Notes under the pieces: generated by a model
The model's input: only the letters and a program-made list of their open reading frames with translations
Databases searched by the model: none
What the model was told of the DNA's origin: nothing
Position numbers and translations under genes: made by a program
Shown: positions 1 to 58,615 of the stretch, in pieces
Layout: each line of letters starts with the position of its first letter
How positions within the stretch are numbered: the stretch's first letter is position 1
Source: Verrucomicrobiota bacterium
Lineage (GTDB): Bacteria; Verrucomicrobiota; Verrucomicrobiia; Palsa-1439
Direction: 5' to 3'
DNA: 58,615 nucleotides
Assembly (NCBI GenBank): GCA_016871575.1
Contig: VHCW01000019.1
Span: 1 to 58,615 of the forward strand

Positions 1-130
1 CCCGCCCGACGCGGCCTCCGCAGAGGCCGTCGTCCTTTGAAACTGCTGATGACTCTTGGGCAGAGGGTTCAGAGCCTCAATCAAATCGAAAAACCATCAC
101 AACCTTTCGTACGGTGAAACAAATGGGCTA
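1..130. repeat. Left copy of a perfect 130-bp terminal inverted repeat
   Basis: Bases 1-130 are the exact reverse complement of the last 130 bases (58486-58615). Identity stops after base 130: the next base is g here and a in the other copy. No open frame of note lies in it. It holds a hairpin near its outer end (8-34). The matching right copy begins with the stop codon of the last gene. It may be a genomic inverted repeat that stopped the assembly on both sides, the ends of an invertible segment, or an assembly fold-back. The sequence alone cannot separate these. Confidence 0.95.
8..34. other. GC-rich hairpin inside the terminal repeat
   Basis: CGGCCTC (12-18) pairs perfectly with GAGGCCG (23-29) around the loop CGCA. 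The stem extends with GACG (8-11) against CGTC (31-34) across a one-base bulge. The mirror copy is at 58582-58608. There is only a weak T run after it (CCTTTGA), so a terminator role is uncertain. Confidence 0.6.
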
Positions 131-141
131 GTTGCGCCAGC

Positions 142-157
142 GTGACACGGCTGTCAC
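142..157. promoter_or_regulatory. Perfect dyad upstream of hsp20, possible operator
   Basis: GTGACA and TGTCAC form a perfect 6-bp dyad with a 4-bp spacer, 120 bases before the hsp20 start codon. The size and spacing suit a dimeric repressor. It matches neither the CIRCE nor the HAIR consensus that I know for heat-shock repressors, so the binding factor is unknown. I did not find a convincing sigma-70 promoter next to it. Confidence 0.35.
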
Positions 158-276
158 AGCGATGCGCGGGAAAAGCTGACACAATCTTTTCGTAAGTCGT
201 TGATTCTTTTGCCCCGGCACCGGTGGTGCTAATTCTGATGGCGGAAACAACAACCAAAAGAAAGGAGAGATGTGCT

Positions 277-738
277 ATGGGACTGATACGTTGGACACCA
301 CGAACGGACCTGCTGGATCCATTTGCCGGACTGGCAGAGATTCAAGAGGAGATGAACCGCTTGTTCGACACCTCGCTTCATCGTGCAGGGCGGGGTGAGT
401 TTCAAGGCGCCTTTCTCCCGGCGATTGACGTTGTCGAGGAGAAGGACTCTTACTTGGTGAATGCGGAACTTCCGGGACTCGCCAAGGAAGACGTCAATGT
501 GAGCCTGCAGGACAACTACCTCACGATCAAGGGCGAGAAGAAATATGAGGCTGAGAAGAAGGAAGCCCACTACTACCGGAAAGAGCGGGCGTATGGCATG
601 TTCAGCCGGACCATCGAGTTGCCGACGGCCGTGGACGCCAAGAAGATTGACGCCCAGTTCAAAAACGGCGTGCTCTCGGTGAGACTGCCCAAGACCGAAG
701 AGGCCAAACCGAAACAAATCGAAGTAAAGGTCAACTAA
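277..738 (+). CDS. Small heat-shock protein, Hsp20/alpha-crystallin family
   Basis: A 153-residue ATP-independent holdase chaperone of the cytoplasm. The alpha-crystallin domain spans roughly residues 45-145, with the family features ELPGLAKEDVNV and GVLSVRLPK; the latter is the conserved A-x-x-x-G-V-L-type strand of the domain. The N-terminal arm begins GLIRW and contains a DPFAGL segment. The start at 277 is chosen because AAGGAGAGA precedes it at good spacing; an in-frame start at 223 lacks such a site. A second, diverged Hsp20 is encoded at 7658-8077 next to lon, so the organism keeps at least two. It converges with the zinc-ribbon gene, with palindromes between them. Confidence 0.93.
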   Translation: MGLIRWTPRTDLLDPFAGLAEIQEEMNRLFDTSLHRAGRGEFQGAFLPAIDVVEEKDSYLVNAELPGLAKEDVNVSLQDNYLTIKGEKKYEAEKKEAHYYRKERAYGMFSRTIELPTAVDAKKIDAQFKNGVLSVRLPKTEEAKPKQIEVKVN

Positions 739-753
739 CCCATTGCGCATGAT

Positions 754-824
754 AGGGGCGCACGCTGTGCGCCCCTACGTGTTTTCGGGTGGAGTTGATA
801 AAGGGGCGCACAGTGTGCGCCCCT
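754..824. repeat. Two near-identical 23-bp palindromes
   Basis: AGGGGCGCAC followed by a 3-base centre and GTGCGCCCCT-type arms occurs at 754-776 and again at 802-824. The two copies differ only in the central bases. They lie between convergent genes, and the first covers the stop codon of the minus-strand gene (775-777). Each can form a strong hairpin on either strand, so they probably act as bidirectional terminators or are REP-type elements. Confidence 0.75.
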
Positions 825-1323
825 CGTCGGTTTTTGGAGGGGTCAGGAGGTCGGCGACTTGTTGCTGGACTTCTTGCAGTTGATCGAGCCGTAACTTGGG
901 GTCGGGGATTGTGAACGATTCGCCGGACTGCGCGTGCTCATAGACGAGCAGTTCCTTGCCGTCAGCCTCGTGGACGGTGTCGCGGTGTTTCAGGAGTCGC
1001 TTTCGCTCCAGCATGACCGCGAGGATGTAGCGGGCTGCGGCGTGGGTTGGATCGGTTGAGTCCACCAAGTTCCGCAGCAACGATTCCGCGGTGTTCTTCT
1101 CAATCGGCTCCGGCGGTGGCGGCGGCGGCAATTTGTATTCGCCCTGCCAGTACGAGAAAACGCCGTCGCGTTTGGCCGCGAGATAACATTCCGTGCACAG
1201 GTCGCGCCGTTCATAACCGGCGGCGGTCATGCTCAGCAGCGTGTGGTACGTTTGCTTGTCGTTGAACGGCTCCTGGCAGGTCGTGCAGGCACAGGCGCGT
1301 GATTGTATGTCCCAGTCAGTCAT
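775..1323 (-). CDS. Zinc-ribbon protein of unknown function
   Basis: 182 residues. The N-terminal half holds two Cys pairs, CTTC (about residues 13-16) and CTEC (about 43-46), spaced as in a treble-clef or zinc-ribbon fold. A PPPPPP linker follows, then a helical C-terminal half (about residues 78-165) that looks coiled-coil-like. I recall similar proteins in Verrucomicrobia and Planctomycetes but know no function. It is transcribed away from the TPR lipoprotein gene and shares a 59-bp region with it. The last 15 or so codons run into the palindromic repeats, so the extreme C-terminus is probably recent and unconserved. Confidence 0.75.
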   Translation of the reverse strand: MTDWDIQSRACACTTCQEPFNDKQTYHTLLSMTAAGYERRDLCTECYLAAKRDGVFSYWQGEYKLPPPPPPEPIEKNTAESLLRNLVDSTDPTHAAARYILAVMLERKRLLKHRDTVHEADGKELLVYEHAQSGESFTIPDPKLRLDQLQEVQQQVADLLTPPKTDEGRTLCAPLSTPPENT

Positions 1324-1382
1324 TTTTGTTGCGAAATATGGCGCGGGTTATATCATGTGGTCGAGCCGTTGTCACGTGTCGC

Positions 1383-2624
1383 ATGAGCTTAACAAGGAGA
1401 AAACTTTTCGCCGTCGCCGCTCTGGCTGTTGTCGTGGGGGCATGCAGTCGCACCCCGGAACAACAGTTCCAGCAGGGTGTGGCTTGTTACCAGCAGGGAC
1501 AGTTTGCGAAGGCCGCTGAGCACTTGGAACAGGCGGTGGCGAAGGCGACGCCCACGCCACAGGCGCTCACTCTCCTCGGCGTCTGCCGGCTCAAGACCGG
1601 CAAGACCGATGCGGCCGGGCGTTGTTTTCATGAAGCGCTGAAATTGGACCCGCAGTACACGCTGGCGCGCTACAATCTCGCGTTGCTGCATCTCGAACAC
1701 GGGCAATTTGAGTCTGCCGCCAATTTGCTCCGCCAAGTTCTCCAGCAACCCAACCCGCCGCACGACGCCGGTTCGTGGCTCGCGATTGCCTGCAACAATC
1801 TCGCGGTCACCGCCGCGCGACAGCGCGATTTTCCGCGGGCTGAAAAATTGTTGCGCGAAGCAATCGTGGCGGACCCCGCATCCGTCGAGGCCGCAACGAA
1901 CATTGCCGCCGTCAAAACCCGCGCCGAGCCGGTGAAACCCGTGACAGCGGCTGCCACCGTCACGGTGGTTGCTTCCACCAATGTCCCGCCCAAACCCGGG
2001 GCGACACCCACACGCACGCCGACGCAAGTTGTCCAAGTCGCAAAAGTCGTGACGTCAGCGCCGCCGTCGAAGGTGAAGCCGCCCGCGCCGGTTCCTGCGG
2101 TCGAGACGAACGGGAAACGGCGGGTGGCGCTTGCGCCGCGCACGCTCGCCGCCGGCAATCGCAAAGAGGCGTTGATCCACTTCAACGAGGCGGTCAAATT
2201 CCAGCAACAAGGACGGCTTACCGGCGTGGTGGAGTTGTACGAGAAGGCGATTGCTGCCGATCCGTCGTTTGCCGCGGCTTACTACAATCTCGGCAACGCC
2301 TACCGCGACCAGCGGCAGGCCGCCCGCGCGTACGAGAACTACGAACTCGCGTTGATGGCCGACACGAAGTTCGCCGATGCGCGCCGCAACTACGCCATTC
2401 TGCTCCAGCAGCAAGGCTACATCGCCGATGCGCTGGACCAGTACGAAACGATTTTGCAGCAGAACCCCGGTGACGCCGCTGTTCACGTGACAGTGGCCGG
2501 GTTGTACGCTGCCGACCGCAGCACGATTGCCCGTGCGCGCCAGCATTACGAAGCCTATCTCAAGCTCGTCCCCAACGCGCCGCACGCGAGCGAAATCCGC
2601 CGCTGGCTCGACCAGAACCGGTGA
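1383..2624 (+). CDS. TPR-repeat lipoprotein
   Basis: 413 residues. The chosen start gives a lipoprotein signal peptide with lipobox VVGAC, so the mature protein should be anchored in the envelope by Cys-21. Two blocks of tetratricopeptide repeats follow (about residues 30-175 and 255-405). A long Ala/Pro/Thr/Val-rich linker (about 180-250) separates them and probably crosses or spans the periplasm. TPRs mediate protein contacts; no catalytic domain is present. An in-frame upstream start at 1299 would bury the signal peptide and is disfavoured. The next gene, a LysM L,D-transpeptidase lipoprotein, starts 50 bp later, which suggests a shared role in cell-wall or envelope upkeep. Confidence 0.85.
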   Translation: MSLTRRKLFAVAALAVVVGACSRTPEQQFQQGVACYQQGQFAKAAEHLEQAVAKATPTPQALTLLGVCRLKTGKTDAAGRCFHEALKLDPQYTLARYNLALLHLEHGQFESAANLLRQVLQQPNPPHDAGSWLAIACNNLAVTAARQRDFPRAEKLLREAIVADPASVEAATNIAAVKTRAEPVKPVTAAATVTVVASTNVPPKPGATPTRTPTQVVQVAKVVTSAPPSKVKPPAPVPAVETNGKRRVALAPRTLAAGNRKEALIHFNEAVKFQQQGRLTGVVELYEKAIAADPSFAAAYYNLGNAYRDQRQAARAYENYELALMADTKFADARRNYAILLQQQGYIADALDQYETILQQNPGDAAVHVTVAGLYAADRSTIARARQHYEAYLKLVPNAPHASEIRRWLDQNR

Positions 2625-2674
2625 CCCGCATTAGCGTTGCAAATTGCAGCGGCGCTCGCTACCTTCGCTGCCAT

Positions 2675-3499
2675 ATGAACCTTTTCCGATGTCTCTTGTT
2701 GTTCGCCCTCTGTGTGGCGGGGTGCAAACGCGCGCCTGCGCCCGCAGAGAAACCGCCTGAACTTCCGCCGGCGCCGAGTGTCGCCACCGCGCCGGCTGCT
2801 CCGGATCCGTCCGAAACGGCCTTGCAACAGGCGGCCACGCTGAAGGGCGAGGGCAAACTCGCCGAGGCGCGCGACGCGCTGCAATCGTTGGCTGCAGCGC
2901 CCGGAGCAGCGGATCCGGTGCTGGCGATGCTTGGCGAGTTGAACGCGAAAATCGTGTTCACCGGCGCCGCCGCCCCGGAGAAACGGGATCATACGATCGT
3001 CGCGGGCGACACGCTTGGCAAGCTGGCGAAACAGTTCAACACGACGATTGAGTTGATCAAAAAAGCGAATGGTTTGAGTTCCGACATGATTCGTCTCGGC
3101 GACCGCCTGCGGATCTACCAAGGCCAGTTTGCCGTCGAGATCAACAAGTCCGCCAACACCCTCACGGTCACGGACCATGGGAAATTCTTCAAACGTTACC
3201 GGGTTGGGTCGGGTCAATATAACCGCACACCGGCAGGAGAATTCAAAATCATGACCCGCATCGAAAGGCCGCCGTGGTTTCACCCCGACGGGCGGACCAT
3301 ACCGTTTGGCGACCCGGACAACATACTCGGCACACACTGGCTGGGCTTGGATGTGACGCGCTACGGCATCCATGGCACGTGGGAAACCAACTCCATCGGC
3401 AAACAATCCAGCGCCGGTTGCGTGCGCCTGCTCAATGACGACGTGGCCGAGCTTTATCTGCTGCTGCCGATTGGCACGCCCGTCACCATCCGCGATTGA
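2675..3499 (+). CDS. LysM / L,D-transpeptidase (YkuD) lipoprotein
   Basis: 274 residues. The signal peptide ends in lipobox CVAGC, then comes a Pro/Ala-rich spacer and a short helical TPR-like segment. A LysM peptidoglycan-binding motif begins at HTIVAGDTLGKLAKQ (about residues 108-150). The C-terminal YkuD domain carries the catalytic signature with HGT and, 14 residues on, SAGCVR. Enzymes of this family make 3-3 crosslinks or attach proteins to peptidoglycan using the Cys. The start at 2675 is chosen for the signal peptide; the open frame itself begins further upstream. It lies between the TPR lipoprotein and accA, four bases before the latter. Confidence 0.92.
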   Translation: MNLFRCLLLFALCVAGCKRAPAPAEKPPELPPAPSVATAPAAPDPSETALQQAATLKGEGKLAEARDALQSLAAAPGAADPVLAMLGELNAKIVFTGAAAPEKRDHTIVAGDTLGKLAKQFNTTIELIKKANGLSSDMIRLGDRLRIYQGQFAVEINKSANTLTVTDHGKFFKRYRVGSGQYNRTPAGEFKIMTRIERPPWFHPDGRTIPFGDPDNILGTHWLGLDVTRYGIHGTWETNSIGKQSSAGCVRLLNDDVAELYLLLPIGTPVTIRD

Positions 3500-3503
3500 T
3501 CCC

Positions 3504-4511
3504 ATGAGAATTTACACACTGGACTTTGAAAAACCCGTGGTCGAGCTGGAGCAGACGCTCGAATCGCTTCGCAAACAGGCGCAGGAACAGAAGATTGATC
3601 TGTCCGCGCAGATCAAGCTGATCGAGGAAAAACTCGACGCCACGCGCAAAGAGATTTTCACCTCGTTGACTCCGTGGCAGCGCGTCCAACTGGCCCGCCA
3701 TCCGCGGCGGCCCTACATGCTCGATTATCTGCAACGCATCGCGACCGATTTCATCGAACTGCACGGCGACCGCCGGTTTGCCGATGATCACGCGATGGTT
3801 GGCGGGCTGGCCACGCTCGGCGCGCATCGCGTGATGGTCATTGGCCAGCAAAAGGGGCGCGACACGAAGGAGAACCTGATGCGGAACTTCGGTTGCGCGC
3901 ACCCCGAAGGGTACCGCAAGGCGCTGCGCCTCATGCAACTTGCGGAGAAGTTCAACCTGCCGGTCGTCAGTTTCATTGACACGCCCGGCGCTTATCCCGG
4001 CGTTGGCGCGGAAGAACGACACATCGCGGAGGCCATCGCGGTCAATCTGCGCGAGATGATGTTGCTGGAGATCCCGCTGGTGGCGGTTGTGATTGGCGAA
4101 GGCGGCAGCGGCGGCGCGCTCGGCATTGGCGTTTGCGACCGCGTGTTGATCCTGGAGAACGCCTACTATTCCGTGATCAGTCCGGAAGGTTGCGCGGCCA
4201 TCTTGTGGAAAGACCGCGCTGCCGCCCCGCAAGCGGCTGCCGCGCTCAAGCTCACCGCGCCAGACCTGCAAGAACTCGGTGTGGTGGACGGAATCATCCC
4301 TGAGCCGCTTGGCGGGGCACAAGTGGATTACGATGCTTCCGCCGCCGCGCTGAAGGCGGCGATTGGCAAGGAACTCGATCACTTGCAGACAGTCCCCCTG
4401 GCGGAGTTGCTTTCGGCGCGGTACGGGAGATTCCGCAAGCTCGGTGTCGTTCAGAATCAGGGCACCCGCAGCCAGACTCGCAAACCCAGAGCGCGATCCG
4501 TCAACAGCTAA
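3504..4511 (+). CDS. accA: Acetyl-CoA carboxylase carboxyltransferase subunit alpha
   Basis: 335 residues, a little longer than the usual 315-320 because of a basic C-terminal tail. It transfers the carboxyl group from biotin to acetyl-CoA, the first committed step of fatty-acid synthesis, together with AccD, which is not in the window. Recognisable family stretches are LDFEKPVVELE, LHGDRRFADDHAMVGG, FIDTPGAYPGVGAEERHI and GEGGSGGALGIGV, the oxyanion-hole glycine cluster. The ATG at 3504 lies 4 bp after the transpeptidase stop codon. The beta-helix protein follows 9 bp later. Confidence 0.97.
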   Translation: MRIYTLDFEKPVVELEQTLESLRKQAQEQKIDLSAQIKLIEEKLDATRKEIFTSLTPWQRVQLARHPRRPYMLDYLQRIATDFIELHGDRRFADDHAMVGGLATLGAHRVMVIGQQKGRDTKENLMRNFGCAHPEGYRKALRLMQLAEKFNLPVVSFIDTPGAYPGVGAEERHIAEAIAVNLREMMLLEIPLVAVVIGEGGSGGALGIGVCDRVLILENAYYSVISPEGCAAILWKDRAAAPQAAAALKLTAPDLQELGVVDGIIPEPLGGAQVDYDASAAALKAAIGKELDHLQTVPLAELLSARYGRFRKLGVVQNQGTRSQTRKPRARSVNS

Positions 4512-4520
4512 GATACCGGC

Positions 4521-5186
4521 ATGTTTCGCACGGAAGATTATCTCGACCTCAGCCAGTTTGCGTTTCCCGGATTGTTCGATGGTTGCGGGCGGGTCTGGGA
4601 GGCGCTCAATCGCATCAGCAGTTTTGTCAAGGTCCACCTCAAGCCACACAATCACGGCACGACAGTTGGTTCGCCGTTTATCGGGGCCGATGTGCAAATC
4701 GGAACGGGAACCGTGATCGAGCCCGGCGCAGTCGTCAAAGGCCCGTCGATCATCGGCGCGAATTGCGAAATCCGCTCGAATGCGTACATCCGGGAAAATG
4801 TCATCGTCGGGGATGGCTGCGTGCTTGGCAATGCCTGTGAGTTCAAGAATGCCGTTCTCTTCAACGGTGTACAGGTTCCGCATTTCAGTTACGTCGGCGA
4901 CTCGATTCTTGGCCACAACGCGCACCTCGGCGCCGGCGTGATTCTCTCGAACGTGAAATCTTCCAAAGGCAACGTTACCGTCGCCGGTGCCAATACCGGC
5001 CTGCGCAAGTTCGGGGCGATCATCGGCGACCATGCCGACATCGGGTGCAACTGCGTTCTCAATCCCGGCTCGATCATTGGCCGTCGAAGCGTGTTTTACC
5101 CGAATGTGCTTTGGCGTGGCGTTTGCGCTGCTGATGCCGTTGTGAAGTTGCGCCAGCAACACGAAGTCGTGACAAGACGACAATAG
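4521..5186 (+). CDS. Left-handed beta-helix (hexapeptide) acyl/nucleotidyl-transferase-like protein
   Basis: 221 residues made almost wholly of hexapeptide repeats ([LIV]-G-x4), e.g. IGADVQIGTGTVIEPGAVV and IGANCEIRSNAYI. This is the trimeric left-handed beta-helix fold of the GlmU C-terminal domain and sugar acetyltransferases. The short N-terminal helix region (residues 1-45) replaces the Rossmann nucleotidyltransferase domain, so this is not full GlmU. The likely reaction is acyl transfer to a nucleotide sugar or a cell-wall precursor, but the substrate cannot be read from the sequence. It directly follows accA and converges with lon, with 3 bp between the two stop codons. Confidence 0.85.
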   Translation: MFRTEDYLDLSQFAFPGLFDGCGRVWEALNRISSFVKVHLKPHNHGTTVGSPFIGADVQIGTGTVIEPGAVVKGPSIIGANCEIRSNAYIRENVIVGDGCVLGNACEFKNAVLFNGVQVPHFSYVGDSILGHNAHLGAGVILSNVKSSKGNVTVAGANTGLRKFGAIIGDHADIGCNCVLNPGSIIGRRSVFYPNVLWRGVCAADAVVKLRQQHEVVTRRQ

Positions 5187-5189
5187 AGG

Positions 5190-7589
<2,400 letters not shown>

Positions 7590-7657
7590 GATCTGGTTCG
7601 GAGGGGCTACGCATTGCCCGCTCACATATTGCTGTCGTCCGCTCGGCAGCGCAAGCT

Positions 7658-8077
7658 CTAACTGATCTGTTCGATGACGACCGTCACGGCGGACGCAACA
7701 GCGCGGGCTGTCTTTGGCAGTTCGATGTGAAGGAACCCGTTGTAGAAATGAGCTTGTGCGCTGGCAGCGTCCACGGGGGTCGGGACGAGGATCCGTCGCT
7801 CGAAATAACCGTAGTCAATCTCCATCTGGCGGAACGAACAGTGCCCCTGGCGGTGCGGACACGTGTCCTTGCGATAACCGCGGACGGTCAGGAGACGATC
7901 GTTCAAGGTGATTTCGAGGTCGTCCTTGCGGATGCCCGCCAGTTCCATCTTGATGATCAGGTGCTGGGGCGTCTCATACACGTCCGTGTTTGGCGCCCAC
8001 GAGCTTTGCCCCATCGGCGTGGAGAGACTGAGGACTGCGCTGCTGCGGGTCAGTTGTTCGGTAAAATGCTTCGGCAT
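7658..8077 (-). CDS. Small heat-shock protein, second Hsp20 copy
   Basis: 139 residues, with an alpha-crystallin domain over most of the length (about 28-135). Family features are KMELAGIRKDDLEITL, LLTVRG and GFLHIELPK. It is quite different from the Hsp20 at 277-738: it has a His/Cys-bearing insert (DTCPHRQGHCS, about residues 71-81) where the first has a KYEAEKK segment. That insert could bind metal, but this is only inference. It sits between ubiX and lon on the same strand with 50 and 68 bp gaps, so holdase and protease are probably made together. Confidence 0.92.
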   Translation of the reverse strand: MPKHFTEQLTRSSAVLSLSTPMGQSSWAPNTDVYETPQHLIIKMELAGIRKDDLEITLNDRLLTVRGYRKDTCPHRQGHCSFRQMEIDYGYFERRILVPTPVDAASAQAHFYNGFLHIELPKTARAVASAVTVVIEQIS

Positions 8078-8127
8078 ACTTCGCTTGTAGGATAGCCCGG
8101 CTTTGCAAGGAACGCAAGCGGACCGCC

Positions 8128-8679
8128 CTACGGTGCGTTTTGCCAGCGTTTGCCAAGGTTGTGGGTGACACTGAGATGGTCCAAAACGCGCGCCACGATG
8201 GTGTCCACCAAATCGGTGACCGTCTGCGACCCGCTGTAGAACGAGGGGCTGGCCGGAATGATCGTTGCGCCGGCTTCGGTGAGCGCAGCCATGTTGCGAA
8301 GATGAATCAGGTTGTACGGGGCCTCGCGCGGCACGAGGATGAGTTTCCGTCGTTCCTTCAGGAACACATCCGCGGCGCGCGCAATCGTCGTGTCCGAGAC
8401 GCCGTTGGCGATCCGACCGATTGTGCCCATCGAAGCGGGGATGATCACCATCGCGTCAAACAACGCCGAGCCGCTCACAAACGGCACGAACATCGAGCCG
8501 TCCTCCTCATAGCGCGTCACACCCGACGGGACTTTCAAGCCGCCGGCCAACTCCAACGTTTGTACCTCGCGAGCGTGCCGAGTCGAAATGAAATGAACAT
8601 CGTGCTCGAAAAGATTGTCGAGCAGCCGTTGCGTGTAGATCGCGCCGCTCGCACCCGTCGCTGCCACGACCAACTTCAC
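8128..8679 (-). CDS. ubiX: Flavin prenyltransferase UbiX
   Basis: 183 residues. UbiX joins dimethylallyl phosphate to FMN to make the prenylated FMN cofactor of UbiD-type decarboxylases. The N-terminus KLVVAATGASGAIYTQRLL is the family FMN-binding signature. PASMGTIGRIANGVSDT and LVPREAPYNLIHLRNM are also typical. The start is a GTG whose first bases overlap the hemL stop (GTGA, 8676-8679), so translation is probably coupled. A longer in-frame reading exists but would duplicate hemL-coding DNA. No ubiD is in the window. Confidence 0.95.
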   Translation of the reverse strand: MKLVVAATGASGAIYTQRLLDNLFEHDVHFISTRHAREVQTLELAGGLKVPSGVTRYEEDGSMFVPFVSGSALFDAMVIIPASMGTIGRIANGVSDTTIARAADVFLKERRKLILVPREAPYNLIHLRNMAALTEAGATIIPASPSFYSGSQTVTDLVDTIVARVLDHLSVTHNLGKRWQNAP

Positions 8680-9923
8680 AGCGACTCCCGCGCCGCGCGT
8701 AGCGTCGCCTCGATGTCGGCTTCGGTGTGTGCCAGCGACATGAACCCGACTTCGAACTGCGACGGCGCAAGATAAACGCCGTGCTCCAGCATCCCGTGAA
8801 AAAACTTCGCGTACTTCTTCGTATCGCTCGTCTTTGCGCTGGCGTAGTCCACCACATCCCGGTCTGTGAAGAACGTGCAAAACAACGACCCGATCCGTTT
8901 GTGGGTGCCGGGCACAATCTTCTGCCACTCGCTGCAAAGCGACGCCGTGAGCCGCTCCAGCTTGGCGTAGTCCTTCAACTCCTCCAGCGTCGCGATGCCC
9001 GCCGCCATCGCCAACGGATTTCCAGAAAGCGTGCCGGCCTGATAGACCGGTCCCGTTGGCGCCAGCATGTCCATGATGTCTGCCCGTCCGCCAAACGCGC
9101 CGACAGGCAAGCCGCCGCCGATGATCTTGCCGAGCGTCGTCAGGTCGGCCCGAATACTGAACAACTCCTGCGCTCCGCCCCTGGCAACGCGGAACCCGCT
9201 GATGACTTCGTCAAGAATCAGCAAGGCGCCGTTGTCGGCGGTGAGTTTGCGCAGCTTCGGCAAGAAGCCGTCCTTCAACGGTATCAATCCCATATTGGCC
9301 GGGATCGGTTCGATGATGGCGCAAGCGACCTCGCGCCACGGAACTTGGTCGAGTGCACCCAAATCGTTCAACGGCAATGTCAGCGTATTTCGCGCAACGT
9401 CAGCCGGCACACCGGCGCTGTCAGGCACATCGAAGGTTGCCGCGCCGCTGCCGGCCTTGACGAGGAGTGAATCGGAGTGCCCGTGGTAGCAGCCTTCAAA
9501 CTTCAGGATCTTGTCGCGCTTCGTGAAACCGCGGGCCAACCGAATGGCGGACATGACCGCTTCCGTGCCGGAGTTGACGAATCGGACTTTCTCGATGGAT
9601 GGGAACGCTTCGCTGACAAGCTGGGCGAGTCGGACTTCGCGCGGGTTTGGCGTGCCGAAGCTGGTGCCATCGCGGGCCGCTTCCTGCACGGCGCGGATCA
9701 CTTTCGGGTGCGCGTGCCCGAGAATCATCGGTCCCCACGAACCGACGTAGTCAATGTACTCATTGCCGTCCACGTCCCAGAGCCGCGAGCCTTTCGCGCG
9801 CTGGGTGAAGAATGGAGTCCCGCCGACGCCGCGAAACGCGCGCACCGGCGAGTTGACGCCACCCGCCAGCAATCGGTCAGCTTCCCGCCAGAGTTTGTCG
9901 GAGTACTCGTGTTTTGGATTCAT
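8676..9923 (-). CDS. hemL: Glutamate-1-semialdehyde 2,1-aminomutase
   Basis: 415 residues, class-III PLP aminotransferase fold. It converts glutamate-1-semialdehyde to 5-aminolevulinate, the C5 route to haem. The PLP-binding lysine is in TLGKIIGGGLPVGAFGG. RAFRGVGGTPFF, LWDVDGNEYIDYVGSWGPM and GTEAVMSAIRLAR are family hallmarks. The ATG at 9923 overlaps the dprA stop as ATGA, and the stop overlaps the ubiX GTG. A haem supply gene fits a cell encoding several c-type haem proteins, although the operon partners are DNA and protein quality genes. Confidence 0.97.
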   Translation of the reverse strand: MNPKHEYSDKLWREADRLLAGGVNSPVRAFRGVGGTPFFTQRAKGSRLWDVDGNEYIDYVGSWGPMILGHAHPKVIRAVQEAARDGTSFGTPNPREVRLAQLVSEAFPSIEKVRFVNSGTEAVMSAIRLARGFTKRDKILKFEGCYHGHSDSLLVKAGSGAATFDVPDSAGVPADVARNTLTLPLNDLGALDQVPWREVACAIIEPIPANMGLIPLKDGFLPKLRKLTADNGALLILDEVISGFRVARGGAQELFSIRADLTTLGKIIGGGLPVGAFGGRADIMDMLAPTGPVYQAGTLSGNPLAMAAGIATLEELKDYAKLERLTASLCSEWQKIVPGTHKRIGSLFCTFFTDRDVVDYASAKTSDTKKYAKFFHGMLEHGVYLAPSQFEVGFMSLAHTEADIEATLRAARESL

Positions 9924-10945
9924 CGTTTGGCTCGATATTTCGCTGGCCGTTCCATCACCGTCATCGGCAACAACTCGGGTTGTTCCTCGCGACTGGCGAC
10001 GTGTGTCTGAAACCAATGCGGCAGGTCGGAAAGAGATTCAAGCTCTGTCTCCGGCAGCGCCGCCGCGTGCAACTCCAACAACTTGCGATTGCCGGCCGGC
10101 ACCTCGTGGCCATCACGCGCGAACACCGGGCACCAGCCCGCGCGAAGCGCCTCAACCGCACCGGCCCAGGTTCCGCCTTTTTGCAAATCACTGCTGACCA
10201 CGACGGCATAGTCGGCCAGTCCGTAAATCACCTTGTTGCGCCCCATCGCGGCGCCGACGGAAAAACCGGCCGTTGGCGCGTACGGCGTCAACAATACCAG
10301 CCGCTCATCCAGCAAGAGTTGCCGCAAGTCGGGTTGACGGATCGTTCGTTCCAGACTGTCGGCCAACACGCCGAACGCCGTGCCCCCCGCCTCCAGACAC
10401 GCGGTCATCGCAATGCTGTCGGTGCCGCGTGCGCCGCCGGACACGACCGGCAGAGACGCTTCCGCGCACTTGCATCCGAGGGTTTGTGCGAACGCCGTGC
10501 CGGCCTCGTCAATGTTGCGTGAACCGACGACGGCGATGCCGGCCCGCTTCAACAGCGACAGCGTCCCGGCGCCAAACAACACCGTCGGCGATTGGTGCTT
10601 CAGCGTCGCGCGCAGCTTGGCCGGGTAGTGCGGGTCCACGCGGGTGACGACCCACAGGCCGCGCGAGAAAAGGGTTTCCAGTTCCAGCGCCACGCGACCG
10701 CCGCGCTCCAGCAATCGGACGATCCGGTCCGCGTCGTCGCGCGTCACTCCCAACGTCTCCGCGAGCGCGTGCGCCGACTGGCCGACCAACGCGGCCGGGC
10801 GTTGCAGCGGCGAGTCGTGGATGCGGCGGGCGAGTTGGTTCCACTCCGTCAGCGTGAACGGCGACGCGGTGTCGTCCGTTGCCAGCGTGGAACACAGCAG
10901 CAGCAGCGCGCGTCCGTCCTCGGTGAGAAAATCACGCGCGTCCAT
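9920..10945 (-). CDS. DprA/Smf-family DNA-processing protein
   Basis: 341 residues. The central Rossmann-like DprA domain (about 110-310) shows VVGSRNIDEAG, then VVSGGARGTDSIAM, the ssDNA-binding SGGARGTD motif of DprA (SGxAxGID in the classical form). An N-terminal helical region with a helix-hairpin-helix-like stretch (GVTRDDADRIVRLLERGG) precedes it. DprA loads RecA onto incoming single strands in transformation, and DprA relatives also occur in anti-phage modules. Here it is translationally tied to the RecQ-phosphoribosyltransferase gene (TGATG at 10947-10943). The divergence from standard motifs leaves open that it is a defence- or repair-type paralogue. Confidence 0.85.
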   Translation of the reverse strand: MDARDFLTEDGRALLLLCSTLATDDTASPFTLTEWNQLARRIHDSPLQRPAALVGQSAHALAETLGVTRDDADRIVRLLERGGRVALELETLFSRGLWVVTRVDPHYPAKLRATLKHQSPTVLFGAGTLSLLKRAGIAVVGSRNIDEAGTAFAQTLGCKCAEASLPVVSGGARGTDSIAMTACLEAGGTAFGVLADSLERTIRQPDLRQLLLDERLVLLTPYAPTAGFSVGAAMGRNKVIYGLADYAVVVSSDLQKGGTWAGAVEALRAGWCPVFARDGHEVPAGNRKLLELHAAALPETELESLSDLPHWFQTHVASREEQPELLPMTVMERPAKYRAKR

Positions 10946-13041
10946 CACGAGTTCCTCGGTGACGATTTTGCCAGTGCGAATGGATGAACGGGTCCGCTGC
11001 CATGCGCCTGTAATAATACCGACAACACCGCCATCGTCCACCCCGAATCCGTCAAATCATCCACCAACAACACCGGGCCGCGCGGCAGGTCGCCCACCAC
11101 GGCAAACGCGCCCAGCAGGTTGCGAAGCTGCGTGACGCTGTTTTCCATCTGTTTCTGCGGTTGCGTGTCGCGCAACTGTTGGATGAGCGGTGCGAACGGC
11201 AGGCCGAGCTTGGCCGCCAAGCGAGTGGCGAAATCTCGAACCAACTCCGGGCGTCGCCAGGATGGCACGGCGGCGACCCACGCCGGCGCCGGTTGCGGGT
11301 TCCATTTCTCGCGCACCAGCCGGGCGGCGGCTTCGAGCAGCGCGTCGCTGAATCGTCCGGCTACGTACTTGCCATCGGCAACCTCGCGCCCCCAACCGGC
11401 ATCGCCCCAGATGCACAGCGCCCGGCCCGGTTGCGCGCGCAACGGTTCCGGGATGACCGTGGAACTTACCACTGCGTCTGCGGGCAAGGCGCGTTGCACC
11501 TCAGGCAATATCGTTTTAGGCCAACGCAGCCGCGGCGACAGGAGGATCGAGTCACCACGCAGGAACTCGACGGCGCGCTGCACGAGTTCGGTCGGCGGCG
11601 ATTGACGGTGGGTCTGGCCGGTGCAGTTCATGCACTTCCCGCACGACGCGGGCGACGGATCGTCCAGCGCCCGCGCCAAGAACTCCATCAAGCACCCGGT
11701 GTGTTCGACGTACCGGCGCATCTGCTCGACCTCGGCCCGTCGCAACGCGGTGACTTGCTCGGCGCGCATCACGTCGGGCGTCCACGGATTGGCAGTGCGC
11801 GACCAGACTGTCTTGCGGTGTTCGACCGCCTGGTCCACTTCGAGCAGCCGCAACGCCTTTTCCAGCGTGCCGCGCCGACAGTTCAACGCGGCGCCAATTT
11901 CCTCGATGGTCATGCCGGTCGCCTTTTCCAGCACCGCCAAGACCTGTTGCATGAACTCAGCCGGTGGAAACGCCGTGCGGATGAAGTAGTCGGCGATCTC
12001 GTCGTCCTCGCGTCCGCTCAGCAGGACGCCGTAGGCGGTTTCGACGGCCCGTCCTGCGCGGCCCACTTGCTGATAGTACGCGACAACCGAGCCGGGCCGC
12101 TGGAAGTGTATCACGAAACCGAGGTCAGGTTTGTCGAAACCCATGCCGAGCGCGACGGTGGCGACGAGGGCTTTGACTTCGTTGCGGAGAAGCGCCTGCT
12201 CCAACTGCACGCGCTGCTCGCCTTCGAGATCGGCGTGATACTGGCGGGCGGCGATGCCTTCGCGTTGCAGGAACTCCGCCACGCGGCGGGCGTCCTGGAT
12301 CGTGAGCGTGTAAATGATCCCGTTGCCCGATAGTTTCGGCACGAACTGCGCCAGCCACGCCAAACGCTCGGCTTGGTCGGCAAGTCTGATGTTGTAGAGC
12401 CGCAGCGACGGGCGAATCAGCGGCCCGCGCGAGAGTTCCAAGCTGACTACTTGGGACATCACATCCTGTACGACGCGATTGTTGGCCGTCGCGGTTGTGC
12501 AAATCACCGGCACGTTGGCAGGCAAGTGCCGCAACACCCGGACGATGCGACGGTAATCAGGACGGAAGTCGTGTCCCCAATCGGAAATGCAATGCGCCTC
12601 GTCCACGACGAACAATCCGATCCGCGCCGCCAACAACGGCAGCAGTTTCTCCAGAAACCCGGCATTACTGAGTCGTTCAGGCGACACCATCAGCACGTCG
12701 CACCGGTTGGCTCGCAACGCGTCCTCAACTTGCGGCCATTCGGCGAGGTTCTCGCTGTGGATCGTCAACGCACGGATGCCGGCGCGTTCCGCCGCCGCGA
12801 TCTGGTTGCGCATCAGCGACAGCAACGGACTGATCAGCAGTGTCGGCCCCGCACCGGCGTCGCGCAGAATCTTCGTGGCAAGAAAATAGACGAGGCTCTT
12901 GCCCCAGCCGGTGCGTTGAACAACCAGCAGGCGTTGCCGGTGGTTGGCCGCCCGGTCAATTGCCTCCCATTGCCCGTCGCGGAACCGGGCATCGGCACCG
13001 AGCATCTGCTGCAACAAACGCTCGGCTTCCAAACGATCCAT
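10945..13041 (-). CDS. RecQ-type helicase fused to a C-terminal phosphoribosyltransferase domain
   Basis: 698 residues. The superfamily-2 helicase core has an unusual Walker A TGWGKS, where RecQ normally has TGGGKS. It also has the DEAH box VVDEAHCISDWGHDFRPDYR, SAT-type CTTATANN and helicase C motifs such as QQVGRAGRA. A zinc-binding segment CGKCMNC follows at about 480. The C-terminus holds VLLVDDLTDSGWT (about 657-669), the PRPP-binding loop of type I phosphoribosyltransferases, as in ComF/ComFC. The ATG at 13041 follows GGGAGG. It lies 11 bp after ppnP and overlaps dprA by one base. Unwinding of branched DNA is expected; the role of the PRTase part is unknown. Confidence 0.9.
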   Translation of the reverse strand: MDRLEAERLLQQMLGADARFRDGQWEAIDRAANHRQRLLVVQRTGWGKSLVYFLATKILRDAGAGPTLLISPLLSLMRNQIAAAERAGIRALTIHSENLAEWPQVEDALRANRCDVLMVSPERLSNAGFLEKLLPLLAARIGLFVVDEAHCISDWGHDFRPDYRRIVRVLRHLPANVPVICTTATANNRVVQDVMSQVVSLELSRGPLIRPSLRLYNIRLADQAERLAWLAQFVPKLSGNGIIYTLTIQDARRVAEFLQREGIAARQYHADLEGEQRVQLEQALLRNEVKALVATVALGMGFDKPDLGFVIHFQRPGSVVAYYQQVGRAGRAVETAYGVLLSGREDDEIADYFIRTAFPPAEFMQQVLAVLEKATGMTIEEIGAALNCRRGTLEKALRLLEVDQAVEHRKTVWSRTANPWTPDVMRAEQVTALRRAEVEQMRRYVEHTGCLMEFLARALDDPSPASCGKCMNCTGQTHRQSPPTELVQRAVEFLRGDSILLSPRLRWPKTILPEVQRALPADAVVSSTVIPEPLRAQPGRALCIWGDAGWGREVADGKYVAGRFSDALLEAAARLVREKWNPQPAPAWVAAVPSWRRPELVRDFATRLAAKLGLPFAPLIQQLRDTQPQKQMENSVTQLRNLLGAFAVVGDLPRGPVLLVDDLTDSGWTMAVLSVLLQAHGSGPVHPFALAKSSPRNS

Positions 13042-13052
13042 CCTAGCCTCCC

Positions 13053-13382
13053 TCAACCGAGAAACGAACAGACGTATTCGCAGATACCGGATTTCACCTC
13101 AATGTCGAAACCGGAGTTGGCGGGCACGTCGAAGAGCTGGTTCGCGGCGTAATCCTTCCACGCGGTCTGGCCGTCGAGTTTGACGCGGCAGGCGCCGGCA
13201 ACGATCTCCATGCGCTCGGCGGCCTTGGTGCCGAAGTGAAAGGAGCCGGGGTAGATGAGGCCGACCGTCTTCTTCGTGCCGTCGGGAAAGAGGACGGAGT
13301 GGCTAACGACTTTGCCGTCGAAGTAAACGTTGGCTTTGGTGAGGACGGTGACGTTGGTGAATTGTTGCGGGGTGGTTGCCAT
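13053..13382 (-). CDS. ppnP: Pyrimidine/purine nucleoside phosphorylase PpnP (YaiE/DUF1255 family)
   Basis: 109 residues, a single cupin barrel slightly longer than the roughly 94-residue E. coli protein. Matching stretches are NVYFDGKVVSHSVLFPDGTKK, VGLIYPGSFHFGTKAAERM and the C-terminal VKSGICEYVCSFL, with the FDVPANSGFDI turn. The family cleaves diverse nucleosides with phosphate to a base and pentose-1-phosphate. It is the first gene of the minus-strand run, and its promoter should lie in 13383-13480. Sitting directly before a helicase fused to a phosphoribosyltransferase, it hints at nucleotide or base metabolism linked to DNA processing, but that is inference. Confidence 0.93.
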   Translation of the reverse strand: MATTPQQFTNVTVLTKANVYFDGKVVSHSVLFPDGTKKTVGLIYPGSFHFGTKAAERMEIVAGACRVKLDGQTAWKDYAANQLFDVPANSGFDIEVKSGICEYVCSFLG

Positions 13383-13480
13383 GCGAATCAGTTAGCCACA
13401 CCGCGGCCGAAAGGCAAGCGAAGAAGCGAGACGGGGCGAGTGGTCAACATTGCAATCCAAGGGTAGCCTTTTTGTGTCCA

Positions 13481-13559
13481 TGTTTGTAGTCAGGCACGAA
13501 GCGTCAGCGGAGTGCCGTCCCCACGCCACTGCGCTTCGCTACGTGGCTCACTACAAACA
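13481..13559. repeat. Imperfect 79-bp inverted repeat (REP/MITE-like)
   Basis: TGTTTGTAGT (13481-13490) pairs perfectly with ACTACAAACA (13550-13559). The interior is also largely self-complementary with bulges: AGGCACGAAGCGTCAGCGGA against the complement of CCACTGCGCTTCGCTACGTG. The element folds into one long irregular hairpin. The size and structure fit a dispersed REP or miniature inverted-repeat element. It lies 99 bp upstream of ppnP. Confidence 0.7.
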
Positions 13560-13731
13560 ATCATTCGAATTTGGTTTGACGAAGTACTAGATTCGCGTTG
13601 ACAACGTGCCGCTGCACGCTCATTCTGTCCGACATTGTTCGAGTTGTAATTTGGAGATACGCTGGGTGAGAGAAATTACACAACAATCGAAAATAGATTG
13701 TCCGTCGCAGGCGGGTTGGCACGCCTCCTGC

Positions 13732-13759
13732 GCAGGCAGGCAGGCAGGCAGGCAGGCAG
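13732..13759. repeat. (GCAG)7 tetranucleotide microsatellite
   Basis: Seven perfect tandem GCAG units. It is preceded by an imperfect palindrome (GCAGGCGGG... CGCCTCCTGC, about 13708-13732). Such tracts change length by slippage, so the copy number should vary between strains or reads. No gene is in phase with it, so any effect would be on transcription or spacing. Confidence 0.85.
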
Positions 13760-13819
13760 TTCCCCACCTCCACAGCCATTCCGGTTAAATTTCCGGTTGC
13801 CGGGAACGGCAAGCTCCGA

Positions 13820-14065
13820 CACGAAGTTTTGGCCTCCGCTTTTCCGGTCTCGCCGTCGAGAACGGATTTTTTGTTCCCGTTTTTCCGTTTCCGGCGTCGA
13901 GAACCTGAAACATCCTCTTTCGTTTCCGTTTCCGCCGTCGAGCGCGTCAAAAATGCTTCCGTTTTCCCGTGCTCGCCGTCGAGTACGGAGTTGGGCTTCC
14001 CTTTTTACTGTTTCCGGCGTCGAGAAGGGAGATTTGGCTCCCGTTTTTACGTTCCCGGCGTCGAG
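13820..14065. repeat. Six-unit degenerate array with exact 41-bp period
   Basis: Each 41-bp unit ends in CCGGCGTCGAG or a close variant (CGCCGTCGAG). These cores end at 13860, 13901, 13942, 13983, 14024 and 14065, exactly 41 bp apart every time. The preceding part of each unit is T/C-rich (often TTTTTCCGTTT or CCGTTTTT) and the first 15-20 bases vary. Because 41 is not a multiple of three, no single frame repeats, so it is unlikely to be protein-coding. There is no constant repeat plus unique spacer as in CRISPR. It starts 204 bp before the FN3-protein start codon. The function is unknown. Confidence 0.85.
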
Positions 14066-14269
14066 GAGACAGAAGATGCTCAATAATCGCCAGTTTTCGG
14101 CCTTGTACCGCCCAGAAAGGACTTTTAGCCAATGCCGGGCACTGAATATCCGACTTGGGACGACAAACGCCTCCGCTGGGGGATGCCGGGGCTGCGTTAC
14201 GACCGGCCATTACCCTCGTACATCACCGATCCCCCCAACCTCACTGTCAAACTGAAAGGAAGACACTGT

Positions 14270-15208
14270 ATGCAGACACCAAGTGATCCCGATGCCAAAG
14301 AAACGTTGGGCTTCAACGCTGCCGATGGCGCCGCCCAGTACCAAGCCAGCCTCCCGCTCAAAGCCAACCTGCACGACGACATCTTCGCCGATGCCCAAGC
14401 CTTCAGCGATGCCCGTCGCGGGTACGACGCCGCCGACGCCAAACGCCGGGTCGCCACTGGCGCTCTGCGCATTGGCCGCGACAATGCCCGGAGTTGGCTG
14501 ACCAGCGCCAAGAACCTGCTTCTCCCGACGCTCGGCAAAAAACCGTCCGCCGCATGGGCCGAAGCCGGTTGGAATGAAGACAGCCTCGCCATTCCCAACG
14601 GCGAAGACAAACTCATGCCGATGCTGCGCGCCCAGCAAGCCTACCTGACCGCGCACCCGGCATTGGCCGTCGCCGACCCGCGCTATAATTACACGGCGGT
14701 CCGCGCCGGTGAGTTGCTGGCCGCGCTGGAGTTCGCCCTGACCAACGCCGACCCGGCGCTCGGCCCTATCGGCGTCGAACCGGCCGAAGTCGCCGCCGAC
14801 ACCGCGTTGAACTATCGAAGACTTGCTGACGCTGCGCTCGACCGGCGCTTGCATGGTTTATATGCCGAACTCGAACAACTCCTCGAGCCGCTCGACCCGC
14901 GTTGGACGGCGTTCGGCTTCGACGCGCCCGGCGCGACCAAGCGCCCCGACGCCGTTGCGGCGGCAACCTTCGAGCCGCTCAGCGCCGGCAAAGGCAAACT
15001 CTCATGGACTGGCGCCACCCGCGCCACGCGCTATCAAATCCACCGGCAAGCCGCCGGCACCAGTGGATATAAATTGTTCGCCCGCACCAGTGGCGAGACC
15101 GAGAAGCTGCTGGAAGAATTGGCCGTGGGCGACAAGCTGAAAGTCCGCGGCGTCAACGACACCAACGAAGGCCCCTTCAGCCCCGAAGTCGAGGTCACCG
15201 GCGTATGA
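14270..15208 (+). CDS. Orphan helical protein with a C-terminal fibronectin type III domain
   Basis: 312 residues, not recognised as a named family. Residues 1-215 are predicted mostly helical and rich in Ala, Asp and Leu (e.g. DALDRRLHGLYAELEQLL). Residues about 220-312 look like one FN3 domain, with LSWTGATRATRYQIHRQ, a KLFARTSG strand and KVRGVNDTNEGPFSPEVEV. There is no signal peptide, so it should be cytoplasmic unless exported another way. The ATG at 14270 follows AAAGGAAG. The frame stays open back to 14132, where another ATG lies, but without a ribosome site. It lies immediately after the 41-bp array and before a GC-rich hairpin. Confidence 0.7.
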   Translation: MQTPSDPDAKETLGFNAADGAAQYQASLPLKANLHDDIFADAQAFSDARRGYDAADAKRRVATGALRIGRDNARSWLTSAKNLLLPTLGKKPSAAWAEAGWNEDSLAIPNGEDKLMPMLRAQQAYLTAHPALAVADPRYNYTAVRAGELLAALEFALTNADPALGPIGVEPAEVAADTALNYRRLADAALDRRLHGLYAELEQLLEPLDPRWTAFGFDAPGATKRPDAVAAATFEPLSAGKGKLSWTGATRATRYQIHRQAAGTSGYKLFARTSGETEKLLEELAVGDKLKVRGVNDTNEGPFSPEVEVTGV

Positions 15209-15228
15209 GCGAAGAATTCCACAAACGG

Positions 15229-15254
15229 CTGGGCGCGGTCAACCCTGCGCCCAG
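15229..15254 (+). terminator. Hairpin after the FN3-protein gene
   Basis: CTGGGCGC (15229-15236) and GCGCCCAG (15247-15254) form a perfect 8-bp GC-rich stem with a 10-base loop, 20 bp after the stop codon. No T run follows, so termination may be rho-dependent or partial. Confidence 0.5.
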
Positions 15255-15296
15255 CCTCGGACGCAGGCCGCGCTGCTGAAGAACTCAAGGAAAATT

Positions 15297-15581
15297 ATGG
15301 CTGAATCCTTATATACGGGAATCTGCATTGTAAAAATGCCATCAGGGGAAGCTGTTCAGGTTCAAATGAAAACCCCCACTGGGCATAAAAATCAGATTTC
15401 CGTGAGTGATTATAAGCGCCGTGGAATTAAGCCGCCAATTGAAGAATTACCGGACTGCAATGCCGTATGTGAACCCTGTAATCGTAGTAAGCAAGACCCT
15501 GAAAAAAATAAAATCTCAATACCGTCAAAGCAGAGTCTAGAAACTGCAACAAACGGGTCGGAAACAAAAACATACAAGTAG
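15297..15581 (+). CDS. Small protein with a Cys cluster, unknown function
   Basis: 94 residues. A short N-terminal beta-like segment (IVKMPSGEAVQVQMKTPTG) is followed by CNAVCEPCNRSK at about residues 55-66, three closely spaced Cys that could bind metal, and a polar Lys/Ser-rich tail. There is no signal peptide or membrane segment. AAGGAAA precedes the ATG. The DNA here is clearly AT-richer than the GC-rich core genes around it, and codons such as AAA, ATT and GAA dominate, which suggests acquisition. It opens the block that ends in the SPFH gene. I cannot assign a function. Confidence 0.55.
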   Translation: MAESLYTGICIVKMPSGEAVQVQMKTPTGHKNQISVSDYKRRGIKPPIEELPDCNAVCEPCNRSKQDPEKNKISIPSKQSLETATNGSETKTYK

Positions 15582-15595
15582 GAAATGGAAATAAA

Positions 15596-15838
15596 ATGGA
15601 TCAGCAAATGACAGTCAAACAAATGATTGAGCGATTCGAGCGAGAACATAAGGAGATACAAAATAGGTTATCTGGTTTTGACTTGGAAGTACGTAGAGCA
15701 AAAGAGAACCACGCAAATCTAGCCCAAGCCATAGCCATTCTAGTGACAAAATGTTCTCAGGAGACCGGTGATTCTCAACTTTGTGCAGATACTTACAAGG
15801 AAATCATGGAATGGCTAAATAAGCTTCATTCATTTTGA
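15596..15838 (+). CDS. Small coiled-coil protein, unknown function
   Basis: 80 residues, almost entirely helical, with heptad-like spacing (VKQMIERFEREHKEIQNRL and LEVRRAKENHANLAQAIAIL). Two Cys sit near the C-terminal third. It starts 14 bp after the previous gene with GGAAATGGAAATAAA before the ATG. AT-rich like its neighbour, it is probably cotranscribed with the zinc-ribbon membrane protein 50 bp downstream. I see no family match. Confidence 0.5.
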   Translation: MDQQMTVKQMIERFEREHKEIQNRLSGFDLEVRRAKENHANLAQAIAILVTKCSQETGDSQLCADTYKEIMEWLNKLHSF

Positions 15839-15888
15839 TGAGGTAATGACCGGAAGGAAGACAACAAAACAGTTCAAAGGATAATATC

Positions 15889-17028
15889 ATGAGCCAAGGA
15901 CTATGCCCGAGTTGTGGAGCGGTTGCGAATCTGACCGGTGAACAAAACCAAATCAACTGCACCTACTGCGGTTCGGTTGTTACCTTGCAAGAGGCGGAAG
16001 CCAAACTGGAGGAGCAAAAAGGTTTTAAGTTTGCTGGAACGCTAATTCTCGCCCAGACATCACAGGAAGGTGGCAGCTACGCGGAGGCATTGTCATTTTG
16101 GAATAAACTTCTCGAACAGGAACCAACTTTTGTTGATGCGTGGATCGAGAAAGGCGTATGCATGGTAAGCCTGTCGAAGATTGGCGACCTTAAAATAACA
16201 GAGGCAGTTAGCTCGTGGAAGGCTGCTATCAAGTTCGCCAAGAACAAAGACGCCGTGAAGAAACGTGTTGCGCTGGAAATTAACAATGTCGTTGCAAGGT
16301 TCTACCCACATTTGGAGAATCACTACATCCGGTTTCGCAATGTGGAGAATTCGCTGAGTGAGCATTATGACCGGTTTTGCGTGCTGGAGGGCGCACAATC
16401 CTTGGCTTTGGAATTAAATCCAAGCAGCCCGACAATTGCAAAGAACGGAATCGACCTTTGTGATGAATTCGTCAAATCAATAAAGTCGGCTGCCAGTAGT
16501 GATGGTATGGATGCATTATCCTCCGCACTTGATAAGGATTGGAAGGGGGCCTTGGAAAATGCCACCCGCAGTACGGCAAAGCAAGACACTGCAAATGAGA
16601 TCGAAAAGGGGCTGCTCACGATTAAGTTGAAGTACATGCGTGCTCTTGAACAGATCAATAAAACGACTGGTTCCAGTAGCGCATCCGAGATTCAGAAAAT
16701 CCAATCGAAGATAAGCGCAGTCGAATCTGCTGCAAAGAAACACAAGAAAGCCAAGAATGAGGCGAAGTTAGCCGAGGCTGTTGAAGCGGAGGCGCAAAAT
16801 ACCTTTGCTGGTAAGGCAACGAACACTGGGTGCTTGGGGATGTTCGGATTGTGCTGTATCTTTGTGGCGATCGTGGCACCTGGCATTTTAATTGTACATC
16901 CAATTTACGGAAAGGAGGGCTCGGATGTATGTGGTTGGGCTGCTATTATTTTGGCATTTGTTGTATGGCGTTATCTCCGGAGGCAGATTCGGAAGCGAGC
17001 CAAGGCGAAGCTTGAACAACACAACTAA
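15889..17028 (+). CDS. Zinc-ribbon membrane protein with TPR-like region
   Basis: 379 residues. The N-terminal zinc ribbon has CPSCG (residues 6-10) and CTYCG (24-28). A TPR-like stretch follows (SYAEALSFWNKLLEQEPTFVDAWIEKGV, about 62-90). A long charged helical region comes next (about 200-300; AKKHKKAKNEAKLAEAVEAEA). Two hydrophobic segments near the C-terminus (about 310-333 and 342-360) anchor it, followed by a basic tail. This is the architecture of zinc-ribbon membrane proteins that accompany SPFH proteins, such as B. subtilis YdjG. It should be inner-membrane with the ribbon in the cytosol. Function unknown; membrane stress or repair is a plausible inference. Confidence 0.65.
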   Translation: MSQGLCPSCGAVANLTGEQNQINCTYCGSVVTLQEAEAKLEEQKGFKFAGTLILAQTSQEGGSYAEALSFWNKLLEQEPTFVDAWIEKGVCMVSLSKIGDLKITEAVSSWKAAIKFAKNKDAVKKRVALEINNVVARFYPHLENHYIRFRNVENSLSEHYDRFCVLEGAQSLALELNPSSPTIAKNGIDLCDEFVKSIKSAASSDGMDALSSALDKDWKGALENATRSTAKQDTANEIEKGLLTIKLKYMRALEQINKTTGSSSASEIQKIQSKISAVESAAKKHKKAKNEAKLAEAVEAEAQNTFAGKATNTGCLGMFGLCCIFVAIVAPGILIVHPIYGKEGSDVCGWAAIILAFVVWRYLRRQIRKRAKAKLEQHN

Positions 17029-17061
17029 CATCCATCGTCAAATAAGAACGAAGGGCAGGTG

Positions 17062-17169
17062 ATGGCACTAAAAGATGTCATAGCGTGGGATAGCGAAGGG
17101 AAACCAGTTTGGGAGGCGTTCATCAAAGAAGATGCTTCGCCGGTGGGAGAAATGACATGTCACAAGTAA
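17062..17169 (+). pseudogene. 35-codon fragment resembling the start of the SPFH gene
   Basis: ATG at 17062, stop at 17167-17169. It begins MALKDVIAWDSEGKPVWEAF. The SPFH protein at 17668 begins MALIDVVKCEGNDQEFVWKF, so the first residues and the downstream VW match. A ribosome-site-like AGGGCAGGTG precedes the ATG. The frame then leaves the homology and ends, overlapping the start of the next gene at 17157. I read it as the remnant of a duplicated SPFH gene interrupted by the zinc-ribbon gene. A genuine short peptide cannot be excluded. Confidence 0.45.
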
Positions 17170-17663
17170 ATTGCCCGACCTGTGGGGCGAACAACAATTC
17201 AAACGTAGCAAACTGTGAATACTGCGGTGTTGAGGTTGGAAAGCCAGCACAGTTGACTCCACAAGAATATGTTGAGGCATTGCGTAAATGTGTTGCAAAA
17301 GCACGACAAAACCTCCTGTCGGATGCTGCCGAGGCCGAGGTAGTGAAGGCGTTTCCAATTCCCACGGATTTGAATGTTCTGACCGAGTTCTTTTTCTATT
17401 GCCACAGTAATGTTCAACCCGGGCTCATGGGAATAGCAGATAATTCCACAGCATGGCGTGCAAAAGCGAGAGCAGCTTACGGTCGGTTGCGGTTGGCGAG
17501 CCTCAACAATCCCCAGTTGCTTTCCTATTTGGAGGAGTTCAAAGAGACCTATTCTGAAGCAGCAATGAAAGCATCTGCGAAAGCGTGGGCTTACATCATA
17601 GGTGGCGTTGTTTTAGTAATAGCAATTATCGATATTCTCATAATTCTTAGCGAGAGGAAATAA
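17157..17663 (+). CDS. Short zinc-ribbon membrane protein
   Basis: 168 residues. CPTCG (residues 6-10) and CEYCG (20-24) form an N-terminal zinc ribbon very like that of the 15889 gene product. A helical middle follows (about 35-135). A single strongly hydrophobic segment, about residues 144-164 (AYIIGGVVLVIAIIDILIIL), ends the protein with a short basic tail, as in tail-anchored proteins. It lies 4 bp before the SPFH gene, so the two are almost certainly cotranscribed. The start at 17157 fits the ribbon; an upstream in-frame start at 17109 adds a non-conserved leader. Its role is unknown; a recruiting partner for the SPFH scaffold is inference. Confidence 0.65.
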   Translation: MSQVNCPTCGANNNSNVANCEYCGVEVGKPAQLTPQEYVEALRKCVAKARQNLLSDAAEAEVVKAFPIPTDLNVLTEFFFYCHSNVQPGLMGIADNSTAWRAKARAAYGRLRLASLNNPQLLSYLEEFKETYSEAAMKASAKAWAYIIGGVVLVIAIIDILIILSERK

Positions 17664-17667
17664 ACGT

Positions 17668-18780
17668 ATGGCACTAATTGATGTCGTAAAATGTGAAGGA
17701 AACGATCAGGAGTTTGTCTGGAAATTCCCGTCGGAGAATTTGCGCCTAGGCACACAACTCATAGTCAAACCGGCGCAGTCTGCGATTTTTGTCTATCGCG
17801 GGACAATCTGCGATGAGGTCAAGACTGGCGCGATTACGCTGACGACACTCAACATTCCGTTCCTGACCAAGCTCATCAGCCTTCCATTCGGTGGCGATAC
17901 GCCGTTTCAGGCGGAAGTGTGGTTCGTCAACCTAATCAGCAAGCTCGACAACAAGTGGGGCACGATTCGTTCGGTGCAACTGGAAGATCCGAAGTACGGC
18001 ATCGTGGTGCCGGTAAGGGCGTTTGGGCAGTTCGGGTTTCGGATTGCGCAGCCACGTCAGTTCTTGGAGGGTATCACCGGGACGGCGAAGGTGTTCACGG
18101 TGGAGCAGATCATGGAGTATTTCAAGGGTGTGGTGCTCCAAGCCGTGAATGTGAATCTTGGCCGGGCGCTGGTTCAAGAGAAGATTTCCGTGTTGGAGGC
18201 GGCGGTACACTTGGACGCATTGGCCAAGCATTGCGCGGAGGCAATTCAGGCGGAGTTCGCGCGGTTTGGGTTGGAGTTGGTGAATTTCTTCTTTCACTCG
18301 ATCAATGTTCCTGAGGAAGACCCCAGCTATCAGCGGTTGAAGGTGATCAAGGAGAAGGCGGCGGAGTTGAATGTGTTGGGGCGCGACATCTACCAGTACG
18401 ACCGGAGCATGGAGGTCTTGAAGACGGCTGCCGCGAATGAAGGTGGTGGCGGAGCCGGTTTGATGCAGGCCGGTATAGGCTTGGCTGTGGGAGCCGGATT
18501 GGGGCAGCAGATGGCTCAGCAAGCCGGTCAGATGGTAACACAACTCCCACCGACACCACCGTCAATTCATTTCCACGCCGTGTCGGACGGCAAGACGACC
18601 GGACCTTTTGCAGTGGCGGTGTTGCAGCAGATGATTGCTGCCGGAACATTCAGTGCGGCGTCGTTGGTCTGGCGTCAGGGTATGGCCGGTTGGCAGGCGG
18701 CATCTACGGTGCCGGAGTTGGCGGGATTGTTCGCGCCTACGGTGCCGACACCATTACCTCCGCCCGTACCGCCCGCCTGA
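17668..18780 (+). CDS. SPFH-domain protein with a C-terminal GYF_2 domain
   Basis: 370 residues. Residues about 25-240 are the SPFH/band-7 domain of the YdjI ('virion core protein') type: LIVKPAQSAIFVYRG, then VRAFGQFGFRIAQPRQFL and the helical VLEAAVHLDALAKHCAEAIQAEFARFGLELVNF. A Gly/Ala-rich linker (about 255-290) leads to a GYF_2 domain (about 305-355) with FHAVSDGKTTGPF and LVWRQGMAGWQ. A PPP-rich tail closes it. SPFH proteins form membrane-bound oligomers. In B. subtilis a relative sits with a zinc-ribbon membrane protein and a PspA homologue in a stress operon. No PspA is seen here. An inverted repeat follows the stop codon. Confidence 0.85.
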   Translation: MALIDVVKCEGNDQEFVWKFPSENLRLGTQLIVKPAQSAIFVYRGTICDEVKTGAITLTTLNIPFLTKLISLPFGGDTPFQAEVWFVNLISKLDNKWGTIRSVQLEDPKYGIVVPVRAFGQFGFRIAQPRQFLEGITGTAKVFTVEQIMEYFKGVVLQAVNVNLGRALVQEKISVLEAAVHLDALAKHCAEAIQAEFARFGLELVNFFFHSINVPEEDPSYQRLKVIKEKAAELNVLGRDIYQYDRSMEVLKTAAANEGGGGAGLMQAGIGLAVGAGLGQQMAQQAGQMVTQLPPTPPSIHFHAVSDGKTTGPFAVAVLQQMIAAGTFSAASLVWRQGMAGWQAASTVPELAGLFAPTVPTPLPPPVPPA

Positions 18781-18816
18781 TCCATAAACCGTCGTGCGTC
18801 ACAGGGACGACCGCTT

Positions 18817-18882
18817 TTGTAGCCGCGAATCTCATTCGCGGCCATCGGAGCAGCCCGCCGCGAATGAGTTTCGCGGCTACAA
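18817..18882. repeat. 25-bp inverted repeat with one mismatch (REP-like, likely terminator)
   Basis: The arms 18817-18841 and 18858-18882 (TTGTAGCCGCGAA..., with one T/A mismatch) fold into a long hairpin with a 16-base loop. It lies 37 bp after the SPFH gene and before the ABC transporter gene. It resembles a dispersed REP element and could terminate transcription from the SPFH module. Confidence 0.75.
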
Positions 18883-18954
18883 CAGCAACACCGGCAGGCC
18901 GCGCCAGTGTGCGGCGTTGTGCAATCGCTTTGGCGTGTGCTATCGTGTCCGCAC

Positions 18955-19707
18955 ATGAACGAAGCTGTCGTCCAAGTCGAACATTTACGCAAGGAGTTCA
19001 ACGGCACTGTCGCCGTGGCCGACGTGTCGTTCAACGTGCGGCACGGCGAGATCGTTGGCGTGCTCGGCCCGAACGGTGCGGGCAAGACGACGACAATTCA
19101 GGTGTTGCTCCGCTTGACGACGCCGACGTCGGGTGCCGTGCGCGTGTTTGGCAAGGACTTGGAGCGGCACCGCTGTGAGATCCTCCAGCGCTGCAACTTC
19201 TGCTCAGCATACACGGCCCTGCCGGCCAACCTGCGGGTGCGCGAGAACCTGCGTGTCACCGGCGGCCTGTACGGTGTGAAGGATTTGCCCGGGAAGATGG
19301 ACCGGCTGCTGGAGTTGTTCGAGATCACGCACCTGAAGAACAAGGTCACCGGCCAACTATCGTCGGGCGAGAGCACGCGCGTGAACCTGTGCAAGTCGTT
19401 GCTGAACGACCCGGAGTTGCTGATGCTCGACGAACCGACGGCGAGCCTCGACCCGAACATCGCCGACAAGGTGCGGAAGTTGTTGCGAAGGATTCAGCGG
19501 GAGCAGGGGATCACGATGATTTACACCTCGCACAACATGCGCGACGTCGAGGAAGTGTGCGACCGTGTGCTGTTCTTGCACAAGGGAGGCATCATTGCCG
19601 AAGGCACGCCGCAGGCGGTCATCGCGCAGTTCAATCACAAGACGCTGGAGGAAGTGTTCATCAGCGTGGCGCGCAGCGGCGACCTGCTGGCGGAGGCGAC
19701 GGAATGA
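18955..19707 (+). CDS. ABC transporter ATP-binding protein (NodI/CcmA-like exporter type)
   Basis: 250 residues. Walker A GPNGAGKTT (about 39-47), Walker B LLMLDEPTA, H-loop TSHNM. The signature motif is LSSGE rather than the usual LSGGQ, still within the range of exporter ATPases. It energises the permease encoded next, whose ATG overlaps its stop codon as ATGA. The upstream REP-like hairpin separates it from the SPFH module. The exported substrate cannot be told from the sequence. Confidence 0.93.
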   Translation: MNEAVVQVEHLRKEFNGTVAVADVSFNVRHGEIVGVLGPNGAGKTTTIQVLLRLTTPTSGAVRVFGKDLERHRCEILQRCNFCSAYTALPANLRVRENLRVTGGLYGVKDLPGKMDRLLELFEITHLKNKVTGQLSSGESTRVNLCKSLLNDPELLMLDEPTASLDPNIADKVRKLLRRIQREQGITMIYTSHNMRDVEEVCDRVLFLHKGGIIAEGTPQAVIAQFNHKTLEEVFISVARSGDLLAEATE

Positions 19708-20504
19708 GATGGCACCGGATTCAGGCGCTGGTGTTGCGCTACACGTACCTCTACACGCGGAGCGTGCCCCGCGTGACGGAGATTTTGTTCTGGCCGTTGA
19801 TGGATTTGCTCGTGTGGGGCTATGTCTCGGTCTATCTGCACCGGGTCGGCGGCGTATCGGGAGCAGCCAACGCGTTCATGTTCCTGCTTGGCGCGATGAT
19901 TTTCTGGGACATCCTGTATCGGGCGCAACAAGGCGTGACATTGTCGTTCTTGGAGGACGTCTGGTCGCGGAACCTGCTGAACGTGTTTGTCGCGCCGGTA
20001 CGGGTGAGCGAGTTTGTGTTGACCACGTTCATCGTTGGTTTTTTTCGCATTGCCGTGACCATCGGTGTTCTTGCGGGGTTGGCGTATGCGTTGTACTCGT
20101 TCAATATCTTCTCGCTCGGCATGAGTCTCGTGCCGTTTTTCGCCAATCTCCTGTTGATGGGATGGGCGCTTGGCATGGTGACGACCAGCCTCATCATGCG
20201 ATGGGGACAAGGCGCGGAGGCGCTGGCGTGGGGCGTTCCGTTTCTGATTCAGCCGGTGGCGGCGGTGTTCTATCCGCTCGACGTGTTGCCGGGCTGGCTT
20301 CAACCCGTTGCGTTGAGCATTCCTGCCACGCACGTGTTCGAGGGAATGCGCCAGGTGTTGCGCGGCGAAGGTGTTTCCGCGGCGAGCTTGGCGGCGGCCT
20401 TTGCGCTCAATGCGGTTTATCTTGTGGCGGCGGCGTTGTTTTTCCGGTACATGTTCACCGTGGCGCGGCGGAAAGGTCTGCTCGCCAAACTCGGCACACA
20501 ATGA
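19704..20504 (+). CDS. ABC-2 type transport permease
   Basis: 266 residues with six hydrophobic segments, as expected for the ABC-2 (NodJ-like) family: e.g. NAFMFLLGAMIFWDILYRA, FFRIAVTIGVLAGLAYALY, SLVPFFANLLLMGWALGMV and the last, ALNAVYLVAAALFFRYMF. The near-C-terminal FYPLDVLPGWLQPVALSIPATHVFEGMR matches the conserved ABC-2 signature region. The start overlaps the ATPase stop, and the stop overlaps the next start (ATGA), so the three genes form a tight unit. Confidence 0.92.
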   Translation: MRWHRIQALVLRYTYLYTRSVPRVTEILFWPLMDLLVWGYVSVYLHRVGGVSGAANAFMFLLGAMIFWDILYRAQQGVTLSFLEDVWSRNLLNVFVAPVRVSEFVLTTFIVGFFRIAVTIGVLAGLAYALYSFNIFSLGMSLVPFFANLLLMGWALGMVTTSLIMRWGQGAEALAWGVPFLIQPVAAVFYPLDVLPGWLQPVALSIPATHVFEGMRQVLRGEGVSAASLAAAFALNAVYLVAAALFFRYMFTVARRKGLLAKLGTQ

Positions 20505-21232
20505 AACAACTCCTGATTTCAGCAATTGCATGCGCCGTCGCTGTCAGCGCGCGCGGCCAACTGTTTGACACATCGGCGGCACAGGCGGAACTGGTCGCCA
20601 CGTTGATGGGCACAGGGCGTGTCTTCACCGCGAACGTGACCGTCAAGCGCGAGAAGGGTGACAAGCAGATCCGGATTGCCGACAACGTCATGTTCATGCG
20701 CGAGGGCGACCTGCGCCTCGAACACAAGCCCGCCGATGAGCCGTCCCTGGCCACACTGACTGCCAAGCTCAAGAAAGACAACCTCTCGGAGGTTGTCACC
20801 ATACTGCTGCCAAAGGCCGACAAAGCCTACCTGGTCCTTCCCGGCAAGAGAGCGTATTTCGAGGCTCCCTCAGGCAAGGGGACGACGCCACGGATGGAGA
20901 GCAAGTTTCTTCGCACGGAAAAGTTGGATGGCCACCTTTGCACCGTTCGATGCATCACGGTGGTCAACGAAGACGAGTCGCGCCAGCAGATCACCGTGTG
21001 GGAAGCGGCCGGCCTGCAAGGTTTCATCCTGAAGAGCCAGATGGAGCGCGGCGACGACACGAAAGAGATTCTTTACTTCACCAACATCCGCGCGGAACGG
21101 CCCGACGACGCGAAATTCACGCTGCCTGGCGGTTATGGACGGGTCAAGGGTGACGCCGCCGGTGCGATTGCGGGGAAAATGATGGAATTCGACCTCGACC
21201 GCGATGCGGCCATTGCCGAGCTATTTCGTTGA
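20501..21232 (+). CDS. Secreted LolA/DUF4412-like protein, partner of the ABC exporter
   Basis: 243 residues. The first about 20 residues are a signal peptide (MKQLLISAIACAVAVSARG). The rest is predicted beta-rich and resembles the half-barrel of outer-membrane lipoprotein-sorting proteins: TANVTVKREKGDKQIRIADNV, then MFMREGDLRLE, VTILLPKADKAYLVLPGKRAYFE and a C-terminal FTLPGGYGRV. Such proteins bind lipids or lipoproteins in the periplasm. The direct overlap with the ABC permease (ATGA) suggests it helps move or receive the exported compound. Its last 12 bp overlap the convergent methyltransferase gene. Confidence 0.75.
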   Translation: MKQLLISAIACAVAVSARGQLFDTSAAQAELVATLMGTGRVFTANVTVKREKGDKQIRIADNVMFMREGDLRLEHKPADEPSLATLTAKLKKDNLSEVVTILLPKADKAYLVLPGKRAYFEAPSGKGTTPRMESKFLRTEKLDGHLCTVRCITVVNEDESRQQITVWEAAGLQGFILKSQMERGDDTKEILYFTNIRAERPDDAKFTLPGGYGRVKGDAAGAIAGKMMEFDLDRDAAIAELFR

Positions 21233-22063
21233 GGGCGGCGGCGCCAGCAACTGGATCCGATAGGTCTTGTACTCGATGAAACTCTTGGCGTTGCGATCCG
21301 GGTTGAAATGTTTGTTGAGCTTCAGCAGTTCCTTGCGGAAGATCCAAAGCAGGGTCTTCGCGAGGAAAGGATGGTTGGCCTTGCCAACGCGTCGCGCGTT
21401 CTCCCAAAGCGGCTTCATCAGGTTCATTCCAAGGTCCTGCACCAAGTCAAACGTTGGCGCGATGTTGCGGGTGATGTCCACATCCTGGAGACAGGCGTAA
21501 CCGAGGGCGTCGCGCTGGCGGATGAACTCCGAGTAGCTGCGGCCGCCGCCGATCGGGCCTTTGCCCGGCATGTCGAGCTTGAATACATCACAGATCAGCA
21601 CGCGACCGCCGGGTTTGAGCAGCCGCAGGCAGCCCGTCAGGGAATGGTTGAGCGGAATGTACTGAAAACTTTCGACGAACATGATCAGGTCGTATCGCCG
21701 GTCAGTGCGGAACTCTTCAAACGTGGTTTCATGAACCGGCGTGGACGGCGGAAGAACCTTGCGAGCCTCGGCGTTGAGGAATGGCGACGGCGAGAGACAT
21801 TCCACATGGTGGCCGCGTTCCACAAGATGTTTCGCCACAATGCCGGTGCCGCAGCCGATATCGAGAATGTTTACAGCGTCCACCGGCACATGTTTGAGCA
21901 GGTTGTCGGTGTAACGCTGTTGCGCCGCGCCGAATGAGAGGATGTTGACCTCGTCGCTGGGTCCCCAATAACCGTAATGGAGCGCCTTGGATTTGTACAA
22001 GAAGTTGAGGACGATCAGCGCAAACTCCAGGCCGTATTCCCTGCCCTTGATTTTAGTTGGCAT
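21221..22063 (-). CDS. Class I SAM-dependent methyltransferase
   Basis: 280 residues. The SAM-binding motif I is VNILDIGCGTGIVAKHL (about 65-81). Later motifs are YDLIMFVESFQYI and LRLLKPGGRVLICDVF. The N-terminal LHYGYW and the C-terminal helical lid resemble small-molecule (sterol/quinone-type) methyltransferases. The substrate is unknown. It overlaps the end of the upstream convergent gene by 12 bp and lies 61 bp after the PQQ-like gene on the same strand. Confidence 0.88.
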   Translation of the reverse strand: MPTKIKGREYGLEFALIVLNFLYKSKALHYGYWGPSDEVNILSFGAAQQRYTDNLLKHVPVDAVNILDIGCGTGIVAKHLVERGHHVECLSPSPFLNAEARKVLPPSTPVHETTFEEFRTDRRYDLIMFVESFQYIPLNHSLTGCLRLLKPGGRVLICDVFKLDMPGKGPIGGGRSYSEFIRQRDALGYACLQDVDITRNIAPTFDLVQDLGMNLMKPLWENARRVGKANHPFLAKTLLWIFRKELLKLNKHFNPDRNAKSFIEYKTYRIQLLAPPPSTK

Positions 22064-22124
22064 ATCTTTGTCTTTCTGTGCGACGCGCAGCCTCGCATGC
22101 CGCCGCGCTCTGTGTCAAGCGGCG

Positions 22125-23852
22125 CTATCGCGCAGGGTGTCCTCCGATGGAGAACAAATGCTGGTCGCCACGCAGGAAGAGACGCCCATTGCTGATCGCG
22201 GGGGATGCGAAACACTTTTCGTCGAGTTCATTGGTGGCAACGGCCTGAAATTGCGGACCCGGCTTGACAACCGTCATCACGCCCAAATCGGAAAGGACGT
22301 ACACCAGGCCACCGGCAGTGACCAACGAGGCATGGTAGGTGCCCCGTACCCGTTCGCTCCAGAGAACGTTGCCATCAGCGGCTTGGTGGCAGGTCAACAT
22401 CCCCGGTTCGTTGACGATGACGAAGTAATCGCCGATGGAAACCGGCGAGGGGACATACGAGGCGCCCTTGGTGGTGAGCCAGGCGACGTGGGTTTGGGTG
22501 ACGTTGCCGGTGCCGTTGGGTTTGATGCCGAGAATGTGATATTGGGGAAAACCGCCGGTGTAGAAGAGCATGTCGGCTTTCTCGTTATAGACCATCGAGG
22601 CGACCATTTGCTCGGTCGGACCGTCAATGATCCAGTGACGCTTGCCGTTGTTCGGGTCGTAGCTGGCAACGCATTTGTTGCCCGATAGAATCATCTGCGT
22701 TCTCCCGTCCAGTTCGCGGATGAGCGGCGTGCAATAGCTGCGGGTCTTGTTCTCCCGGTCAATCTTCCAGAGCGTTTTCCCCGTCTGACGGTCGAGCGCA
22801 ACGATGTAGGACTCGCCGTCGTGGTCGCCGTTGACGATGATCTTGTCCTTGAACAACACCGGCGAACTGCAGAAGCCGTGTTTGCTGAAGAAGTCGCCCG
22901 GCCGCACGAGCCATTGCTGTCTGCCGGTGAAATCGTACGCCGCGACGAGCATCTTATCCTTGTCGAGGAAGGTGACGTAAACGAGGTTGCCATCGGTGGC
23001 TGGGGTGCTGGAGGCGTAATTGTTGAGCTTGTGTTTAGGTTCCAGCGGCGATTGCGCGACGGTACGCAACCACACGAGTTTGCCGTTCGATCTGTCAACG
23101 CACACAACGCAGCGTTGCTGTTCACCCTCGATGGCCGTGAGCAGGAAGATGCGGTCGCCCCAGACAATCGGCGAACCGTGGCCGCGCCCCGGAATCGGGG
23201 TCTTCCATGCGATGTTGTTGGTCGCGCTCCAGTGGAGCGGCACGTTGGTTTCGAGACTGGAGCCGTCGCCGCGCGGTCCGCGCCAACACGGCCAGTTCTC
23301 CGCTTGAACCGGGAACGCTGCCAGCCCAGCCAGAAGAATAAGGGTGCCAGTGGTCAGGCGTTTCGCGACCGCCATGAGTTGGATGCCATTCAGGATGACC
23401 ACTGCACCCGCGAGCAGGGCGATGATCGAGAGGACTGTCGCTGTCTCCGAGAGGCTGGCGATGGCTTTCGGGATGTCGCGCAGGGTTTCCCGCCCCGCAC
23501 CGAGGCTCGCGGCGGACTCGCGGAGTGTGTGCGCGGTTTGCTGGCAGTGTTCACTGATGCCGCGCGAAGCCTTCGCGGTGGGGCCGAGATAAACGACCCA
23601 ATCGCTGAAAGGAATCTTCGCCAGCGTATCCGCAATGCTGCCGGCCTTCAGGCCGACGTTCTGAAAAGTGTCCGCCAGCGATTCCGTCAACGCCGCGCCG
23701 CTTTGTAACGAGCGCGCGATGGTCTCGCCTCGCGCCAGCGTGTCCGCCGCCACGCGGTTCAACTCCGGGCGGGCGCGTCCGAAAAAATACGCCGGCGGCA
23801 ACAAGAGCAAAACGCCCAACAACACTTGAATCCGACTGAGAGTCTTAAGCAT
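22125..23852 (-). CDS. Membrane protein fused to a PQQ-like beta-propeller
   Basis: 575 residues from the ATG at 23852, 7 bp after nadE. Residues 1-159 are a separate-looking module: a membrane segment (about 8-25), a helical periplasmic stretch and a second membrane segment (about 137-156). Residue 160 is a Met that starts a textbook signal peptide (MAVAKRLTTGTLILLAGLA, cleaved near VQA). It is followed at once by WPCWRGPRGDG, the usual mature start of secreted PQQ/WD-like proteins. The propeller repeats show VCVDRSNGKLVWLRT and IVALDRQTGKTLWKID. No PQQ ligand set is evident. It may be a true fusion, or two genes joined by a lost stop or frame error, the second starting at 23375. Confidence 0.8.
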   Translation of the reverse strand: MLKTLSRIQVLLGVLLLLPPAYFFGRARPELNRVAADTLARGETIARSLQSGAALTESLADTFQNVGLKAGSIADTLAKIPFSDWVVYLGPTAKASRGISEHCQQTAHTLRESAASLGAGRETLRDIPKAIASLSETATVLSIIALLAGAVVILNGIQLMAVAKRLTTGTLILLAGLAAFPVQAENWPCWRGPRGDGSSLETNVPLHWSATNNIAWKTPIPGRGHGSPIVWGDRIFLLTAIEGEQQRCVVCVDRSNGKLVWLRTVAQSPLEPKHKLNNYASSTPATDGNLVYVTFLDKDKMLVAAYDFTGRQQWLVRPGDFFSKHGFCSSPVLFKDKIIVNGDHDGESYIVALDRQTGKTLWKIDRENKTRSYCTPLIRELDGRTQMILSGNKCVASYDPNNGKRHWIIDGPTEQMVASMVYNEKADMLFYTGGFPQYHILGIKPNGTGNVTQTHVAWLTTKGASYVPSPVSIGDYFVIVNEPGMLTCHQAADGNVLWSERVRGTYHASLVTAGGLVYVLSDLGVMTVVKPGPQFQAVATNELDEKCFASPAISNGRLFLRGDQHLFSIGGHPAR

Positions 23853-23859
23853 GGGCTTT

Positions 23860-25494
23860 TTATCGTTCCACATACCGCTGGGCGATGGGGACGCGGCGGC
23901 CAATGCCGAAAGCTTTTGTCGTGACGCGAAGACAAGGGGGCGCTTGTTTGCGCTTGTACTCGTTGAGGTCAATCTTGCGGACGATGTCTCGGACGAGTTT
24001 CTCGTCGTAGCCGGTCTCGTTGATGATCTCGACGGCGCTCTTGTTCTCTTCGATGTAGCGTTTCAGAATCGCGTCGAGGACATCGTACGGTGGAAGCGTG
24101 TCTTGGTCCGTCTGATTCGGACGAAGCTCGGCGCTGGGCGGTTTGGTGATGCTGGATTGGGGAATGATCTCGCGGTCGCGATTGATGTAGCGCGCCAACT
24201 CGTAAATCATCGTTTTCGGCACGTCGGCGATGACGGCGAGGCCGCCGTTCATGTCGCCGTAGAGCGTGCAATAGCCGACGGCCATCTCGCTCTTGTTGCC
24301 GGTGGTGAGGAGGAGGTGGCCGAACTTGTTGGAGAGCGCCATGAGCAACGTGCCGCGGACACGGGCTTGGAGATTTTCTTCAGTGGCGTCTTCGGGGCGG
24401 CCGGTGAAGGCGGGTTTCAGCGTGGCTTTGAGCTGCTCGAAGGCGGGTTGGATCGGGATGACGTCGTACCGGATGCCGAGGTTGTGGGCGATGTCGCGCG
24501 CATCATCAAGACTGCCTTGCGAGGAGAATTGCGAGGGGAGGGAGACGCCGAGGACGTTTTCGTTCCCGAACGCTTCGGCAGCCAGGCAGGCGGTGATGGC
24601 GGAATCAATGCCGCCGCTGAGACCGAGCACGGCGCTCTTGAAACCACACTTGAGGGCGTAATCGCGCAGGCCAAGCACGAGGGCGTCGCGAAGTCCGGCG
24701 ATCGGTTCGCGCGGCTGGAACGATTGGGGCGGCGCTTCGAGGTCAACGATCAGCAGATCCTCAGCGAAGGGTTTGCCTTGGGCAAGGAGGTTGCCGTTGG
24801 CGTCGAAGACCATGCTGCGCCCATCGAAGATGAGTTCGTCGTTGCCGCCGACGAGGTTGCAGTAGGCGAGCGGCACGCGATAGCGGCGCGCGACGCCGCG
24901 GAGCAATTCATGGCGCAACCGTCCTTTGCCGATGTGGTAGGGGGAGGCAGACAGGTTGACGAGCAGGCGCAACCCGGCGTGCGCGAAGTCGGCCAGCGGA
25001 TCGTGCGAGTAACGGATCGGCGCGAAGCGTTCGATGTTCCAGATATCCTCGCAGATGGTGATGCCGAGCCGGCAGGTGCCGAATCCGACAGGTTCGTTGC
25101 GCGGGGTGGGTTGGAAATAACGATCTTCGTCGAAGACGTCGTACGTCGGCAGGAGGGTCTTGAACCGGCGCGCGACGACCTGGCCGTGCTGGAGCAGGGC
25201 GGCGGCATTGTAGTACGGTTTGCCGAACACGTCGGGATTGAGGTCCACGTAACTGACGATCAGTCCGGTATCGCCGATTTGCGGGACGAGTTCGTCGAGC
25301 ACGCGCAGGTTGTCGTCCACAAACCGCCGTTTGGCGAGCAGGTCGCGCGGCGGATAGCCGGTGATGGCCAGTTCGGGTGTGATGACCAATTCCGCCCCGG
25401 CGCTGGCGGCGTGGCGGTAGGCATCGAGGATTTTGGCGGCGTTGCCGCGCAGGTCGCCGATGGTGGTGTTGATTTGGGCAAGAGCAAGTTTCAT
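23860..25494 (-). CDS. nadE: Glutamine-dependent NAD+ synthetase
   Basis: 544 residues with two domains. The N-terminal nitrilase-type glutaminase (1-260) has Glu in VITPELAITGYPPRD and the nucleophile Cys in LGITICEDIWN. The C-terminal ATP-pyrophosphatase synthetase (about 280-544) has the PP-loop VLGLSGGIDSA. It amidates deamido-NAD to NAD+ in the cytosol, using ammonia from glutamine. The start codon faces the rpsB unit across a 232-bp divergent promoter region. The PQQ-like gene begins 7 bp after its stop codon and is probably cotranscribed. Confidence 0.97.
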   Translation of the reverse strand: MKLALAQINTTIGDLRGNAAKILDAYRHAASAGAELVITPELAITGYPPRDLLAKRRFVDDNLRVLDELVPQIGDTGLIVSYVDLNPDVFGKPYYNAAALLQHGQVVARRFKTLLPTYDVFDEDRYFQPTPRNEPVGFGTCRLGITICEDIWNIERFAPIRYSHDPLADFAHAGLRLLVNLSASPYHIGKGRLRHELLRGVARRYRVPLAYCNLVGGNDELIFDGRSMVFDANGNLLAQGKPFAEDLLIVDLEAPPQSFQPREPIAGLRDALVLGLRDYALKCGFKSAVLGLSGGIDSAITACLAAEAFGNENVLGVSLPSQFSSQGSLDDARDIAHNLGIRYDVIPIQPAFEQLKATLKPAFTGRPEDATEENLQARVRGTLLMALSNKFGHLLLTTGNKSEMAVGYCTLYGDMNGGLAVIADVPKTMIYELARYINRDREIIPQSSITKPPSAELRPNQTDQDTLPPYDVLDAILKRYIEENKSAVEIINETGYDEKLVRDIVRKIDLNEYKRKQAPPCLRVTTKAFGIGRRVPIAQRYVER

Positions 25495-25556
25495 TGTTGG
25501 GGGACTGTACGGCCTCGGTCCTGTTACGGCAACGGAAAATCAACGCAAAATCGCGC

Positions 25557-25584
25557 TTGCAAAGAAGGATTTCGCGTGTACTAT
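25557..25584 (+). promoter_or_regulatory. Probable sigma-70 promoter of rpsB-tsf-pyrH
   Basis: TTGCAA (25557-25562) and TACTAT (25579-25584) with a 16-bp spacer. Transcription from about 25591 would give a leader of about 135 nt before the rpsB start codon. That leader holds a small hairpin, GGCGG-GATGTT-CCGCC (about 25675-25690). S2 leaders are often autoregulated, but I cannot confirm a known S2-binding motif. Confidence 0.55.
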
Positions 25585-25726
25585 GCGCAGCCCTGCTCCG
25601 AAAGAATCGGGGAGGAAACCGTCCCGGACGTATTCAGGACACAAGAACAATGAATCACAATCCCGTGCTGTCAGGCGGGATGTTCCGCCGGTCGAAAGTC
25701 GCGCGGAATGCAACCAGGAGGCCACA

Positions 25727-26512
25727 TTGGCAAACGTAACAGTTCAGGAGTTGTTGGACGCAGGCGTGCACTTCGGTCACCAGACCAAACGCTGGAACCC
25801 GAAGATGAAGAAGTACATCTTTGCCCCGCGCAACGGCATTCATATCATTGACCTCAACAAAACCCTTACGCAGATACAGGTCGCCTGCGGCTTCCTGCAC
25901 GACGTGGTGCAGGGCAACGGCAAGGTTCTCTTCGTCGGCTCCAAGAAACAAGCGCAACAAGAGCTGAAAGAGGTCGCCATTCGCACCGGGATGCCCTACG
26001 TCGTGGATCGTTGGCTCGGCGGCACGCTCACCAATTTGCAGACGATTCGCAAAAGCGTCGCCCGGATGAAACAGATTGACGAGCTTCTCGCGTCACCGGA
26101 AGGCGCGCAACTGCCCAAGAAGGAGCAAGCCACGCTCCGCCGCGAACAGTACAAGCTTCATCGCAACCTCGACGGCATTGCCCAGCTTGACGATGCTCCT
26201 GACGCCATGTTCGTTGTGGACATCATGCACGAGGAGATTGCCGTTCGCGAAGCGCAACGCATGAAAGTGCCCATCATCGCCATTGTGGACACCAACTGCG
26301 ACCCGGACTGGGTCACCTATCCGATCGCCGGCAACGACGACGCCATCCGCTCGGTCAAGCTCATCACGAAAATCATTGCCGACACCATTACCGAGGCACA
26401 AGGCGAACTTGGCAAACGAATCCCGCCGCCGCCAGTGGAACCTGCCGCCGCGCCCGTGCCTGTTGAGCCTGCCATCCAACCCGAACCAACCCAAGCCAAC
26501 CAACCCAATTGA
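25727..26512 (+). CDS. rpsB: 30S ribosomal protein S2, TTG start
   Basis: 261 residues. It binds the 30S head near the anti-Shine-Dalgarno region. Family signatures are [35 protein letters not shown] and [14 protein letters not shown], then [20 protein letters not shown] chose the TTG at 25727 because AGGAGG (25716-25722) lies just before it and the protein then begins at the usual ANVTVQELL. The frame is open further upstream but through the leader. The C-terminal tail (about 235-261) is Pro/Ala/Glu-rich and longer than usual. tsf starts 7 bp after the stop codon. Confidence 0.96.
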
Positions 26513-26519
26513 GATTATC

Positions 26520-27849
<1,330 letters not shown>

Positions 27850-27862
27850 CAGAGAACAAGTT

Positions 27863-29596
27863 ATGAAAACAATCCTCACCGGCTTCTTGCTCGGTTTGAT
27901 GGCGGTGACGCCCGCCATGAGCGCGGCTCCCGAAACCCCGCAGCAACGCAACGCCCGGATGGCTTGGTGGCGCGATGCCAAGTTCGGCATGTTCATCCAC
28001 TGGGGCGTGTACGCCGTACCGGCGGGAACGTACCGCGGCGAACAGATTCCGCGGATCGGCGAATGGATCATGTTGAACGCGAAGATCCCCGTCGCCGAGT
28101 ACCGCGCCTTTGCCCGGCAGTTCAATCCCGTCAAGTACGACCCCAACGCATGGGCCGCCTTGGCAAAGGAAGCGGGGATGAAATACATCGTCATTACCGC
28201 CAAACATCACGACGGCTTTGCGTTGTTTCCCTCCGACGTGACCGACTGGGACATCGCCAATGCGACGCCGTACGGCAAGGACCTCATCGGGCCGCTCGCC
28301 AAGGCGTCGCGCCGCCAAGGATTGAAGTTCGGGACGTATTATTCCCAAGCCCAGGACTGGACGCATCCCGGCGGGGCGAAATCCCGGCACAAGGAAGGCG
28401 AAGGTTGGGATGAAGCGCACAAGGGAAGTTTCGACGACTATCTCCGAACAATTGCCATTCCCCAGACCCGCGAGATTCTCACGCGCATCAAGCCCGACAT
28501 CCTCTGGTGGGACACGCCCGCGTGGATGACGACGGAGCGCGCCAAGCCGTTGCACGATCTCATTGCGTTGCGACCTGGTCTGATTACCAACAACCGGCTC
28601 GGCGGCGATTTCAAGGGCGACACCGAGACGCCTGAACAACACATCCCCGCCACCGGGTTCAAGGATCGCGATTGGGAAACCTGCATGACGATGAACGACA
28701 CGTGGGGTTACAAGAGCTACGACCAGAACTGGAAGAGCACGGAAGTCTTGATCCGCAACCTCGTGGACATCGTCAGCAAAGGAGGTAATTACCTGCTCAA
28801 CGTCGGTCCCACGGCCGAAGGCGAAATCCCTGCCCCCAGCATTCAACGGCTCAAGGAAATCGGTGCGTGGATGAAACGCAACGGCGAATCCATTTACGGC
28901 ACCACAGCCAGCCCGTTTGCGCGCCTCACGTGGGGACGTTGCACCAAGAAAATCGGTCGCAGCGGCGGCACGCTTTACTTGCACGTCTTCGACTGGCCGT
29001 CGGATGGACAACTGGTGGTGCCCGGCCTGCGCAACCGCGTCACGAGTGCCCGGTTGCTTGCCACCAAGGCAAAGTTGAATGCGGCTGCGAACAATGGCGA
29101 CGTGGCGTTGACCGTGCCGGCGCAAGCGCCGGACGCGCATGTCAGCGTGATTGAACTTCGGTACAGCGGCCCGCTTGAAGTGGAACGCCGCCTGCCACAA
29201 CCGCAGTCTGATGGAAAAATTGTGTTGGGAGCCGAATGGGCGGACATTCACAACAGCTTGCGCGCCCACGCCCGCTTGGAAGGCAAGGGAGCCAACGCGA
29301 AAGTCACGCAGTGGGATTCGCACGAGTCCCGTCTATCGTGGAATTTCATGGCCAACAAGCCCGGCGTGTACACGGTCACCGCCGAAATCTCCGGTAAGGG
29401 TGGGGGAGGGTTGAATCTGGTTCTCGACAAGGCCTCGGTGTCGGTCAATGTGCCTGCCGTCGCCGTCGGTGACCGGCGGCAAATCCGTCTGGGTACAGTG
29501 ACGATTCCCAGCGCCGGTGAATGTGTGCTTGAACTCAAGCCCGCGCCCAAGAACTGGACCGGTTTTGACCTGCACGGATTGACTTTGTCGCCATAG
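27863..29596 (+). CDS. Secreted alpha-L-fucosidase, GH29
   Basis: 577 residues. The signal peptide ends near SAAP (residues 1-25). The catalytic (beta/alpha)8 domain has FGMFIHWGVYAVPAG, the substrate-binding HHDGFALFPSDVTDWD and the likely nucleophile Asp in PDILWWDTPAWM. The C-terminal beta domain (about 335-577) contains Ala/Val-rich strands and a second carbohydrate-binding-like module. It removes terminal fucose from glycans outside the cytoplasmic membrane, typical of polysaccharide-degrading Verrucomicrobia. It starts 13 bp after pyrH, so it may be read through from the ribosomal unit, which is unusual for a catabolic enzyme. Confidence 0.93.
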   Translation: MKTILTGFLLGLMAVTPAMSAAPETPQQRNARMAWWRDAKFGMFIHWGVYAVPAGTYRGEQIPRIGEWIMLNAKIPVAEYRAFARQFNPVKYDPNAWAALAKEAGMKYIVITAKHHDGFALFPSDVTDWDIANATPYGKDLIGPLAKASRRQGLKFGTYYSQAQDWTHPGGAKSRHKEGEGWDEAHKGSFDDYLRTIAIPQTREILTRIKPDILWWDTPAWMTTERAKPLHDLIALRPGLITNNRLGGDFKGDTETPEQHIPATGFKDRDWETCMTMNDTWGYKSYDQNWKSTEVLIRNLVDIVSKGGNYLLNVGPTAEGEIPAPSIQRLKEIGAWMKRNGESIYGTTASPFARLTWGRCTKKIGRSGGTLYLHVFDWPSDGQLVVPGLRNRVTSARLLATKAKLNAAANNGDVALTVPAQAPDAHVSVIELRYSGPLEVERRLPQPQSDGKIVLGAEWADIHNSLRAHARLEGKGANAKVTQWDSHESRLSWNFMANKPGVYTVTAEISGKGGGGLNLVLDKASVSVNVPAVAVGDRRQIRLGTVTIPSAGECVLELKPAPKNWTGFDLHGLTLSP

Positions 29597-29640
29597 CCGG
29601 ACGTCGTTGTTATTGACGGATACAGCACCGTTGTCCTTGT

Positions 29641-29901
29641 ATGAATAAAACGAGAAACAGACGAACAGTTTTGGTGATTCTGAGCAACCGGGTGAACCGA
29701 AACCAACCACCACGTTTCTGGGAATTGTCTTGCAAAGCGGACGGGACAATTCTGAAAGAACGCAAGTTGCGCGGGAAACCTGCGAAAGCAATCTACGACG
29801 AAGTCTGGACGAACGACGAAGGCAAGAAATCGCTCGACGCCTGCACGCGGATGACTCGTCTGTACAGACACCCGCTGCAACGAAAAGACGGCGCCATTTA
29901 A
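29641..29901 (+). CDS. Small basic protein of unknown function
   Basis: 86 residues. It begins with a basic stretch, then VLVILSNRVNRNQPPRFWEL, predicted strand-turn-strand, then a polar Lys-rich middle with YDEVWTNDEGKKSL. I recall similar small proteins in Verrucomicrobia-related genomes but no assigned role. No clear ribosome site, no signal peptide. It lies 44 bp after the fucosidase gene. The region 29902-29957 after it holds short direct repeats of TTTCGGATTT type and nothing else I can name. Confidence 0.5.
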   Translation: MNKTRNRRTVLVILSNRVNRNQPPRFWELSCKADGTILKERKLRGKPAKAIYDEVWTNDEGKKSLDACTRMTRLYRHPLQRKDGAI

Positions 29902-29957
29902 TATTTGAACATTCGGATTTGTTTCGGATTTCGGATTTCGTGCTTCGGATTTTCTGA

Positions 29958-30830
29958 TCAATGCGTTCGGTCGTACTCGGCGATCTTGGCGCGGACGCTG
30001 GCTTCGGCTTCGTGGTACATCTCGGCGATCATCTCATCGTCAAAACGGTAGCTGCGATCTTCCAAGGTTGTTGTTGCGATGCGGTCAAAGAGACGGGCCT
30101 TGGCGTCGGCGATGTCCTTGCCGTAAATGTGATAGGAATCAGCCTGCCAGTTCAGCCGTCCCAGTTTGACCGGTTTGCCGAGGCGTTTCTCGATCCCGGC
30201 GGCGATAATCTCCTTATTGAACATGGTGAACCCGAACATGTTCATGAAACTGGCGCCCCACGCATCGTTGCTGCGGAACCGGATGTTGCAGTTGAGCCAA
30301 TACACGCCGTCGTCCTCCATGAGCCGGTACCAGAGCGATTGGAGGCAGGGCGGGTCGTAGCAGTCGAGGTCAATGTTCGGCATCCACGTGATCATCTGCG
30401 CCTGGCGCGTGAATGGTTGTTTGGCAAGCTTGGCAATGACGGCTTCGATCTGGTTGACGTTGAACGGGCCGATGCGTTTGTCGGACTCCTTCCACGTGCC
30501 GTATTGAGCGAGCCGACCATGATAGGTGTATTCCCAGCGTGTATCGTTCGGGTCGTTCATGTTCTTGACCCAATGATCCTTGATGCCTTGGACTTCGAGC
30601 ACGTACTCGCGCAGGTCTTCGATCCCGCCGGGGAAGGCTTTGTGAATCATCGGCTCGGCGAGCGGGTCGAGCACGGTGAGGTTGAGCGTGCAATCGAGGC
30701 TGAGCGGGTCGCCCGGTTTGTCGTACTGCGTCTTGAACCGGGTGCCGTGTTCGTGAAGCGCGACGAGCGCCTTCTCGTACCCGGCGGCAAGCGATTGTTC
30801 GGTGATGCAGAGGACGGGAATATTGTTCAT
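29958..30830 (-). CDS. Divergent thymidylate-synthase-family protein
   Basis: 290 residues. It keeps the ThyA active-site pattern: PPCLQSLWYRL (nucleophile Cys), RFRSNDAWGASFMN (phosphate-binding Arg-Ser and the Asp/Asn pair) and YHIYGKD, matching the H-x-Y that contacts deoxyribose. Otherwise it is distant from ThyA, with a different N-terminal region lacking a clear folate/dUMP Arg loop. It may be a thymidylate synthase variant or a pyrimidine hydroxymethylase/methyltransferase as in phage-modified bases. It overlaps the HAD phosphatase gene (ATGA at 30827-30830), which suggests joint action on pyrimidine nucleotides. Confidence 0.75.
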   Translation of the reverse strand: MNNIPVLCITEQSLAAGYEKALVALHEHGTRFKTQYDKPGDPLSLDCTLNLTVLDPLAEPMIHKAFPGGIEDLREYVLEVQGIKDHWVKNMNDPNDTRWEYTYHGRLAQYGTWKESDKRIGPFNVNQIEAVIAKLAKQPFTRQAQMITWMPNIDLDCYDPPCLQSLWYRLMEDDGVYWLNCNIRFRSNDAWGASFMNMFGFTMFNKEIIAAGIEKRLGKPVKLGRLNWQADSYHIYGKDIADAKARLFDRIATTTLEDRSYRFDDEMIAEMYHEAEASVRAKIAEYDRTH

Positions 30831-31519
30831 GGTATCTCCTTGATAAAATGGTCGGCGAGTTGAGCGAAGGTTTCTAACACAAGCGTCTCGCCGCCGTCAG
30901 CGTTTATTTCCTCGACTTCATGTTGCCATGTGGTGTGGTAGGGAATGAAGACCGTGCCGAGTCCCGCCGCTTTTGCGGGATTGATGTCCGAACGCGGTGA
31001 GTTACCGATCATCCATGTTTCGGACGGAGTCAAACGGTGATTGGCGATGAGTGATTGGTAGGTGGCGACGGTTTTGTCGAAGACGATCTCAGTGACGTGG
31101 AAGTACGGCTCAAGCCCCGAGCGACGGAGTTTGCCGAGTTGTTCGTCGTCACGACCTTTGCTGAGCAGGATCAGGCGATTGCAGGCATGAAGCCGGGGAA
31201 TGGTCTCGCGGACGCCCGTCATCAGTTCGATGGGGTGATGGAGGATGAAGTTCTCCCACTGGCTGATTTGCAGTTCGAGGTCGGTGACGCCGAGTTCGCG
31301 GGCGACTTCGTGGAGCGATTGACAGAAGGCGTTGCTGCCGTAGCCGGTGATCTTCACGTTGCGCATCTCGGTTTCCCAGAGCGTCTCATGCGCGCGGTGC
31401 GCAGGGACGCCGTGTTGGCCGAGCGCAGCGACAAACTCTGCGATGACCCGCTCGTAGTAGATGTTGTTCTCCCAGAGCGTGTCGTCGGCATCTATAAGCA
31501 GTGTGCGAGTGATTGACAT
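30827..31519 (-). CDS. HAD-family phosphatase
   Basis: 230 residues. Motif I DADDTLWENN carries the nucleophile and acid Asp, motif II is LLSKG, and motif IV is WMIGNSPRSDINPAKAAG. The cap domain lies between (about 15-95), as in subfamily I pyrimidine 5'-nucleotidases. It hydrolyses phosphate monoesters in the cytosol. Its downstream partner is a ThyA-like protein with overlapping codons, so a (deoxy)nucleoside monophosphate substrate is a fair inference. The start faces frr, and the frr promoter overlaps the first codons of this gene. Confidence 0.87.
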   Translation of the reverse strand: MSITRTLLIDADDTLWENNIYYERVIAEFVAALGQHGVPAHRAHETLWETEMRNVKITGYGSNAFCQSLHEVARELGVTDLELQISQWENFILHHPIELMTGVRETIPRLHACNRLILLSKGRDDEQLGKLRRSGLEPYFHVTEIVFDKTVATYQSLIANHRLTPSETWMIGNSPRSDINPAKAAGLGTVFIPYHTTWQHEVEEINADGGETLVLETFAQLADHFIKEIP

Positions 31520-31541
31520 TCTTGCTTGGACTTTCTAATCT
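31513..31541 (+). promoter_or_regulatory. Strong sigma-70 promoter of frr, nearly leaderless
   Basis: A perfect -35 TTGACA (31513-31518), 17-bp spacer and TAATCT (31536-31541). The frr ATG begins at 31549, 7 bases after the -10 box, where transcription would normally start. The -35 box overlaps the opening codons of the divergent HAD gene. Confidence 0.7.
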
Positions 31542-31548
31542 GTCGGCC

Positions 31549-32109
31549 ATGAGCTTGCAAGAAGTCCTCGACACCATGGAAGAGAAGATGATGAAGACCT
31601 TGGAGGTCGTTCATCAGGAATTCGCCACCGTGCGCACGGGCAAGGCGTCCACCTCGCTCGTGGAAAACATCCAAGTGGAAGCCTACGGCGCCCAGATGCG
31701 ATTGCGCGAGTTGGCCGGGCTGTCCACGCCGGAGCCGCGGCTGGTTGTCATTCAGCCCTGGGATCCGACCGTTGTCCCGGCGGTCGTCAAGGCGATTCAA
31801 ACCTCCTCGCTCGGCATTCAACCGGTCAGCGACGGTAAACTCATACGGATTCCGATTCCCGAACTGGACAAAGAGCGGCGCATACAGTTGGACAAGCACG
31901 TCAAGAAACTGGCAGAGGACGGCCGCATTGCCATACGCAATGAGCGGCGACACGGAATGGACGCCGCGAAGAAATTGCAGAAGGAAGGGAAGATCACCGA
32001 GGACGACCTCCGTCATGCCGAGAAGGAAATCCAGAACAGGACCGACGAATACATCAAGGAAATAGACACGGTTCTGGGACACAAGGAGAAGGAAATCCTG
32101 GCGGTGTGA
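31549..32109 (+). CDS. frr: Ribosome recycling factor
   Basis: 186 residues, the normal length. It splits post-termination ribosomes with EF-G. Signatures are EFATVRTGKAS, the Pro-rich WDPTVVPAVVKAI and RNERRHGMDAAKKLQKEGKITEDD, near the hinge of the L-shaped molecule. The ATG at 31549 fits the family N-terminus (SLQEVLDTMEEKM). No ribosome site precedes it, consistent with the near-leaderless transcript predicted from the promoter. The tRNA-Glu gene follows 59 bp downstream with its own promoter. Confidence 0.97.
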   Translation: MSLQEVLDTMEEKMMKTLEVVHQEFATVRTGKASTSLVENIQVEAYGAQMRLRELAGLSTPEPRLVVIQPWDPTVVPAVVKAIQTSSLGIQPVSDGKLIRIPIPELDKERRIQLDKHVKKLAEDGRIAIRNERRHGMDAAKKLQKEGKITEDDLRHAEKEIQNRTDEYIKEIDTVLGHKEKEILAV

Positions 32110-32124
32110 TGCGCAACTTCGCCG

Positions 32125-32152
32125 TTGCCAAACGGAGTTTATTCGTTATAGT
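32125..32152 (+). promoter_or_regulatory. Probable promoter of tRNA-Glu
   Basis: TTGCCA (32125-32130), 16-bp spacer, TATAGT (32147-32152). The predicted start near 32159 is about 10 bases before the mature tRNA 5' end, as usual for tRNA genes. Confidence 0.6.
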
Positions 32153-32168
32153 CACCGCGCTTTTCGGT

Positions 32169-32246
32169 GACCCCATCGTCTAGCCCGGTCCAGGACATCG
32201 CCCTTTCACGGCGGTAACGCGGGTTCGAATCCCGCTGGGGTCGCCA
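32169..32246 (+). tRNA. tRNA-Glu (anticodon UUC)
   Basis: The acceptor stem GACCCCA pairs with TGGGGTC. The anticodon loop CTTTCAC gives anticodon TTC, the T arm carries GGTTCGAATCC, and CCA is encoded at 32244-32246. The overall sequence is close to the E. coli tRNA-Glu pattern. The 3' half (from 32206) also encodes, on the other strand, the C-terminus of the serine recombinase, which marks this tRNA as the integration site of the adjoining element. Confidence 0.96.
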
Positions 32247-33726
32247 TTCGTGCTTTTTCGGGCTGAGGCTGTTGTAAGAGGTTGAAAATCAGGTTGGTTG
32301 CGGTGGTTCTAAATCCGCTCTCGAAAAACGTGACGCCCGCGGGGAATAGCACCCGTTGCAACCGCTGCTTCTGCTCCAACGGGAACTCCATCCAGAGCCG
32401 CGCCGCGTTGGTTAGGACGTACTCGGAGGAGTTGAGCACCGCTTCCACGTCAAAGGCTTCAAGCTTCGCTTCGTGAGCCGCCATTTCCGCCAACGTGATT
32501 TCCTCGTTGAGCTTGTCCAACTCCCGCTGATAGGTCGCTTGGTCAATCGCCTGCCGGTACACGAAGGCGTCAACGAGCTTCTGCTTCCGTTCCTGTAGAT
32601 CGGTGAGTTGCTGGTCAAGAGCGGTTGTCTGAGCGATGGCTTCCACCTGCTTCTTTTTCCAAACGTCCAAGACGATTTCGTTGAGGAGCTTCACGTACTC
32701 CGCCTTCGGTTGTAGCTGCTCCAAGTATTCCACGAACTGCCGCTCCAACTCAACCTTGTGCTCCCGCACCTTCCCGCACTTCGGGCAGTGGTAGTACGAA
32801 TACTTGACGCCCTTCCGCCCGGTGGACTTGGAGCCGGTCAACGGTCGCTCGCAATCGCCGCACCGCACGAACACCCTGAGCGGGAACTCCGGGTTATTCC
32901 GCTGGTGAGGGGTCACGGTGAGCCGTTTCCCGTTGAGCACCGCTTGCGCTCGATTGAACGTCTCCTCAGTCACCAGAGGCTCGAAGCTGCCGCGTGTCCG
33001 CACGCTGCCGTTGAATGCAACGAGCTTTCCGCTGTAGATCGGATTCCGTAAGAGCCGGTCAAAGGTCTGCGGAGTGACGCGCAGATTTTTCTTCGCAGTC
33101 CGCAAGCCTTCGTTTGTCACCATGCGGAGCACGTCGCGCTTGGTGTGCAATCCGCTGGCGTAGAGGTCAAACGCCTTCCGCACCATATCCGCCCGGTCGG
33201 GGTCGGGAATCAGTGTTGGCTCTCCATCCTTGCCGGTGGCGTTGAGGTAGCCAATCGGAGCTTTGTAAGGCCAACGCCCTTTTTCCAACGCCGCCTTCAT
33301 TCCTGCTGCTGTCCGCTCCGCCCGGATATCGTTGTCGAATTGTGCGAAACTGGCGAGGATGGATTCCATGAGCTTGCCGGTAGATGTTTCGTCAATCGGC
33401 TCGTTGACGGAGCGGAGACTGATTCCGAAGCCGCTGAGGAGGGCGCGTACCGCAAGGTGGTCATGCGTGTTGCGGGAGAAGCGGGAGAGGTTATAGACAA
33501 CGAGGCATTGCACCTTGCCCTTGTTCTCACGGCAGTACGCCAAGAGCTTCTGAAACTCTGTGCGATGGACGCTCTTGGCGGATTCGCCTTCTTCCACGAA
33601 CACCCGGTCAACGTCGAATCCATGCCGGGAGCAGTAGTCCGCGCACGCCTTCTGTTGCGTTGGCAACGAGAGGTTCTTTACCTGCTCCTCAGTGGACACC
33701 CGGCAGTAGATCACCGCTCGCATCAT
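32206..33726 (-). CDS. Large serine site-specific recombinase
   Basis: 506 residues. The N-terminal resolvase domain has the catalytic Ser in YCRVSTEEQ (residue 11) and the Arg cluster in VYNLSRFSRNTHDH. Then a recombinase domain, a zinc-ribbon (CGDC about 291-294 and CPKCGK about 318-323) and a coiled-coil motif with the long helices LDQQLTDLQERKQKLVDAF, as in phiC31-type integrases and Tn4451 TnpX. The last 13 residues, MATPAGFEPALPP, are the reverse reading of the tRNA-Glu 3' half, and the stop codon lies in the tRNA anticodon loop. GAGGAG precedes the start. It should catalyse integration and excision of the element. Confidence 0.95.
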   Translation of the reverse strand: MMRAVIYCRVSTEEQVKNLSLPTQQKACADYCSRHGFDVDRVFVEEGESAKSVHRTEFQKLLAYCRENKGKVQCLVVYNLSRFSRNTHDHLAVRALLSGFGISLRSVNEPIDETSTGKLMESILASFAQFDNDIRAERTAAGMKAALEKGRWPYKAPIGYLNATGKDGEPTLIPDPDRADMVRKAFDLYASGLHTKRDVLRMVTNEGLRTAKKNLRVTPQTFDRLLRNPIYSGKLVAFNGSVRTRGSFEPLVTEETFNRAQAVLNGKRLTVTPHQRNNPEFPLRVFVRCGDCERPLTGSKSTGRKGVKYSYYHCPKCGKVREHKVELERQFVEYLEQLQPKAEYVKLLNEIVLDVWKKKQVEAIAQTTALDQQLTDLQERKQKLVDAFVYRQAIDQATYQRELDKLNEEITLAEMAAHEAKLEAFDVEAVLNSSEYVLTNAARLWMEFPLEQKQRLQRVLFPAGVTFFESGFRTTATNLIFNLLQQPQPEKARMATPAGFEPALPP

Positions 33727-33738
33727 GGCCTTGTCTCC

Positions 33739-34515
33739 TCAATTCTCCGGTGCGCGAGGTTGAACTGCCTTGGTTACTGTGCCCGTTGGCAGCAACCCGA
33801 AGTCATAACCGGCAACGGTTGTGCGTGCTCCCATTGTATTCACGTAGGAATATGGTGCGACTGGGATTGCGACAGCATGAATCTCCGCACCGTCAACCAG
33901 TTTTGCCTTCTGCGGATGATTCCGAAGGAATACGTTGCGAGAGCCGCAATCCACCAGAATCCCGTCTGCAAGAACCTGAAGCACTTTACCTCTGATAAGA
34001 AACTGAGACCACTTTTCATTCTGAGGATTCAGCAACGAGCGCTTGGCCTGAAGAAGTTCGAGTTTCTCATTTCGCCCAACGCCCAAACCAATTCTGCCGA
34101 AACGGTCACCTGCGCTGACTCTCGGCCCCAGCGCCAAGTCCGCCTCGTATGCCGTGTTCGCCCACGCGATTATTCTGCTGAAGTCATACACCTCACCGCC
34201 AACGATGCGAAGCGGCATCTTCTCGCCGTACTTATCGGGAGATGGCGGCAGGCTCTTCGCCTGTTCCTGTAGAGCAGCGCGTTTCATTGCGGATGCCTTC
34301 TCAGAATCAATTCCCAATTTGCGTTGCACACTTTGCGGAAGTTCCAAGACTGACACAGTCGTCACGCCGCGACTATGGAACACAGGCACTTTTCCGTTGT
34401 TCACCGGACCATACGAACGAACGCCCTCTAGACGGTTTGTACCGACCACCAAATCCTCTGCCGATACACTCGCCACTGCTAACGCCAGACCCATCAACAA
34501 CGCTTTAGTTCTCAT
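33739..34515 (-). CDS. Secreted protein of unknown function carried by the element
   Basis: 258 residues with a clear signal peptide (MRTKALLMGLALAVASVSA). Then a region with Lys/Glu-rich helix (RKLGIDSEKASAMKRAALQEQ) and a C-terminal beta-rich part containing IRGKVLQVLADGILVDCG and a GYDFGLLPTGTV tail. Strong ribosome site AAGGAG before the ATG. The GKVLQV-DG-LV segment resembles domains I have seen in secreted Verrucomicrobia proteins, without known function. It is the only apparent cargo gene, lying between the recombinase and the conserved small protein. Confidence 0.65.
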   Translation of the reverse strand: MRTKALLMGLALAVASVSAEDLVVGTNRLEGVRSYGPVNNGKVPVFHSRGVTTVSVLELPQSVQRKLGIDSEKASAMKRAALQEQAKSLPPSPDKYGEKMPLRIVGGEVYDFSRIIAWANTAYEADLALGPRVSAGDRFGRIGLGVGRNEKLELLQAKRSLLNPQNEKWSQFLIRGKVLQVLADGILVDCGSRNVFLRNHPQKAKLVDGAEIHAVAIPVAPYSYVNTMGARTTVAGYDFGLLPTGTVTKAVQPRAPEN

Positions 34516-34527
34516 TGTCTGCTCTCC

Positions 34528-34911
34528 TTATCTTTGGGTTTTGTGTTTCCGTCGCCAGAGGTCGGAGAAGGAATATCGCTCTGCCCGGTCGCGGTCAAGC
34601 CCGCCGTCCAACTCCATGATGGCCGCTCGCTCCTCAATCTCCGCCCGGTCATCCGGGGAGAGCAGAGCCGCCGCGTCTTGGAAGGCAACGGGGTCTTGGC
34701 CGTGTCCAAGCCCGTCTCCGCCGTCAATCGCCCGGATTTCGGGCTTGTACGCAACGGGAGAGGCTTTCCCGCGTCTCTGCCGCTGGTCAACGAACGCCTC
34801 AACTGCCACGTCCGCCAACCCGTACAACTGGTCGCGGAGTAGCTCCAACTCTGAATCCGACAACGTACATTCCTTGCCGAGAATCTCCCGGCACCGCTCC
34901 AACGTGAGCAT
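34528..34911 (-). CDS. Conserved small protein of integrative elements
   Basis: 127 residues, no signal peptide. The N-terminal part, LSDSELELLRDQLYGLADVAVEAF, matches a small protein that I know as a frequent neighbour of recombinase genes in integrative elements; its role is unknown. The C-terminal half is acidic and helical (LSPDDRAEIEERAAIM) and ends in a basic KHKTQR. AAAGG lies 7 bases before the ATG. Two 17-bp direct repeats (34950-35015) lie just upstream and may control it. Confidence 0.6.
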   Translation of the reverse strand: MLTLERCREILGKECTLSDSELELLRDQLYGLADVAVEAFVDQRQRRGKASPVAYKPEIRAIDGGDGLGHGQDPVAFQDAAALLSPDDRAEIEERAAIMELDGGLDRDRAERYSFSDLWRRKHKTQR

Positions 34912-34949
34912 GGCAACCTTTGGCGCATAGCCGCGCCGCGCTGCCGTCC

Positions 34950-35015
34950 GCTCAGGGTTATCCTGTCACTTCGGGTTTGTGTCTGGTTGCTCCGCATGGC
35001 TCAGGGTTATCCTGT
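34950..35015. repeat. Two 17-bp direct repeats, iteron- or operator-like
   Basis: GCTCAGGGTTATCCTGT occurs at 34950-34966 and 34999-35015, 49 bp apart. Each contains a CAGG/CCTG dyad. The second covers the stop codon of the MerR-like gene; both lie upstream of the small-protein gene (start 34911). They could be operators for the MerR-like protein or part of an origin. Confidence 0.6.
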
Positions 35016-35987
35016 TACCGCGCTGAGTTTCTGTCTGCTCTTACGTCCAAGTTGAATCACCTTGCCGTCGCGGACGTGGACGGTCATCGTCTCGTATGCC
35101 TTCGAGTTGAGTACGTCGAGAATCCGCGCCGCCTGTTCCTCTTGTACCTGTTCCTCTGTCTCCGAGTCCGCGTAGATCACGTCGCCGCCTTTGACGGTTA
35201 CTGTCACCTTCTGGTACGCCCGCTCTCGAATCAGAGCGAGTACCTTCCGCTCCTGAGCGGTGAGGTCGGGTCGCTCGTTGAGCTTCTGCCAGAGACTCCA
35301 AAACGAGGGAGCGAACTTGTCCAACTCCAACCGGGACTTGTCCGCCTTCGTGAGCACTTCGTTGAGAATCGGGTTGAGCGGGCAGAGGATTGAGGGCTTG
35401 GAGAGGTTGCGTTGAGCGAGCCAACGTACAAGCTGCTCCTCAGTCAGAATCATCGGAGAGCCGTGTAGATCGGTGAGCAGGTACACCGTGTACCCGATAG
35501 CCGCCAGCGTGTACGCCCGCACCATTGGCCGGGTGGAGAGCACGTTGAGCTTGGCGTTGAGGTACTCCCGGTACAACACGCTCTTGGCCTTGTCGCTCAG
35601 GGTCGCGCTCCGCTCCGCGCCGGTGAGGTTGAGCAGAGCCGCAATCTTCGGGTTGCTCTCCATCGCTTCGAGCTTCTCCTCAGCCAACCCGCCAACGAGG
35701 TCTTGGACGCTATCCTTGCGCCTGCCGGTGAGCCACTGGTACAGATGGCCTACATCTTCGAGGGGGAGCGAGAATTGACGCCGCACCGCCGCGCATACCG
35801 CCAACGCCATAACCTTCTCCGCCGTGAACTTCCGCCAACCTTCTGCGGATTCCCGCTCTGAGGTCACGATGCCCGCCCGTTCTTCCCAATCGTTGAGTTG
35901 CCGGTAGCTGAGGCCAACGAGCTTGTTGAGGTCTGCCGCTTTGTAGCTGCCGTCTAATGTCTCCAATCGTGATTCTGTCTTTTGCAT
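35007..35987 (-). CDS. MerR-like DNA-binding regulator of the element
   Basis: 326 residues. Residues 10-70 form a MerR-type winged helix: YKAADLNKLVGLSYRQLNDWEERAGIV, then WRKFTAEKVMALAVCAAVRRQF. The remainder is helical and unassigned, with a C-terminal part rich in Glu/Gln (SETEEQVQEEQAARIL) and a basic end. There is no effector-binding domain I recognise. The ATG at 35987 is preferred over an upstream start because a promoter (-10 at 35996-36001) lies between them, which makes the message nearly leaderless. It may control excision or the other element genes, possibly by way of the 17-bp repeats. Confidence 0.75.
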   Translation of the reverse strand: MQKTESRLETLDGSYKAADLNKLVGLSYRQLNDWEERAGIVTSERESAEGWRKFTAEKVMALAVCAAVRRQFSLPLEDVGHLYQWLTGRRKDSVQDLVGGLAEEKLEAMESNPKIAALLNLTGAERSATLSDKAKSVLYREYLNAKLNVLSTRPMVRAYTLAAIGYTVYLLTDLHGSPMILTEEQLVRWLAQRNLSKPSILCPLNPILNEVLTKADKSRLELDKFAPSFWSLWQKLNERPDLTAQERKVLALIRERAYQKVTVTVKGGDVIYADSETEEQVQEEQAARILDVLNSKAYETMTVHVRDGKVIQLGRKSRQKLSAVTG

Positions 35988-35995
35988 GATGGCAG

Positions 35996-36024
35996 AAACT
36001 ATCACACATAAATTGAACGTGCAA
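35996..36024 (-). promoter_or_regulatory. Promoter of the MerR-like gene with TTGCACGTTC box
   Basis: Read on the minus strand: TTGCAC (36024-36019), 17-bp spacer, TAGTTT (36001-35996). The extended -35 TTGCACGTTC recurs, with the same spacing to a TAG -10, upstream of the HTH gene, so both share a promoter or operator type. Confidence 0.55.
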
Positions 36025-36031
36025 GTATAAT

Positions 36032-36364
36032 CTACAAAGAGCCACCGGCGAGGGCTTCTTCCAACTCCCGGTTCACCTTCTCCGCGATGCCCGGTAGGTC
36101 GCTGAGGAACTGCCGGTACTCACGGATGATTCGCGCTCGTACCTGCTCCCGCTCCGCTGCCGGGTGGTCTGCCGCTATCATGTCCGCCAACTCCTCAATC
36201 GTTGGCTCCGGTGGCCGGTAGGCTCGAATCCAAGCCCGCCACGCCTCTACATCATGCCCGCGTCTGGACGGTCGGGGAGAGCCGTTGAGCTTCCGGTAAC
36301 GCCAGAGGGCTTGCCGTGAGACTTCGAGTACCTGAGCCAATTCAACGAAGGTCTGGACGCGCAT
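36032..36364 (-). CDS. Small helix-turn-helix protein of the element
   Basis: 110 residues. The N-terminal helix-turn-helix (VQTFVELAQVLEVSRQALWRYRK, about residues 2-24) resembles the DNA-binding part of phage terminase small subunits or excisionase-like factors. Then a Trp-rich turn (VEAWRAWIRAYR) and an acidic helical tail. The ATG at 36364 has GAGGT about ten bases upstream; a TTG at 36370 is the alternative. It is the first gene of the element's minus-strand unit, a typical place for an early regulator or recombination directionality factor. Confidence 0.65.
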   Translation of the reverse strand: MRVQTFVELAQVLEVSRQALWRYRKLNGSPRPSRRGHDVEAWRAWIRAYRPPEPTIEELADMIAADHPAAEREQVRARIIREYRQFLSDLPGIAEKVNRELEEALAGGSL

Positions 36365-36469
36365 AGTCAAGTAACCTCAATTCCGGGGATCACCATTGCC
36401 GAGAGCGAGCAACATCGTAACCCGCACCAAGACGCCAGCCGGTAGGAGACTCCTTGTACGGGGTGGGGT

Positions 36470-36498
36470 GGCCTACCGTTACTCAATAGAACGTGCAA
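36470..36498 (-). promoter_or_regulatory. Promoter of the HTH gene with TTGCACGTTC box
   Basis: Read on the minus strand: TTGCAC (36498-36493), 17-bp spacer, TAGGCC (36475-36470). The same 10-base box as in the MerR-like promoter. It would give a leader of about 95 nt. Confidence 0.45.
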
Positions 36499-36735
36499 CC
36501 TGTGGCTCACAAGACACCGGCCAACGAGGTCTTGGAAAGTACCTTGCCGGGGTAGTGGAGAGTGATTCCAACACCGCGAGGGACTGTAGCTCTCCGCGCC
36601 ATACCCGCACGAATCCGCCCTTTGTACGAGGTCAAGCCGCACACGCAACCGCGCCTTCCCTGAGCAGATTGACTTCCCGAAGCCATTGCACTATATGATT
36701 CCAACTGGCAATCGTTTGGGTCGCTCTTTATCCTT

Positions 36736-36763
36736 GGAATTTCAAGAATGGAATTTCAAGAAT
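36736..36763. repeat. Tandem duplication of a 14-bp sequence
   Basis: GGAATTTCAAGAAT occurs twice back to back (36736-36749 and 36750-36763). Each contains the palindrome-like GAATTTC. It sits directly upstream of the -35 box of the next gene and 12 bp inside the presumed chromosomal side of the element boundary. Confidence 0.8.
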
Positions 36764-36766
36764 AGC

Positions 36767-36795
36767 TTGTCGTTGGGAATGGCGCCCGCTATAGT
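36767..36795 (+). promoter_or_regulatory. Probable promoter of the haem-protein operon
   Basis: TTGTCG (36767-36772), 17-bp spacer, TATAGT (36790-36795). Predicted start near 36802, about 20 nt before the first ATG. The tandem 14-bp repeat lies immediately upstream and could bind an activator. Confidence 0.55.
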
Positions 36796-36822
36796 CTGAA
36801 CCTGCATTTTTCAGCTCATGGT

Positions 36823-39800
36823 ATGATGCCAAGGTTTTTGTTGCTAATCAGCTTGCTGAGCGTTGCCAGCGCGTGGGGCGCGGCGAACGTGAGCTTCGGC
36901 CCTTGGTACGCGACCCGCCCGCTCAAGGCGAAGGGGTTCGGCGAAGCCTTGTTTCCCGAACGGGCTGTTGAACTGGCCGCGAAAGACGAGAACGGCGCGG
37001 CGATCTGGTCGCAACATCCCGAATGGATTGATGCCAAGGTCCACAAGTTGACCGCTCCCGGATCGTCCTCCACTTATCTGTATCGCGTGCTCTCCGCCAC
37101 AGCCGCGACAAATATCACCGCACACTTTGGCAGCGATGACGGGATGGAAGTCTGGCTGAACAACAAGAAGATCCACTCCAAGAACGTGCCGCGCGGCGTG
37201 GGGGGGCCGCAAGACGAGGTGATGTTGCCCCTCACGATGGGCGAAAACCGGCTGCTCGTGAAGATATTCAATATCAGTGGGCATTGCGGGTTTTATTTTG
37301 CTGCGGGTTCCGTCCCGCCGTCAGCGCCGGTCGTCAATGTGCCGGCGTTGCGGATGGCCATCGAGGACCTGTCGCAATCCTTCCCCGCACAGTTCACGCG
37401 GGGCGCGGAGTTCCTGAAGCGGCTCGACGCGGTGAAGGATCCCGATCAGTTTCGTGCGCTCCAGCGCGAGGCGTTGCTGGCGAATCCGCTGTTGAACTTC
37501 GAGCGTCTGCTGTTCGTGAAGCGTGCCGACGCAACGGCGCCGGGCGGGAAGAAGTCGGGCAAACAACTCGGTCTGCCGCAGAACTGGCAGAGCAACGCGT
37601 CGTTGCCGAAGACGGGCTATGAGAACGAAATCGCGGTGCTCTCGCCGGTGCGGCCGGGGGGGACGGTGACGACGTTGTTCACCCCGCAGGAGCCGGTGTT
37701 CGTGGGAGACGTGGACCTGCATTTCGACGCCGACCGGATGATGTTTTCGATGTCCGCGAAGAACGCCTGGCAACTCTGGGAGATCCAGGCGGACGGCTCA
37801 GGGTTGCGCCAAGTGACGCCGGAGATTCCCAAGATTGACAACTTCGACGGTTGTTATCTGCCGGACGGAAAAATTCTTTTCAACTCGACGATGAACATCC
37901 ACGGCGTGCCGTGCGTGGGCGGTGGCGACAAGGTCGCCAACCTTTGCCGCATGGACGCCGACGGCAAGAACGTGCGGATGCTCACGTTCGACCAGGATCA
38001 GAACTGGTATCCGCGCGTGATCAACGACGGGCGGGTGATGTACACGCGCTGGGAGTACTCCGACACGGCGCATTATTTCACGCGGCTGTTGATGAGCATG
38101 AACCCGGACGGCACCGGCCAACTCTCGCTCTACGGCAGCAACTCCTACTGGCCGAACTCGATCTTTTATGCCCGCCAGATTCCCGGCTCGACATCGAAGT
38201 TCGTCGGCATCGTTTCCGGCCACCACGGCGTGGCGCGAATGGGCGAGTTGGTGCTCTTTGATCTCGGCAAGGGACGGTTCGAGGCGACGGGGGCGGTCCA
38301 GAAGATTCCCGGTTATGGCAAGAAAGTTGAGCCGGTCATTCGCGATGCGTTGGTGGACGCCTCGTGGCCGAAGTTCCTGCACCCGTATCCGCTGAGCGAG
38401 AAATACATCCTCGTTTCCTGCCAGCCGACGGCGCAATCGAAATGGGGTATTTACCTTGTGGACATTTTCGACAACATGGTTTGCCTTCTCGAAGAGGACG
38501 GCTACGCGATGTTCGAGCCGATCCCGTTTGTCGCCCGGACCAAACCGCAGGTGTTGCCCGACCGCACACGCCCGGAAGCGAAGGACGGAGTCGTCATTCT
38601 CAGCGACGTGTACGCGGGGCCGGGGTTGAAGGGCGTGCCGCGCGGCACAGTGAAATCGCTTCGCTTGTTCAATTTTCATTACGGTTACTGGGGGATGGGC
38701 GGGCATATTCACGTCGGCATTGACGGGCCGTGGGACGTGCATCGCATCATGGGGACCGTGCCGGTGTATGAAGACGGCTCGGCAAATTTCAAAGTGCCCG
38801 CCAACACGCCCATCGCGATCCAGCCCCTCAACGAACGCGGCGAAGCGGTCGCGTTGATGCGAAGTTGGTTCGTCACCATGCCGGGCGAGAACGCCTCGTG
38901 CGTCGGCTGCCACGAGTCGGTCAATTCGGGGCCGCCCGCCAAGCCGAGCCTCGCGATGCGGCGCGCGCCCTCAGCGATCGCGCCGTGGAACGGCCCGGAA
39001 CGCGGATTCAGTTTTCGGCGCGAAGTCCAACCGGTGCTCGACAAGTATTGCGCCGGCTGCCACGACGGGAAGAATGCGGCGATGCCGAACTTCCGCGCCG
39101 ACCAGCCCCCGTATGAATTGAACCGGAAGAAGGGCGCCTTCCCGTTTGATGCGTCGTATGCCGCCTTGATGCCCTACGTGCGGCGGCCGGGGCCGGAGAG
39201 CGATTTTCACATCCTGGCGCCGATGGAGTATCACGTCAGCACCAGCGAACTGTTCCAGATGCTTCGAAAGGGCCACCACGGCGTGACGCTTGACGCCGAC
39301 GCCTGGAGCCGTCTGGTGACATGGGTGGACCTGAACGTACCGTGCCATGGCACCTGGGCTGAACATCGCGGCCAGAAGATCACCGGGCCGCACGCGCTCC
39401 GCTCCGAGTATCGCAAGCTGTACGCCGGCATCAGCGACGACCCGGAAGTGTATCCGACGCCGGAACCGCTACCGGTCGCGTTTGTCAGGCCGCCGCCGGT
39501 GCAGCGCGCCGCAGCGGCGGACGTGAAGGCCGGGGGGTGGCCGTTTGACGAGTCGGAGGCGAAACGCCGCCAGAGCGCCGCGGGGTTGCCGACGGAACTG
39601 ACGATTGACCTCGACGGCGCGCCGATGGTGTTGACGCTGGTGCCGGCGGGCGAGTTTGTGATGGGCGACGCGAACGGCCACGCCGATGAAGCGCCGCAGA
39701 CCCAGGTGCGCATCGAGAAGGCGTTTTACATGGGCAAGTTCGAGATCACTAATGAACAGTTCCGCAAGTTCGACCCGGCCCACGACAGCGGGTACATCAG

Positions 39801-40437
39801 CCATTTCAACAAGGACCAGTCGGTGCGCGGCGAACCCGCCAACCGCGACCGACAGCCGGTGGTCCGCGTGACGTGGCAACAGGCGCAGCAGTTCTGTGCG
39901 TGGCTCAGCCAGAAGACAGGCCGGAAGTTCGCGTTGCCGACCGAGGCGCAATGGGAGTACGCCTGCCGGGCGGGGACGGCGACCGCGATGAATTACGGCG
40001 ACGTCGGCGCGGACTTTGCGAGGGTGGCCAATCTTGCCGACCAGCGGTTGGCCGAGCTTTGCAAGCGCGATTCGCCGAAGTGGCTGCCGAGCATCCCGAC
40101 CGTCAACGACAGCGCCGTCGTGACCGACAACGTTGACCGCTGGCAGCCGAACGCCTGGGGCCTGTGCGCCATGCACGGCAACGCCGCCGAGTGGACCCGG
40201 TCGTTGTACTTCGCGTATCCGTACCGCGACAACGATGGCCGCAACGATCTCGCCGCCGCCGGTGAGCGCGTGGCACGCGGTGGTTCGTTCTATGACCGTC
40301 CGCACCGGGCGCGCTCGGCGTTCCGTCTCAGCTATCCGTCGTGGCAGAAGGTGTACAACACCAGCTTCCGCGTGATCGGCGAGACGGATGCCCTTAACGG
40401 CCCCGTCCGTCAGACTGCATCCGTAGAGGTGAAATAA
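36823..40437 (+). CDS. Hydrazine-synthase-alpha-like dihaem protein with SUMF1-like tail
   Basis: 1204 residues. After a signal peptide (about 1-20) comes a beta-rich PA14/CBM-like domain (about 25-165; GSDDGMEVWLNNKKI). Then a beta-propeller of the hydrazine synthase alpha-subunit type (about 280-640; repeats like ADGSGLRQVTP and FDGCYLPDGKILFNS). Two c-haem motifs follow, CVGCH (693-697) and CAGCH (743-747). The C-terminal 935-1190 is an FGE/sulfatase-modifying (SUMF1) fold, LVPAGEFVMGDANGH to RVARGGSFYDRPHRARSAFR, but it lacks the catalytic Cys pair of true FGE. Expected to be periplasmic or extracellular and redox active. The substrate is unknown; anammox hydrazine chemistry should not be assumed. 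First gene of an operon with a cytochrome and a nitroreductase. Confidence 0.85.
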   Translation: MMPRFLLLISLLSVASAWGAANVSFGPWYATRPLKAKGFGEALFPERAVELAAKDENGAAIWSQHPEWIDAKVHKLTAPGSSSTYLYRVLSATAATNITAHFGSDDGMEVWLNNKKIHSKNVPRGVGGPQDEVMLPLTMGENRLLVKIFNISGHCGFYFAAGSVPPSAPVVNVPALRMAIEDLSQSFPAQFTRGAEFLKRLDAVKDPDQFRALQREALLANPLLNFERLLFVKRADATAPGGKKSGKQLGLPQNWQSNASLPKTGYENEIAVLSPVRPGGTVTTLFTPQEPVFVGDVDLHFDADRMMFSMSAKNAWQLWEIQADGSGLRQVTPEIPKIDNFDGCYLPDGKILFNSTMNIHGVPCVGGGDKVANLCRMDADGKNVRMLTFDQDQNWYPRVINDGRVMYTRWEYSDTAHYFTRLLMSMNPDGTGQLSLYGSNSYWPNSIFYARQIPGSTSKFVGIVSGHHGVARMGELVLFDLGKGRFEATGAVQKIPGYGKKVEPVIRDALVDASWPKFLHPYPLSEKYILVSCQPTAQSKWGIYLVDIFDNMVCLLEEDGYAMFEPIPFVARTKPQVLPDRTRPEAKDGVVILSDVYAGPGLKGVPRGTVKSLRLFNFHYGYWGMGGHIHVGIDGPWDVHRIMGTVPVYEDGSANFKVPANTPIAIQPLNERGEAVALMRSWFVTMPGENASCVGCHESVNSGPPAKPSLAMRRAPSAIAPWNGPERGFSFRREVQPVLDKYCAGCHDGKNAAMPNFRADQPPYELNRKKGAFPFDASYAALMPYVRRPGPESDFHILAPMEYHVSTSELFQMLRKGHHGVTLDADAWSRLVTWVDLNVPCHGTWAEHRGQKITGPHALRSEYRKLYAGISDDPEVYPTPEPLPVAFVRPPPVQRAAAADVKAGGWPFDESEAKRRQSAAGLPTELTIDLDGAPMVLTLVPAGEFVMGDANGHADEAPQTQVRIEKAFYMGKFEITNEQFRKFDPAHDSGYISHFNKDQSVRGEPANRDRQPVVRVTWQQAQQFCAWLSQKTGRKFALPTEAQWEYACRAGTATAMNYGDVGADFARVANLADQRLAELCKRDSPKWLPSIPTVNDSAVVTDNVDRWQPNAWGLCAMHGNAAEWTRSLYFAYPYRDNDGRNDLAAAGERVARGGSFYDRPHRARSAFRLSYPSWQKVYNTSFRVIGETDALNGPVRQTASVEVK

Positions 40438-40482
40438 TTCTGAATGACACGAAACCCCAACCGTCTGTTCTACATCAAAACT

Positions 40483-42315
40483 ATGAAAACGCTCCATCCT
40501 TTCCTGGCAATTGGTGTCCTGTGCTTTCTCGCCGGCCAGCAGGTCTTCGGCGCGCCGTACCTGTCGCCGGTGGCGCTCGCGCCCGGCCGCGACGGCAAGG
40601 CGCTGTATATCAGCGACGCAACGGGCAAGCGCGTGACGATTTTTGACATCGGCACCAGCAAGGTTGCCGGGGCGATCAGCCTGTCGCAAACGCCGGCTGA
40701 CCTTGTGTTTGCCCCCAACGGCACCCACCTTTATGTCGCCGGCGCTGAACCGCAGGGGCAGATTCACGTCATTGATGTCGCGCGCCGACGGGTGGTCAAC
40801 CGTCTGCCCGCGGGGCACACGCCAACCGCAGTGGCTGTCTCGCCGGACGGCGCCAAGCTGTACGTCTCCAACCGGTTTAACAACAATATTGGCGTCTATG
40901 ACCTGAAGAGCGGCAAGGAAGTGAGCCGCATTCCGGTGCCGCGCGAGCCGGTGGCGCTCGCCGTCACCCCGGATGGCAAGACGGTTTTCGTCGCCAACCT
41001 CCTGCCGACCGCCCCGGCGACCAGCAACTATGTCGCTGCAGTCGTGTCGGTCATTGACACGGATTCGAACAAGGTCGTCGCCGACTTGTCGTTGCCGGAC
41101 GGTTCGATGTCGCTGCGCGGCGTCTGCGTCTCGCCCTGTGGGAAGTACGCCTACGTCACCCACATCCTCGCGCACTACCAACTGCCGACCACGCAACTGG
41201 AACGCGGCTGGATGTGCACCGCAGGCCTGACGATCATAGACGTGATGGAACGCAAGGTGGTGAACACGGTGTTGCTGGACGAAGTCGAGATGGGCGCGGC
41301 CAACCCGTGGGGCGTGGTTTGCACGGCTGATGGCAAGTATTTGTGTGTGACGCATTCCGGGTCGCATGAACTGAGTATCATTGACCGGGTTGCATTGCAT
41401 GAGCGGCTCGCCAAGGCCGCTGCCGGGACGAAAGTCACCGAGGTCACCGGCAGCTACAGCGACGTGCCAAGCGACTTGACGTTCCTCGTGGGGATCCGTC
41501 GTCGCATCCGGCTTCCGGGCAACAGTCCGCGAGGAGTCGCCATCGCCGGCGGGAAAGTGTACGCCGCGGAGTATTTCACCGGGACACTGGCAGCAGTGGA
41601 TATTGACCCGGCTGCGACCACACGTCCCCAGTCCTTGTCACTGGGGCGCCAACCGGACATGACGGTCGTGCGCCGCGGCGAAATGATCTTCCACGATGCG
41701 GAGCGTTGTTTCCAAAAGTGGCAAAGCTGCGTCTCCTGTCATCCCGACATTCGCGTGGACGGATTGAATTGGGACTTGCTCAACGACGGCATCGGCAATC
41801 CGAAAAACACCAAGAACATGCTTTACACTCACAAGACTCCGCCGTCCATGAGCCTGAGTGTTCGTGAAGGCGCGGAGGCGGCTGTCCGCTCCGGGTTCAA
41901 GTTCATTCAATTTGCCCTTCCGCCGGAAGAGGAAAGCAAGGCCGTGGATGAATTCCTCAAGGCGCTCACGCCCGTTCCCAGCCCGCACTTGGTGCGCGGC
42001 GACCTCAGTCCGTCGGCGCGCCGGGGCAGGAACGTGTTCCGGAAGGCGAATTGCGGTGACTGCCACAGCGGGCCGTACTTCACCAACCTGCGCGAATACG
42101 ACATTGGCACGGGCATCGGTCCGGACAAGGGGCGGGCCTTCGACACACCGGGCTTGAACGAGCTTTGGCGAACGGCGCCGTACCTGCACGACGGGCGCGC
42201 AGCCACGGTGATGGAAGTGTTGACGACCTTCAATCCCGGCGACCGCCACGGAAAAACGTCGAACCTGAGCAAGCAGGAACTCGATGACCTTGTGGAGTAC
42301 CTGCTTTCCCTCTAA
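40483..42315 (+). CDS. Beta-propeller (YVTN) dihaem cytochrome, MauG/CcpA-like
   Basis: 610 residues. Signal peptide 1-24. Residues about 30-390 are YVTN-type propeller repeats (AVSPDGAKLYVSNRFNNNIGVYD, LAVTPDGKTVFVAN). The C-terminal part is a dihaem cytochrome c peroxidase-like module with CVSCH (416-420) and CGDCH (524-528) and the typical FDTPGLNELWRTAPYLHDGRA segment. It should be periplasmic and take part in electron transfer or peroxide reduction. It lies 45 bp after the large haem protein and overlaps the nitroreductase by one base (TAATG), so it is probably the redox partner of the former. The upstream in-frame start at 40444 would mask the signal peptide. Confidence 0.88.
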   Translation: MKTLHPFLAIGVLCFLAGQQVFGAPYLSPVALAPGRDGKALYISDATGKRVTIFDIGTSKVAGAISLSQTPADLVFAPNGTHLYVAGAEPQGQIHVIDVARRRVVNRLPAGHTPTAVAVSPDGAKLYVSNRFNNNIGVYDLKSGKEVSRIPVPREPVALAVTPDGKTVFVANLLPTAPATSNYVAAVVSVIDTDSNKVVADLSLPDGSMSLRGVCVSPCGKYAYVTHILAHYQLPTTQLERGWMCTAGLTIIDVMERKVVNTVLLDEVEMGAANPWGVVCTADGKYLCVTHSGSHELSIIDRVALHERLAKAAAGTKVTEVTGSYSDVPSDLTFLVGIRRRIRLPGNSPRGVAIAGGKVYAAEYFTGTLAAVDIDPAATTRPQSLSLGRQPDMTVVRRGEMIFHDAERCFQKWQSCVSCHPDIRVDGLNWDLLNDGIGNPKNTKNMLYTHKTPPSMSLSVREGAEAAVRSGFKFIQFALPPEEESKAVDEFLKALTPVPSPHLVRGDLSPSARRGRNVFRKANCGDCHSGPYFTNLREYDIGTGIGPDKGRAFDTPGLNELWRTAPYLHDGRAATVMEVLTTFNPGDRHGKTSNLSKQELDDLVEYLLSL

Positions 42316-42809
42316 TGGATGCGCTCGCCGCCCTGAAAACCCGCCGTAGCGTCCGCGCCTACCGGACCGATCCGGTTTCCCCGTCAATCATCGAGGACAT
42401 CGTTGATTGCGGTCGTCTCGCCGCGACGGCGCGAAACATCCAGCCGTGGGAGTTCGTTGTTGTCACCCACGCCGTCACGCGCAAGAAACTGGCTGACATG
42501 ATTGACACGGGGCGTTTCATTGCCGAGGCGCCGGTCTGCATCGTGGTGTTCTGCCGCGACGTGAAGTACTACTTGGAAGACGGCAGCGCCGCCATTCAGA
42601 ACATCTTACTGGCCGCACACGCACACGGCCTCGGCTCCTGCTGGGTGGCCGGCGACAAGAAACCGTATTGCGCCGCCGTTGCGCAGATGCTCAACGCGCC
42701 ACCCGACCAGAAACTAATCGGTTTGGTCGCCATTGGCCGCCCTGCGAAACCGGCCTCCGTGCCTCCGAAGCGCGCTCTTCAGGAAGTGCTGCACCGCGAA
42801 CGGTTCTGA
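42315..42809 (+). CDS. Nitroreductase-family flavoprotein
   Basis: 164 residues, a short nitroreductase (usual 165-220). FMN-binding features are LKTRRSVRAYRTDPV (the N-terminal R-R-S-x-R), AATARNIQPWEFVVV and the late IGLVAIGRPAKP. Homodimeric FMN enzymes of this type reduce nitro groups, quinones or flavins with NAD(P)H in the cytosol. The ATG shares its first base with the stop codon of the cytochrome gene, so it belongs to that operon. It ends 7 bp from the convergent ahcY. Confidence 0.88.
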   Translation: MDALAALKTRRSVRAYRTDPVSPSIIEDIVDCGRLAATARNIQPWEFVVVTHAVTRKKLADMIDTGRFIAEAPVCIVVFCRDVKYYLEDGSAAIQNILLAAHAHGLGSCWVAGDKKPYCAAVAQMLNAPPDQKLIGLVAIGRPAKPASVPPKRALQEVLHRERF

Positions 42810-42816
42810 AGGCGAA

Positions 42817-44238
42817 TCAATACCGGTAGTGATCGGGCTTGTACGGCCCTTCGACGGGAACGCCGATGTAGTCGGCCTGAGTTTTCGAGAGTTTGGTGAG
42901 CTTCACGCCGATTTTGCCCAAGTGCAGGCGCGCGACTTCCTCGTCGAGTTTCTTCGGGAGACAATAGACACCAACCTTGTTCGTGTCTTTCTTCTTCCAC
43001 AAATCCATCTGCGCAAGGCATTGGTTGGTGAAGCTGTTGGACATGACAAAACTCGGATGTCCCGTGGCGCAACCGAGATTGACCAGCCGGCCTTCGGCCA
43101 GAACGTAGATGCTGTGGCCGCCGGGGAAAGTGTACTTGTCCACCTGTGGCTTGATGTTGAGCTTCTTGACGCCGGGGGCTTTGTTAAGGCGGTCAATCTG
43201 GATTTCGTTGTCGAAATGGCCGATGTTGCAGACGATGGCCTGGTCTTTCATCTTCTGCATGTGTTCCAGCGTGATGACGTCGCAGTTGCCGGTGGCCGTG
43301 ACGTAGAGATCGGCCTTGCCGAGCGTATCCTCGACAGTGGCCACTTGGAAGCCTTCCATCGCCGCCTGAAGCGCGTTGATCGGGTCAATCTCCGTGACGA
43401 TGACGCGCGCGCCGAATCCGCGCAGGGAATGCGCGCTTCCCTTGCCAACGTCGCCATACCCGCAAACGACGGCGACTTTGCCGGCGATCATCACGTCGGT
43501 GGCGCGTTTGATGCCATCGGCAAGAGACTCGCGGCAACCGTACAGGTTGTCGAACTTGGATTTCGTGACGGAGTCATTGACGTTGATGGCCGGCACCAGC
43601 AGTTTGCCGGCTTCGAGCATCTGGTAGAGACGGTGGACGCCGGTGGTTGTTTCTTCGCTGACGCCTTTCCAGTCTTTGACGACCGTGTGCCAGAAACCGG
43701 GGCGCTCCTTGAGGACGCGCTTGAGGAGGTTCTTGATGACTTGCTCCTCGTGGCTGGCGCTGGCGGTGTTGACCCAGTTATCGCCGTTTTCGAGTTCGTA
43801 CCCTTTGTGGATGAGCAGGGTGGCATCGCCGCCGTCGTCCACGATCAGTTGCGGCCCAAGGTTGCCGGGGTGGGTGAGCGCGGCGAGGGTGCACTCCCAG
43901 TATTCTTCAAGCGTTTCGCCTTTCCACGCAAAGACAGAGATTCCGGCCTTGGCGATGGCGGCAGCGGCATGGTCTTGCGTGGAAAAAATGTTGCAACTCG
44001 CCCAGCGCACGGAGGCGCCGAGTTGGCTGAGCGTCTCGATGAGAATGGCCGTCTCGATGGTCATGTGCAGCGAACCGGTGATGCGGACGCCCTTGAGCGG
44101 TTTCTGGGGGGCGTACTTGGCGCGGATGGCCATCAGGCCGGGCATCTCGTGCTCGGAAACCTCGATGGTCTTGCGTCCCCACTCAGCGAGTGAGAGATCG
44201 CGGACGTTGAAATTGTTTTTCTTGCTGGCTGCGGCCAT
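42817..44238 (-). CDS. ahcY: S-adenosylhomocysteine hydrolase
   Basis: 473 residues. It splits S-adenosylhomocysteine to adenosine and homocysteine, clearing the product of methyl transfers. Signatures are [11 protein letters not shown]-like [19 protein letters not shown], the NAD-binding [24 protein letters not shown] and the C-terminal Lys-Tyr end [14 protein letters not shown] lies before the ATG at 44238; the frame extends a further 20 codons upstream without one. No SAH riboswitch consensus is visible in the 139-bp upstream region. Confidence 0.97.
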
Positions 44239-44377
44239 GTGATTCTCCTGGGTTGAAAAGGACGGCGGGAACTTAGCCACGGAGCAGGACGAATGCAAAT
44301 CAAAAGCCGCGCCTGGCCGGCCGAAGGGTATTCATCATTGATTTTGTTCGCGGGTTGGGCTTTACTGCGCCGACTTT

Positions 44378-44962
44378 ATGGCCATTGACGGTGTTATTTT
44401 CGACATGGACGGCACCCTGACGACGATGTGTTTCGACTTTGACAAGATCAAAGCCGAGGCAAACGTCGGGGACGTTGATTTGCTGGATCACCTCGACGCC
44501 GTTCGCGGAGCCGAGCAGGCCCGGTTGATGCGGATCATTGTGAAATACGAGAAGCAGGCGGCCGCGCGCACAAAGCTCAACCGCGGCGCGCGCACCGTGT
44601 TGCGCGGGCTGCGACAGCGGCGGTTGCCCGCGGCGTTGCTCACTCGCAACTCGCGCCGTTCGGTGGATCTCGTGTGTGGGCGGCTCAGCTTGGAGTTTGA
44701 CATCTCCTTCAGTCGTGAGGATGGCCCGCACAAGCCTTCACCGGAGCCGATTCGACGGATTGCCCGCTGCTGGGGCACGAAGCCGGGCAAGCTCCTGATG
44801 GTCGGCGATTACAAGTGGGATGTGTTGTGCGCGCGCAACGCGGGCGCCCGGAGCGCGGTGTTTGTGGAGGGCAGCGTATTGCCGCCGTGGGCAAAGGACG
44901 CGGAGTTTGTGATTCATCGGTTGACGGAGGTGCTGCAGATCGTGGACAAGGAGACCTCATGA
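44378..44962 (+). CDS. HAD-family phosphatase
   Basis: 194 residues. Motif I FDMDGTLT (residues 8-15), motif II LLTRNS, motif III lysine in HKPSPEP, and motif IV LLMVGDYKWDVLCARNAG. Small alpha-helical cap (about 20-75), as in phosphoglycolate phosphatase or GPH-type enzymes. It is a general phosphomonoesterase; the substrate is not predictable. Its stop overlaps the start of the CutA fusion gene (ATGA, 44959-44962). Confidence 0.88.
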   Translation: MAIDGVIFDMDGTLTTMCFDFDKIKAEANVGDVDLLDHLDAVRGAEQARLMRIIVKYEKQAAARTKLNRGARTVLRGLRQRRLPAALLTRNSRRSVDLVCGRLSLEFDISFSREDGPHKPSPEPIRRIARCWGTKPGKLLMVGDYKWDVLCARNAGARSAVFVEGSVLPPWAKDAEFVIHRLTEVLQIVDKETS

Positions 44963-46455
44963 GCCGGTATTTGGTTGGCATGGTGACCTGTGCGTCGAGG
45001 GCGGAAGCGCGCGCGCTGGCGCGCGCGGTTCTGGAGCCGAAATTGGCCGCGTGCGTGAATATTGTTCCCGTCATTGAGTCGCACTACTGGTGGCAGGGGA
45101 AACTCGAACGGAGCGCCGAATGCCTCTTGTTGATCAAGACGACCGGGGCGAAGGCGCCGTCGGTGATGCGGGCGATCAAGGCGGCCCACGGCTATGAAGT
45201 GCCGGAAATTATTTTTTTGTCGGTGGCGCGGGGCGAAAAGCGGTACTTGAAATGGTTGCGCGACGCCGTGATGTCGGTGGCGTTTTGTTGTTTGCTCGGA
45301 ACGGCGCGCGGCGATGTGGTGGATGATTTGTTGGGTCAACTGCGTTCCGGAAACGACGAGGCGCGAGCAGAGGCTGCCGATCGGCTGACGCAACTCGGCG
45401 GTGAACGGGTGGTCAACCAGTTTCGAGTGATGATTGCCTCGGCAAACGGCGAGGCGCGCCAGATGGCGGTGACGGGGTTGTTGCGTGTCAGCGATGCGGA
45501 CGCGGACCTGGAACTGGTGCATTCCAGGCTTCGGGACGACAGCGACTCGATGGTTCGTTGGTCGGCAGCGCTGGCGCTTGGTCAATCTGGACGGCGCGAG
45601 GCGGTGTCGTGGCTGGAAACGGCAGTGAAGTCGGATGCCTCGGCGCCGGTGCGCGAAATGGCAGCGGAATCGCTGGCGAAATTGCGGGGACAGGTGACGT
45701 GGTGGCGTTCCCTGGACGAGGCACTGAAGGAGGCGCGGAAATCCAAGCGGCTGGTGTTGGCGTATTTCTTCGTGCCGGACTCGGCGTACTGCCGGCAGTT
45801 CGAGTCGGGTGTGCTGGCGGCGGGCGAGGTGGCCGGGCGGGCAATGGAGTTTGTCTGCGCCCGCGTGGACGCGGCGGTGCACGGGGAACAGGCGCGACGT
45901 TATGATGTGCGCGGCGTGCCAACGGTGGTATTGTTGGACGGAAAGGGCGGGGAACTGTCGCGCGCGGCCGGGATGGTGGAGAAAGAACGATTGCTCGCCC
46001 GGATGGCGCAGGCGCAACGCGGTACGGACTCGTTCCGTGAGTTGCAGCAACAGGCAACGCAAGCCCCGTCAGACGTGACGGCCAATTGGAAGGTGGCCGC
46101 GCTGTGCCTGGACGAAGGGCGTGAGGATTTGGCGGAACCGCATTTGCGGAATGTGATTGCGCATGACGAGTCAAACCGCAGGGGACACACCGCAGATGCG
46201 TTGTTGGCGCTGGGCGTGGTGTTGGGGCAGCAAGGGCGGCATGCGAAGGCGGCGTATTGTTACGAGCAGTTGCTGGAGCGTTGGCCGGCATTCGCGCGGA
46301 AGGACAAGGCGTTGTATTGTCTGGGGCTAAGCCGGCTGGCGCTTGGGCAAAACGAGAAGGGTCGCGCTGCGTTGGAGCAACTGGCGCGTGAATGTCCGTC
46401 GAGCACGGTCGTCAAGCAGGCGACTGAAGCGTTGCAGAAACTAGGAGCAAGATGA
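44959..46455 (+). CDS. CutA domain joined to a HEAT/thioredoxin-like/TPR protein
   Basis: 498 residues. Residues 1-104 are a complete CutA1 domain (YLVGMVTCASRAEARALARAVLEPKLAACVNIVP), a trimeric metal-tolerance-related protein. Residue 105 is a Met beginning a short hydrophobic segment (MSVAFCCLLGTARG). Then HEAT-like repeats (about 120-240), a thioredoxin-like domain with only one Cys (SAYCRQF, no CxxC; about 255-350) and TPR-like helices (about 375-498). There is no linker, and a TGA in another frame overlaps this Met codon (TGATG at 45269-45273). So either a fusion or two genes with a lost stop; the second would be 45271-46455. Confidence 0.8.
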   Translation: MSRYLVGMVTCASRAEARALARAVLEPKLAACVNIVPVIESHYWWQGKLERSAECLLLIKTTGAKAPSVMRAIKAAHGYEVPEIIFLSVARGEKRYLKWLRDAVMSVAFCCLLGTARGDVVDDLLGQLRSGNDEARAEAADRLTQLGGERVVNQFRVMIASANGEARQMAVTGLLRVSDADADLELVHSRLRDDSDSMVRWSAALALGQSGRREAVSWLETAVKSDASAPVREMAAESLAKLRGQVTWWRSLDEALKEARKSKRLVLAYFFVPDSAYCRQFESGVLAAGEVAGRAMEFVCARVDAAVHGEQARRYDVRGVPTVVLLDGKGGELSRAAGMVEKERLLARMAQAQRGTDSFRELQQQATQAPSDVTANWKVAALCLDEGREDLAEPHLRNVIAHDESNRRGHTADALLALGVVLGQQGRHAKAAYCYEQLLERWPAFARKDKALYCLGLSRLALGQNEKGRAALEQLARECPSSTVVKQATEALQKLGAR

Positions 46456-47435
46456 TGAAATGGATCGTGATGATGATGGTTGTGTTGATGGCGTTGTCCT
46501 CGGCGCGCGGGGCGGAATTGAGCGCAGCCGAGAAGCGGGCCGTCAACGATGCAAACGAATATGTGATGCGGGGGAACCAGTTTGTTGAGAAGAATTCCCT
46601 GCCACGCGCGAAGAGCGAGTACGAGCGCGCGTTGAAGATGTTTCCGAAACATCTCGACGCGCTCTATAATCTCGCGGTGGTCTGTGAAAAGTTGAAGCAG
46701 ATGGACGAAGCGATTGGCCACTACAAGCGCTATTTGGAACTGATGCCGAACGATGCTGATGTCTGGACGCAATTGGGAGTGCGCTACGACGAAGGCAACC
46801 AGCGCGCTGAGGCGAAACAAGCTTATGAGAAAGCGCTGGCGTGCGACGCGAATTTTGGACGGGCACACCATAACCTGGGTGTGCTGCTCAAGGAGGACGG
46901 TGAAATGGAGGCCGCGCAGAAACACCTGGAGACGTTTGTGAATTTGGAGGAAAAGGCGGGGCGCCGCAATGGCGATGCCTATTATAGTCTCGGGGTGTGC
47001 CATTTTGCGCAAGGAAAACTTCCGGAGGCGAAACGGCTACTGCAAAAAGCGCTCGATGACGACCCTTCTGTTCCCTATTACAACAATGCCATGGGCGACA
47101 TCTACGCCGCCGGGAAGGACTTCGAGGCCGCGCTGGTCTGTTACAAGAAAGCCATCGCCAAGGACGACAAATACGCGCATGCGTACAGCGGAATGGGCGA
47201 TGCATACCGCAACTTGAAACAAGCCGCAGACGCGGCAAAAGCGTACGAGAAGGCGCTCCAGTTGCGTCCGGATTACCACCTGATTCATTTCAAACTCGGG
47301 TTGCTCCACGAAGAGAGCGCGCCGGCGACGGCGATAAAACATTTTGAAAAATACCTGGCTTCTGGTAAGAAACTGGAGTTCGCGAAGGACGCGCGAGAAA
47401 GAATCGAAAAACTCAAACAACCAAAGAAACAGTAG
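46452..47435 (+). CDS. Secreted TPR-repeat protein
   Basis: 327 residues. Signal peptide (about 1-21, ending ARGA) and at least six TPR units, e.g. ALYNLAVVCEKLKQMDEAIGHY, DAYYSLGVCHFAQGKLPEAKRL and HAYSGMGDAYRNLKQAADAAKAYEKAL. TPRs bind partner proteins; periplasmic TPR proteins often scaffold envelope complexes. Start codon overlaps the stop of the CutA-fusion gene (ATGATGA), whose own C-terminal part also has TPRs, so the two may work together. Confidence 0.87.
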   Translation: MMKWIVMMMVVLMALSSARGAELSAAEKRAVNDANEYVMRGNQFVEKNSLPRAKSEYERALKMFPKHLDALYNLAVVCEKLKQMDEAIGHYKRYLELMPNDADVWTQLGVRYDEGNQRAEAKQAYEKALACDANFGRAHHNLGVLLKEDGEMEAAQKHLETFVNLEEKAGRRNGDAYYSLGVCHFAQGKLPEAKRLLQKALDDDPSVPYYNNAMGDIYAAGKDFEAALVCYKKAIAKDDKYAHAYSGMGDAYRNLKQAADAAKAYEKALQLRPDYHLIHFKLGLLHEESAPATAIKHFEKYLASGKKLEFAKDARERIEKLKQPKKQ

Positions 47436-47444
47436 GTTTTGACC

Positions 47445-47597
47445 ATGTCACAACATTCCAGCCTGAAATCCGCCAACAAGATTACCACGCGCCGCAACGT
47501 GCTGAAGCGTTTCGAGCGCGTCGAAACGCTCAAGAAACAAGGCCGTTGGAAGGAAGGCCAACGCGTTTTCGGCCTCCCCAAAACCAAGCCCGAATAA
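47445..47597 (+). CDS. Small basic protein of the Verrucomicrobia/Chlamydiae type
   Basis: 50 residues, strongly basic: begins MSQHSSLKSANK and has the core RRNVLKRFERVETLKKQ followed by GRWKEG and VFGLPKTKPE at the end. This agrees with a family I know as 'small basic protein' restricted to the PVC group and relatives; the function is unestablished but it may be ribosome-associated. It lies 9 bp after the TPR gene and 15 bp before a pseudouridine synthase, which would suit an rRNA-linked role. It is the best taxonomic marker in the window. Confidence 0.88.
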   Translation: MSQHSSLKSANKITTRRNVLKRFERVETLKKQGRWKEGQRVFGLPKTKPE

Positions 47598-47612
47598 TCG
47601 CGGCGGCGCGAC

Positions 47613-48323
47613 GTGTTCGTCCGACTGCAACGATTCCTCGCCGAGGCGGGCGCCGGTTCGCGACGCGCCTGCGATCGGCTCATCCAGGAGGGGCGCGTCA
47701 CGGTCAACGGGCGAATCGTCGTCGCATTGGGAACCAAGGTGGATGCGGGCACCGACCGCGTGGAGTTCGACGGCAGACCGGCCGCAGCGGAGCGCAAACT
47801 GTATATTGCACTGCATAAACCACGAGGCGTTCATTGTACCAGCCACGACACGCATGGCCGCAGGCGGGCACTCGACCTTTTGCCGACGGGTTTGCCGCGG
47901 CTCTACACGGTCGGACGACTCGACGCGGATTCCGAGGGACTCCTATTGTTGACCAACGACGGCAGTTTTAGCTTGCGACTGACGCATCCTCGCTATAAAA
48001 GGCCAAAGAAATACCGTGTGCACGTCGCCGGTGCTTGGGGGGCCGAGACCAACACGCGGCTGCTCAATGGGATCGTCAGCGAGGGGGAACGTCTGCGGGC
48101 CGACAGTGTGACATTGGTGCGAACGGGGCGCGAAGTGAGTGAACTGGTGCTGACGATACGGGAGGGCAGGAAACGACAAATCCGCCGGATGATGGCCGCC
48201 GTCGGGCATCCCGTGCAGCGTCTGGTCCGTGTGGAGATTGGACATTTGAAGCTTGGAAACCTGAAACCAGGACAATGGAGGTATTTGACCGATGAAGAAG
48301 TGCATCATTTGCTGTGCGATTAG
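47613..48323 (+). CDS. RsuA/RluB-family rRNA pseudouridine synthase, GTG start
   Basis: 236 residues. The N-terminal S4 RNA-binding domain (LQRFLAEAGAGSRRACDRLIQEGRVTVNG) is followed by the catalytic domain with the Asp in VGRLDADSEGLLLLTNDG and the late REGRKRQIRRMMAAVGHPVQRLVR. It isomerises uridine in ribosomal RNA; RsuA and RluB cannot be separated by eye. The start is GTG at 47613. Its 3' end overlaps the SH3 protein gene by 32 bp, an unusually long overlap, so the two are probably cotranscribed. Confidence 0.93.
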   Translation: MFVRLQRFLAEAGAGSRRACDRLIQEGRVTVNGRIVVALGTKVDAGTDRVEFDGRPAAAERKLYIALHKPRGVHCTSHDTHGRRRALDLLPTGLPRLYTVGRLDADSEGLLLLTNDGSFSLRLTHPRYKRPKKYRVHVAGAWGAETNTRLLNGIVSEGERLRADSVTLVRTGREVSELVLTIREGRKRQIRRMMAAVGHPVQRLVRVEIGHLKLGNLKPGQWRYLTDEEVHHLLCD

Positions 48324-49197
48324 CCTTGCCGCCGCCGTGGCATTTGCGAAGCCTGCGGCCAGCCTGCTGAAGGCCAACAACGTCAATCTGCGTGCGCGTC
48401 CCGGCTTGACCGCCGAACTGATCACGCAAGTGAACAAGGGCGATGAAGTGAATGTTCTTGAAACGAAACCGGTGGTCGAGGGTGGCAAGACGCAGCAGTG
48501 GTCGCGGATTACGCTCCCGGCCAGCGCGAAGTGTTACGTTCTCTCGAAACTGATCGCCGACGGCAAGGCGGCCGGCGACGCCGTCAACATCCGTTCCGGT
48601 CCCGGAACCAATTTCAAGGACGTCGGCAAACTCGCCAAAGGAGAAAAGGTCAGCGTCGTCAAAGTGGCCGGTGAGTGGACGCAGATCAAGCCGACGCCAA
48701 AGTGCAGCGGTTGGGTGGCGTCTGAATATCTAGAGGCGGCGCCCCTGGCGGCCCCGGTTATCGTCCCGGCGTTGACGCCTGCGCCACCGGTTGCGCCGAA
48801 GGTAAATGAAGTCGTGTCCGCCCCTGTGGCAGCGCCTGTGGCCGAACCACCGGCAGCGGTAGCGCCGACGGAGCCGATCCTCACGCCGGCTCCGGTCTTC
48901 CCGCAGACCCCGACGGCGCCAACCGAGCCGGAAACGTTGCAGTATTATGTTGTGCGCGATGGCATTTTCCAGTCGGTCGAGTCGGGTGTCAAACGATCGG
49001 GAACACCGGGGGCTCCGTATGAATTGATGACGCTGATGTTTGAGCGGCGACAATACAGAATTGCGTATCTTGAGATGTCGCTGTCGGAACTGGACAAATT
49101 TGAGGGGAAACACGTTCGCGTCCTCGGCAATCTGCGTTGGCGGCGGGGCGAGCGTTATCCGATCATTGCTGTCGAGCGGATTGAACCGGTCTGGTGA
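48292..49197 (+). CDS. Secreted protein with two bacterial SH3 domains
   Basis: 301 residues. Signal peptide (1-19; MKKCIICCAISLAAAVAFA). Two SH3b domains, about 28-85 (NNVNLRARPGLTAELI) and 95-150 (DAVNIRSGPGTNFKDV, then WVASEYL). An Ala/Pro/Val-rich linker follows (about 150-215). A C-terminal domain (about 220-301) has a VVRDGIFQSVESGVKRSGTPGAPYEL segment and the late HVRVLGNLRWRRGERYPII, like small OB-type domains. SH3b domains usually bind peptidoglycan or peptides, so an envelope role is expected. No catalytic residues are recognised. It overlaps the pseudouridine synthase gene by 32 bp. Confidence 0.82.
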   Translation: MKKCIICCAISLAAAVAFAKPAASLLKANNVNLRARPGLTAELITQVNKGDEVNVLETKPVVEGGKTQQWSRITLPASAKCYVLSKLIADGKAAGDAVNIRSGPGTNFKDVGKLAKGEKVSVVKVAGEWTQIKPTPKCSGWVASEYLEAAPLAAPVIVPALTPAPPVAPKVNEVVSAPVAAPVAEPPAAVAPTEPILTPAPVFPQTPTAPTEPETLQYYVVRDGIFQSVESGVKRSGTPGAPYELMTLMFERRQYRIAYLEMSLSELDKFEGKHVRVLGNLRWRRGERYPIIAVERIEPVW

Positions 49198-49207
49198 AAG
49201 GATCGCG

Positions 49208-50101
49208 ATGAGCGCAGCGCTGATTGACGGCAAACAAATTGCAGAGCAGATTAACACGGAGAACGCCGCCGAGGTCGCGCGCCTGAAACGCGACCGCGGG
49301 CTGACGCCCGGTCTTGCGGTCATCCTCGTGGGCGACAACCCGGCCAGCGCGGCCTACGTTGCTTCGAAGGACAAGATGTGCGCCCGTCTCGGGATGCACT
49401 CGGAAAAGATCGCGTTGCCGTCAGCCACCGCGCAGGCCGGGTTGCTGGCGATGATTGACCGGCTCAATCAGCAGGAGAACATCCACGGCATTCTTGTCCA
49501 GTCGCCGACGCCGAAGCAAATCTCCGAGGAAGCCGTTTTCGCCGCCATTGCCCCGTCGAAGGACGTGGACGGATTTCATCCGCTCAACGTGGGCAAGGTT
49601 GCGCTGGGTGATCCGAGCGGCTTCGTTCCGTGCACCCCGGCCGGCGTGCAGGAGTTGCTTGCGCGCAGCGGCGTGGCCGTCGAGGGCGCGCACGTGGTGG
49701 TGCTTGGCCGGAGCCGGATCGTGGGGCGGCCGGTCTCGTTGATTCTCTCGCAGAAGGCGCGCAACGCGAATGCGACGGTCACTGTTGCGCATTCGCGGAG
49801 CAAGGGCCTCGCGGAGATTTGCCGGAGCGCTGACATCTTGATTGCCGCCATTGGCGTGGCTCGGTTTGTGAAACCCGAAATGGTGCGCGAGGGCGCGGTG
49901 GTCATTGATGTCGGCATCAATCGGGTCGAGGACCCGACCGCGCCGAAGGGCTACCGGTTGGTGGGTGATGTGGACTTTGATGCGGTGAAAGAGAAGGCGG
50001 GACTGTTGACGCCGGTGCCGGGCGGCGTTGGCCCGATGACGATTGCGATGTTGATGCGGAACACGATTCGCGCCGCCACGATGCGTTGCGGCCTCGCCTG
50101 A
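49208..50101 (+). CDS. folD: Methylenetetrahydrofolate dehydrogenase / cyclohydrolase
   Basis: 297 residues. Bifunctional one-carbon enzyme that interconverts methylene-, methenyl- and formyl-tetrahydrofolate with NADP. The catalytic Lys is in [11 protein letters not shown]. Also [11 protein letters not shown], the nucleotide-binding [14 protein letters not shown] and the C-terminal [19 protein letters not shown]. The ATG at 49208 lies 10 bp after the SH3 gene; the frame is open upstream but without homology. Confidence 0.97.
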
Positions 50102-50111
50102 GACGGGCGCC

Positions 50112-50684
50112 ATGTTGCTGGTCATCGACAACTACGACAGTTTCACCTACAACCTCGTCCAGTACCTGGGCGAACTGGGCGTGGTGATGCGCGTCGTTCG
50201 CAACGACGAAATCACTCTTGATGAGATTCGCGCGCTCAACCCCGGTCGGCTGCTGATTTCACCGGGGCCTTGCTCGCCGAAGGAAGCGGGACTGTCGAAC
50301 GACATCATCCGGGCATTTGGCCCGACCATCCCCACCTTGGGAGTTTGTCTGGGTCACCAATGCATCGGCCACGTGTTCGGCGGCGAAGTGGTCCGCGCCG
50401 GCCGTCTCATGCACGGCAAGACCTCGCCAATCCATCACAACGGAAAAGACCTGTTTGCGGGCATGCCGAATCCGTTCACGGCCACACGGTATCATTCGCT
50501 GCTCATCCAGCGCGAGACTTGCCCGTCATGCCTGGAGATTACCGCCGAGACAAAACCGGAAGGCGAAATCATGGGCGTGCGGCACAGGTCGCTTCCGATT
50601 TGGGGCGTCCAGTTTCATCCCGAATCCATCCTGACGGAGGATGGCCGGCGGATTCTCGTCAACTTTCTGAAGCTGACCGGCTAG
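50112..50684 (+). CDS. Anthranilate/aminodeoxychorismate synthase glutaminase subunit
   Basis: 190 residues, class I glutamine amidotransferase. The oxyanion and nucleophile motif is [11 protein letters not shown], the triad His-Glu is in [12 protein letters not shown], and the N-terminus [18 protein letters not shown] is typical. It supplies ammonia from glutamine to TrpE or PabB; with neither nearby, TrpG and PabA cannot be separated, and in many bacteria one subunit serves both. Proximity to folD weakly favours the folate branch. Its stop codon lies in CTAG, which also holds the stop codon of the convergent gltA. Confidence 0.93.
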
Positions 50685-51973
50685 TCAGCGCGCTGCTCGA
50701 TGGGGACGTAGGACTGCAGCAGCGGGCCGACGTACACTTGGCGCGGACGGTAAATGCGGCCGTTCTTGCGATCCATGACTTCTTTGTAGTGCGCAATCCA
50801 GCCCGGCATTCGCCCGATGGCAAAGATGACCGTGAACATTTCCACGGGAATGCCGATGGCGCGCATGATGATCCCGCTGTAGAAATCCACGTTGGGATAG
50901 AGTTTGCGCGAGACGAAATACTCGTCCTTGAGCGCGGCTTCCTCCAGCTTGTGCGCAATTGCCAGCAGGGGGTCATCCGCCTTCAACTGGCGCAGCAGTT
51001 TGTGGCATTGCGCCTTGATGATCTTGGCGCGCGGGTCGTAGTTTTTATAGACGCGGTGGCCGAAGCCCATCAATCGCGCGCGATCGCTCTTGTCCTTGAC
51101 GGCAGCAAGAAACTTGGAACCGTCATCGCCGGTGGTGTGGATTTCTTCCAGCATCTGGATGACGGCCTGGTTGGCCCCGCCGTGCAACGGTCCCCAGAGC
51201 GCGCAGACGCCGCCGGCGGCGCAGGCGAAGAGATTGGCCTGCGCGCTGGCGATCATCCGCACGGTGGTGGTCGAGCAGTTCTGCTCGTGGTCGGCGTGGA
51301 GCAGGAAGATCAGGTCGAGCGCGCGCACGACTTCCGGCTTGAGGTCGTAGTCCTGGTACGGCTCGCTGAACATCATGTGCAGGAAGTTGGCCGTGTACTT
51401 GTAAACCGGTTTTGGATAGATGATCGGCAAGCCGCGCGATTTGCGGAAGGCGAAAGCCGCAATCGTCCGCACCTTCGACATCAGTCGCGCCGCCTGCAGG
51501 TCGAAGTGTTCGGGACTGTATCCTTCCAGCAATCGTGGGTGAAAACAACTGCTGGCATTGATCATGGCCGACAGAATCGCCATCGGGTGCGCATTGGGCG
51601 GAAACCCCTCAAAGTGGAACTTCATGTCCTCGTGAATCATTTCGTTCTGCGTCAGGAGGTCCGAAAGGCGCCGCATTTCCGCCCGCACGGGCAGGCGACC
51701 GTAAATCAGCAGGAACGCAGTTTCGATAAAGGTCGAATGTTCCGCCAGTTCTTCAATCGGGATGCCGCGATAGCGGAGGATTCCCTGGTCGCCGTCAATG
51801 TATGTAATGGCGCTCTGGCATGCCCCGGTGTTCGCATACGCGTCGTCCAGCGTGATGCAGCCGGCGGTCTGTCGGAGCGAGGAAATATCAAGCGCCCGCT
51901 CGCCGCCGGAACCGACGATGACCGGCAGCTGGTATGCCTTTCCATCAAGTTCCAGTTTGGCTGTCTCGCTCAT
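50681..51973 (-). CDS. gltA: Citrate synthase
   Basis: 430 residues, the Gram-negative-type length. It condenses oxaloacetate and acetyl-CoA. The catalytic residues fall in [16 protein letters not shown] (His), [16 protein letters not shown] (His) and [14 protein letters not shown] (Asp). The N-terminal domain has the [21 protein letters not shown]-type start. GGAGA precedes the ATG at 51973, 11 bp after lysC. The final gene of the hom-lysC minus-strand run. Confidence 0.97.
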
Positions 51974-51984
51974 GGTGGTCTCCA

Positions 51985-53199
51985 TCACTTCGAAAGGTTG
52001 AATGCGTCGTGAATCGCGCGCGCGGCCCTGTCCGCGTCCGCCAGTCCGATGATGACGCTGATTTTGATCTCGCTGGTGGAGATCATGGCGATGTTCACGC
52101 CCGCGTTGGCCAGCGTCTCAAACATCTTCGCCGCCACACCGGGATGGCTCCGCATGCCGATGCCGACGACGCTGAGTTTGGCGATGTCGCCGGTGGAGGT
52201 GGCGCCGCTGGCGCCAATCTCTTTGACGACGGGCTGGAGCACCTTCACGGACTTGGCGGCATCGGTGTCGCCCACGGTAAACGAAATGTCCGTGTGCCCC
52301 TGGGCGCTGACGTTCTGCACGATGACGTCAATGTTAATGTGGGCGTCCGCGATGGTCTTGAAGACTTTCGCGGCCACGCCCGGTTTGTCCGGCACGCCGG
52401 CGATGGTGACTTTGGCTTGTTTCTTGTCCACGGCAACGCCGCGGATGACGACATCTTCCATTTTGGCTGTTTCGGCTTTCACGATGGTTCCTGGGTTGTT
52501 GTTGAAACTGCTGCGGACGGCAAAGACGACGTTGAATTTCTTGGCGAACTCGACCGAGCGCGCCTGCATGACTTTCGAGCCGAGCGCGGCCATCTCCAGC
52601 ATCTCATCATAGCTGATCTCGGGAATCTTCTTCGCGTCGGGAATGATCCGCGGGTCGGCGGTATAGACGCCGTCCACGTCGGTGTAAATCTCGCAGACAT
52701 CCGCCGTGACCGCCGCCGCGATGGCGATGGCACTGAGGTCGCTGCCGCCCCGGCCCAGCGTCGTGATGTGCCCCTCCGGCGTCTCGCCTTGAAAGCCCGC
52801 GATGATGACCGCGTGTCCGTCGTCGAGAAGCTGGTGAACGCGCTTCGGGGTGATGTTGGCGACCTTGGCCTTGGTGTGGACGCCGTCGGTCACGATGCCG
52901 GCTTGGGCGCCGGTGAGCGAGGTGGCTTTCGCGCCGAGGCCGTGCAACGCCATCGCCAACAGCGCGATCGTGGTCTGCTCGCCCGTGGCGAGCAGCACGT
53001 CCATCTCGCGCTCATCGGGTTCGGGATGAACTTCCTTCGCGAGCTTGATGAGGTTGTCGGTCACGCCGCTCATGGCCGAGACGACCGCGACAACGCGGTT
53101 GCCGGCCTGCTGCGTTTCGAGCACCCGTTTGGCAACGTTTTTGATCCGTTCGGGGTTGCCGACGGATGTGCCTCCGTATTTTTGTACGATCAGTGCCAT
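51985..53199 (-). CDS. lysC: Aspartokinase with two ACT domains
   Basis: 404 residues. It phosphorylates aspartate, the first step to lysine, threonine and methionine. KYGGTSVG at the N-terminus, the kinase motif TTLGRGGSDLSAIAIAAA and the aspartate-binding VDGVYTADPRI. Two C-terminal ACT domains (about 265-404) should bind the feedback amino acid. The start at 53199 matches the family N-terminus MALIVQKYGG; the frame runs further upstream into the neighbouring gene. With hom upstream it supplies the homoserine branch. Confidence 0.97.
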   Translation of the reverse strand: MALIVQKYGGTSVGNPERIKNVAKRVLETQQAGNRVVAVVSAMSGVTDNLIKLAKEVHPEPDEREMDVLLATGEQTTIALLAMALHGLGAKATSLTGAQAGIVTDGVHTKAKVANITPKRVHQLLDDGHAVIIAGFQGETPEGHITTLGRGGSDLSAIAIAAAVTADVCEIYTDVDGVYTADPRIIPDAKKIPEISYDEMLEMAALGSKVMQARSVEFAKKFNVVFAVRSSFNNNPGTIVKAETAKMEDVVIRGVAVDKKQAKVTIAGVPDKPGVAAKVFKTIADAHINIDVIVQNVSAQGHTDISFTVGDTDAAKSVKVLQPVVKEIGASGATSTGDIAKLSVVGIGMRSHPGVAAKMFETLANAGVNIAMISTSEIKISVIIGLADADRAARAIHDAFNLSK

Positions 53200-53203
53200 G
53201 TGA

Positions 53204-53767
53204 TTAGGTTGGTTGGACGAGGTTCCATTGCTGTTCAAGGCCGAGTTCTTTAACCCACCGGCGTACGTAATCAAGGTCAATTTCTGCGCCCGACACTCGC
53301 AGGATGCCACGAATGTCGTGAAGGTGTTTCTCCGATTGTCCCATCTTGCAGTATTCGAGTTTACCAAGAATGACATCCTCGGGCCGTGCCACAGTGGCAA
53401 CGCACGTCGCTGTCACTTGACGCAGTTGCCGACGTTCGAATTCCTCGCGCCCAAAGGGCGTCACTTTGACGACCATGCAGTCAATCTTGATCCCCGTGTC
53501 GTTGTGCAACAGGTTGAACTGCCTGTGCCGGCGGAACTCATCCAACATCACGTCAACGGCTGGCACATAAAATCCCGACTCCGAGAAGGCGCGGTGAAAG
53601 TCATCGAGTTTCGATGGGGCAACCGCGATGACGAAATCGAAGCCGTTGGTGTAACGAGGCTCGCCGTACGCCATGGCGGCCACTGAACCGCACAACATGT
53701 AACGGACGCCGACCTGATCAAACAGCCGCACGACCGTCTCGAATACCTCTTGCTGGGTCATGCTCAT
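53204..53767 (-). CDS. Nucleotidyltransferase-fold protein with an altered active-site motif
   Basis: 187 residues. The N-terminal part resembles minimal nucleotidyltransferases (YMLCGSVAAMAYGEPRYTNG then FDFVIAV). The canonical pattern at this site is T-x-D-x-D; here it reads T-N-G-F-D, so the first metal-binding Asp is replaced by Gly, which may abolish catalysis. Related proteins act as toxins or antitoxins or carry AbiE-like roles. It overlaps the 64-residue gene upstream (ATGA at 53764-53767) and lies 4 bp before lysC, so the pair sits inside an amino-acid operon. Confidence 0.75.
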   Translation of the reverse strand: MSMTQQEVFETVVRLFDQVGVRYMLCGSVAAMAYGEPRYTNGFDFVIAVAPSKLDDFHRAFSESGFYVPAVDVMLDEFRRHRQFNLLHNDTGIKIDCMVVKVTPFGREEFERRQLRQVTATCVATVARPEDVILGKLEYCKMGQSEKHLHDIRGILRVSGAEIDLDYVRRWVKELGLEQQWNLVQPT

Positions 53768-53958
53768 GCGTGTTTGCTCTTCATGCGGTCGGCTATGGCA
53801 CGCTGAATTTGCTCCGGCGACCAGTTGGGATTCCGACTGCGCAGGAAGGTCGCCAAACGTTCACGCGCGAAATCAAACATGCTGAACGCCATTTGCAGTC
53901 TGCCAGCAATACCCAAGCGCCGCAGACTCTCGGTCTGCCTTTGTTCGATTTCTGTCAT
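53764..53958 (-). CDS. 64-residue partner of the nucleotidyltransferase-like protein
   Basis: Begins MTEIEQRQTESLRRLGIAG, then MAFSMFDFARERLATFLRSRNP and WSPEQIQRAIADRMKSKH; helical and basic at the end. I have seen comparable small genes preceding NTase-fold genes but know no function. The stop overlaps the partner's ATG, and the start lies 4 bp after hom. The tight pairing of a small and a larger gene with overlap is the layout of toxin-antitoxin modules. Confidence 0.6.
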   Translation of the reverse strand: MTEIEQRQTESLRRLGIAGRLQMAFSMFDFARERLATFLRSRNPNWSPEQIQRAIADRMKSKHA

Positions 53959-53962
53959 GGCG

Positions 53963-55267
53963 CTACTCGAAACTTTCCACGCGCAAGACCACGGTCTTGT
54001 CTTTCACCACGTCGAGATGGTCAATCTTCGCCACGGCGTCGCGCACCGCCCGGTCCTTCGCGGTGTGCAACATCATGATCAACGGCACGATATTGGTTTC
54101 CGATTCGCGTTGCAACACCGACGCGATGCTGATCTTCGCGTCGCCAAGCACCTTCGAAATCTTCGCAATCACACCCGCGCGATCCGCAACGGTCAATCGC
54201 AGGTAGTAACGCGACTCCACTTCGTCAATCGTCCGCAGCTTCGCGTGCAGCCGGTGCGACACAAACGCCGGCACGCGCCCGACGCTGCCAAACTTCAGGT
54301 TCAACGCTGCATCGGCGAGGTCGGCGATGACCGCGCTGCTGGTGGCGTCGGCCCCGGCGCCGCGCCCGTAGAACATCGTGTCGCCCACCACGTCGCCGCG
54401 CACCGCCACGGCGTTGAAGACGCCGTTGACGCTGGCCAGCACGTGCCGTTGCGGAATCAACGTGGGATGCACGCGCACTTCGACGGCGCCGTCGGTTGAC
54501 TTGATGATCGCCAGCAACTTGATGGCGTAGCCCAGTTCGCGCGCGACCTGGATGTCCATTTGCGAGACGTGACGGATGCCCTCGACGTACGCGTTGTCGT
54601 AGCCGGTCCAGAAACCGTGCGCGAGCGAGGCGAGGATGGTCGCCTTGTGCGCCGTGTCAATGCCGTCAATGTCCAGCCCCGGATCGGCTTCCGCGTAGCC
54701 GAGTTTCTGCGCTTCGGCGAGCACATCGTTGAAATCTTTCCCCTCCGCGCTCATGCGGGAGAGGATGTAGTTGCAGGTGCCGTTGACGATGCCGTAGATG
54801 AGTGGGAATTGGTTGGCGACGAATCCCTCGCGCAACGCCTTGATGATCGGAATGCCGCCGGCGACGCTCGCCTCGTAGAAGATGTTTGTTTTGTTCTTTG
54901 CCGCTGTCGCGAAAATCTCCTCGCCGTCATGCGCGAGCAACGCCTTGTTGGCCGTGACGACAATCTTGCCGCGCCGCAGCGCATCGAGGATGAGCGTCTT
55001 GGCAAACCCGGTGCCGCCGACCAGTTCCACGACGACCGGCACGTCGGGGTCAGCGAGCAGTTGTTGGGCGTCGGAAGTCCGGGCGTTTTTCGGCACGGGC
55101 AGCGCGGCGAGGCGCGCGGCGTCCTTGTCGCATACCCATTTCAGGTTCAACCGAATGCCGATGCGCTCGGCGATGAGGCCGGCGTTGCGGGTGAGGTTCT
55201 TCACCACGCCGCCGCCAACGATGCCGGCGCCAACGAGACCAATATTCAATTGCGGGAAAGTGCTCAA
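53963..55267 (-). CDS. hom: Homoserine dehydrogenase
   Basis: 434 residues from a TTG start. It reduces aspartate semialdehyde to homoserine. The Rossmann motif is IGLVGAGIVGGGVV. Substrate and catalytic signatures are the stretch from GTCNYILSRM to LGYAEADPGLDIDGIDTAHK, with Asp/Lys in the latter. A C-terminal ACT domain (about 350-434) gives feedback control. No ATG fits: TTG at 55267 (or 55249) starts just before the conserved NIGLVGAG; a GTG at 55351 would add 28 unconserved residues and run into the neighbouring gene's promoter. A promoter 10 bp upstream supports 55267. Confidence 0.94.
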   Translation of the reverse strand: MSTFPQLNIGLVGAGIVGGGVVKNLTRNAGLIAERIGIRLNLKWVCDKDAARLAALPVPKNARTSDAQQLLADPDVPVVVELVGGTGFAKTLILDALRRGKIVVTANKALLAHDGEEIFATAAKNKTNIFYEASVAGGIPIIKALREGFVANQFPLIYGIVNGTCNYILSRMSAEGKDFNDVLAEAQKLGYAEADPGLDIDGIDTAHKATILASLAHGFWTGYDNAYVEGIRHVSQMDIQVARELGYAIKLLAIIKSTDGAVEVRVHPTLIPQRHVLASVNGVFNAVAVRGDVVGDTMFYGRGAGADATSSAVIADLADAALNLKFGSVGRVPAFVSHRLHAKLRTIDEVESRYYLRLTVADRAGVIAKISKVLGDAKISIASVLQRESETNIVPLIMMLHTAKDRAVRDAVAKIDHLDVVKDKTVVLRVESFE

Positions 55268-55276
55268 AGCGCGTGC

Positions 55277-55305
55277 AAAATAGCGGTCAGAGGCCGATGG
55301 CGCAA
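55277..55305 (-). promoter_or_regulatory. Probable promoter of the hom-lysC-gltA unit
   Basis: Read on the minus strand: TTGCGC (55305-55300), 17-bp spacer, TATTTT (55282-55277). Transcription would begin at or just before the TTG start at 55267, again giving a nearly leaderless message. Confidence 0.45.
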
Positions 55306-55362
55306 CAGAAAAACCATCGCCACGATGCCGTGAACATGTTACAACAACCACACAGGTATGGT

Positions 55363-58300
55363 ATGAACATGATAATCATGATTGTGCTCGGTGCCACCGT
55401 GTCGCTGGCGCAGGACGCCCAGGACGCGATGCGTCAGATGCTCGACGCGCCCTTGCTGTTCACCAAGCACCATTCTTACACCGGCATCCACATCTACGAT
55501 ACCTGTTACAAATGGCCGCCGGGCGGCGGCGGCATTTACGTCTTGGAAAATCCGTCGGAGGCAAAGGAAACGTGGAGGATTCGTCCTGTGATAGATGAGG
55601 GCACGCCGGGCACGCTCGGTGTCGGCGTGTATAACCACCCGGAACTGTCGTGGGATGCAAAGAAGGTCATCTTCTGTTTCAAGGGTGAACCAGAAGGCAG
55701 CACGAGCATTTACGAGATCGGCATTGATGGGAGGGGATTGCGACGGATCACGGACCCTGCGCCGTCGTGTGATCTTTACAAAGGCAAGTTCAAAGGCCAG
55801 CACGACTTCGCCCCTGCTTACTTGCCCGATGGGCGTATCGTGTTTCTTTCCACACGTGCAAGCGGTCTCGTGCCCTGCAATAACACCGGCGTCGCCATCC
55901 TCCACGTGATGAACGCCGACGGCTCCGGCATCCGGCCAATCTCCGTCAATAATGTCAACGAGTTCGATCCGTCCATCCTTCCGGACGGGCGCATCCTGTT
56001 TGGCCGTTGGGAGTACGTGGACAAGAACGCGCTCACCATCCAGTCGCTCTGGACGATGAATCCCGACGGCACGCAGGAGACGGCGTTCTATGCCAACAAC
56101 ATGGTTTTCCCGGAAGCGATCCTTGATGCGCGCGCCGTGCCGGGCACGCATCTCATCGTCGGCGCGCTCACCAAGCACAACGCGCCGCCGTACGGTTCGA
56201 TTGCCTTCATTGATCCGCGCGTCGGCAAGAACGACCCGAAGGCGATCACGAACCTTGAAAATCCAGACCAGCCGACCTACGACAAGGGCGCGTCGTGCGA
56301 GCCGTGGCCGTTGTCGAGCAACGTGGTCATCTTCAGCGGCCGCCCGCAAGGCGCAAAACGCAATTGCATCGAGATGATGAATCGCCGGGGCGACCGGTTC
56401 ACCTTGTTGTCCGACCCGGATATCTGCCTTCACTCGCCGATGCTCGTCAAACCCCGTCGTGTTCCGCCGGTGTTGCCAGACACGACCGACCCGTCAGCAA
56501 AGACAGGGCGGTTCTTTGTGCAGGACATCTACAACGGCATGGACGGCGTCGCCCGCGGCGAAGTGAAGTGGCTTCGCGTTCTCGAAGAGACCTCGCGCGT
56601 CAGCGGCAGCAAAATGGGGGGCAGTCCGTTCAACCAGACATTTCTCGTCAGCGCCGCCCTTGCGTTTGGCGCGAAAATCTATCACGGCATTGTCCCTGTG
56701 GACGCGAGTGGTTCCGCCTATTTTGAAGCGCCGTCCGGTCGCGCTCTTTATCTGCAGGCGCTCGATGCCGAAGGCCGGATGCTGCGCAGCATGAGAACGT
56801 TCGTCCAAGCGGCACCGGGGACGATCCGCTCCTGCATCGGTTGCCACGAACCGAAATACGGCACACCCATCAACATGGCCGCCGCGCGCGAGTACCTCCG
56901 CAAACCCCCGTTGAAACTGAAAACGGAATCCTGGGGCACCGGCTACATGGATTACCCGACGATGGTGCAGCCGGTTCTCGACAAACATTGCGTCTCATGC
57001 CACGGCGGCCCCAAAGGCATCGCTGCCGGCCTCGATCTTTCGGGCGGCTGGACCGAGTTCTTCAATATCAGCTACGAGAACCTCGCCAACCGCAACCTCA
57101 CCCAGCTCACCGCCCACTACATTTCCGGCATTGACTGCATGAACGGCACTGCGCTCTGGTCGTCGCAAATCTTCCCCGCCCGCGCCCACGGCTCCGGTGC
57201 CGCGCCGCTGGCCGCGCTGCTCGTCAGCGGACACGAGGACCGCATCCCGAATCTCACACGCACCGAGCGCGACCTTTTGCTCGCATGGATTGACAGCAAC
57301 GGCCTCTACCACGGCAGTTGGGACCAGACCGCCGCCGGTTGCAGGACCGCCGGCTGGAGCAATGTGGTCGCTTCGCTCAAGATGCAGATGAAGGACGCCG
57401 GGTGTATGAAATGCCACTCCAGCTATTTCGAGAACGACTGGATCAATCTTCGCGATCCGCAGATGAGCCGCATCCTTCGCGCCCCGCTTGCCGGCGACCT
57501 CTCGTTCTGCCGCAACCGGGAAGTCACGACCGAGCGCCAACGGATTCGCCTGCTCTGGAACCGGTACGCCCATGCAGTGCAGCCCCCTGAAATGTTTGCG
57601 AAGCGCGAACTGGTCAGGCCCGACCGCTCCGGGGAAGCTGTCATCAGCTTTACCTCCACCAACGACCCCGTGTACGCGAAAATGCTCGCCACCATCCAGC
57701 AAGCCCGCGCCGCCGTACTCGCCAACCCGCGCGTGGACATGCCCGGCGCCGAGATCGAACCCGGACAAAGTCGGATATTCATTCCGCCGCCGTTGCCCGA
57801 CGGCGTGAAACTCGAAGCCCGCGTGAACAACAACGGCGCGGTTCTGTTGACGTGGGAACGCAGTGCCCGCACCATCGGTGTCGAGGCCGAGATTCACCGC
57901 GACGGCGCGCTGCTCGCGCAGACTGCCGCCGGACGTTTCACCGACACCGAGCCGCCCGCCGGCAAACACGACTACACGTTGATCTTCGTCTCCGGCGCCG
58001 ACCGCAGCCAGCCGAGCCACGCCAGTGTCACCGTCCCCGCAGCGTCAGCCAACGATGTGGTTCGCTACAATGGTCACGGCACGTTGCCGCACTGCAAGAC
58101 GTTTGACCTGACGCATCCGCTCACCGTCGAGTGCCGCGTCAAGTTGGAGAAGCCCGGCAAGATGCCGGTCGTGGTCAGTTGCGGCGCGTGGGGAGGAGCG
58201 GGCTGGTTCCTCCAAGCCATCGGCGGCAAATGGCGCTGGTACGCCGGTGGCGTCGTCTGCGACGGCGGCAAGGTTGCGTTGAACCAGTGGACGCATCTGC

Positions 58301-58488
58301 GCGCGACCTCCGACGGCAAAACGCTGCGGCTCTATCAGGACGGCCAGCTTGTCGCTGAGAAAGCTGGTGACATCAAGACCGATCGCTGGCCCGGCGCGTT
58401 GCACGTCGGCCAATACGGTGCGTCCCCCGGCCCCAACTATGAGGTCCACGGCCAGATCACTGACGTGATTATTTCCTCTCGCGATTAG
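55363..58488 (+). CDS. Hydrazine-synthase-alpha-like trihaem protein with C-terminal LamG-like domain
   Basis: 1041 residues. A short signal peptide (about 1-16) precedes a beta-propeller of the hydrazine synthase alpha-subunit type (about 30-430; SWDAKKVIFCFKGEPE, FAPAYLPDGRIVFLSTRA, FDPSILPDGRILFGRWEYVD). Three c-haem motifs follow: CIGCH (491-495), CVSCH (543-547) and CMKCH (681-685). An FN3-like region (about 800-880) leads to a concanavalin-A/LamG-like C-terminal domain (about 895-1035; LTHPLTVECRVKLEKPG) that may bind glycans. Periplasmic or surface redox role, substrate unknown. It is a distant paralogue of the protein at 36823. The last base triplet, TAG, already belongs to the terminal repeat, so the repeat begins exactly at the gene's stop. 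Confidence 0.85.
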   Translation: MNMIIMIVLGATVSLAQDAQDAMRQMLDAPLLFTKHHSYTGIHIYDTCYKWPPGGGGIYVLENPSEAKETWRIRPVIDEGTPGTLGVGVYNHPELSWDAKKVIFCFKGEPEGSTSIYEIGIDGRGLRRITDPAPSCDLYKGKFKGQHDFAPAYLPDGRIVFLSTRASGLVPCNNTGVAILHVMNADGSGIRPISVNNVNEFDPSILPDGRILFGRWEYVDKNALTIQSLWTMNPDGTQETAFYANNMVFPEAILDARAVPGTHLIVGALTKHNAPPYGSIAFIDPRVGKNDPKAITNLENPDQPTYDKGASCEPWPLSSNVVIFSGRPQGAKRNCIEMMNRRGDRFTLLSDPDICLHSPMLVKPRRVPPVLPDTTDPSAKTGRFFVQDIYNGMDGVARGEVKWLRVLEETSRVSGSKMGGSPFNQTFLVSAALAFGAKIYHGIVPVDASGSAYFEAPSGRALYLQALDAEGRMLRSMRTFVQAAPGTIRSCIGCHEPKYGTPINMAAAREYLRKPPLKLKTESWGTGYMDYPTMVQPVLDKHCVSCHGGPKGIAAGLDLSGGWTEFFNISYENLANRNLTQLTAHYISGIDCMNGTALWSSQIFPARAHGSGAAPLAALLVSGHEDRIPNLTRTERDLLLAWIDSNGLYHGSWDQTAAGCRTAGWSNVVASLKMQMKDAGCMKCHSSYFENDWINLRDPQMSRILRAPLAGDLSFCRNREVTTERQRIRLLWNRYAHAVQPPEMFAKRELVRPDRSGEAVISFTSTNDPVYAKMLATIQQARAAVLANPRVDMPGAEIEPGQSRIFIPPPLPDGVKLEARVNNNGAVLLTWERSARTIGVEAEIHRDGALLAQTAAGRFTDTEPPAGKHDYTLIFVSGADRSQPSHASVTVPAASANDVVRYNGHGTLPHCKTFDLTHPLTVECRVKLEKPGKMPVVVSCGAWGGAGWFLQAIGGKWRWYAGGVVCDGGKVALNQWTHLRATSDGKTLRLYQDGQLVAEKAGDIKTDRWPGALHVGQYGASPGPNYEVHGQITDVIISSRD

Positions 58489-58615
58489 CCCATTTGTTTC
58501 ACCGTACGAAAGGTTGTGATGGTTTTTCGATTTGATTGAGGCTCTGAACCCTCTGCCCAAGAGTCATCAGCAGTTTCAAAGGACGACGGCCTCTGCGGAG
58601 GCCGCGTCGGGCGGG
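58486..58615. repeat. Right copy of the perfect 130-bp terminal inverted repeat
   Basis: Exact reverse complement of bases 1-130. Its inner edge coincides with the TAG stop codon of the last gene. It contains the mirrored hairpin (58582-58608). See the left copy for the possible meanings. Confidence 0.95.

Follow-up and report, generated by a model that had tools for sequence, protein, structure and literature searches.

A degenerate 41-bp array of dyadic units upstream of an FN3-family gene in Verrucomicrobiota keeps its spacing while its sequence drifts

Plasmid iterons, which are repeated sites set in phase, offer one comparison for the array presented here. In the ParR/parC and TubR/tubC systems, sites are likewise repeated in phase, on one face of the DNA and directly upstream of an operon, and their sequences differ between systems (PMC5016525). 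The F-plasmid centromere sopC is built from twelve 43-bp repeats that contain inverted repeats of 16 bp (PMC6238139). In type III toxin-antitoxin systems (ToxIN, AbiQ) the repeat length is kept at 34-36 nt while the sequence diverges (PMC5086642), and TIGR-Tas loci contain locus-specific repeats, 5-15 units beside one protein gene, with two pseudo-symmetric elements in each unit (PMC12045711). REP/BIME palindromes have been reported in Verrucomicrobia (PMC3733652). The nearest known arrangement to ours is the sopC centromere, together with the parC and tubC arrays that lie upstream of operons. Full-text literature searches, with subscription literature outside their scope, found no description of arrays such as those reported below.

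The DNA analyzed, referred to as the window, is the whole 58,615-bp contig VHCW01000019.1 of a Verrucomicrobiota bacterium (assembly GCA_016871575.1); features given without a sign have no strand assigned. At positions 13820..14065 it contains six units with exact 41-bp steps (z 9.0), which start at 13820, 13861, 13902, 13943, 13984 and 14025. A CGTCGAG core ends at 13860, 13901, 13942, 13983, 14024 and 14065, that is, after five exact steps of 41 bp. The autocorrelation of this region peaks at 41, with multiples at 82 and 123, and the lag-41 z of 9.0 may be compared with the best value of 4.85 obtained in 1,000 dinucleotide-preserving shuffles, the maximum being taken over all lags 20-119. 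Pairwise identity between units is 21-34 of 41 bases, and because the units are this degenerate Tandem Repeats Finder detected only the last 2.2 copies. These data confirm the preliminary description of a six-unit array of degenerate units with an exact 41-bp period. Its placement of the array between divergent genes was also correct, with the Ppnp gene at 13053-13382 (-) on one side and the FN3-family gene at 14132-15208 (+) on the other. A blastn search gave a single match to the array sequence and no second copy in its own genome, in which no other period 41-43 array was found over the 859 kb scanned (the window plus 800 kb). A search for the core with 25-40-bp spacing returned three unrelated chance matches apart from the window array. 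The preliminary description had named a finding that would count against its reading, namely decaying copies scattered with neither regular spacing nor a link to a gene. This is not what the genome shows, although one relative carries same-period arrays at other places, as described below.

The 66 bp between the array and the first start codon (14066..14131, +) are free of array units. A terminator-like hairpin at 14027-14042 overlaps the last unit, and chance can account for it (2 found, 1.1 expected). Upstream of the array, a block at 13587..13671 also occurs (74% across 85 bp) at the ortholog from the same genus, and its counterpart in that genome, G001, takes in the end of the neighboring gene. 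A sigma-70 promoter in this region was considered and rejected; a TTGACA is common to G001, but there it falls within the terminal part of a coding gene; a promoter scan gave no site. A (GCAG)7 simple repeat is present at 13732..13759, and similar runs precede the arrays of L009 and L016. Short simple repeats are in fact often found immediately upstream of arrays, as 14-bp units containing CGTCGT or as (GCAG)n (L008, L010, L013, L022 and window 13732-13759), and it may be observed that 3 x 14 = 42.

The FN3-family gene (14132..15208, +) encodes 358 aa from the ATG at 14132, which AAAGGA precedes at 14116-14121. Further downstream, a second ATG in the same frame (14270) fits the conserved KGRxxM start of homologs. 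In many members an in-frame N-terminal extension precedes the second start, and YDSGxxYDSG and WDSGxWDSG are examples of its motifs. The predicted layout is a helical bundle (residues ~53-260) followed by an FN3 domain (268-358). An AlphaFold2 model computed with 61 homologs has a pLDDT of 91, its bundle including one 54-residue helix, and the FN3 domain is supported by structure comparison (Z about 13). The helical domain modeled alone reaches a pLDDT of 95.5 and its best structural matches are helical with Z at most 9.2; these are no more than common arrangements, none being convincing among the structures compared. No recognized DNA-binding fold is present in this domain, and most family members are acidic (median pI 5.7). 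The protein matches no Pfam, NCBIfam or PADLOC family. Comparison with PHROGs gave a weak tail-protein match, confined to the FN3 end, and no relatives were found in phage, plasmid and viral contig collections. Family members were present in 24 of 384 genomes in an evenly drawn sample of the class. Copy number is 1-9 per genome, and genome G013 has nine. Named records include those from Prosthecobacter, Spartobacteria and Chthoniobacteraceae MAGs and from MAGs labelled Lentisphaerae, Schlesneria and Armatimonadetes, and the gene neighborhoods differ between loci.

Two features of these neighborhoods were recorded. In the window, the array has a PsyrTA toxin-antitoxin defense system as its neighbor, the adjacent genes 9920-11041 (-) and 10945-13056 (-) matching PADLOC PsyrA (E 1e-104) and PsyrT (E 3e-284). 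In 22 of 73 loci, belonging to some clades and not including the window, a collagen-like (GXY repeat), phage-tail-fiber-like gene is found ~1,000 bp downstream of the start of the FN3-family gene (for example L184:18918-19613; PHROG 5073, E 3e-18). Conserved motifs mark both ends of its product, FDPxxPxxGS at the N terminus and SDPPTQxEVQ at the C terminus, and the product matches viral contigs mainly through low-complexity repeats.

The preliminary description had raised the question of whether the array tracks with the FN3-family gene. For each of 66 non-duplicate homologous loci with enough upstream sequence, periods of 20-69 bp were scored and an array was called strong when z was above 5. 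In these loci, which share descent and are mostly from metagenome assemblies, the strongest upstream period was 41-43 in 56, and a strong array was present in 51 (period 42 in 30, 41 in 19 and 43 in two), so that tracking with the gene holds across the set. No array was found in 37 control regions 1.2-2 kb upstream or in 72 regions downstream of family genes, and gene bodies yielded one in 75. In G013 all nine family genes have an array and none was found away from them in the stretches scanned. One of the nine, that of L019, is parted from its own gene by an inserted transposase gene (L176:15873-16841), the insertion having related ends near the gene and the array; reading the protein by eye, we take this transposase to be IS1595-like. 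Genome G052, which has no family gene, contained no array in 322 kb. About a fifth of family members have no clear array. The upstream array of L010 is masked by a 14-bp repeat, and L063 has a period of 84 bp. The near-identical paralogs L011 and L015 of G072 differ in that L015 is without an array, and the array can therefore be gained or lost.

Inspection of the units revealed an additional regularity, which is new here. Each unit was treated as a cycle and scored against its own reverse complement, with column permutations serving as controls. The window array has a cyclic dyad score of 0.49, against 0.33 for the next-best center, and 2,000 column permutations yielded no score as high. A first series of dyads, one per unit, spans 13834..14039 and centers on a base, at 13834, 13875, 13916, 13957, 13998 and 14039 (13834 + 41k). 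A second series, at 13854..14060, centers between bases (13854.5 + 41k), and the CGTCGAG core sits at these second dyads. The same property is widespread, since dyads beat column permutations (z above 2) in 47 of 56 arrays, with a mean z of 4.3. Inverted symmetry is stronger than mirror symmetry in 47 of the 56 (Wilcoxon p 2e-8). Where dyads are clear, positions 1-7 bp away from the stronger one pair at 0.6-0.7; pairing then drops to about 0.35 at 10-13 bp and climbs again, to as much as 0.6, near the second dyad. Most units thus consist of two palindromes half a unit apart (20.5-21.5 bp, two helical turns). The variability of positions is symmetric about the dyad (0.19 vs -0.04), with a minimum 2-4 bp from it, as expected of dimer half-sites. 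Among the clearly dyadic 42-bp arrays, 18 of 20 center on a base, with pairing that extends to the adjacent bases. A one-base center with paired adjacent bases is impossible as a hairpin loop, and a protein dimer on DNA fits better. The earlier proposal that helical phase is under selection is supported, but the natural step is about two turns and not four, as most units contain two dyads.

With these properties in hand, the locus may be compared with the known systems. Like sopC (parS-F), which is a protein-binding array, it is a tandem series of units that each span some four helical turns (43 bp there, 41-43 bp here) and contain an inverted repeat. It differs in that the arrays are chromosomal, lie beside an FN3-family gene, have a locus-specific sequence and usually contain two dyads per unit. 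A domain search of the adjacent ORFs found no ParA/ParB-type genes and no partition gene recurs in the neighborhoods; in the absence of such a linked gene, the array is not a member of the sopC-like centromeres. ParR/parC, TubR/tubC and iterons differ in turn, because no ParM/ParR, TubZ/TubR or Rep protein is present here and the array is not an origin as far as tested. REP/BIME elements resemble the arrays as intergenic palindromes that are sometimes tandem, but REP is one sequence dispersed in many copies, whereas each array is unique in its own genome; with its single genome match, the window array was rejected as an element of this class. A CRISPR array was rejected as well, because the units are contiguous and degenerate, not near-identical repeats with unique spacers.

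The sequence of the units changes rapidly. Unit profiles were compared between loci by best cyclic similarity, for which the permuted chance level is 0.34. Similarity was 0.55 where protein identity is above 85%, about 0.43 at 60-85%, 0.38 at 50-60% and 0.35 at 40-50%, and it equaled the chance level (0.34) below 40%, so that it is near chance from about 50% down. The array sequence diverges faster than the protein, and the units of an array evolve in concert. When the period was placed on the protein tree, repeated switches between 41 and 42 were seen. The period is mildly inherited, with 17 changes against a shuffled mean of 21.5, and a count as low as 17 was obtained in 2 of 200 shuffles. 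The combination of strict spacing with free sequence, first remarked on in the window alone, is thus seen across the 66 loci. That spacing and dyad symmetry persist across distantly related bacteria while the letters change completely suggests that cells read the rhythm of the DNA and not its exact sequence.

One genome complicates the association with the gene. In 800 kb of G028 there are six period 41-42 arrays away from any family member (L295, L309, two in L336, L341 and L353). The array in L295 precedes a small lipoprotein-like gene and has a dyad z of 6.2, and L336:18349, with a dyad z of 8.8, has GTTTCCTGCGGAAACTGAAAGATTTTGTCCAG just ahead, resembling sequence at family arrays. Dyads are weak or absent in L309 (1.2), where the array precedes a methyltransferase-like gene, and in L341 (2.0), L336:8011 (-0.3) and L353 (-0.4), so that at least three of the six are without dyads. 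These arrays rule out an exclusive link to the FN3 gene, which had been our impression from G013, the window's own genome and G052. The array belongs to the FN3-family gene, although not exclusively; the period is wider than the family, and it is the dyads together with the gene association that define the class described here. Genes of more than one family may make use of the period. As a separate observation, L336:7388-7735 (-) and L353:14274-15074 (-) encode one family of small proteins, divergent beside two dyad-less period-42 arrays, with relatives in 13 of 286 genomes; examined by eye, they are presumably winged-helix-like.

These results bear on the idea that the array is a minisatellite, generated by replication or recombination with a ruler of about four helical turns and without function for the gene. 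The concerted evolution and free drift of the units are consistent with this idea, as are the same-period arrays near unrelated genes in G028, several without dyads, and the array-less paralog L015. However, it leaves unexplained why an array precedes nearly every family member over many genera and is absent elsewhere in three genomes sampled, and it does not account for the symmetric conservation about the dyads. We consider a minisatellite origin unlikely, though worth bearing in mind.

The array might instead be transcribed, its RNA units, with one hairpin per 41-43 nt, working together with the FN3-family protein much as an RNA antitoxin or guide array does. The position directly upstream of one gene, the 5-15 units and a length kept as the sequence diverges recall ToxI (PMC5086642) and TIGR repeats (PMC12045711). 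Folding is also more favorable for the arrays than for their column-permuted controls (mean z about -2.5), and on that ground we long favored this explanation. The gain in folding is, however, equal on both strands. Among dyad-paired positions there are 185 G-T and 154 A-C mismatches, and 182 G-T are expected from composition, so that there is no wobble bias on the sense strand. Compensation between the arms within a unit, for which a covariance analysis had been proposed, is about zero (short-range excess 0.006, with an interval that includes 0), with a marginal long-range excess of 0.018 (0.002-0.034). The arrays have no Rfam match, and the one-base dyad centers again disfavor hairpins. No spacer blocks were detected, the autocorrelation of variability being 0.15 at lag 1, 0.05 at lag 2 and -0.03 at lag 3. 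The processed repeat RNA suggested in the preliminary description is accordingly not supported. Type III toxin-antitoxin loci, which resemble ours in having an array directly upstream of one gene, differ in other respects, since here there is no endoribonuclease fold, the units are degenerate and no sign of RNA-level selection is seen; Pfam and PADLOC searches gave no match to the ToxN/AbiQ endoribonuclease family, and the model is a helical bundle plus FN3. For the Rho-independent terminator that such loci have between array and gene, the candidate here is the hairpin at 14027-14042, which lies in the last unit and is of a kind expected 1.1 times by chance. The TIGR-Tas unit is 36, compared with 41-43 here, and its 9-nt hypervariable spacers between conserved repeats are absent. 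Without an alternation of such spacers with conserved edge and loop repeats, a TIGR-Tas array was rejected; a Nop domain was not found in the FN3-family protein by Pfam and is absent from the fold matches listed. A coding protein repeat was also discarded. The argument from frame rotation was right for 41 bp, and the 42-bp relatives, which keep frame, show no codon-position excess (1.13 vs 1.17 permuted). The lack of G.U bias, of codon signal and of spacer blocks, with almost no compensation, favors DNA over RNA or protein, and leaves an RNA function improbable, to about the same degree as the minisatellite. Far less probable is a role as centromere- or attachment-like site for a mobile unit to which the FN3-family gene would belong, since, despite a patchy multi-copy distribution (1-9 per genome), varied neighborhoods and the resemblance to sopC (PMC6238139), no partition, recombinase or replication gene travels along and phages, plasmids and viral contigs give no match.

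The reading that we place first, at roughly even chances, is that the array is a DNA element made of operator-like dyads on one face of the DNA, bound cooperatively near the control region of the gene. With two degenerate palindromic sites in each 41-bp unit, the window array would then offer about twelve, and as these are spaced by about 20.5 bp (two helical turns), all would face the same side of the helix. The array, its period, the dyads, the association with the gene and the free drift of sequence are computed results; from them we infer that the dyads are most likely bound cooperatively by a protein acting as a dimer or oligomer, so that a nucleoprotein complex forms beside the region controlling the FN3-family gene and probably sets its expression. 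The binder may be the FN3-family protein itself or perhaps a host factor that reads DNA shape. Several points weigh against this reading, namely the mostly acidic family without a recognized DNA-binding fold, the off-gene arrays of G028, the array-less members, and the common descent and largely metagenomic origin of the loci. Further, the faster drift of the array than of the protein sits badly with sequence-specific binding by the FN3-family protein.

More tentatively, array and gene may form a two-part locus of a new kind, in which a DNA array that works through rhythm and symmetry and not through sequence, with dyads every two helical turns and a private sequence in each copy, is paired with an uncharacterized helical-FN3 protein, this protein or a partner assembling on the array. 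Such loci would be kept by many Verrucomicrobiota, and MAGs carrying the labels Planctomycetes, Lentisphaerae and Armatimonadetes also contain members. DNA elements are normally recognized by their conserved letters, and sequence searches therefore miss elements defined by spacing and symmetry only. With such an element linked to one gene family over many genera, it can readily be tested whether selection in bacteria acts on DNA phase when the sequence is almost free. For a protein family that is often multi-copy and unannotated, with no Pfam or NCBIfam model, the array is the first distinguishing mark at the genome level, and a new type of nucleoprotein regulator or of genetic module may come to light through it.
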